NCBI GenBank assembly: GCA_023381555.1
Contig: JAMCRV010000013.1
Location: 1-39,054, forward strand
Source: Chloroflexota bacterium
GTDB taxonomy: Bacteria > Chloroflexota > UBA4733
Reading direction: 5' to 3'
Length of the DNA stretch: 39,054 nt
In this document: in pieces, positions 1 through 39,054 of the stretch
How positions within the stretch are numbered: position 1 is the stretch's first letter
How the letters are laid out: the number at the start of each line of letters is the position of its first letter
Position numbers and translations under genes: made by a program
Notes under the pieces: generated by a model
The model's input: only the letters and a program-made list of their open reading frames with translations
Told to the model about the DNA's origin: nothing
The model's database searches: none

Positions 1-1987
<1,987 letters not shown>

Positions 1988-2004
1988 CTTAGTCCACTCT
2001 CCTA

Positions 2005-3144
2005 CTATGACTGACCGGAGCGCAACCAGACACGCTCCTTGACACTGGTGACGAACTCCTGAAAAACTTCATCGGCATCGTGCGGACCAGGAGACGCCTC
2101 CGGATGGTACTGAACGCTCCATATAGGGCGGTCGAGCAGCCGGAAACCCTCTAGGGTTCCATCGTTGAGGTTGATCTCCGTGGGTATCGCAAACGAGGGC
2201 AAGGACTCCGGTACGACAGCGTAGTTGTGGTTCTGAGACGTGATTCGAACGCGGCCTGCCTCGACGTCCTTGACTGGCTGATTCGCGCCGTGATGGCCAA
2301 ATTTGAGCTTGTAGATACGACCTCCCAGAGCAAGACCGATAAGCTGGTGCCCGAGACATATTCCCAGCGTGCAGCTACCACGCTCGATGAGCGCAGCAAC
2401 AGTCTGCGCTGCGTAGGGAAGGCCCTCGGGGTCTCCCGGTCCATTTGACAAGAGATACCCGTCTGGACCGAGGCTGTCAGCTACGCTCAGAGGCGTCTTA
2501 GCCGGAACGACCAGAACGTCACACCCGAGTGAGTGCAAGCGTCGCAGGATGTTCTGCTTGACTCCATAGTCATACACGACTACTCGTGGCCGGTAGACGC
2601 CGTTAGCCCCTGCAAGTCCCCACTCTATTCGAGACGGCTCCCGCCACTGGTGCGTGTCTGTACACGTGACTTCTACCGCCAGATCTCTGCCGGCAAGGCC
2701 GCTCCAGGCACGCGCTCTGTCGACCAGGTCACGAGGCTGCGCCTCTGGAAGGGTAGAAAGCGCGCCGCGCAGAGCACCGTGCGTTCGCAAGTGTAAAGTG
2801 AGTGCCCTAGTGTTGAGGCCGGTGATTCCTGGAACATTGCCCCGCTTCAGGTAGGCGTCAAGGGCTTCCTGACTCCGCCAGTTAGAGGCAACTGGGCTTA
2901 GCTCACGCACGATGAATCCGGCAACATACGGGCGGCGTGACTCCTCGTCTTCGAAATTGACTCCTGTATTGCCCACCTGAGTCGCCGTCATGACCACCAT
3001 CTGGCCGTGGTATGACGGATCAGTTAGGACTTCTTGGTACCCAGAGAGGGCGGTATTGAAAACGACCTCGCCGACAGTTTCAGTGACGGCTCCGAAGGCA
3101 TGTCCGGTCCAAATAGTGCCATCCTCCAGGGCGAGTATGGCCAT
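2005..3144 (-). CDS. carA: Carbamoyl-phosphate synthase small subunit (glutamine amidotransferase)
   Basis: [18 protein letters not shown]..., class I GATase nucleophile region [17 protein letters not shown], and [14 protein letters not shown]. Start taken at the internal Met (3144) rather than the ORF-track start at 3159. Confidence 0.96.
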
Positions 3145-3357
3145 CGAAGCTCCTCTCACGCAGCATCCGCTACCGTGTTGGCCTCAGAGTCTCGGTGAAA
3201 GCATCCTGGAGAGGCCTTCACACTATACCGCCTAGGCAGAGGAAGGCGCACAGACATCCACGACGCCAAGTCATTATCGCTGCAGATCGTCTACACTTCA
3301 TGATGCTCTATAGGAACGGGCGTTCTCGATGCCAGGCTAAGGGAAAGGAATGGGCTC

Positions 3358-3729
3358 GTGTCTGAAAACCTGGGATTTCTTGACCATGCAACGATTGCGG
3401 TCAACGAGCTCGAAGCATCGCGCCACTTCTACGGTGAGCTGCTAGGGCTCGTCGAGATCCCGCGGCGGTTCTACATTTCCGCTCCGGGGACCTGGTTTCT
3501 GGCTGGTGACAGGGAGATCCATCTGCTCGTCCGCCCTAACGATGACAAGCTGACAGGAAGCTATCACATCGCCTTTCGCTGCAACGATGTGGCAAAGAAG
3601 GTTTCTGACCTCGAAAGCGCGGGGGTGAAGATTAGCGGATATCCATCTGTGCGCACAGACGGTACCATTCAAGCCTATATCGAGGATCCCAGTGGAAACC
3701 GTATCGAGTTGCAGCAGCGTCCATCCTAG
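3358..3729 (+). CDS. VOC (glyoxalase/bleomycin-resistance fold) family protein
   Basis: GTG start; FLDHATIAVNELEASRHFYGELLGL ... YIEDPSGNRIELQQ is the typical VOC pattern. Confidence 0.88.
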   Translation: MSENLGFLDHATIAVNELEASRHFYGELLGLVEIPRRFYISAPGTWFLAGDREIHLLVRPNDDKLTGSYHIAFRCNDVAKKVSDLESAGVKISGYPSVRTDGTIQAYIEDPSGNRIELQQRPS

Positions 3730-4121
3730 CGGGCCGCTCCTTGCGTGAGGCGACGCGCGAACGGCGGCGCGATGACGCAGACAATGTTGAGGGTTTCGTG
3801 CCCTGTGCAAGTCTGGCCATGCGGCACATTACTAGGGATGTAGACGGCTATTCCAGGTTCGAGGTCGATACGTTCCTCACCCAGTGTCATGACACCACGC
3901 CCGTGACACACATAGTAGAGTTCTTCTTCAGGGTGCTGGTGAATCTTCACCGATTCACCAGGGTTTTGATAGACGACAGCGAGGGTGGCGTTCTCACAAC
4001 CACACGTCTGGGGATAGAGCACTCTCTTAACCAAGCCACCATTGTCTCGAAAATCGATACCGTCTTCGACCCTCCACACGTTCTTGAGAGATCGTTGACG
4101 AGACGGCGATTCTCTGGACAT
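3726..4121 (-). CDS. Cupin-domain protein
   Basis: HQHPEEELYYVCHGRGVMTLGEERIDLEPGIAVYIPSNVPHG matches the cupin double-motif pattern. Start chosen at internal Met MSRESPSRQR. Confidence 0.85.
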   Translation of the reverse strand: MSRESPSRQRSLKNVWRVEDGIDFRDNGGLVKRVLYPQTCGCENATLAVVYQNPGESVKIHQHPEEELYYVCHGRGVMTLGEERIDLEPGIAVYIPSNVPHGQTCTGHETLNIVCVIAPPFARRLTQGAAR

Positions 4122-4190
4122 AGAAGCCTCCTCACGGAACCGCGCACTCCGCTGACGAGACGCACCCGTCACGGACACGTGAGCGGAGCA

Positions 4191-4355
4191 TTACCCTTCC
4201 GAAGGCGCGGGGGCGGGTGCGGGAGATGAAGCCTGCTTCTCCGCAAGTTTCTGGTCGATATAGTCCCAGGCCATCAGGCCTGCCACTAGGAGAACGAGCA
4301 GAAGAACGAGGGACACGCACCCGATGAGGCTGGTCTTCAGCAACCCTTTGAGCAT
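4191..4355 (-). CDS. Small single-pass membrane protein
   Basis: MLKGLLKTSLIGCVSLVLLLVLLVAGLMAWDYIDQKLAEK plus a PAPAPA tail: one clear TM helix. No family recognised. Confidence 0.5.
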   Translation of the reverse strand: MLKGLLKTSLIGCVSLVLLLVLLVAGLMAWDYIDQKLAEKQASSPAPAPAPSEG

Positions 4356-4499
4356 CTCACACTCCCCTATACAACTCAACGACTTCACAGCCTACCCCCC
4401 TACTCGACTCCGTGCAAGTTTCCAGCGCAGAAGAGCTAAGAGTATCTATAAAACGCGTGAAGACGTGTAGCATGCAACATCGCGGTTCGCGTGTGAGAG

Positions 4500-4994
4500 G
4501 TGAGAGAGCAGAACTTGGAAGTGAAGTTCACCCCCTGGCGCATGGCATATATACTGGGCCCACGAGAAGCAGGGTGTATCTTTTGCGAAGCGGTGGCGCG
4601 CCTGGACGACGACAAGACCTTCATCCTCCACCGGGGAAAGACCTGCTTTGCCATTCTCAATCTCTATCCATACAACAACGGCCACCTCATGATCGTTCCG
4701 TACGAGCACACGGCGAACCTGGCGGACTTATCTCCAGACACTGCCGTAGAACTCTGGGACCTGACGCGTACCGCCGTCCGTGCCCTCGAACGGGGAATGC
4801 GCCCCAACGGACTCAACATCGGTATGAATCTGGGTCACGTGGCCGGAGCAGGCGTCGACGATCACCTCCACATGCACGTCGTTCCGAGATGGGAAGGCGA
4901 CACCAGCTTCATGGGGATCACTGGGAATACTCGACTCATCCCTCAAGATCTCTCGGAGACGTGGAGACTGCTTCGCAGTGTGTGGGCCGCCTAG
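4500..4994 (+). CDS. HIT-family hydrolase/Ap4A phosphorylase-like protein
   Basis: CIFCEAVARLDDDKTFILHRGKTCFAILNLYPYNNGHLMIVPYEH ... GAGVDDHLHMHVVPRW contains the HxHxH-type HIT motif (HLHMHVVPRW). Confidence 0.92.
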   Translation: MREQNLEVKFTPWRMAYILGPREAGCIFCEAVARLDDDKTFILHRGKTCFAILNLYPYNNGHLMIVPYEHTANLADLSPDTAVELWDLTRTAVRALERGMRPNGLNIGMNLGHVAGAGVDDHLHMHVVPRWEGDTSFMGITGNTRLIPQDLSETWRLLRSVWAA

Positions 4995-5037
4995 GGCTCA
5001 GACGATCGCGAGGCCGTCATTCTCAGAAGGTATGCTC

Positions 5038-5988
5038 ATGGGCCGAGAGGGCGTAGCTTCGAGGAGTCAACGGTTGACCAAGATGCCAGCCGCCCCCCGC
5101 CAAGGGGTTCCTCTGGGTGCCTTGCTAATCAGTCTTCGTCCCCAGCAGTGGACGAAGAACCTCGTGATATTCGCAGGTGCGTTCGGGTCAGGTCAGCTGT
5201 TTCACGCGGCGAGCCTCGCCCGGTCAACTGCAGGGTTCCTCACCTTCTGTCTGCTCTCTGGCGTTGTCTATCTGGTCAACGACGTTACTGACGTGCAGCG
5301 AGATCGCGAACACCCCCGTAAGCGCCACCGTCCCATCGCTTCGGGAACGCTCCCCATACCGTGGGCTGTTGTGGGAGCGGTAGTTCTCCTGTGCGGCGCG
5401 GTAATCGCTGCGGTTATATTGAGCACGACATTCTTGCTATTTTCACTTGCCTATATCGTGCTCATGTTCAGCTACTCTTTCTGGCTCAAGCGCGAAGTGC
5501 TCCTGGACGTCCTTGCGATTGCCGCCGGATTCGTGATCCGTGCCGCGGCAGGCGCCGCTGTCGTAGATGCGTCGCTGTCCCCCTGGCTACTCGTATGCGC
5601 TGCCCTCTTGGCGCTGTTCCTCGGATTCTCTAAGCGCCGCCACGAGCTTCTGTTGCTCGGCGAAGGTGCTACACGCTACCGTCAGGTCCTCCGCCACTAT
5701 TCTCCTGAGCTACTTGATGAGCTCATCGCCGTAGTGACCTCATCGACGATCGTCGCCTACTCACTCTACACGTTCTTTGGCGAGACCGTCCCGGCGAATC
5801 ATTCGATGATGCTCACGATTCCCTTTGTGCTCTATGCGGTCTTCCGCTACATGTTCCTAATTCATACGCCCGATGGCGGCGGCAACCCCGATGAACTCTT
5901 ACTCCAGGATCGACCGCTCTTGATTGCCATCCTGTTCTGGGCTATTACCGCAGTGTCCGCTCTGTACCTCTTACCGGGCGGACATTGA
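5038..5988 (+). CDS. UbiA-superfamily prenyltransferase, decaprenyl-phosphate phosphoribosyltransferase-like
   Basis: LRPQQWTKNLVIFAGAFGSG, NDVTDVQRDREHPRKRHRPIASG (NDxxDxxxD), LDVLAIAAGFVIRAAAGA, GFSKRRHELLLL; multiple TM helices. Confidence 0.85.
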   Translation: MGREGVASRSQRLTKMPAAPRQGVPLGALLISLRPQQWTKNLVIFAGAFGSGQLFHAASLARSTAGFLTFCLLSGVVYLVNDVTDVQRDREHPRKRHRPIASGTLPIPWAVVGAVVLLCGAVIAAVILSTTFLLFSLAYIVLMFSYSFWLKREVLLDVLAIAAGFVIRAAAGAAVVDASLSPWLLVCAALLALFLGFSKRRHELLLLGEGATRYRQVLRHYSPELLDELIAVVTSSTIVAYSLYTFFGETVPANHSMMLTIPFVLYAVFRYMFLIHTPDGGGNPDELLLQDRPLLIAILFWAITAVSALYLLPGGH

Positions 5989-6026
5989 GTGCTACGATAG
6001 GTCTTCGATTCCAGTAGTTCGCAGAT

Positions 6027-6977
6027 ATGATCTCTAGTCAGGACGCTGAAGACTTGAGAACGGTTCTTCTCGAGCCACTCGGACGTCAGGTGGGATCGGT
6101 GGGTTGGGGATTGGGGAGACTCCTCGGTAGATCAGCAAGACATCTTGATGATCTCCTGCCAATCCTCCACACGGCGATTGATCTCGGCATCAACTTCTGG
6201 GAAGTATCCCCCCGCTACGGGCAAGGGCTAGCCGAGCAGGTTGTTGGGGCGCTAATCAAGAAGCCAGGCCAGGAAGTCGTCCTCCTTTCCCACCTCAACG
6301 ATACCGACGGTGGCTTCGAAGGTGGGTTCGATGCCACTCTCTACTGTGTCGATGGAACGCTGCAGCGACTTGGCTGGGATCACCTTCCACTTCTCCACCT
6401 CGTCGTCCGCGATGACCCGCCACTCGATCGGCTTCTCCACCATAGAGGTGCATTGGGAGCGCTATCCCGGCTACGCTCCGAGGGAATCGTGGAGCACATC
6501 GGAGTAAGTGGCGCAGACGCTCTGCTCCTTCGCAGAGCGCTCGCAACCGGAGAGTTCGAAGCAGTGCTGAGCTTCGGACACACGCATCTACTCGATGACT
6601 CGGCGCTCGATCCGCTCTTTGCACAGGCAAAGAGGGCGCACATCCTCACCATCAACGGCGCACCTTTTGCTGGAGGCCGGCTCACACCGTCAGGAATTGA
6701 TGAGATCATCGATGCTCCCGACACTCCCGAGGACGTCTTGGAACGTGTAGATGAGCTCTTGGCGCTGTTGGATCAGCATGGACTCAACATTGAAGAGGCC
6801 GCGCTTGGATTCTCAACTAGCCAAGCGCTCGTCGATGTCACGCTTGTCGGAGCGAGCACGGCCAATGAACTCGAGCAGTGCCGGCTTATCCTGGAACGGG
6901 ACCCGACAGCACTCTTAGCTTTCGTGACGGAATGGACCCAGAGGTTGCATTCCACTCCCGAAAGCACCAGCGATTAG
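6027..6977 (+). CDS. Aldo/keto reductase-like TIM-barrel protein, possibly catalytically degenerate
   Basis: AIDLGINFWEVSPRYGQGLAEQVVGALI aligns with AKR 'GIRYFDTAPLYGxGLSERxLG'. Also RLRSEGIVEHIGVSG and GAPFAGGRLTP. Confidence 0.75.
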   Translation: MISSQDAEDLRTVLLEPLGRQVGSVGWGLGRLLGRSARHLDDLLPILHTAIDLGINFWEVSPRYGQGLAEQVVGALIKKPGQEVVLLSHLNDTDGGFEGGFDATLYCVDGTLQRLGWDHLPLLHLVVRDDPPLDRLLHHRGALGALSRLRSEGIVEHIGVSGADALLLRRALATGEFEAVLSFGHTHLLDDSALDPLFAQAKRAHILTINGAPFAGGRLTPSGIDEIIDAPDTPEDVLERVDELLALLDQHGLNIEEAALGFSTSQALVDVTLVGASTANELEQCRLILERDPTALLAFVTEWTQRLHSTPESTSD

Positions 6978-6991
6978 AGAGGTCGAGTAGC

Positions 6992-7486
6992 ATGCGCCAA
7001 GCGTTTGCGGTCTATCCCGGAACATTCGATCCGGTGACCAATGGACATCTCGATATACTCGTACGTGCTCGCCGCCTCTTCGGGAGCATCGTGGTAGGTA
7101 TCGGGCGCAACCCAGGGAAGAAGCCAGTGTTCTCCATCGACCAACGTGTCATAATGCTACAAGAAGCCCTGGATCAGGTGGATATCGACAAGGTCGACAT
7201 CGTTCCATTTGACGGTCTGACGGCCGACTTTGCCCGTGAGATCGGCGCGCGGGCCATCGTTCGCGCCTTACGATCGATGACCGACTTCGAGTCAGAATTC
7301 GCATTGGACATCGCCAACGCGCGCTTAGCGCCAGAACTCGAGACAGTTCTGCTCATTGCTCGCCCCGAATACACTCATTTGAGCTCCACTCTGGTACGCG
7401 AGGCCGCTGAGCAGGGTCGGCGTATCATTCCCGGTTCAGTTCCACCGTGTGTAGAGCACCACCTGCGCGAACACTATGGCTTTTGA
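6992..7486 (+). CDS. coaD: Phosphopantetheine adenylyltransferase
   Basis: MRQAFAVYPGTFDPVTNGHLDILVRARRLF ... FARE IGARAIVRALRSMTDFESEFALDIANARL ... PEYTHLSSTLVREAAEQG is diagnostic of CoaD. Confidence 0.97.
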   Translation: MRQAFAVYPGTFDPVTNGHLDILVRARRLFGSIVVGIGRNPGKKPVFSIDQRVIMLQEALDQVDIDKVDIVPFDGLTADFAREIGARAIVRALRSMTDFESEFALDIANARLAPELETVLLIARPEYTHLSSTLVREAAEQGRRIIPGSVPPCVEHHLREHYGF

Positions 7487-7573
7487 CGCATCCAGGTACA
7501 AAGTATGCAGTCGGGTGTCTGGAGCCACGGACATACCCCATTGAGAGGCAACCTGTAAGGAAGGAGAGCAGTA

Positions 7574-7981
7574 GTGCCATCAAGCTTTCACGCTATCACG
7601 AACCCCGAGCATCATCACGTTGCGTTAAGGGTGAGGGACATGAGTCGCATGATGCACTTCTACGGTGAGGTGCTCGGGTTGCCCTACATTCGTCGCCTCG
7701 GAAATACAGATGCTCCCCGTGTTGTGTGGTATCAGGCCGTCCAGCTGGTGCAAGCCGATGGCAGCGAGCGGGTGAGCGGGACCACTATGGATCATCTCGC
7801 AGTCTCGGTGCTCAACATCGAGGAACTTGCCGAGCGGCTTATCGCAGCGGGTGTCACGCTGGAATCTCCGATCGCGCACCAGGATGTCTCGGAGATAGGT
7901 CTCCACCTCGACAACGTGTTCTTTCGTGACCCCGAAGGCAATCGAGTGGAGCTCGTCCAGTGGGTCCCACTAGCGCGATGA
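7574..7981 (+). CDS. VOC-family protein (second copy, divergent from the first)
   Basis: EHHHVALRVRDMSRMMHFYGEVLGL ... TMDHLAVSV ... FFRDPEGNRVELVQW; GTG start with upstream aaggaaggagag RBS. Confidence 0.88.
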   Translation: MPSSFHAITNPEHHHVALRVRDMSRMMHFYGEVLGLPYIRRLGNTDAPRVVWYQAVQLVQADGSERVSGTTMDHLAVSVLNIEELAERLIAAGVTLESPIAHQDVSEIGLHLDNVFFRDPEGNRVELVQWVPLAR

Positions 7982-8556
7982 AGTCCAGCGCACCACAATG
8001 CTTCGATGGCCTCACCGCAGAGAAGGTGGTCCTCATCGTCGTTGACGTTCAGGATCGTCTCATGCCAGTGATTCACGCCGCCAGTGAGGTCATCGCAGGA
8101 TGTCGTCGAGCGATCCGTGGCTGCGGTGTTCTCCAGATTCCCATTGTACTGACCGAGCAGTATCCGGTCGGGCTCGGCCATACGGTCGAACCCGTGCGTG
8201 AGGTGCTGGGCGATATCTCTCCTATCGAGAAGCTCGACTTCGGATGTTTCACTTGCGACGACTTTCGAGACCAGCTTGAAGAGCTCAATCGACCTGTTGT
8301 GGCGATCTGTGGCGTTGAAGCGCACATCTGTGTCTATCAGACGGCCCTGCAAGCACAGCTGCTGGGCTACCAGGTGCTACTCCTCGAAGATGCTATTGGT
8401 GCGAGAACGCGCTCAGCTCGCGAAGTGGGATTGAGAGCTGCCTATGTCGACGGAGCGCGCCCATCGCACAGCGAGATGCTCTTGTATCAGCTTCAAGCCA
8501 GAGCTGGCACACGAGAATTCAGAGATCTCCTGAAGATTGTCAAAGAAGAGCAGTAG
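7978..8556 (+). CDS. Isochorismatase-like cysteine hydrolase
   Basis: VVLIVVDVQDRLMPVI ... EKLDFGCFTCDDF ... VAICGVEAHICVYQTALQAQLLGYQV retains the catalytic Cys context. Confidence 0.88.
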   Translation: MKSSAPQCFDGLTAEKVVLIVVDVQDRLMPVIHAASEVIAGCRRAIRGCGVLQIPIVLTEQYPVGLGHTVEPVREVLGDISPIEKLDFGCFTCDDFRDQLEELNRPVVAICGVEAHICVYQTALQAQLLGYQVLLLEDAIGARTRSAREVGLRAAYVDGARPSHSEMLLYQLQARAGTREFRDLLKIVKEEQ

Positions 8557-8580
8557 TACAGCGAAGCGCCGCCCCACACG

Positions 8581-9732
8581 TCAGTACAGCCGGTACGGCT
8601 TGACCAGCGGTCCGGCGATTGGCGCAATATAGCCCATGAACGCATCCGCTACGTCGTAGCGATCGCGTACGATGAAGTGATCATCGAGAGCCCGGGTTAC
8701 GTTGGCGATAGTATCGAGCGGCTGCAATCCGTAGTTGATGCTGTACGGTGCGGAAGATCGGCGCTGGAGCGTGACCATATACCCCGACTTGCCTGCCTGG
8801 GCGGCCGTCACGGCCTCTCGCCCCGCCTGGCGGGCCTCCGCAACGTCGATCGATGAGCGCGCGAATGATGCTGCTCGCTGAATGTACCCGAGAATGTCAC
8901 TGTTTGGGGTGCTAGAGAGCCCTAGGCGCTGTTGTGTGAACTCTGCCAGATGCCGTCCGATGCCACCCAGACGCACGTGTCCAAAGGCATCCACGATGCC
9001 CAGGTTCGCGCTCCCCTCAGGAAGCTCGAAGCCCTCGGCGACTGCCACGATGCAGTGGCCAAACAACTTCAGAGCGTGATCGACTCCTGAGATGAAGCGA
9101 TCCTCATCCCAATCATGTTCCGGGAGCATGATGAGATGAGGTGCTGCACCATCTTCGTCACGTGCCAGCCGGCTCGCCGCGGCGAGCCAGCCGGCGTGAC
9201 GGCCCATGATCTCCAGAAAGTAGACGCGCCGCATCGCCCGCGCATCCAAGCCTACGTCGCGAACGACCATGGCGACGTATCTTGCTGCACTGGGATATCC
9301 AGGGCAGTGGTCGGTAAACGGAAGATCATTGTCGATCGTCTTAGGCACCCCGAGAACTTGAAGCGGTAAGCCTCGCTGGACGGCTACTCGGGCGAGTTGA
9401 TCAGCAGTGTCCATGCTGTCATTACCACCAATGTAAATGAAGGTCTTGATCCCTCGCTCCTGGAAGGCGTAGACGATGCGATCGTATTCCGCCGGCTGGA
9501 CTTTGTAACGAATACTTCCCAAAGCCGCTGAAGCGGTATCAGCTAGTGCATCGGTGTCGACATTCGTGAGATCGATGACATCGTCGTTGAGCGCTCCTTG
9601 AATCCCGTAACGAAGTCCTAAGACCTGGCTACCAGCAGCACGCGCGGTCTCAATCACGCCCGCGAGGCTGGCATTGATGACGGCAGTGGGGCCACCAGAC
9701 TGCCCAACCGCAACGGTACCCAGATCAGACAT
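8581..9732 (-). CDS. 6-phosphofructokinase, probably PPi-dependent type
   Basis: MSDLGTVAVGQSGGPTAVINASLAGV; GGNDSMDTA and GVPKTIDNDLP; EIMGRHAGWLAAA. Start at internal Met after an ORF-track extension. Confidence 0.92.
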   Translation of the reverse strand: MSDLGTVAVGQSGGPTAVINASLAGVIETARAAGSQVLGLRYGIQGALNDDVIDLTNVDTDALADTASAALGSIRYKVQPAEYDRIVYAFQERGIKTFIYIGGNDSMDTADQLARVAVQRGLPLQVLGVPKTIDNDLPFTDHCPGYPSAARYVAMVVRDVGLDARAMRRVYFLEIMGRHAGWLAAASRLARDEDGAAPHLIMLPEHDWDEDRFISGVDHALKLFGHCIVAVAEGFELPEGSANLGIVDAFGHVRLGGIGRHLAEFTQQRLGLSSTPNSDILGYIQRAASFARSSIDVAEARQAGREAVTAAQAGKSGYMVTLQRRSSAPYSINYGLQPLDTIANVTRALDDHFIVRDRYDVADAFMGYIAPIAGPLVKPYRLY

Positions 9733-9805
9733 GCTCGCCTCCTTGGTCTTATTGTTATCACAACAATAGCGCACACAGGGCGAGCGGTCCAGCCGTAAAC
9801 TGTCA

Positions 9806-10591
9806 CTACACGAGCTGCACAAGCCGTCCGTCTTGGATCTCGTAGGTGATGTGGGCTATCTCGTTGATGGTCGGATCGTGTGTCGCGACTATCACGGTGA
9901 CTCCGTGATCAACGACGATCTTGCGAAAGAGGCGTAAGATCTGGAGTCCGGTCACACTGTCAAGCTCGCCGGTCGGCTCGTCAGCCAAGATGATCAGTGG
10001 ATTGTTGGCAAGCGCACGAGCGATGGCAACACGCTGCTGCTGTCCACCGGAGAGCTCAAATGGACGGTGGTCGAGGCGGTGTCCTAAGCCAATGAGCTCC
10101 AATAGGTCGCGGCTCCTCCGATCACGGACAGCCGCCGGTAAACCAGCGATGCGCATGGCCAGATCGACGTTTTCTCGAGCCGAGAGCACCGGAAAGAGCG
10201 CATAAGACTGGAAGACAAAGGACATTTTCGATCGGCGTAGCAGAGTCGCTTCCCGATCAGTGAGTGAGCTGATGGTCTGTCCTTCGATACGGACTGATCC
10301 GGCCGTGGGTCGATCCAAGCCGCCGATGATGTTGAGCAACGTGGTCTTGCCAGAGCCTGATCGCCCACGTAGTGCGACCATTTGTCCGGCTTCAACACTC
10401 AGGGTGATCCCTGTGAGCGCTGGCACGTCATTCCCGTGAAACCGATAGATGCGTGTCACATCACGCACGTCAATGATGGGACCGTCATACGTGCTTCGCT
10501 CCAGCGGTGCCAGGATGTCTGCAATGTCTGTCGGAACCGACTGTGTCCGTGTTCCACTACGTCGCAGCTGAGGCAATCGCAGCCGGATCAC
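9806..10591 (-). CDS. ABC transporter ATP-binding protein (LolD/MacB type)
   Basis: Walker [13 protein letters not shown], signature [15 protein letters not shown], Walker [15 protein letters not shown]. Confidence 0.93.
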
Positions 10592-11514
10592 TGAGGCCTC
10601 CGTTGTGGAGTCTTTCCACCTTCGTCGACGGGGCGGATCTCGATCTTGCCGTCAGTGACTTCGAGCTGAACCTTCCGGTGAATGTCGAGGCGCTCCATCA
10701 TCTCCCTTGGAAGCTGTAGTCGCCCCGCATTGTCAAGGACGACGAATTCCTCGTGTGTGCTCCCAAAGTCTAGTGGATCGTCAAGGTTGACGTCAGTGCG
10801 CCGGAGACTCTCTGTGCTCGTCTTGCCATCACGAATGGAAACCACCCGATCAACGCGCGACGTCACCGTCCGATCGTGAGTAACGATCATCACAGTAGTG
10901 GCATAGCTCTGAACCAGGCGGCGAAAGATCTCGAAGATGAGATGTGCCGCCGCCGTATCGACGGACCCAGTCGGCTCGTCCGCGAGGAGTAGGGGAGGGT
11001 TGTTGGCGAGCGCCACGGCGATGGCAACACGCTGCTGCTGACCTCCAGACATCTGCAAGGGCAGATGGTGCATCCTGTCCGCCAGTCCTACCTGCTCCAG
11101 GAGTTCTTGAGCCCAAGCACGGCGCTTCCGCGGTGACGCACCGTAAATGATCATCGGCACCTCGACGTTCTGTAATGCCGTCAGGTAGGGAATGAGATTC
11201 CGGGATGTCTGTTGCCACACAAAGCCGACAACCTCCCGCTTGTAGCGTACGAGAGTCCGCTCAGGAATCTTGAGGAGGTTGTAACCGGCGACCATCGCGC
11301 TTCCCGCAGATGGCCGATCAAGTCCACCAAGCACGTTCAGCAGGGTCGTCTTGCCCGAACCGGAGTTGCCGACAATGGCCATGAGCTCTCCTCGCTGGAC
11401 GGTCAGATCGAGCCCCTGCAAGGCCATGGCTTCGAGATCTTGCACCTTGTAGATCTTGACCAGGTTTTCGCACGTCACCAAAGGTTCATCGTTGGCGAGA
11501 TCGAGCCTGCTCAC
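10588..11514 (-). CDS. ABC transporter ATP-binding protein with AbrB/SpoVT-like C-terminal segment
   Basis: Walker [13 protein letters not shown], signature [15 protein letters not shown], Walker B LLLADEPTGSVDT. C-terminus EEFVVLDNAGRLQLPREMMERLDIHRKVQLEVTDGKIEIRP resembles an AbrB swapped-hairpin domain. 4-nt overlaps with both neighbouring genes. Confidence 0.92.
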   Translation of the reverse strand: MSRLDLANDEPLVTCENLVKIYKVQDLEAMALQGLDLTVQRGELMAIVGNSGSGKTTLLNVLGGLDRPSAGSAMVAGYNLLKIPERTLVRYKREVVGFVWQQTSRNLIPYLTALQNVEVPMIIYGASPRKRRAWAQELLEQVGLADRMHHLPLQMSGGQQQRVAIAVALANNPPLLLADEPTGSVDTAAAHLIFEIFRRLVQSYATTVMIVTHDRTVTSRVDRVVSIRDGKTSTESLRRTDVNLDDPLDFGSTHEEFVVLDNAGRLQLPREMMERLDIHRKVQLEVTDGKIEIRPVDEGGKTPQRRPQ

Positions 11515-14456
11515 CCTTGCTCCTCCCCCAACTTGGTTGCTTCATAGATTCTCATTCGAAGCAGCATGCCAATCATCACAGGCAGCGCCAAAATGAGCAT
11601 GATTGCCAGAACCGTGTACAGCTTGAATACCTGATCCCACGGCGTATGCACCAGGAAAGGAGGAACGTTGGCGTGGCTGTCCAGATCGATGTGCAAGAAC
11701 GGGATGAACAAAGAGCTTGCATAGCGCCCGATAACCGTACCGAGACCCACGCCCAGGAATATGAGGAAGAGTTGCTCGAAGCCCAGCATAGCTACCAAGC
11801 CCCATACCGATAGACCGATTGCCCGCATGATGCCGAACTGCTGCATTCGCCGTTGATAACTCAGGAAAGAATAGAGTAAGAAGCCCATTACCGTAAGCAA
11901 CGTCGCCACCAGGAAGCCCACGGTCAGCGTTCCAAAGAGTCCAGTGGTCTCGGGAAGACTCCGCGCTTTGAAGATCTCCGACTGTGTATCCGTAACTTCA
12001 TAGATAGGATACTCTGGCAGGTTTGCAAGCTCATTGCGCACCATTGTCGGCGATGCACCTGGAGCGAGCTTGAGCAGCACCGTCCACGGCTGCTGACCCT
12101 CTATGCCCAGGACGTAGTCAATATTGACAAGGAAGAAGTCGCCATCTTGGGGGTAGACCGTAGGCCAGACGTTGACGGTCCCCTTCAGCACGAGAGGAAT
12201 AGTCGTGACCGGAGTAGTGTTTCCCCCGACGGTGACGAGGATCGTCTGTCCTGGACTCAGATGATTCTTACTCATGAAGGAGCTGCTTACGACGACAGCA
12301 TCATCTTCAGACCGGAGCATCGATAGGACGTCATTTTCGGTCTCGGGAGCATTAAGGCCATGCCGGTACCAACCATAGGAGGCGTACGTGTACGGGTCGA
12401 TCGCCACCAGCTTTACCGTGCCGCTCGAATGGCCAGCCGTAGTGACGACGGTTGCTTTGGAATCCACCAACATCCGTGTGGCTCCCAGGATCCCTTTCAG
12501 GCCCTGATAGCGCTGAATGGGCTCCATATTCCACACCTGATGCACCTGGTCATACTCCCCCCGCTCCAAGAACGTGAGGTCGGCGCCATTCTGGTAGTAG
12601 AGATGATCAGAGACGTTCTGATCCAGCGTCTGCGCCATAGAAGCGCTGAAAATACCCAGACTCATCGTTAGGGTGACCAGCAACACGAGACGCGTGTACT
12701 GGCTTGGCGTCCGGCTGATCTGGCGAAAAGCCAGGAGCATCCAGAGCGGAGCGACCCGGTGGCTCAGTCGGGCAACAGCCTCCGAGAGAATCGGAAACAC
12801 GCGCATACCAACAAGTGCAAGGGCAAACATGAAGAAGGCAGGTACCAGCAACAACACAGGATCCTGGACGGCGGTGCCGCTCTGGCTGATCGCTAGCAGC
12901 GACCCATTCTGTTGCAGCAGCTTGTAGCCATATATGGCCACACCAAGAACGGCAAAATCGAGGAAGTAGCGCTGCCAGAATGGCTTTCGCGAACTGCGCG
13001 CGACTTCAGCCTTGTAACTGATGATCGTATAGCGTGCCGCTGCTGCCGCAGGAAGCAACAGGGCAAAGAATGAGAGTCCGACAGCTGCGAGCACATAACG
13101 ATATGTGTCGGATGAAAGCCGGACGGGAAGTAGTCCCCTATTCACGAAGACGAGGAACGTGTAGGTGAATCCGATGAACTGCGCTACCAGACCACCTATT
13201 AGCGGCCCGAGAATAAGGGCGATGGCGCCAAAAAAACCTCCCTCCACAACGTAGATGCCGAGAACTTGAATGTTACTGGCGCCACGGCTCTTCAGTACCG
13301 CGATTTCGTTTCGCTGGCGGTCGACCAGCATCGTCGAAGCGAGCAGAATATAGTAGAGCACGATGGCGAGTGTGGGAACGGACAGCGCGAACAAGAGGAT
13401 CTTGAGGAAGTACGAATCTGTCTCGAATTGCTCGAGCACTTTGACTGGCGAGATATCGAGAGTAACCCCGCTCATCAACGAGGACGCCGTTGCGGTTAGC
13501 TGCTGTGAGCCGCTAATCACCTGAGCAGCATTAGTAGAATGAATATCGTGCTGGTTGAAGATAAAGAACCAGTAGTATTCATACTCGGCATTCGGGTTTA
13601 CTTTAAGGACACCATTGAAATAGTTCTGTTCTGGTACAAGAACGTAGTCATTAAATGTGTCTGGGCGGTAGAACCAGTAAGGCTCATTGGGATTCTTTGG
13701 TCGCCAGGTGCCGACAATACGAACCTTGATCGGGACCGCTTGGAAAGCGCCTTGATTCGCAAAGGTCACTACATCGCCCACATTGATCAAATACTTTTCG
13801 GCTCCAGCCTGAGTCATGAGCCCTTCAACGTTGTGCTGGCTATCGAATACGTGGTCAGGGAATTTGCCCTGGGTAATCACAATGTGTTGCTGCAGGTCGC
13901 TGAGGAAGCCGATAGCGAGATAGTTCTTGAACTGGTTGCCATTCGCTACTGTCCGTTGCCCGAGAGCATACACAGGGAGCTTGTCGGTTGCTCCGTAGCG
14001 CACCCCTTGTTGCAAGGGAAGATCCACGGTACTCGGGCCATTCTTCTCCAGGTAGTTGTTCGCTGCCCAGTATTGCGACACCGGCGGTGGAGGTGTCGCG
14101 TTGCTTGGCGTTGAATTGGGACTGTTTGAATTGAAAACCCAGTGAAAGAGCAGGCTTGCCGGTGGCTGAGCTTGATCAGTCTGACTCTGCAAGCTCTCAT
14201 GGAGCAGCTTCTCCGAGATGCCGTCAGCGTACAGTGGAATAGCGGACACGAGCGCTACACTGATCACGAGGCCTAGGGTGGTTGCTGCGACAAGACGAGC
14301 GTTCGCGCGGGCACGCTCAAGCACCATGACCAGTACGGAGGCAGCGTTACCGAAAATCCCCACGCCCAGCAACGCCAAGAGCCTACCGGCCGTGCGGATC
14401 CCCGTATGCAGGAGCGCTCCCGACCGTTGGGGGAAGGTGCCGCTACGGACTCCCAA
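11511..14456 (-). CDS. FtsX-like ABC transporter permease (long form); start uncertain (TTG 14456 or ATG near 14327)
   Basis: N-terminal TM then large extracytoplasmic domain; internal TM clusters with DRQRNEIAVLKSRGASNIQVLGIYVVEG and C-terminal YQRRMQQFGIMRAIGLSVWGLVAM, characteristic of duplicated FtsX/MacB permeases. Confidence 0.88.
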   Translation of the reverse strand: MGVRSGTFPQRSGALLHTGIRTAGRLLALLGVGIFGNAASVLVMVLERARANARLVAATTLGLVISVALVSAIPLYADGISEKLLHESLQSQTDQAQPPASLLFHWVFNSNSPNSTPSNATPPPPVSQYWAANNYLEKNGPSTVDLPLQQGVRYGATDKLPVYALGQRTVANGNQFKNYLAIGFLSDLQQHIVITQGKFPDHVFDSQHNVEGLMTQAGAEKYLINVGDVVTFANQGAFQAVPIKVRIVGTWRPKNPNEPYWFYRPDTFNDYVLVPEQNYFNGVLKVNPNAEYEYYWFFIFNQHDIHSTNAAQVISGSQQLTATASSLMSGVTLDISPVKVLEQFETDSYFLKILLFALSVPTLAIVLYYILLASTMLVDRQRNEIAVLKSRGASNIQVLGIYVVEGGFFGAIALILGPLIGGLVAQFIGFTYTFLVFVNRGLLPVRLSSDTYRYVLAAVGLSFFALLLPAAAAARYTIISYKAEVARSSRKPFWQRYFLDFAVLGVAIYGYKLLQQNGSLLAISQSGTAVQDPVLLLVPAFFMFALALVGMRVFPILSEAVARLSHRVAPLWMLLAFRQISRTPSQYTRLVLLVTLTMSLGIFSASMAQTLDQNVSDHLYYQNGADLTFLERGEYDQVHQVWNMEPIQRYQGLKGILGATRMLVDSKATVVTTAGHSSGTVKLVAIDPYTYASYGWYRHGLNAPETENDVLSMLRSEDDAVVVSSSFMSKNHLSPGQTILVTVGGNTTPVTTIPLVLKGTVNVWPTVYPQDGDFFLVNIDYVLGIEGQQPWTVLLKLAPGASPTMVRNELANLPEYPIYEVTDTQSEIFKARSLPETTGLFGTLTVGFLVATLLTVMGFLLYSFLSYQRRMQQFGIMRAIGLSVWGLVAMLGFEQLFLIFLGVGLGTVIGRYASSLFIPFLHIDLDSHANVPPFLVHTPWDQVFKLYTVLAIMLILALPVMIGMLLRMRIYEATKLGEEQG

Positions 14457-14557
14457 GCGGAGCTCCCGTCAGGAGAAGGACACCTACAGTGGCGAACAAC
14501 CGAAGAGACCGATCGCACAGCCAGCAAGCTGGGATGAGAATCGTACGGCAGGTCGCT

Positions 14558-16645
14558 CTAAATGTTGCGTGCAAAGACACGCTGCCCTTCTTTGAGACCG
14601 GAGACCACTTCCGTCTCTTGGTCATTTTGGACGCCGATCTGAATGTCCACCGGTTGCTGCCTGCCACCTTCATCGAGCAACACGAAGGTCCGGCCATTGA
14701 TGGTGTTGACAGCACCCGTCGGGATGAGCAGAACGTTGTCTTTTCGCTGAATAACGATCGTGACGCTGGCCAGCTGACCAATCTCAGCTCCTGGTCCCGG
14801 CCACTGCGGCATGATACGTGGTGATTGGTCTATAGCCGTTCCTGGAGGAGGCGTGGAACTCTGGCTCGATGAACCGGTCTGATCGGGCGAGCTTGACGAG
14901 CTTGTCGAGGCAGCGCTGACTGTGGGTAGAGCGGAGACTGCCCCTTCGAACTTCTTTCCGGGGAAGATACTCATCGTGATTGTAGCCTTCTGTCCGACCG
15001 CGACCTGAGTGAGCTGAGACTGCGGCACACTCACCGCCAGCTCGAGCTGAGTCGGATTCGCCACGGTGATCACTGCTGTATATGCCGCCACCTGATCACC
15101 CGGCTGACCCTGAGCCGCCACGACGATTCCATTGAACGGAGCGACGAGCTCCATCTGATCGAGTTCGTCGTTGTCTTGAGCGAGCTGTAACTGTGCTTGG
15201 TCGACCTTCTTCTGATAGATCTGCAGGCTAATGCTGTTCGTATTACCTTGGGCGACTTGTTGCTGTGCCTTCTCGAGCTGGGCCTGCGCGACCGTGATTC
15301 CCGCCGTTGCCTGGGCCACACTATCGTTCTGTTCCCGGACGACATTGGGGGAAGGATTGGTCAGGCTGTTATACGCAACCTGGGCCGACTCCAATCCAGC
15401 ACGGGCGCTGGCTACGGCCTGTTGAGCCTGAGCAATCTGGGCGGACGTAGGTGTGAGCGCCGCCTGACTGGCCCTTGCCTGCGCTAGCGCAGCTTGAGCT
15501 GCTTGGACGGCCGCCTGCGCCTGAGCAATATCAGTCGGGGTGGCCCTGGCCACTACCTGCTCATAGGTTACCTGCGCCGCTGTCAGTTGAGCCTGCGCCT
15601 CTTGGAACGTTGCGCTGGCTTGCTGGGCATCCGTCGGCAAGACCGTATTCAAGGTGGCGAGCGTCTGATTGGCCGCATCCAAATTTGTCTGGGCGGTATT
15701 GACCGCAGCATTCGCCGCCTTACAACTGGCAGCACTGGTGCTCTGTCCACACGCGGCGTCACGTTGTGTCTGAACGGCATAGAGCGCATTCTTGGCTTGC
15801 GTTACTGCAAGTTGAGCCTTTTGGACTTGAGCAGGGGTCGGGCCATTTTTGAAGGCCTGGTACTGTGCCTGCGCCGCATCGAAAGCAGCCTGGGCAGCCT
15901 GGAGCTTCGCCTTCGCAAGCGCTACATCCTGTGGCTGCGGTCCTGCTTCGAGCTGAGCCAGATGCTGTTGGGCTATTGTCAACCCAGCCTGAGCAGCTAT
16001 CACTGCCGCCTGTGCTCGCTGTGCGTCAGCAGGGTTTGGTCCCTGTTGGAGCTGTTGGAGCTGCAACGTTGCCGCGTTCAGCGTCGCCGTCGCTGCATCG
16101 ACTGCGGCCTTTGCCTTTGAGACATCGATGCTCGCTGGGTGCAGGAGACCATTGAGCTTGGCCCCGGCCGCATTGTAGCCAGCCTGAGCTGCGGCAAGAT
16201 TTGCCTCGGCCGCCTTGACATCGTCTTTGAGACCCAAGTTCGATGCTGAAAGGGCCGCCTGGGCCTGTTGGAGACTGAGTTTTGCAGCATCCGCAGCAGC
16301 CTGATCGCGCGCGATCTGCTTCCGGAGCGTCGACGTATCCAACGAGGACAGAACCTCGCCCTTTGTTACTTTGTCACCTACCTGCACGTTCATTGCCTGC
16401 AGGTTTCCTGGTACGCGGAAGTAGAGGTCTTGCTGTTGCACAGCGACGACGCGTCCCAGAGCCTTGATGCTGTCCACAATAGAGCCCCGCGTCACAGTGA
16501 AGGTAGGGCGAGGCGGGGGTATGGGTGTCGGTACAGGAGTTGGTGTGGGAGCGACACTCGCCACGATTGGATTCGCACATCCTGCCAGCAGAATGCTACC
16601 GGCGACTACGATCGCCGCTGCGCGCGCTATTCGGAGCCTCAACAC
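14558..16645 (-). CDS. HlyD/MacA-family efflux adaptor lipoprotein with extended Ala/Gln-rich helical repeat region
   Basis: Lipobox SILLAGC; LYFRVPGNLQAMNVQVGDKVTKGEVLSSLD (lipoyl/barrel half); long A/Q repeats; second half MELVAPFNGIVVAAQGQPGDQVAAYTAVITVANPTQLELAVSVPQSQL. Confidence 0.9.
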   Translation of the reverse strand: MLRLRIARAAAIVVAGSILLAGCANPIVASVAPTPTPVPTPIPPPRPTFTVTRGSIVDSIKALGRVVAVQQQDLYFRVPGNLQAMNVQVGDKVTKGEVLSSLDTSTLRKQIARDQAAADAAKLSLQQAQAALSASNLGLKDDVKAAEANLAAAQAGYNAAGAKLNGLLHPASIDVSKAKAAVDAATATLNAATLQLQQLQQGPNPADAQRAQAAVIAAQAGLTIAQQHLAQLEAGPQPQDVALAKAKLQAAQAAFDAAQAQYQAFKNGPTPAQVQKAQLAVTQAKNALYAVQTQRDAACGQSTSAASCKAANAAVNTAQTNLDAANQTLATLNTVLPTDAQQASATFQEAQAQLTAAQVTYEQVVARATPTDIAQAQAAVQAAQAALAQARASQAALTPTSAQIAQAQQAVASARAGLESAQVAYNSLTNPSPNVVREQNDSVAQATAGITVAQAQLEKAQQQVAQGNTNSISLQIYQKKVDQAQLQLAQDNDELDQMELVAPFNGIVVAAQGQPGDQVAAYTAVITVANPTQLELAVSVPQSQLTQVAVGQKATITMSIFPGKKFEGAVSALPTVSAASTSSSSSPDQTGSSSQSSTPPPGTAIDQSPRIMPQWPGPGAEIGQLASVTIVIQRKDNVLLIPTGAVNTINGRTFVLLDEGGRQQPVDIQIGVQNDQETEVVSGLKEGQRVFARNI

Positions 16646-16699
16646 AGCCTAATTACACTCTGGTTTCGATCTACAGACTCGACTTCAGCGAGCATACAA

Positions 16700-16715
16700 T
16701 TCGGAATATTCTGAA
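16700..16715. promoter_or_regulatory. Candidate operator dyad upstream of the adaptor gene: ttcggaatattctgaa
   Basis: TTC-g-GAATATTC-t-GAA, an 8-bp perfect core palindrome with flanking TTC/GAA arms, in the 74-bp gap between the a/b-hydrolase stop (16720) and the adaptor start (16645). Confidence 0.3.
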
Positions 16716-16719
16716 GCTA

Positions 16720-17547
16720 TCACTCCAGAAAACTCCCGTCAATCCTTTCCGCTAGCGTCTTAACCAATCCTATACATGTCAGGAACGAACGTAGTGCCGC
16801 GCAGAACTGCTCCGGCGCCTCCAGATTGCTCAGGTGCCCAGCACGCTTGAGCTCGACCATCTTCCCCCGTGGAGAGATGCGCGCCATAGCCGCCACAACT
16901 GGTGGCGGCGTGACGGCATCATCGTGCCCGGCGATGAACAGACTTGGGTAATGCAACTGTGAAAGCACTTGCGTACGATCAGGTCGCTGTTCCATGCCAC
17001 GTAAGGCCCCAACCGCTCCAGACACAGAGGTATCGAGAATCATGTCGCGTACCCAGTGCTTCAGATCCTCTGCTGCTGAGGCAGAGACGAGTCGCGGCAG
17101 CTGTGCCGGCACGAGACCCGGCACGCCGTTTCTCAAGACAAGCTCACACTGAGCACGCCGTACCTCTCGCACCTCCTCTGAATCAGGCTCAGCTTTCGTG
17201 CTGGCCAGAACCAGCCCCTGAAGCCGCTGTGGCGCCAGCTCCGCCAGAGCCAGCGCTGCATATCCGCCCATCGACAGCCCCACCACGACCGCTCGCTGCA
17301 CGCCCACAGCGTCGAGCACTGCCAGCGCATCACCGGCCATCATCTCCATCGGATAGGGATCAGGCGCCGAATCCGACTCACCGAATCCACGCCAATCAAG
17401 GGTAAGACAGCGAGCAATACTTTTCAGATACTCTACCTGAGGGCGCCACATGTGCCGGTTCAAGGGAAAAGCGTGGAGGAAGAGCAGCACCGGGCCAGTG
17501 CCAACGTCGTCGCAGACTAACCGCGTCGCTCCCCGATGAACGATCAT
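16720..17547 (-). CDS. Alpha/beta-hydrolase fold protein
   Basis: VLLFLHAFPLNRHMWRPQ, LDWRGFGESD, AVVVGLSMGGYAALALAELAPQ (nucleophile elbow GLSMGG), AGHDDAVTPP, AGHLSNLEAPE. Confidence 0.92.
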   Translation of the reverse strand: MIVHRGATRLVCDDVGTGPVLLFLHAFPLNRHMWRPQVEYLKSIARCLTLDWRGFGESDSAPDPYPMEMMAGDALAVLDAVGVQRAVVVGLSMGGYAALALAELAPQRLQGLVLASTKAEPDSEEVREVRRAQCELVLRNGVPGLVPAQLPRLVSASAAEDLKHWVRDMILDTSVSGAVGALRGMEQRPDRTQVLSQLHYPSLFIAGHDDAVTPPPVVAAMARISPRGKMVELKRAGHLSNLEAPEQFCAALRSFLTCIGLVKTLAERIDGSFLE

Positions 17548-17649
17548 CTCATCTTCCCTACTCTCCAACTCTGGGAGGGATAGAATCCCCCCGGAAAGAG
17601 CGCTACACCGTGTGCGCAATCAGTGGACATTGCGACAGAGCTCAAGAGC

Positions 17650-18807
17650 TCAAGCTTCTTGCAAAGCACGTTCATAAACTTCCTCGAGCCGGTCGATGAT
17701 GTGCGGCCACGTGAAGAGGCGGCTGATAGCCGCTGTCCCTCTCGCAGAGAGCAGTCCGGCCAGGCGCGAATCCCCTAACACTCTCCCAATCGCGTGTGCC
17801 AGCGCCGTCGCATCACCCGGCTTCACAAGCAAACCTCCACCTGTCGCCGCAACAACACTTCGCACTCCCGGAATGTCGCTAGCGACCACCGGCGTCCCAC
17901 TCGCGAGCGACTCCAACAGCACGACACCAAACGCTTCTCCGCGTGTCACCGACGGCAGAACCGTCACGTCAGCAGCTCGATAGAACACTGGGAGGTCCCT
18001 GTCCTCAACGCTATCTGCAAACGTCACACGCGCAGCGATATCAAGCTCCTGTGCCGCAGTGCGATACGCTGGCAGCAGGTTCCCTCGCCCGACGATGACG
18101 AGCCGGGTCTCGGGCTGTGCGAGAAGCCGGACCGCCTCCAAGAGCACCCGGACACCCTTGAAGAAATGAGCACAGTCGAGCGCCCCTACAAACAGAACGA
18201 TGCGCTCATAAGTGCTCCATCCGAGGGCGGCTCGCTGCTCGGCGCGGTCCCGCATGGGATGAAAGCGCTCGGTGTCGACTCCAAGTGGAAGAGGGATCAC
18301 ACGACTGCTCTGCCGCGATAGCATCGGTGCAAGCCGGCTAGATGCCGCGTAGTCTGCTGAGGTAGGCATGATAACTCTGGCTCTGTGGAGAATAGCTCGA
18401 CCCATGGTCGCGTGATGTGCCAGTACGATCACGTTGGTGATACCAGGCAAGGCAACGTCCTGGTGATAGGTGACGACGTACGGGATATGCCGCATCACTG
18501 CTCCCAACCAGGCACAATCCCCACCTCCGTAGAACGGGTAGTGAAGGTGGAGAAGGTCAGGCTTATCCATCCATAGCTGCTGGAGGATGAGTGCTGCATT
18601 CCCATAGACAAGCTGGGGGGCGAAGCGCACTACCCGCGGCGTCTCACACTCGATGACAGTATGACCAGAGTAAGCAACGGTGTAGACAGCGACGTCATGG
18701 CCACGATGCATGAGCACGGTAGCCTGCTCGCGACAAACCCTCCCAGTACCACCGTAGTAGGGCGGATATGTCGCCGTGACGTGCGCGATCTTCAAGCTCG
18801 CCTCCAT
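17650..18807 (-). CDS. Family 4 glycosyltransferase (GT-B)
   Basis: MEASLKIAHVTATYPPYYGGTGRV ... PLGVDTERFHP ... VLFVGAL ... VTVLPSVTRGEAFGVVLLESLASGTPVVASDIPGV. Confidence 0.92.
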   Translation of the reverse strand: MEASLKIAHVTATYPPYYGGTGRVCREQATVLMHRGHDVAVYTVAYSGHTVIECETPRVVRFAPQLVYGNAALILQQLWMDKPDLLHLHYPFYGGGDCAWLGAVMRHIPYVVTYHQDVALPGITNVIVLAHHATMGRAILHRARVIMPTSADYAASSRLAPMLSRQSSRVIPLPLGVDTERFHPMRDRAEQRAALGWSTYERIVLFVGALDCAHFFKGVRVLLEAVRLLAQPETRLVIVGRGNLLPAYRTAAQELDIAARVTFADSVEDRDLPVFYRAADVTVLPSVTRGEAFGVVLLESLASGTPVVASDIPGVRSVVAATGGGLLVKPGDATALAHAIGRVLGDSRLAGLLSARGTAAISRLFTWPHIIDRLEEVYERALQEA

Positions 18808-19859
18808 AGCGCCATCATCCGCGCCAGTACGTAGGGAATGGCAAAGAACGGTGTCAACATAACCTCGCCAGCAATACCGGCAGTCTTGCCCAGTTGCTGA
18901 CGCAGTAGCACGTGGGGAGAAAGAAGCCTGAGCAATGCCGCATCGCCCACAATTCGAGTGGCAGCAATCTGTGCCCTCTGTTCGAGCACGTGGTGCCGTA
19001 CTTGCCACACGTGCAGATAACTTCCAAGCTTGGCACGCAAGAATGTTGGACCCCGAAGAGCAGAATACACAAGAGCGCTAAGGTCTGCCAGTATCAAGCC
19101 GGGGAGTAGGGTGAACAGCAAACCCCGCGAATAGTGCTTGAAGAGCAGCTTCCAGCGGTTCGCTTCAAGCTCCCCCAGCTTGAAAGGGGTGAAATTCCAA
19201 CGATAGTCGTGCATCGCGATGGCATCCGCAACGCACCAGCACGTCCCACCTTGCTCAATAGCACGTAGTGAGAGATCGGTATCCTCAAGGTACATAAAGA
19301 AGCTCTTATCAAAGCCACCGAGTGCTTGGAAATCTGCTTTGCGGGCAGCAAAGGCGGCCCCTGATACTGCTGGGACGAGATGCCATCCAACGTCGCGTAA
19401 CGACCGGCCAAGCCCCCTGCAATAGGTCAAGAAGGCGTACGTCACGTGATTACCTTGGGTGTTGATGAGACCATTGGGCAAAAGGAGCGTTGGAGTCGCC
19501 AGTGAGAGAGGCGGCAGTGAGTCTAGAGCTCGTGCGAGCTTCTGCAGGCAGTCCGGCTGCACAACGACGTCAGGGTTGACAAAGAAGAGGAAATCTCCAG
19601 AGGCGCATTCGGCCCCCAGATTGTTCCCACCTCCGTAGCCCAGATTCTGACCTGATGACACCAGTTTGACCCGGGACCACTGGTTGGTGAGAGAAAGCAA
19701 GTCAAGATCGCCGCAATTGTCGACGACGATGATCTCGTCATCGCCGGTGAGTGCACGGTCCAGAGCCGCAAGGCACGCCTTAAGCTGTTCTAGGCTCCGC
19801 CAGAAGACAACAACAGCCGACCAGCGCCCTGTCACTCTCTCAGGGCTGACGAAGGTCAT
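18792..19859 (-). CDS. Family 2 glycosyltransferase, rhamnosyltransferase-like
   Basis: DEIIVVDNCGD, NLGYGGGNNLGAECASGDFLFFVNPDVVVQPDCL, SGAAFAARKADFQALGGFDKSFFMYLEDTDLSLRA. Confidence 0.92.
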   Translation of the reverse strand: MTFVSPERVTGRWSAVVVFWRSLEQLKACLAALDRALTGDDEIIVVDNCGDLDLLSLTNQWSRVKLVSSGQNLGYGGGNNLGAECASGDFLFFVNPDVVVQPDCLQKLARALDSLPPLSLATPTLLLPNGLINTQGNHVTYAFLTYCRGLGRSLRDVGWHLVPAVSGAAFAARKADFQALGGFDKSFFMYLEDTDLSLRAIEQGGTCWCVADAIAMHDYRWNFTPFKLGELEANRWKLLFKHYSRGLLFTLLPGLILADLSALVYSALRGPTFLRAKLGSYLHVWQVRHHVLEQRAQIAATRIVGDAALLRLLSPHVLLRQQLGKTAGIAGEVMLTPFFAIPYVLARMMALWRRA

Positions 19860-20784
19860 CGATCATCACCCTCAATGCGTGCAGAATGATGCCAACGAGG
19901 GCAAAGAATACCCCAACGATGATGAGCGCCATACTTAATATGGCAAAGCCAACCGCCAGCTGTTCGTTGAGTGCATAGGTGGCCGTGACCTTCACACCCA
20001 AGATCAAGCCGATGATGATGAGTGACGTACCGACCACGCCAAACAGGTAGAGCGGCCGGCGCCGCTCCAGTTGATCGAGGAGCGAGTGCACGATCTGAGT
20101 GCCGTGGCGCACCGGGCTCCGCTTCGCGGGTTCGGCATACACTACGTGAATGGGCACCTCAGTGACTCGTAGGCCCGCTTGATATGCAATGAACTGCATT
20201 TCAGACTCCACAGCGAAGTGTGTGCTCCGAAAGCGCATCTTCTTGATCGCCGCCCGCGAAAAGGCGCGGAAACCGCTCTGAGAGTCAGAAATGGCCACTC
20301 CCGAAGCGACATTGGTCAGCGTGGTGAGGGCATGCTGGCCGAACTGCCGATACGTAGGGATGCGACTCTGCACCCCAGAGAAACGAGTACCCACGACCAT
20401 GTCGGCTTCGTCCCGAAGCACAGGCCCGACGACCTGCGGAATGTCGGCTGGATTATGCTGGCCATCTCCGTCAATAAGTACTAAGCAATCGACTCCTGCT
20501 TCCTCCGCCCAGCGAAATGAGGTGGCGATGCCTGCAGCCTTTCCACGATTACGCTCATGGCGGATGACCGTCGCCCCTGCGGCTTCCGCCACTTCGGCCG
20601 TACGATCCCGAGAGCCATCATCCACAACGACCACGATGCCGGCCACTTTCTTAGCTTTCAGCACCACAGAGCCGATAAACCGATCCTCGTTGTACGAGGG
20701 AATCGCAACTGCCACCACGCCCCGTGGAGGCTCGCCTTCAGGTGACGAAGCGGCATCAGCAGATACAGACATTGTGTCGATCAC
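19840..20784 (-). CDS. DPM1-like family 2 glycosyltransferase with C-terminal TM segments (polyprenyl-phosphate sugar synthase-like)
   Basis: AIPSYNEDRFIGSVVLKAK, VVVDDGSRDRTAEVAEAAGA, VLIDGDGQHNPADIP, GTRFSGVQSRIPTYRQFGQ; two hydrophobic C-terminal segments. Confidence 0.9.
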   Translation of the reverse strand: MIDTMSVSADAASSPEGEPPRGVVAVAIPSYNEDRFIGSVVLKAKKVAGIVVVVDDGSRDRTAEVAEAAGATVIRHERNRGKAAGIATSFRWAEEAGVDCLVLIDGDGQHNPADIPQVVGPVLRDEADMVVGTRFSGVQSRIPTYRQFGQHALTTLTNVASGVAISDSQSGFRAFSRAAIKKMRFRSTHFAVESEMQFIAYQAGLRVTEVPIHVVYAEPAKRSPVRHGTQIVHSLLDQLERRRPLYLFGVVGTSLIIIGLILGVKVTATYALNEQLAVGFAILSMALIIVGVFFALVGIILHALRVMIDDLRQP

Positions 20785-22784
20785 GAGTACCTCCAGTGCA
20801 ATGTCAGGTGCTCATCCGTGCGCAACCTAGTGTTCAATTGCCACACGCTTGGTGCAATTCGCTTCCAATCCGACGGGGGATTGACGAGGTGCAGCTGCGG
20901 TGCCAGATGCACGTCAACAGTGATAGGATTGGCAACAGTTCCAGGCTGCTTCTGAAGCGTGAGCGCATACTCATTGGTTGCAACCCTCGAAATGTCCGGC
21001 TGGTAGGCGAAGGTCAACGAGCGTGTCTGTCCGGGGTGGACGACGAGATAGGCAGTGAGCTGAGACTTGCCATCAGCGATAACGTAGCCAGGAGTGTCGT
21101 CACTGCCGGTGATCTGCTCCAGGTGAGTGTGTAGGGGAGTGAGCACCCGCACATACGTCGCGAAGATGCCTGTGCCGTTCTGCATGGTATTGGTGCGAAA
21201 GTTATACAACTCACTGTGGAGCTCCTTCCACACGCGTAGCGCACCGAGCTCATTGTAGAGGTTCTGATAGGTAATCGTCAGCGTGTCGCGGGTGACCTGG
21301 CCGTCGGGCCCAATTTCCACGGTGAGATGCTCGGATTCCTTCATCACCGCGGTCATCTTTCCGTATGACACCTGAGTATCCACTACCTCGACGCCATCTC
21401 CTGGTGACGACCATACTGAGCCATCCGCGTGGGCCGCTTTGGCAAAGGCTTCGAGTGATGGATTATTGAAATAGACTTGCAGGTGCTTTTCTTGAATCGA
21501 CGTGACCAAAGCAGCACCGAGCTTGGTGAGGTTAACATTGGCCGGTTGCTCGAGCTTGGCAACCACGGCCCGAACCAGCGCTGAGAGAAAGTCGGTCTTG
21601 TCCATCTCACGCTGCGACGTGATCGAGCCCGACGCGTTGATGTTCTTCCAAAGCTCTGCCAGCAGATTGTCAGCAGAGATCGTCTCAGCATACTGTGGCA
21701 CGTACACGGGGCCGATCGCTCGAAGCAGATCCTGAACGGCGTAGGTGTCCACTGCGATCACGCCGTTGACCTGGACGTGTTGATCTCGTTCAAAGAACTG
21801 TTCCTCGAGCTTGGCTGAGGTAGGAAAGTTTGGCGACCAGTTGGCATCACGGAGGTACCAGGCCGCGATCCCCATGTAGTGCTCGAGCGGGAAGGGCGGC
21901 GTAAGGTGCGGCTGACTCGGTGTCTCGAAGTCGAGAACCCCCCTATAATCGAGCTTGGTGATCTGAGCATTCGAGACATTTACCAGCCCCATACCACCAA
22001 CGAACCCGCCCGTCGCCCGCAGCTCGAACGGATCTTGCCCAAGAACTAGATAGCTCTGACTGTGGTCCATACCAAGTGCTGTCTGGGCGGCGTGAGGCAG
22101 TAGAAGTATCAACGATGTCGCCTGGTCGAGCTCGTTCAACACTGCGTCCTCCTTGGCAATCAGTACGTTCAGCCTTGAAGAGATCGCTGAAAGTTGAGGT
22201 GAGAATCGCTTGCGCTGAGCTACCGCACACGAAAACTGGTCTCGCGCTTGCTTGATCCGATTTTCCTCGTGTTGAAGCACGAACGCTGCATCGTGGAGTG
22301 TTTGCAGCGGTGGCTGACTCTTCGCGATTGCGGAGAGCGATGCGAATACATCAGATACATCAGCAGCACTCGCGGTCAGGCATGCTGTGCCCTGGAGCAA
22401 CGGAGAAGCGCTCTGGAATAGCGGACCCCAGTGAGGTAGGTGCCCCAGAGCGGCAAGGATCGGAGACCACAGTGGCAGCGGGACGACCGCTCGACTCAGG
22501 TCGCTCGTCGCGGATTGGAGCTGGCTGTCAAGGTCTTGCAGCTTTACGGGCTGTTGCAGCAGGAGAGTAGGACTGGCATCAGCAGCTACTCGTCGAAGTG
22601 CAGAAGTCCCACGCCACGTTTCGATTCCTAGGAATACACCAGAGAGCACGTACAGCAAGAGCAGAACGCCAACGCAAGAAGCGAGAACTCGTAGGATGCG
22701 GCGTCGAAGAGCACGCCGTGACACGCGTCGCTGGGCCGCTTCGACCTGCTGACGTAACTGTGCGCGCTGTTCCTCAGTGAGCAT
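20781..22784 (-). CDS. DUF4012-domain membrane-anchored extracytoplasmic protein
   Basis: N-terminal TM (ILRVLASCVGVLLLLYVLSGVFLG) and hallmark SYLVLGQDPFELRATGGFVGGMGLVNVSNAQI ... NGVIAVDTYAVQDLLRAIGPVYVP. Confidence 0.85.
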   Translation of the reverse strand: MLTEEQRAQLRQQVEAAQRRVSRRALRRRILRVLASCVGVLLLLYVLSGVFLGIETWRGTSALRRVAADASPTLLLQQPVKLQDLDSQLQSATSDLSRAVVPLPLWSPILAALGHLPHWGPLFQSASPLLQGTACLTASAADVSDVFASLSAIAKSQPPLQTLHDAAFVLQHEENRIKQARDQFSCAVAQRKRFSPQLSAISSRLNVLIAKEDAVLNELDQATSLILLLPHAAQTALGMDHSQSYLVLGQDPFELRATGGFVGGMGLVNVSNAQITKLDYRGVLDFETPSQPHLTPPFPLEHYMGIAAWYLRDANWSPNFPTSAKLEEQFFERDQHVQVNGVIAVDTYAVQDLLRAIGPVYVPQYAETISADNLLAELWKNINASGSITSQREMDKTDFLSALVRAVVAKLEQPANVNLTKLGAALVTSIQEKHLQVYFNNPSLEAFAKAAHADGSVWSSPGDGVEVVDTQVSYGKMTAVMKESEHLTVEIGPDGQVTRDTLTITYQNLYNELGALRVWKELHSELYNFRTNTMQNGTGIFATYVRVLTPLHTHLEQITGSDDTPGYVIADGKSQLTAYLVVHPGQTRSLTFAYQPDISRVATNEYALTLQKQPGTVANPITVDVHLAPQLHLVNPPSDWKRIAPSVWQLNTRLRTDEHLTLHWRYS

Positions 22785-24168
22785 CGTAACGCCTCACTGC
22801 CAGTTCATAAGCCATAAGGGTCTTTTGGTACCAAGGAAATGCTTGCAGTCGAGTGTCTACGACACGCACGTCTGGGCGAAGCCCCAAGACGAGCTGAGCG
22901 TACCACAAGGCGAATGTCTCTTGGTCCGTTGACGACTGAATGATCGCTCCTGGAGGAGTAGCGGCAAGCAGCTGCCGCACCCATCTGACCTCCTCGGTGT
23001 CTCCGCGCAGCGAGCTGACGTGCACTCCGATCGCCAGACTCCCAACCAAACCAATAGCAATGGCACCACTCCAGATGAATGCCCTGACTCGCCCCCGCTC
23101 CAATCCAGCGACGAGTTGAGCTATCCCCAACCCTGCACAGAGGCTAAGAAACACGACCAAAGGTAATTGATAGTGCTCCACGCCGGCAGCAGCGTAGAAA
23201 GCGGGCAAGGCGATGTAGAGTGGAATGAGGGCAAACCAGGGGCGAAGACGCAAGTCCTTCCAGGTTCCGGCCAGTCCCACGAGCGCCAATGGCCAGCCCA
23301 ACCACGAGAACTGGATTACGAGGTCGTGAATGGAAGCGACAAGGCGCGACAGTGCTAGGGGAACGTCGGACACTAGCAGAAGGTAACGATATTGTGCTCC
23401 CGTCACCGTCCGCCACAGCGCTGAGAGAGTCTCGGGATCTCCCCAGTTCAGTGGTGGATGCGCCCGCGCCCGCAGAACCAAGACGGCGTAGAGCGCGGCA
23501 CCCGGAAGGACAAACGCGAGCGACGCCACCTGAGAGATCCGTGGAAGCTGGTTGCGCCACAACCCGATAAGTGCAGTCGGAATCCCGGTCACATGATTGG
23601 CCATAGTCAGCCCGAGAAGGAGTGTGCTCCAACCAGTGACCGCCTCGTTGATGGCAACAGTGACGACCAGAGACATGAGGAGGGTGTGGAGGGCATAGGT
23701 CTCGGTCACAACAGCAACATTCCACAGTCCTGTTGATGTTCCCAAGGTCAGTCCAGCAACCACCCCTCCGACGAGAGCGACTGTCTGCCCGCCGCTGGCG
23801 CGTAAGAATGCTGCTGTACCAAACGTGACCGTCCCACAGGAGAGAGCTGCTGCAAGGGCGGAAAGCAGCGCCAGGCGTCCTGCTGGATCTCCGACCAGTG
23901 GCAATCTCAGAAATCCCACTGCGAGGAGAAGCCAGAGAGGATACCCTGTGGGATGGGGAACACCAAAGACGAAAGCCGCAGCCGCGAGCTCGGCGCTATC
24001 CGTAGAGTCGTGCTGCCAGGTCACTGTGGGAGCGGCGGTCAAGGCATAGACAATAAAGAAGAGCAGCGTGACAACGGCGCTACTGGCGAGCGTCTGAGCC
24101 CGTGGAGATCGGAACATAAGCCTTGTCTGACTCACCACGTACTCACCTTCGCAGCTCCAAATCAGCAT
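22774..24168 (-). CDS. DUF2723-type GT-C membrane protein (protein O-mannosyltransferase-like)
   Basis: TAAPTVTWQHDSTDSAELAAAAFVFGVPHPTGYPLWLLLAVGFLRLPLVGDPAGRL ... NVAVVTETYALHTLLMSLVV; multiple TM helices. Confidence 0.82.
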   Translation of the reverse strand: MLIWSCEGEYVVSQTRLMFRSPRAQTLASSAVVTLLFFIVYALTAAPTVTWQHDSTDSAELAAAAFVFGVPHPTGYPLWLLLAVGFLRLPLVGDPAGRLALLSALAAALSCGTVTFGTAAFLRASGGQTVALVGGVVAGLTLGTSTGLWNVAVVTETYALHTLLMSLVVTVAINEAVTGWSTLLLGLTMANHVTGIPTALIGLWRNQLPRISQVASLAFVLPGAALYAVLVLRARAHPPLNWGDPETLSALWRTVTGAQYRYLLLVSDVPLALSRLVASIHDLVIQFSWLGWPLALVGLAGTWKDLRLRPWFALIPLYIALPAFYAAAGVEHYQLPLVVFLSLCAGLGIAQLVAGLERGRVRAFIWSGAIAIGLVGSLAIGVHVSSLRGDTEEVRWVRQLLAATPPGAIIQSSTDQETFALWYAQLVLGLRPDVRVVDTRLQAFPWYQKTLMAYELAVRRYDAH

Positions 24169-24196
24169 GGTACGTTAGCGTCGGAGCAAACGCTGT

Positions 24197-24772
24197 GTGC
24201 GAGAGACAGCAGCCAGTGAGGAACATGAGAACGTGACTCGCCGCACACCGTCAGATGTCCACGATCCAGGAAGGCCTTTCTTCTGCGCCAAATGCGCCTC
24301 GCCGCTCCGGATGATGAACAGGGGAGGTCGGGAGCGCCCCATCTGCCCGCTCTGTGGTTGGACCTACTATGCGAAGAATGCCACAGGTGCTGCAGTGGCT
24401 ATCACTGAGCAAGGAAGACTGCTTTTGGTGCAGCGCAAGTATCCGCCCTTCGCTGGTAGCTGGACGCTCCCTGCCGGTTACGTCGAATATGGCGACTCGG
24501 CCTGTGACACAGCGGTGCGGGAAGCGCGTGAAGAGTGCGGGCTCGAGGTTCAGCTCGATGGGTTAGCCGGCGTGTACTTTGGAGCCGACGACCCTAGGGA
24601 TGCTGCCCATCTCATCGTCTACGCGGCCCACATCGTCGGTGGCGGACTCCGCCCGGATGACGATGCCGCGCAAGTAGAGTTCTTCTCACCCAATGCTCTC
24701 CCGGAAGAAATCGCATTTGAGGGACAGCGCGCAGCAATCCGCGATTGGAAGCAGAATCACTCCACGTGCTGA
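24197..24772 (+). CDS. NUDIX hydrolase with N-terminal zinc ribbon
   Basis: FCAKCASPLRMMNRGGRERPICPLCGWTYYAKN (CxxC...CxxC) and Nudix box GYVEYGDSACDTAVREAREECGL (first Glu of GX5E is Asp). Confidence 0.9.
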   Translation: MRETAASEEHENVTRRTPSDVHDPGRPFFCAKCASPLRMMNRGGRERPICPLCGWTYYAKNATGAAVAITEQGRLLLVQRKYPPFAGSWTLPAGYVEYGDSACDTAVREAREECGLEVQLDGLAGVYFGADDPRDAAHLIVYAAHIVGGGLRPDDDAAQVEFFSPNALPEEIAFEGQRAAIRDWKQNHSTC

Positions 24773-24787
24773 GAAGAGGCGCACCGG

Positions 24788-25315
24788 CTACCCGCCCGTG
24801 GTCGAACCGGCAGCTGCGTCCATCTCCTCTGGAGCGGAGCCATCATCGGGAAACTGCCGGCGCAGCTCATCTTCTAGAGCACGCGGGACCTTGAGGAAGA
24901 GCGATTCGGCGCGCGCGTAGACAGTTCCCTGCTCGTCGGTAATGATCGCCCGCAGTTTCTTTGCGTGTCCGCGGTCTTCCACAAGCTCGGCGGTCGCGCG
25001 CAGTAGCCGGTGTATGGGCACAGGTCGATGGTATCTCACCTCGAGCTTACCGGTGACTGCAAAATCATCATGACCGTAGAGCTCCCAGGCCATGACTTCG
25101 TCAAGTACTGTCGCAACAAGCCCACCGTGGACGACTCCACCGAATCCCTGCCAAGACTCGTCTGCTTCAAAGTCGATGAACGTTTTCTCGTCTTGATGCT
25201 GGACGCGAAGCTGGAGGCCGCGAGGATTCACTGGCCCGCACGCGAAGCACGCATTGTTGCGAATTGTGCGCGGAGTCCGCCCTACCCACACCCGGTTCGC
25301 AGGAGACATGCTCAT
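24788..25315 (-). CDS. PaaI-like hotdog-fold thioesterase
   Basis: CFACGPVNPRGLQLRVQ ... WQGFGGVVHGGLVATVLDEVMAW ... GKLEVRYHRPVPI. Confidence 0.88.
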   Translation of the reverse strand: MSMSPANRVWVGRTPRTIRNNACFACGPVNPRGLQLRVQHQDEKTFIDFEADESWQGFGGVVHGGLVATVLDEVMAWELYGHDDFAVTGKLEVRYHRPVPIHRLLRATAELVEDRGHAKKLRAIITDEQGTVYARAESLFLKVPRALEDELRRQFPDDGSAPEEMDAAAGSTTGG

Positions 25316-26067
25316 CCCATCACCATTCCACCATCGACGCGCAGCACCTGTCCTGTGATGTACGAGGCCCGGCTGGAAGCCAAGAAGGCGACCGCCTCAG
25401 CCACATCTTCTACTGAGCCAAAGCGATTGAGGGGGATGAACTGGCGCAGATGCGCCACTTGCTCCTCCTTTAGTTGGGCAGTCATAGCAGTCGTAATGAA
25501 GCCGGGAGCCACAGCATTGACCGTAATGTTTCTACTTGCCAGCTCACGGGCGAGGGCCATCGTCAGACCGATCATGCCCGCCTTTGCTGCACTGTAGTTC
25601 GCCTGTCCAGCGTTCCCCATCACGCCACTCACCGAGGAGATGTTGATGATACGACCACCGGTGCGGAGCATCGGGCGGACAACGGCCTTTGAGCAGAGAA
25701 ATGCGCTCTTAAGGTTCGTGGTGAGGACCGCATCCCAAGAGGCATCATCCATTCTCATCACCAGGTTGTCTCTCGTGATTCCCGCATTGTTCACAAGCAC
25801 GTCAATGCGGTTGAACAGGGCTAACAGCTCTCGTACTAGCCTGTCCGCTACTCCAGGTGCACCAACGTCTCCTTGGAGCAGCACAGCCTTTCCACCCGCG
25901 GCCTCGATCGTGTGCACTGTCTCCTCAGCAGCCTTGGTGTTGGACAGATAGCTAACGCCGACCGTCGCGCCACCGCTTGCCAGCCGGACAGCGACAGCGC
26001 GCCCTATGCCTCGGGACGCGCCAGTGACCAAGGCAACGTAGCTGGCAAACTCGTTGTCGTTACTCAT
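25312..26067 (-). CDS. fabG: 3-oxoacyl-[acyl-carrier-protein] reductase (SDR)
   Basis: ALVTGASRGIGRAVAVRLA, VLVNNAGITRDNLVMRM, INISSVSGVMGNAGQANYSAAKAGMIGLTMALARELASRNITVNAVAPGFI, ITGQVLRVDGGMVMG. Confidence 0.93.
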   Translation of the reverse strand: MSNDNEFASYVALVTGASRGIGRAVAVRLASGGATVGVSYLSNTKAAEETVHTIEAAGGKAVLLQGDVGAPGVADRLVRELLALFNRIDVLVNNAGITRDNLVMRMDDASWDAVLTTNLKSAFLCSKAVVRPMLRTGGRIINISSVSGVMGNAGQANYSAAKAGMIGLTMALARELASRNITVNAVAPGFITTAMTAQLKEEQVAHLRQFIPLNRFGSVEDVAEAVAFLASSRASYITGQVLRVDGGMVMG

Positions 26068-26095
26068 CTCTTCTCCCTGAAAATACGCGTCCGTG

Positions 26096-26704
26096 CTAAC
26101 GCAGTGTTCCTTTAGTGCTGGGAATCTGTCCAGCTATCCGGGCATCAATCGTACTGGCGGCGTCGAGTGCACGTCCCAAACCCTTGAACGTGGCTTCAAC
26201 GACGTGGTGAGCATTGACACCGCGCAGCACGCGCACGTGCAAATTGCAGCGTGCTTCTACTGCAAAGCTCTCGAGGAAATGCCGCGCGAGGTCGGCCTCC
26301 ATGTCGCCGACCGTCCCTGTGACGTGAGGGCCAAGATCGATGACGGGATAGGGCCGGCCAGACAGGTCGATAGCCACGCTGACGAGCGCCTCATCCATCG
26401 GCATGTCGCAGTGAGCCGCCCGCACGATGCCCCGGCCATCATCAAGGGCTGCGAAGAAGGCCCGGCCGAGGGTGATTGCAACATCCTCGACGGTGTGGTG
26501 CTTATCCATTGCCACGTCTCCACGGGCGGCAACGTCGAGGTCGAACAAGCCATGGCGAGCGATGTGGTGGAGCATGTGGTCAAGAAATAAGACGCCCGTG
26601 GAGACAGTATGTCGACCGGCGCCATCAAGAGCGATAGTAACGCGCACAGCCGTTTCACCCGTAGTACGCTCATAGGTTCCGCGACGCACGCCCTCTTGTT
26701 GCAT
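26096..26704 (-). CDS. hisB: Imidazoleglycerol-phosphate dehydratase
   Basis: LFLDHMLHHIARHGLFDLDVAARGD, HHTVEDVAITLGRAF, MDEALVSVAIDLSGRP, GVNAHHVVEATFKGLGRAL. ATG lies 2 nt after the hisD TAA. Confidence 0.96.
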   Translation of the reverse strand: MQQEGVRRGTYERTTGETAVRVTIALDGAGRHTVSTGVLFLDHMLHHIARHGLFDLDVAARGDVAMDKHHTVEDVAITLGRAFFAALDDGRGIVRAAHCDMPMDEALVSVAIDLSGRPYPVIDLGPHVTGTVGDMEADLARHFLESFAVEARCNLHVRVLRGVNAHHVVEATFKGLGRALDAASTIDARIAGQIPSTKGTLR

Positions 26705-26706
26705 GA

Positions 26707-28059
26707 TTATCGCTCGCACTCCTCCCCCTTGAGATCAACGAGGCGCAGACGCATCGCCTGGGCATGAGCGTGAAGCCCCTCGGCGTCAGCGAGGGCGATG
26801 ACGCTTGGAGCGAGAGCTTGGAACTGTACCTCACCGAAGTGCAGAATGCTCACGCGGCGCGTGAAGTCATCCACCCCCAAGGCTGAGGCGAAGCGAGCCA
26901 TACGATAGACCGGCAGGATGTGATTCGTGCCTGCCGCGTAGTCACCGAGAGGTACCGGGGTGTAGTGGCCCGCGAAGACGGCGCCCGCGTTGCGGGCGTG
27001 AGGCAGCCACGTGGCAGCGTCGCGGATGCTCAACTGGAGGTGCTCCGGAGCAAATACGCTCGCCGCTTCAAACGCCTCCTCCAAGTTGCTCACAATCACT
27101 GCTCCGCCGCCAAAGGCAAAGTTCTGACGGATGACGTCACGTCGTGGAAGATGCTCAACCTGTCGCTCCATCTCGGCGTCGGTAGCGCGCACCAGCTCTT
27201 CAGAGGGGCTGGCGAGCACGGACACGCTATACGGCCCATGCTCAGTTTGGGTGAGCATGTCAGCCGCAACCCACGAGACCGGTGCGCTGTCATCGGCAAT
27301 GATGAAGGCCTCACTCGGACCAGGAAGGCCGCCTATTCCTACTTCCCCGTAGACGAGCCGCATCGCGAGTACTACGATAGCATTGCCAGGGCCGACAATC
27401 TTATCGACTGGGGCTATCGTCTCCGTACCGTAAGCCAGCGCAGCAATTGCCTGAGCCCCACCCACCTGGTAGACCTCGGTGATACCCGCCAGATAGGCGG
27501 CGGCGAGCATCAAAGCGCGCTCCTCGGGCTGTGGCCGCAATGGTGAAGCGAGGACGATACGACGGCAGCCCGCCACGTGGGCCGGTATCGCTGCCATCAG
27601 AAGCGACGACGGATACGCGCTAAGCCCGCCAGGAGCATAGACAGCAACATTGTCGATAGGCTGCACCATCTGTGAGAGCAATACGCCCGATTCGATGTCG
27701 ACGTACCCGCTCTTCTTCTGTTTCTCGTGATACGAGCGGATGCGCTCCGCAGCAATGCGAAGCGCACGCTGCAATTCGGGACCGAGTGTCTGGTAGGCGT
27801 GCTCCATCTCAGCTTCAGGGACCCGCCAGTGAGACGGGACTTCGTCTCCGAACGCCAAGCTAATTCTCCGGACGGCCTCATCCCCGCCTTCGCGAACGGC
27901 ACGCACGATGTGACCGGCGGCTTCACCGAGTGTGAGATCGCGACCAAAGAGGCTGCGGTAGACCTGCTGAATGCGTGGTGGAACAGGCGCATCTTCAAGA
28001 GGGGTTCGCCGCAAAATGGTCGCCTTGCCTTCGGCGAGGGAATGGCATATGGTGAGCAT
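26707..28059 (-). CDS. hisD: Histidinol dehydrogenase
   Basis: VAVYAPGGLSAYPSSLLMAAIPAHVAGC, QVGGAQAIAALAYGTETIAPVDKIVGPGNAIVVLAMRLVYGEVGIGGLPGPSEAFIIAD, LTQTEHGP. Confidence 0.96.
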   Translation of the reverse strand: MLTICHSLAEGKATILRRTPLEDAPVPPRIQQVYRSLFGRDLTLGEAAGHIVRAVREGGDEAVRRISLAFGDEVPSHWRVPEAEMEHAYQTLGPELQRALRIAAERIRSYHEKQKKSGYVDIESGVLLSQMVQPIDNVAVYAPGGLSAYPSSLLMAAIPAHVAGCRRIVLASPLRPQPEERALMLAAAYLAGITEVYQVGGAQAIAALAYGTETIAPVDKIVGPGNAIVVLAMRLVYGEVGIGGLPGPSEAFIIADDSAPVSWVAADMLTQTEHGPYSVSVLASPSEELVRATDAEMERQVEHLPRRDVIRQNFAFGGGAVIVSNLEEAFEAASVFAPEHLQLSIRDAATWLPHARNAGAVFAGHYTPVPLGDYAAGTNHILPVYRMARFASALGVDDFTRRVSILHFGEVQFQALAPSVIALADAEGLHAHAQAMRLRLVDLKGEECER

Positions 28060-28154
28060 CGTGGCTTCTTTCCGGAGACGGCCTTTCAGATAGTACGCCA
28101 TGCCGGCTTCTGATGGCGGCCGGCGAGCCCCACCCTCCTTGCTTCATCATCAGG

Positions 28155-28173
28155 GTGTCCTATGTTAGGATAC
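28155..28173. promoter_or_regulatory. Candidate operator dyad GTGTCCTA-tgt-TAGGATAC between divergent hisD and a small membrane-protein gene
   Basis: 19-bp interrupted inverted repeat, 7 of 8 arm positions complementary. It overlaps the ATG proposed for the 28162 ORF. Confidence 0.4.
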
Positions 28174-28401
28174 GGACAAGACGCTGGAGGATACAAAACG
28201 AGCACTAGGAACACCGTTCTCTCCCGACTCTTACTGCTAGCCGTCGGCGCTTTTGTCGGCTTTTTTGCGGGCCTTCTCACGGCACCGCGAAGCGGAGCAG
28301 AGACGCTGTCGATCGCCGGGAAACGTCTTCGCGCGGCCCTGGATCGGTTGCATCAGAGTCGATCGCTGGGTGAGCCGCTCGCTGAAGACCTTACACGCTA
28401 G
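28162..28401 (+). CDS. Small YtxH/gas-vesicle-like membrane protein; start uncertain
   Basis: LSRLLLLAVGAFVGFFAGLLTAPRSGAETLSIAGKRLRAAL: TM helix followed by 'GLLxAPRSGxET', typical of YtxH-like proteins. Confidence 0.65.
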   Translation: MLGYGQDAGGYKTSTRNTVLSRLLLLAVGAFVGFFAGLLTAPRSGAETLSIAGKRLRAALDRLHQSRSLGEPLAEDLTR

Positions 28402-28417
28402 TCACAAGGCCATCGTC

Positions 28418-28720
28418 TCACTTGTCCGTTGCGTCTTGCTGCAGATCGTCAGTATAGAACAGTAGCTCCCGGCCCTGGAACACGGTCAACTGGAGGTCCT
28501 CACGGGGGGTATCTGCAGAGAGAATAAGGTCATCATCGAGTTGAGAGATAAGCTGTAAAAGCTCCTGTTCGCGAGGCTCTTCGAGCAGAATAAGGGTGCC
28601 GCAGACCTCTGTGCCACCAAAATGGAGGTCAAGCCGGCCGAACGGCTTGCCATCACGCACGATGATATACGCCTCGCTCAAAGCAGTCCGAAACTGTCGT
28701 TGATATGTTATTCCTGTCAT
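28418..28720 (-). CDS. Hypothetical protein (about 100 aa)
   Basis: Open frame MTGITYQRQFRTALSEAYIIVRDGKPFGRLDLHFGGTEVCGTLILLEEP... fills the gap convergent to the YtxH-like gene. No family recognised. Confidence 0.55.
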   Translation of the reverse strand: MTGITYQRQFRTALSEAYIIVRDGKPFGRLDLHFGGTEVCGTLILLEEPREQELLQLISQLDDDLILSADTPREDLQLTVFQGRELLFYTDDLQQDATDK

Positions 28721-28946
28721 AGTGCTGAAGTGTAGCAGAGCTACAATCGCTCGCACAGACGTAACCTAGGGTTGGACGGAGGGATGGGACATTGTGAGCA
28801 CTATCCTTCTACTCACAGACCGTTACTCTGTCTGAGCCAGAGGCAAGGTAGACCATTTCTGCGTTGTTGGCGCAGGATGGGATGGCCCTGCGCTCAATCC
28901 GGATCGCACCGTATTCTGTTTGTTCTCCTCACCTGGGAGGGTTCTT

Positions 28947-31187
28947 GTGGCAAAGACATTGATTATCGTCGAATCGCCGACCAAGGCGAAGACGATTGGG
29001 GCTTACCTCGGACCCGAGTACGCGGTCAAGGCCAGCTTAGGCCACGTCCGCGACCTTCCGAAGAGTCAACTGGGCATTGATACTGAGACCTTCGAGCCAC
29101 ACTATGTGACCAGCGGACGCCCGCAAGCCCTGAAGGATCTGCGCGCTGCGGCTAGCTCCGCGGAGAGCATTCTCCTTGCAACCGACCCCGATCGCGAGGG
29201 TGAGGCAATCGCCTGGCACATCTCACAGGTACTCCACATCCCGGATCCGAAGCGGCTTGAGTTTCATGAGGTCACCAAGTCCGCTATTCAAGAGGCACTG
29301 AACCATCCCCAACCACTCAACGCCCATCTCATCGAGGCCCAACAAGCTCGCCGAGTGCTTGATCGTCTTGTTGGTTACACCCTATCTCCGTTGCTCTGGC
29401 GCAAGGTGCAGAGAGGAATCTCTGCTGGACGGGTTCAATCCGTGGCTCTCCGACTTGTCTGTGAGCGGGAGCGGGAGATTCGCAGCTTCCAGCCGGAGGA
29501 GTTCTGGACGCTCGACGTTCTTCTGCAGCGAATAGAGAGCGATGAGACGTTTTCTGCCCGGCTTGTACAGATAGACGGCGCCAAGCCCGAGATCCACGCC
29601 TTGGAGCAAGCGCAGGCGCTCGTCGAACGGCTGCAGAGATCCGCGTTTGCCGTTAGCTCAATCAAGAAAAATGTCATTCGCCGCCGGCCAGCTCCACCAT
29701 TTACCACCTCGACGCTCCAGCAGGCGGCCTCCAACCGTCTCGGCATGTCGACAAAGCGCACGATGTCCACAGCGCAGGAGCTCTACGAAGGCGTTGCACT
29801 GGGTGATGAAGGACAGCAGGGACTCATCACCTACATGCGTACAGACTCCGTTAATCTTGCCGAGTCAGCGGTCCAGGAGGCGCGGGGCTATCTAAAGCGG
29901 CATTTCGACGGTAAGTACGTTCCTGATAAGCCGCAGCGGTACGTCACGAAGACGCGCGGAGCACAGGAAGCGCACGAGGCAATCCGGCCCACTTCGGTGC
30001 ATCGAACCCCGGATACCGTTCGTCGCCATCTGTCAGACGACCAGTTTCGGCTCTACGAGCTCATCTGGCAGCGCTTTGTGGCCTCGCAGATGACACCAGC
30101 TGAATATGCGCGGACAACGGTCGAAGTGGATGCCACCGAGGGCCAGCAGCGCCACGCGACGCTCCGCGCCAGCGCGACCCAGCTCACGTTTCCTGGGTAC
30201 CTCGCTGTGTATGGTGTCAATGCAGAAGAGCAGGCAGCCGATCACAATGCGGGGGCCGAAGAGAGATCGAATTCCAAGCTTCCAGATCTTCGTGAGAGAG
30301 AAGCACTCAACCTCGTCGAGTGTATTCCAGAGCAGCACTTCACCGAACCGCCACCGCGCTACAACGAAGCATCACTGGTACGAAGGCTTGAGGAAGAGGG
30401 CATAGGTCGACCTTCCACCTATGCCCAAATACTCAGCACCATTCAGGAGCGCGGTTACACGGAGCGTCAGGGACGCGCGCTTGTCCCCACGCCTCTCGGA
30501 TTTGCCACCAACGACTTCCTCGTTGACCACTTTGACTCTATCGTAGACACGCATTTCACGGCACAGATGGAAGAACAGCTCGACGACGTCGCATCTGGCG
30601 AGCGGAGCTGGAAGGAGCTCCTTCGTGAGTTCTATTCACCGTTCTCCTTGAGGGTTGCAGACAAGCAGAACGTCCCGCACGTACGTGTCGAGAAGCCGCC
30701 GGCTGTGGAGATCGGTGAACAATGCCCGCAGTGCGGGCGACCGCTCGTCGAACGGAAGAGTCGCTTTGGAACTTTCGTCGGCTGCTCAGGGTACCCAGAG
30801 TGCCGCTACATCAAGAAGCCCGAGCGACCTACCGCCCCAGGAGAGCAAACGGACGTCACGTGCCCCCAGTGTGGCAAAGGGAAGCTGGTGAAACGGACAG
30901 CGACGCGAGGTCGCAACCAGGGAAACACTTTCTATGGCTGTTCTACCTATCCCAGGTGTCGGTACACTACCGCCTCTTTGGACTCTGTTCAGGATCGAGA
31001 AGTGCCACACGAAGAGCCGAAAGGTGCAGCGCAACCCGAGCAATCGCCGGAGACACCGGCAAAGAAGACCAGGCCAAAGCGCAGCACCCGCCGTGCCACC
31101 GCACTGGCCACAGCACCGACCATGCCCGACAAGGTCGCTGAGAAGCGCCAGAGCCTACGGCCACGGACCGGCGCCCGGGCGAGCTGA
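28947..31187 (+). CDS. topA: DNA topoisomerase I (type IA) with two C-terminal zinc fingers and a basic tail
   Basis: GTG start after GGGAGGG; VAKTLIIVESPTKAKTIGAYLG, ATDPDREGEAIAWHI, catalytic YMRTDSVNL, two CPQCG...C-x-YPxCR zinc-ribbon motifs, KKTRPKRSTRR tail. Confidence 0.97.
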   Translation: MAKTLIIVESPTKAKTIGAYLGPEYAVKASLGHVRDLPKSQLGIDTETFEPHYVTSGRPQALKDLRAAASSAESILLATDPDREGEAIAWHISQVLHIPDPKRLEFHEVTKSAIQEALNHPQPLNAHLIEAQQARRVLDRLVGYTLSPLLWRKVQRGISAGRVQSVALRLVCEREREIRSFQPEEFWTLDVLLQRIESDETFSARLVQIDGAKPEIHALEQAQALVERLQRSAFAVSSIKKNVIRRRPAPPFTTSTLQQAASNRLGMSTKRTMSTAQELYEGVALGDEGQQGLITYMRTDSVNLAESAVQEARGYLKRHFDGKYVPDKPQRYVTKTRGAQEAHEAIRPTSVHRTPDTVRRHLSDDQFRLYELIWQRFVASQMTPAEYARTTVEVDATEGQQRHATLRASATQLTFPGYLAVYGVNAEEQAADHNAGAEERSNSKLPDLREREALNLVECIPEQHFTEPPPRYNEASLVRRLEEEGIGRPSTYAQILSTIQERGYTERQGRALVPTPLGFATNDFLVDHFDSIVDTHFTAQMEEQLDDVASGERSWKELLREFYSPFSLRVADKQNVPHVRVEKPPAVEIGEQCPQCGRPLVERKSRFGTFVGCSGYPECRYIKKPERPTAPGEQTDVTCPQCGKGKLVKRTATRGRNQGNTFYGCSTYPRCRYTTASLDSVQDREVPHEEPKGAAQPEQSPETPAKKTRPKRSTRRATALATAPTMPDKVAEKRQSLRPRTGARAS

Positions 31188-31253
31188 GCTCCAGCAGGCA
31201 GATCAGTACCGGAGGGCGACTGGCAGGCGATGACTCGTTGGTGGTGGCGCTGC

Positions 31254-32384
31254 TCAGTGCGAGAGTGGCTCCGGAAACGGTACCCCTAGCTCAACGGCCA
31301 GGTCCTCAAACTCTTGGATCAAGGGTGCCGGTAATGGAATACCTGCCCGAGCACGCCGCTCGGTCTCGGTACGCTCGATGTCGCCGGGAATCAACACGCC
31401 GTGAGAACCCTCCGCCGGCGGACAATCACGAAGCTCTCGTAGCGCCTGATCCATGCGACGCTTGAATTCATCCAGGGGTACAAAACAGCCAGGGTTCAAT
31501 ACAGCGAAAACGTGACCCACATCCATTGGGTTGGTGAAGTCCTCGGCAAGCGGACCGTGAAAGTGCGTCCCGAATAATGACCCCGTCATGACGCCGGCAA
31601 GGATGTCGACTATCAGGGAGAGCCCATATCCTTTGTAGCCTCCCATCGGCAGCAGAGTGCCACGTAGCGCGGCATGGGCATCCGTTGTAGGGCGGCCTCG
31701 TTCGTCAAGAGCCCACCCTTCTGGAATCGGCAGACCCTGTTTTGCGTACAGCATGATCCGGCCCCGCGCCACTACGGTCGTCGCCATGTCAACGACGACC
31801 GGCGGCTGGTTTCCAGCCGGCACGGCGAAGGCGAGGGGGTTGGTGCTGAGCATCGGCGCGAGACCGCCTGAAGGAGCCACTGAAGCAATGCCATTCGTCA
31901 TGACGACGCCGATATAGTCGTGCTCCAAAGCCATCATGGCATAGTAGGCAGCGGTGCCGAAGTGGTTGGAATGCTGCGCCCCAACCCAGGCGCAGCCTGT
32001 CTGTCGCGCTTTTTCGATCGCGATCTTCATCGCCTGCGCCGCAACTACCTGACCTATGCTGTTACCACCATCGATCAGCGCTGTGCTCATCGTCTCTCGC
32101 ACAGTGCGAATGTTCGTGTGCGGGCTCGTTACACCAGCCTGTAAGCGCCGCACATAGGGCACCAGCACCCGCGTCACGCCGTGCGTATCGACACCTCTCA
32201 AATTGGCCACGATGAGAGAGTTCGCAGTCAGCTTTGCGTCGTTCTCTGTGACGCCGCAACGGATGAAGAGCTCATAAGCAAAGCGCTCTAGATCTTCCGC
32301 TTTGTACGGGATGCCATCTTCAACTCCCGGCACCGGGCCGTTCCTCTCCAGAGTGCTCTCCGCCACCGTCGCGTCGCCAGGCAT
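31254..32384 (-). CDS. Ldh2-family malate/L-lactate dehydrogenase; start uncertain
   Basis: NLRGVDTHGVTRVLVPYVRRL, SNHFGTAAYYAMMAL, MSTNPLAFAVPAG-type (MLSTNPLAFAVPAGNQPPVVVDMATTVVARG), GGYKGYGLSLIVDILAGVMTG. Confidence 0.9.
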   Translation of the reverse strand: MPGDATVAESTLERNGPVPGVEDGIPYKAEDLERFAYELFIRCGVTENDAKLTANSLIVANLRGVDTHGVTRVLVPYVRRLQAGVTSPHTNIRTVRETMSTALIDGGNSIGQVVAAQAMKIAIEKARQTGCAWVGAQHSNHFGTAAYYAMMALEHDYIGVVMTNGIASVAPSGGLAPMLSTNPLAFAVPAGNQPPVVVDMATTVVARGRIMLYAKQGLPIPEGWALDERGRPTTDAHAALRGTLLPMGGYKGYGLSLIVDILAGVMTGSLFGTHFHGPLAEDFTNPMDVGHVFAVLNPGCFVPLDEFKRRMDQALRELRDCPPAEGSHGVLIPGDIERTETERRARAGIPLPAPLIQEFEDLAVELGVPFPEPLSH

Positions 32385-32562
32385 TCTTGAGGAGCGCACC
32401 AAATCTCACCGTCCCGATCCGCTTCCTCATCGCAGTGAGCTCAGTATCGAGCAGCGCGGTGATGTGTTGGAGAGAGGTCTCGTCAACGCGCTGCCCAGTA
32501 GTGAGCAGAATATGTAACGCGACAATCTCCCTATCGCTGAGAGACTGTTGTCCTTCGGTCAC
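32320..32562 (-). CDS. Small hypothetical protein (80 aa) translationally coupled to the upstream response regulator
   Basis: GTG start overlaps the TGA of the regulator gene (GTGA); charged helical sequence MTEGQQSLSDREIVALHILLTTGQRVDETSLQHITALLDTELTAMRKRI. Confidence 0.5.
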   Translation of the reverse strand: MTEGQQSLSDREIVALHILLTTGQRVDETSLQHITALLDTELTAMRKRIGTVRFGALLKNAWRRDGGGEHSGEERPGAGS

Positions 32563-33983
32563 GAATCGGCTCCCCGCTGACCTTCGCTCATCACAGGGGT
32601 GCGAAGGCCGTAGACATCTAGCTTCTGTTGAAGATACGCCTCTGAGATGTTCAACAAGCGTGCCGCCTCCATCGTGCTCCCATTACTGAGAAACAGCGCT
32701 TCGGAGATCATCTTCCGCTCGAGAAGAGCCAGCGATTCCGGGAGCGCACGCGGGTGCGAGACGCGAGGTTGAGCTGATGCTGGGCTGAGTCGAAGATGCT
32801 CTGGCTGAATGACTCTCCCAGCAGATAACGTTACTGCTCTCTGGATGACATTCTCGAGCTCACGGACATTCCCCGGCCACTGATGCTCCAGCAACAGCGC
32901 GATCGCATCCTGACTCATCTGCGAAGGCGGCCCATCCGGCGTGAAGCGATGCCGATCAAGGAAATGCTCGACGAGGAGCGAGATGTCTTCTCGACGGTCG
33001 CGCAGTGGCGGCATATGGATGGCAATGACGTTGAGTCGATAGTACAGGTCCTCGCGAAAGCGGCTGGCTTCGATATCTTCTTCGAGCCGTCGGTTTGTCG
33101 CAGCGATGACGCGTACGTCGATAGTTCGCTCAACGCCCGAGCCCAGACGTTCGATGGTCTTGTCTTGGAGTACACGGAGCAGCTTCTTCTGTGTCGACAG
33201 GGTCATCTCTCCGATTTCGTCAAGGAAGATCGTGCCCTTGTCGGCCATTTCAAAGCGTCCTTTACGCACGGTGAGCGCACTCGTGAAAGCGCCCTTCTCG
33301 TGTCCAAAGAGCTCGCTCTCGAGGAGGGTCTCGGGTAGCGCGGCACAGGCCACCTGCACGTAGGGTCCCGAGCGGCGAGGTGAGTAGCTGTGAATTGCCC
33401 CCGCCACCAGACCTTTGCCAGTGCCGGTCTCACCCGTGATAAGTACCGTGACATCGTGCGAGGCCACTCTGCCGATCATCTTGAAGACTTCCACCATGCG
33501 TGGGCTCGATCCAATAATTCTGTTTCTCGGATCGCGCTCGATCTGCCCTGTGCCTTCTCCTACAGTACTGGTCACCCCTTGCACTGGGAGATGGCGACGG
33601 ACCGTATCGAGCAGCTTATCAAGGCTGTCGAATGGCTTCGCTACATAGTCCACAGCCCCGAGCTCGGTTCCGCGGATGACGAGGTGACTCGTGCCATAGG
33701 CAGTCATAAGCACAATCGTCGAGGTGATCTGGCGAAGCTTGAGCTGCTGTAACACATCGATACCGCTCAGCTCAGGAAGACGCACATCCATGAGCACAAT
33801 GTCAGGCTGTTCCTGAGTGATGGCCGTGAGCGCTTGGCGCCCAGTCTCGGCTTCGAGAACGGTGAATCCCTCATCCTCGAAAAGATCTCGGAGCACTATG
33901 CGCATCTGGGATTGATCATCTACAACGAGGATGCGCGGCCCTCGCTCTATCACAGTGGTTCTCCGTAGCTCGTTTGCACCCAA
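32559..33983 (-). CDS. NtrC-family sigma-54-type response regulator (REC-AAA+-Fis HTH)
   Basis: REC phospho-site IVLMDVRLPE; Walker A GETGTGKGLV; GHEKGAFTSALTVRKGRFE (GAFTGA position reads GAFTSA); TIFLDEIGEM; HQWPGNVRELENVIQRAV; Fis-like C-terminus. Confidence 0.93.
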   Translation of the reverse strand: MGANELRRTTVIERGPRILVVDDQSQMRIVLRDLFEDEGFTVLEAETGRQALTAITQEQPDIVLMDVRLPELSGIDVLQQLKLRQITSTIVLMTAYGTSHLVIRGTELGAVDYVAKPFDSLDKLLDTVRRHLPVQGVTSTVGEGTGQIERDPRNRIIGSSPRMVEVFKMIGRVASHDVTVLITGETGTGKGLVAGAIHSYSPRRSGPYVQVACAALPETLLESELFGHEKGAFTSALTVRKGRFEMADKGTIFLDEIGEMTLSTQKKLLRVLQDKTIERLGSGVERTIDVRVIAATNRRLEEDIEASRFREDLYYRLNVIAIHMPPLRDRREDISLLVEHFLDRHRFTPDGPPSQMSQDAIALLLEHQWPGNVRELENVIQRAVTLSAGRVIQPEHLRLSPASAQPRVSHPRALPESLALLERKMISEALFLSNGSTMEAARLLNISEAYLQQKLDVYGLRTPVMSEGQRGADS

Positions 33984-33988
33984 TGATT

Positions 33989-35575
33989 CTACTGTGGATC
34001 AGCAAACCGCGCCTGAAAGGAATGTTCAGAGATGGTCTCACGCACGTGCCGCAATGCCTGCGGAAGCGCCATAGCGATGTCATTGGGCGTGCCGCCCGCC
34101 CTTCCTATGTCGCGCTCGATGATCTTGCCAGCCATGCCATGTAACCACACCCCCGCCACTGCTGCATCCCACGGTGTGATGTCCTGAGCTACAAGTCCAC
34201 CGATGGCCCCCGCCAGCACGTCACCAGACCCAGCTACCGCCAGTGCCGGAGTCGCAATCGTTGAGACAAACCATCGCCGATCTGGGAGAGCGACCACGGT
34301 GTGGGCACCTTTGAGCACAACGATCTGCTGCCAGCGAGCCGCCATTTCGCGCGTCACACGAACGCGATCGTCCTGGATTGCAGCGACATCAACGCCGGTG
34401 AGGCGGGCCATCTCCCCGGGATGTGGTGTGAGCACGCACCACTGGGGCAGTTTTTTCCACCAATGGTCACTCCGGGAGAGAGCATTGAGTGCGTCCGCAT
34501 CGACCACGATGGAGAGCTTGCTCTGCAAAGCGCTGAGACGTTCCAGGATATCGAGCACCATCTTGGGGGCCTCACCACGCTGACTCAGCCCGGGTCCGAT
34601 GACAAAAGCACGTGTTCGCGTCAGTGTGCGCTCGATGCTCTCCACCGCATCACAGCAAATCGCGCCGTCTCCATCGCTGAGCGGTTCGAACACAGCCTCA
34701 TCGAGCTTGGCAGCGACGATGGAATAGATCGAGCGGGGCACTGCCAGCTTGACCAGACCTGCGCCTACACGCATCGCCGCTTTCGCAGTGAGGACCGGAG
34801 CACCAACGAACTGCTCAGAACCGCCGAGTATGACGATAGTGCCGAAGCTACCCTTGTTACTATCCGCGGACCGCTCCGGTAGCAGGCGAGTGACGAGGGC
34901 ATCATCGATCAGCCGCCCAACTGGGCGCACATCTTCGACAAGCCCAATATGGGCCACGGTAGTCTGCCCGGCGTGTTCTGCCGCTGGAAAGCATAGAGTG
35001 CCTGCTTTGATGGCTCCAAATGCCACGGTACGGTCAGCTCGAATCGCAACAGTCTCTACCTTCCCACTGTCTGCATCTGTGCCAGTGGGAAGGTCTGCAG
35101 CGATCACATACGGGTGATGGTTCCCGGTGCGGCACTGTTCCACGGTACGGATGAGCTCGGCGAGTACCCCGGCTGGCGGTCGAGATGCGCCAGTGCCAAG
35201 CAGCCCATCGACGATCGTTTTTGACTGGAGGCACCAGCGAAGAATCTCGTCTAGCGAGTCTTCCGACGCAATAATGTGTGCCACTCCTGGCGGAAGTCCG
35301 GGGAAGGATGTCTCATCCCGCCGCCACAGGACGATCCTGACGCTCTCTCCGGATTCAGCCAATCGATGCGCGCAGATGAGAGCATCGCCACCGTTGTTGC
35401 CAGGTCCCGCGAGTATGACCACAGGTGACTGGGCACGTGGATCGGTCAGTATCACGTCCGCTAAGGCCATGCCAGCACGCAGCATCAGCTGGCTGACCTC
35501 TGTCCCTCGCTCGATGGTGATGCGCTCCCACTCGCGCATCTCTTCCACGGTGCACACGCTGGTCACAGCAGTCAC
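33989..35575 (-). CDS. nnr: Bifunctional NAD(P)H-hydrate epimerase / ADP-dependent dehydratase
   Basis: YjeF_N: VVILAGPGNNGGDALICAHRL, DLPTGTDADSG; dehydratase: NKGSFGTIVILGGSEQFVGAPVLTAKAAMRVGAGLVKLAVP, VLTPHPGEMARLTG, ALAVAGSGDVLAGAIGGLVAQ. Confidence 0.95.
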   Translation of the reverse strand: MTAVTSVCTVEEMREWERITIERGTEVSQLMLRAGMALADVILTDPRAQSPVVILAGPGNNGGDALICAHRLAESGESVRIVLWRRDETSFPGLPPGVAHIIASEDSLDEILRWCLQSKTIVDGLLGTGASRPPAGVLAELIRTVEQCRTGNHHPYVIAADLPTGTDADSGKVETVAIRADRTVAFGAIKAGTLCFPAAEHAGQTTVAHIGLVEDVRPVGRLIDDALVTRLLPERSADSNKGSFGTIVILGGSEQFVGAPVLTAKAAMRVGAGLVKLAVPRSIYSIVAAKLDEAVFEPLSDGDGAICCDAVESIERTLTRTRAFVIGPGLSQRGEAPKMVLDILERLSALQSKLSIVVDADALNALSRSDHWWKKLPQWCVLTPHPGEMARLTGVDVAAIQDDRVRVTREMAARWQQIVVLKGAHTVVALPDRRWFVSTIATPALAVAGSGDVLAGAIGGLVAQDITPWDAAVAGVWLHGMAGKIIERDIGRAGGTPNDIAMALPQALRHVRETISEHSFQARFADPQ

Positions 35576-35621
35576 CTCCTCACGTTAGGGGGTTAGCTAC
35601 GGCGTCTCCCCTGCTACGGGC

Positions 35622-36950
35622 TCACTGCGCGACGAGCCTGACCTCGCGCACGTCGGTGCTGAAGTCCCAGCCCGAGGCAGAGAACTCTACCGAGTACACA
35701 AACACCGGGGGATCCGGGAGATCGCTCAAGACGAGATCCGTCTGGGGGGATGAAGCGGTGTACCACTTGCCGGCTACGACTTGTTGCGACTGGGGATCGG
35801 CGATGTAGGAACCTTTAGGCGGCAAGATGTAATAGCCGTGGAACCAGCGATGTTCCGCCCCATTGCTGTCTCGGTAGTCAACGGAGACACGGAACGGATA
35901 CTCCGACCCTGCGAGTCCACCCCCTGGTAGCGACTGGGCATTGATACGAAATGCGAGCTCGAGCTTTACGTTGAGGAAGTCTTGTACGTCACGGTTGATC
36001 TGCTGGGTGAACGACACGGCTCGATGTTGTGAGTTCGACCCAACCGAAAAGAGGTGAAGATACGGATTCGTCCCACTCGCATAACTGAGATGATTTCCAT
36101 ACTGACCCAGCGGCTGCGGAGGATCGAACCCAACGTGCCATCCCTCAGGCAAGCCATTCGTACCCGGCTGCAATGACCAATTCACCAGCAGGTCCCAACT
36201 GGCATGATCGGCAGTGATTGGCGCCCCGCCCATTGGGACAGTAGCACGCTGGTTACCATTGAGAACCGTTTCCCCTCCAGGCGCCGACACAACTGCCTGA
36301 CCATCCAGCGTAAGGACCTGAGTGCTGCAGCAACTTATCGTGAAGGGCGCCGATCGAGAGTTACCACCGGAGTCATTGACTGCGTGCGGCTGAGTGAGCC
36401 ACACGTCTGTCGTTCCATCGACCACCTGAACGGTGGTGCCGAGCGATGCGACACTGAATCTTGACTGCTGGGAGTCGAACTTCACTACTGAAGCCTCAAC
36501 CCGACCAGAATCAAGAGCAATTACCACGAGGCGACGCTCAGTGGAGAAAAGCCGGTACCGGTTAGAGCGGAGCCGGACGATAGTGATCTCGGTATGCGGC
36601 CCCACGTGCAGCGTGCTGCCTTCCCAGAACTGCACCGTCGCAAAGGACTGATTGTCCTGACCTGTCCATAGCCGGGCCCCGTCGCCAAGATGCTGATCAC
36701 GGCTTGCGGGAGCAGGGCGCGCCCACGTCGGCTTCTGCACCAGAACTGATCCAGAGATCGCACTGATGGTTGCTTGCCGGGGCTCCCAGGCGGTGGATAG
36801 GTAATGAATGACTGCGTACACACTCCCACTCACGATGAGCAGAAATATGCAGCAGCCCAGCCAGATCGCTATCCAGGCAACGCGCAGGATGTTTGTCGGG
36901 CGCGACCGTCGCGAAGACGGGAGTGAGGCCGGTTGGATAGGAGTGATCAC
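35622..36950 (-). CDS. FecR-domain protein with N-terminal TM and a C-terminal beta-rich domain
   Basis: TM WIAIWLGCCIFLLIVSGSVYAVIHYL; FecR-like ATISAISGSVLVQ...LGDGARLWTGQDNQSFATVQFWEGSTLHVGPHTEITI ... GRVEASVVKFDSQQSRFSVASLGTTVQVVDGTTDVWL. Confidence 0.75.
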   Translation of the reverse strand: MITPIQPASLPSSRRSRPTNILRVAWIAIWLGCCIFLLIVSGSVYAVIHYLSTAWEPRQATISAISGSVLVQKPTWARPAPASRDQHLGDGARLWTGQDNQSFATVQFWEGSTLHVGPHTEITIVRLRSNRYRLFSTERRLVVIALDSGRVEASVVKFDSQQSRFSVASLGTTVQVVDGTTDVWLTQPHAVNDSGGNSRSAPFTISCCSTQVLTLDGQAVVSAPGGETVLNGNQRATVPMGGAPITADHASWDLLVNWSLQPGTNGLPEGWHVGFDPPQPLGQYGNHLSYASGTNPYLHLFSVGSNSQHRAVSFTQQINRDVQDFLNVKLELAFRINAQSLPGGGLAGSEYPFRVSVDYRDSNGAEHRWFHGYYILPPKGSYIADPQSQQVVAGKWYTASSPQTDLVLSDLPDPPVFVYSVEFSASGWDFSTDVREVRLVAQ

Positions 36951-36989
36951 GCGGTGAGTATACCCACTACGGACGGCTCTTTGAGTCGG

Positions 36990-38036
36990 TCATCTCCGTC
37001 CTCCTAGGCCGAGAGTCTTGCGAGCATACTGCACGCTTGCCTGGAAATGGGCGAGCTGCTGCTCGCGGAAGCGCTGCCGCGTCGTATCATCACCCTGGTT
37101 GCTCCAGTCAAGTGTGACTTGCTCGATCGGACCAGGCTTGCCGGTCTCAGCGAGACGGACGAAGTGAGCAAAGTCCTTTGCGAGCATCGTTGGATAGATA
37201 TTCCAGAACACGCTCGCATCGTCAAAGTACGCAAGAAGCTTCGGGGGGCGGCCCGTGATGATCTCCAAGTCGATCGGTATGTCTCGATGCTGCATCTCGA
37301 GCGTGCCGAGAATCTTCTCGAGATCGACGTTACCCCAGCCGAGCGGAGACCACTGCACCATAGCGCCCTGAGGAACACACCACACACGAGTGTCGCGAAA
37401 GTGACTCGTCACAACGTAGGGAGCGAGAAGCGAAGCCGATACCACGGGATCCTCTCCTCCGTAGGCAGGGTTTCCCGTATCGAGGCAGACTCCCACAGCG
37501 TCGAAGCCAACGGTCTCAACAATCTCTCTGAGCTCGCGCGCCAGTAGGTCAACACCGCCGTGATTCTCCACGGCGACTTTGACGCCGCAGTCCTTCGCCT
37601 TCGATGCGACGGCTCGCAAGGTCCGCACCGCCTCATCGATATGCTGAGACAATGGAACACTCCCGTGCCGGTCGACCTCCATTCCGAGAAAGCAGCGGAC
37701 GACGGGGGAGCCCACCACCACGGCTGCATCAAGCATGTCGCTCAGCTGCTGCTCTCCACTACCGAGCTCTGGCTTGAACGACTGCGCAAAGCGCTCGAAG
37801 CTTCCCATCCCCACCTCGATGGTGAGTCCCCGCTCTGCGGCGTAGTCACGAAGCTTCGTCAGATAGGATCGATCAAGAGAAGCAAAGTTGCCACGCTCAG
37901 AAAAGTGAACGTTATCCAGGTTGAGGGTAGCCGCATAATCGATGATCTGGAAAGCATCCCAGCCCTGCTCCCGGACGCTATAGCTATCGATGCCTAAACG
38001 CACCTGATCCTCCTTGTTCTGCAACTCTGTAGCCAT
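36990..38036 (-). CDS. Sugar phosphate isomerase/epimerase family TIM-barrel protein
   Basis: RLGIDSYSVREQGWDAFQIIDYAATLNLDNVHFSERG ... VKVAVENHGGVDLLARELREIVETVGFDAVGVCLDTGNP ... VVTSHFRDTRV ... PIDLEIITG. Confidence 0.88.
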   Translation of the reverse strand: MATELQNKEDQVRLGIDSYSVREQGWDAFQIIDYAATLNLDNVHFSERGNFASLDRSYLTKLRDYAAERGLTIEVGMGSFERFAQSFKPELGSGEQQLSDMLDAAVVVGSPVVRCFLGMEVDRHGSVPLSQHIDEAVRTLRAVASKAKDCGVKVAVENHGGVDLLARELREIVETVGFDAVGVCLDTGNPAYGGEDPVVSASLLAPYVVTSHFRDTRVWCVPQGAMVQWSPLGWGNVDLEKILGTLEMQHRDIPIDLEIITGRPPKLLAYFDDASVFWNIYPTMLAKDFAHFVRLAETGKPGPIEQVTLDWSNQGDDTTRQRFREQQLAHFQASVQYARKTLGLGGRR

Positions 38037-38084
38037 CAGTGATTATCCCAAATTCGGCAGTCGCTCCTCCAACGTTGCTCGTAA

Positions 38085-38519
38085 GTACGGGTCGAGCGAG
38101 CCGACGGGCGCCCCAAGATCCTGCAAGTGTTGATGGCATCTGGCGCCTACGAGCCCTACGGTCAGCGACGCTATCCCCCGATCTATGAGGCAGCGGAGCG
38201 CAACGGTCTCCCCGTTGCTATCCACCCGGGCACCGAGGGTGCCAGTGTTGCCGGCCCTCCCACTGCGGCCGGGTTTCCGCACTTCTACCTTGAGTAGCAT
38301 ACTGACCTGTCGCAGAACTTCATGGCTCATCTGGTGAGTCTTGTGGCGGAAGGCATATTCGTCAAGTACCCTCGCCTTCGTTTCGTGCTTATCGAGGGAG
38401 GCGTCACGTGGCTTGCGCCACTGCCTCAAGACCTACGTGAGCACACTATGTATCGTAATGCGCTCATCAGTAAGATGAAACTCGCCGGGCCCTCGACACC
38501 GTCAGCGGAGCGTGCTTAG
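38085..38519 (+). pseudogene. Amidohydrolase (Amidohydro-rel/2 family) remnant with internal TAG
   Basis: Single-frame reading PKILQVLMASGAYEPYGQRRYPPIYEAAERNGLPVAIHPGTEGASVAGPPTAAGFPHFYLE*HTDLSQNFMAHLVSLVAEGIFVKYPRLRFVLIEGGVTWLAPL. TAG at 38295-38297 sits where family members have Trp (YLEWHT). Preceded by in-frame TAA at 38082-38084, with N- and C-terminal parts missing. Confidence 0.85.
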
Positions 38520-39054
38520 CGGCGGCGCACTTCAATCGTGCCATCGCGATGGGCGATGATTGCCTTAGCAACGAGATCGAGAAACAAGCCATGCTCCACT
38601 ACGCCGGTCATAAGCTTGAGAGCGCTGGCAACTTCGCCCGGACGCTCGAGAACTCCGAAGGCACAGTCGAGAATGAAATGTCCCTCATCCGTGGTGAAGG
38701 GCTCGTCGCCGGCCATTCGCAGCGTGGCCTGGCATCCGAGCTGCTCGACGCGACTTCGTGTCGATTCCCAGCCATAGCGCACGACTTCAACGGGAACCGG
38801 CATCTTCTCGCCGAGCCGGCTGACGACCTTGCTCTCATCGACGACGACAACGAAGGCGCGTGCCGCCAGCGCTACTAGCTTCTCACGTAGGAGAGCCCCA
38901 CCGTGACCTTTGATCGCGTTCAGCGAGGAGTCGAGCTCATCCGCTCCATCGATGTCGATGTCGAGCGCAGGAGTGTCGCCCAGCGTTGCCATGGTGAGAT
39001 GGAGAGATTCGGCGAGTTGCTGAGTCGCAACTGAGGTGGCAACGCCCACGAAGT
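38516..39054 (-). CDS. rpiA: Ribose-5-phosphate isomerase A, N-terminus beyond window
   Basis: DIDIDGADELDSSLNAIKGHGGALLREKLVALAARAFVVVVDESKVVSRLGEKMPVPVEVV ... TDEGHFILDCAFG. Frame open to the window edge (FVGVATSVATQ). Confidence 0.95.
   Translation of the reverse strand, partial: FVGVATSVATQQLAESLHLTMATLGDTPALDIDIDGADELDSSLNAIKGHGGALLREKLVALAARAFVVVVDESKVVSRLGEKMPVPVEVVRYGWESTRSRVEQLGCQATLRMAGDEPFTTDEGHFILDCAFGVLERPGEVASALKLMTGVVEHGLFLDLVAKAIIAHRDGTIEVRRR

Follow-up and report, generated by a model that had tools for sequence, protein, structure and literature searches.

A Chloroflexota glycan gene cluster combining a TMEM260-like GT-C enzyme with a DUF4012 protein of predicted LCP-like fold

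Introduction

What is made by a run of overlapping genes for GT4 and GT2 glycosyltransferases, a GT-C enzyme and a protein of the DUF4012 family, and what part could the DUF4012 protein play in it? This question is raised by a locus of a Chloroflexota bacterium, analysed here within a window of 39,054 nucleotides, which corresponds to bases 1-39054 of a 49,996-base contig from an assembly that is 67% complete. Among 5.39 million open papers DUF4012 appears in three, in none of them together with the LytR-CpsA-Psr (LCP) family, and in Bifidobacterium longum a DUF4012 gene is situated between those for a priming transferase and wzz (PMC5412050). The original prediction regarded the five genes as one module for lipid-linked extracytoplasmic glycosylation, with the DUF4012 protein as a candidate acceptor, scaffold or glycan-attachment factor.

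Results

Organization of the gene cluster

All five predicted overlapping open reading frames were found on the minus strand, and each family name is backed by a Pfam match (Table 1). In the order of transcription they encode the GT-C, the DUF4012 protein, a DPM1-like GT2, a second GT2 and a GT4, with successive overlaps of 11, 4, 20 and 16 bp. The open frame of the GT4 extends to 19008 and its conserved N-terminus begins at the ATG at 18807, while the real start of the GT-C may lie 11-17 codons further in. The description of the second GT2 as rhamnosyl-like has to be qualified, as it rests on a sub-threshold match (4.8e-5). A promoter scan returned 6 promoter-like sites against 2.7 expected, none of them convincing as the operon start, and a terminator scan returned 7 terminator-like sites against 6.3 expected.

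Table 1. Positions of the cluster genes, of DUF4012 regions and of flanking genes in the window
Feature	Position	Strand	Evidence
TMEM260-like (PF11028) GT-C, 464 aa	22774..24168	-	Pfam 1.1e-17, 33-sequence alignment, model, Foldseek
DUF4012 protein (PF13196), 667 aa	20781..22784	-	Pfam 1.4e-29
Predicted LCP-like core of DUF4012, aa 238-452	21429..22073	-	Model, Foldseek, HHalign, invariant residues
Predicted beta-sandwich region at the DUF4012 C-terminus, aa 460-667	20784..21407	-	Model, Foldseek
DPM1/AglJ-like GT2 with C-terminal TM segments	19840..20784	-	PF00535 2.4e-23
GT2 glycosyltransferase	18792..19859	-	PF00535 2.3e-16; G002 orthologue
GT4 glycosyltransferase	17650..18807	-	PF00534 5.1e-36; G002 orthologue adjoining the trio
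Nudix hydrolase, divergent	24197..24772	+	In interval absent from G002
4HBT thioesterase	24788..25315	-	Synteny marker; also upstream of the trio in G002

Genes for a priming transferase, a flippase or a polymerase are absent from the cluster, and family searches, by which the gene content of the own genome was checked, located a priming transferase and a sortase elsewhere in this genome. The earlier statement that no ABC exporter is present had to be corrected for the surroundings of the five genes. On the same strand, about 1 kb downstream of the GT4 gene, an ABC exporter occupies positions 9806-16645 of the window and comprises an HlyD-like lipoprotein adaptor, a 981-aa FtsX/MacB-like permease and two ABC ATPases.

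In a relative from another genus of the same family (G002, contig C457), genes for the thioesterase, DPM1-like GT2, GT2 and GT4 follow one another in the same order as in the window, with identities of 63% for the DPM1-like GT2 and 51% for the GT2, and the Nudix, GT-C and DUF4012 genes are absent between the thioesterase and the DPM1-like GT2. The majority of GT-C/DUF4012 pairs in turn occur without this trio. Because trio and pair are found separately, the five-gene set is a composite and not a conserved unit; conservation of all five genes across relatives is thereby ruled out, and with it the view of one conserved module.

Recurrent pairing of GT-C and DUF4012 genes

The predicted co-occurrence of the GT-C with DUF4012 proved to be real, since a GT-C of the window's type (P0005-like) is encoded on the same strand and at most two genes away from 31 of 58 DUF4012 genes when the window is included, and from 30 of the 57 close relatives with enough flank to be scored when it is not. 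Counted over all DUF4012 loci other than the window's, such a GT-C lies within two genes in 30/75. As the loci are the best 80 of 500, these frequencies are valid for close relatives only. Apart from the window's own pair, the GT-C is upstream of DUF4012 in 20 of the 30 pairs and downstream in 10, and the two genes overlap or are at most 10 bp apart in 19. The background density of P0005-like GT-C genes is about 0.1 per Mb (61 relatives, 206 Mb), and the pairing is far above chance. On the DUF4012 tree the paired or unpaired label changes 11 times, with at least five changes forced by well-supported branches. DUF4012 was found in 20 of 61 relative genomes in an HMM-based sample, and the GT-C adjoins it in four of these 20 (G000, G027, G052 and G054), so that the pair is recurrent, not universal.

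GT-C enzyme and probable polyprenyl-phosphate sugar synthase

The GT-C scores 64.8 bits against PF11028 (cut-off 24.2), the TMEM260-like family formerly named DUF2723. Its structural model (pLDDT 90.5) matches PglB, ALG12, ArnT and Pmt4 in Foldseek, that is, the GT-C fold, and the alignment of 33 sequences reveals an invariant D57 together with Asp or Glu at position 60 in the first extracytoplasmic loop. Human TMEM260 is known to O-mannosylate Ig-like IPT domains (PMC11292533). Two more TMEM260-like GT-C genes are present in the window's own genome (G000:C21:3020-3481 and G000:C44:181-660), the latter copy being interrupted by a contig end.

The DPM1-like GT2 contains DDGS and DGDGQH motifs and C-terminal TM segments, and it matches the NCBIfam models AglJ (5e-47; 160.6 bits, below the cut-off of 325) and PpgS (9e-37; 126.7 bits, below the cut-off of 370). 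Judged by these sequence features, it is probably a polyprenyl-phosphate sugar synthase. The combination of an AglJ/DPM1-like synthase with a protein of GT-C fold bears out the proposed logic of lipid-linked extracytoplasmic glycosylation.

Predicted LCP-like fold of DUF4012

The AlphaFold model of DUF4012, built from 58 relatives (mean pLDDT 90.5), consists of a TM helix, a long helical stretch, an alpha/beta core and a C-terminal beta region. The only hydrophobic segment, aa 28-46, constitutes the N-terminal TM helix, and the remaining domain would be placed outside the membrane, as in LCP proteins. Foldseek searches of the PDB with this model gave 3pe5 as the top match (E 2.1e-4), with LytR (8qty), TagV (6uf3) and Cps2A (3tep and 2xxq) also within the top 50, at a probability of 1.00. 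A canonical Chloroflexota LCP protein retrieves the same PDB entries by sequence, hence 3pe5 is an LCP structure. The TM-scores are moderate (0.36-0.44 on target length) with large rmsd, and, as Foldseek gives no aligned range, the LCP matches were assigned to the DUF4012 core by secondary-structure content. Global HHalign comparison was uninformative. Comparison of the core with 20 LCP proteins yielded a score of 24.3 (E 0.0085, probability only 5%), which exceeds all of 150 column-shuffled controls (maximum 21.7). The best segment places 'VDGVIAVD..LL.ALGPV' of DUF4012 opposite 'IDYYV.VDF..LIDAIGGV' of LCP, and a low-stringency alignment is collinear across 195 columns.

With E values up to 10, PF03816 is absent among the families matched by the window's DUF4012 protein and from the 25 most frequent families of the 58 DUF4012 proteins. 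Taken together, the model makes an LCP-like fold of DUF4012 highly likely; the protein is not a member of PF03816, yet is probably LCP-like in function. Given this predicted fold, the earlier statement that the module has no LCP gene is probably wrong in function, and the role of acceptor or scaffold appears less likely than that of a transferase.

When solved structures were searched with the DUF4012 sequence alone, the only matches were chance ones to coiled coils. Further fold matches, to M1 aminopeptidase domains and to chain E of human OST-B, were assigned to the C-terminal beta region, again by secondary-structure content, and the aminopeptidase-like matches were taken as generic beta-sandwich similarity.

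Conserved residues of DUF4012

Residues E254, R256, G259, G260, R312, D313 and N315 show no variation, either among the 11 proteins found by HMM or among the 58 collected by the scan. Since the collection scan demanded an RD[SA]N pattern, invariance of R312, D313 and N315 is partly built in, and for these three only the 11 HMM-found sequences are independent. The invariant charged residues are located in loops corresponding to those that flank the LCP active site. Position 396 is Arg or Lys in 57 of 58 proteins and may be equivalent to R227 of TagT. In TagT, R118 is the Arg of the PRD motif that serves LCP enzymes as general base (PMC6381275). The DUF4012 segment aligned with this motif lacks a conserved Arg and no counterpart of the catalytic residue is evident, with the invariant R256 and R312 present instead; hence the chemistry of DUF4012 may differ from that of LCP enzymes.

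Genomic context of DUF4012

Named DUF4012 matches in the collection scan come mostly from Chloroflexota, and in several genomes, among them G031, G040 and G010, the number of DUF4012 genes ranges from four to seven. Genes for Wzz and tyrosine kinase, tyrosine phosphatase and priming transferase are the kinds found around Cps2A. Two loci from related genomes (L139 and L140) have the cps-like order Wzz/tyrosine kinase, low-molecular-weight phosphatase, DUF4012, exported protein and GT-C, so that DUF4012 occupies the position of CpsA among the Wzz, kinase and phosphatase genes; in L139 a priming sugar transferase is also encoded, further upstream. Over the 75 DUF4012 loci, priming-transferase-like sequences, identified by similarity to one query, occur in 20 and Wzz-kinase in nine.

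In five loci, mostly of Patescibacteria (L094, L096, L098, L100 and L108), an mreB-sized gene directly follows DUF4012, and all three of these that were singly checked encode MreB by Pfam. LCP proteins were first described during a search for MreB partners (PMC7831098). Close to the DUF4012 gene of another locus is an open frame of tandem VHPLSAD/VHPSSAD repeats (L142:3628-4041).

Discussion

The reading that we favour, at a probability of roughly 55%, is that DUF4012 acts as the transferase that brings a polyprenyl-PP-linked glycan onto an envelope acceptor, within an operon that would both make and attach an envelope glycan. On the cytoplasmic side, the GT4 and GT2 would extend the polyprenyl-linked glycan, and the AglJ/DPM1-like GT2 would transfer a single sugar to polyprenyl phosphate. 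On the outer side, the TMEM260-like GT-C would draw on this polyprenyl-P-sugar as donor for glycosylating the exported glycan or an exported protein, and the membrane-anchored DUF4012 would move the polyprenyl-PP-linked glycan, as a phosphodiester, to peptidoglycan or to a wall-anchored protein. We infer the substrate, the acceptor, the direction of flow and the catalysis by DUF4012 in this scheme.

Candidate protein acceptors are encoded near many GT-C/DUF4012 pairs, in the form of exported proteins rich in Pro/Thr/Ser, some of which carry Ig-like domains of the DUF11 type. Such proteins account for 17 of 156 near genes and 23 of 601 far genes (Fisher p 0.001) in an exploratory test that was defined after examples had been seen and that used mechanically called ORFs. 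An exported DUF11 protein precedes a GT-C in locus L136, and in G002 the GT4 of the trio is followed by a Ser/Thr-rich protein ending in LPTAG and a TM segment. In Actinomyces oris, the wall-anchored GspA is glycosylated by LcpA (PMC6381275), so that proteins can be substrates of an LCP-type enzyme. These observations, together with the activity of TMEM260 on IPT domains and the sortase in the genome, argue for a system devoted mainly to protein O-glycosylation, in which the GT-C would modify exported Pro/Thr/Ser-rich or Ig-like proteins from polyprenyl-P-sugar and DUF4012 would extend or link the glycan. However, no such exported protein is encoded beside the window's cluster, and with the enrichment test being post hoc this alternative is doubtful. 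Equally tentative is the broader proposal that the LCP-fold phosphotransferases have in DUF4012 a second branch, unrecognised at the sequence level, and that DUF4012 together with the TMEM260-like GT-C glycosylates exported Pro/Thr/Ser-rich or Ig-like surface proteins of Chloroflexota.

Pro/Thr/Ser-rich neighbours were also noted in L043, L056, L059, L074, L076, L079 and L087, some of them ending in LPPTG or a TM segment; at some of these loci a shadow frame of such a gene makes up the longest ORF.

DUF4012 could also be a non-catalytic relative of LCP proteins, acting as scaffold for, or as chain-binding partner of, the GT-C or a polymerase, with ligation left to a canonical LCP. A canonical LCP is encoded in 52 of 61 relatives and separately in the own genome, which, along with the lack of the PF03816 signature and with long helical and beta domains that suggest protein contacts, is consistent with such a role. 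However, the invariant charged residues in loops matching those around the LCP active site, the CpsA position of DUF4012 and the finding of a canonical LCP in only one of the 75 DUF4012 loci render it unlikely. A chance juxtaposition of two unrelated glycan functions in one directon, as the separate occurrence of trio and pair might suggest, is more improbable still, given the overlaps of the five genes on one strand and the distant genome G004, where a stretch of 16 kb contains DUF4012, a flippase, GT4 genes and a homologue of the DPM1-like GT2 (49% identical).

DUF4012 resembles the LCP enzymes TagTUV, Cps2A and A. oris LcpA in its predicted core fold and N-terminal membrane anchor, its relatives are placed like Cps2A among Wzz, kinase, phosphatase and priming-transferase genes, and in Patescibacteria its gene neighbours mreB. 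It differs in having ELR-TGGF and RDxNW motifs where LCP enzymes have RSD, PRD and RQ, in lacking a PF03816 match and in its extra C-terminal beta domain. The GT-C has PF11028, the GT-C fold and the acidic pair of loop 1 in common with the protein O-mannosyltransferase TMEM260 (GT117); however, unlike the human enzyme, it comprises 464 aa without the TPR part and adjoins an LCP-like gene. As in streptococcal cpsABCDE, LCP-like, phosphotyrosine phosphatase, Wzz, kinase and priming transferase genes are found in L139/L140, although there the phosphatase is of the low-molecular-weight type, a GT-C is added and the order is partly changed, whereas the window lacks these phosphatase, Wzz, kinase and priming-transferase genes. 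A polyprenyl-P sugar synthase beside a GT-C is also the arrangement of the AglJ and Ppm1-Pmt systems of lipid-linked glycosylation, but the window's synthase falls below the curated AglJ and PpgS cut-offs and its GT-C is TMEM260-like, not a GT39 Pmt.

The DUF4012 family is widespread in both Chloroflexota and Patescibacteria and is also present in the capsule locus of B. longum. An LCP-like assignment brings it within reach of pyrophosphatase assays that already exist and would point to the way in which these bacteria attach their surface glycans, and the pairing of GT-C and DUF4012 would provide a bacterial setting for the enzyme family behind human TMEM260 disease.
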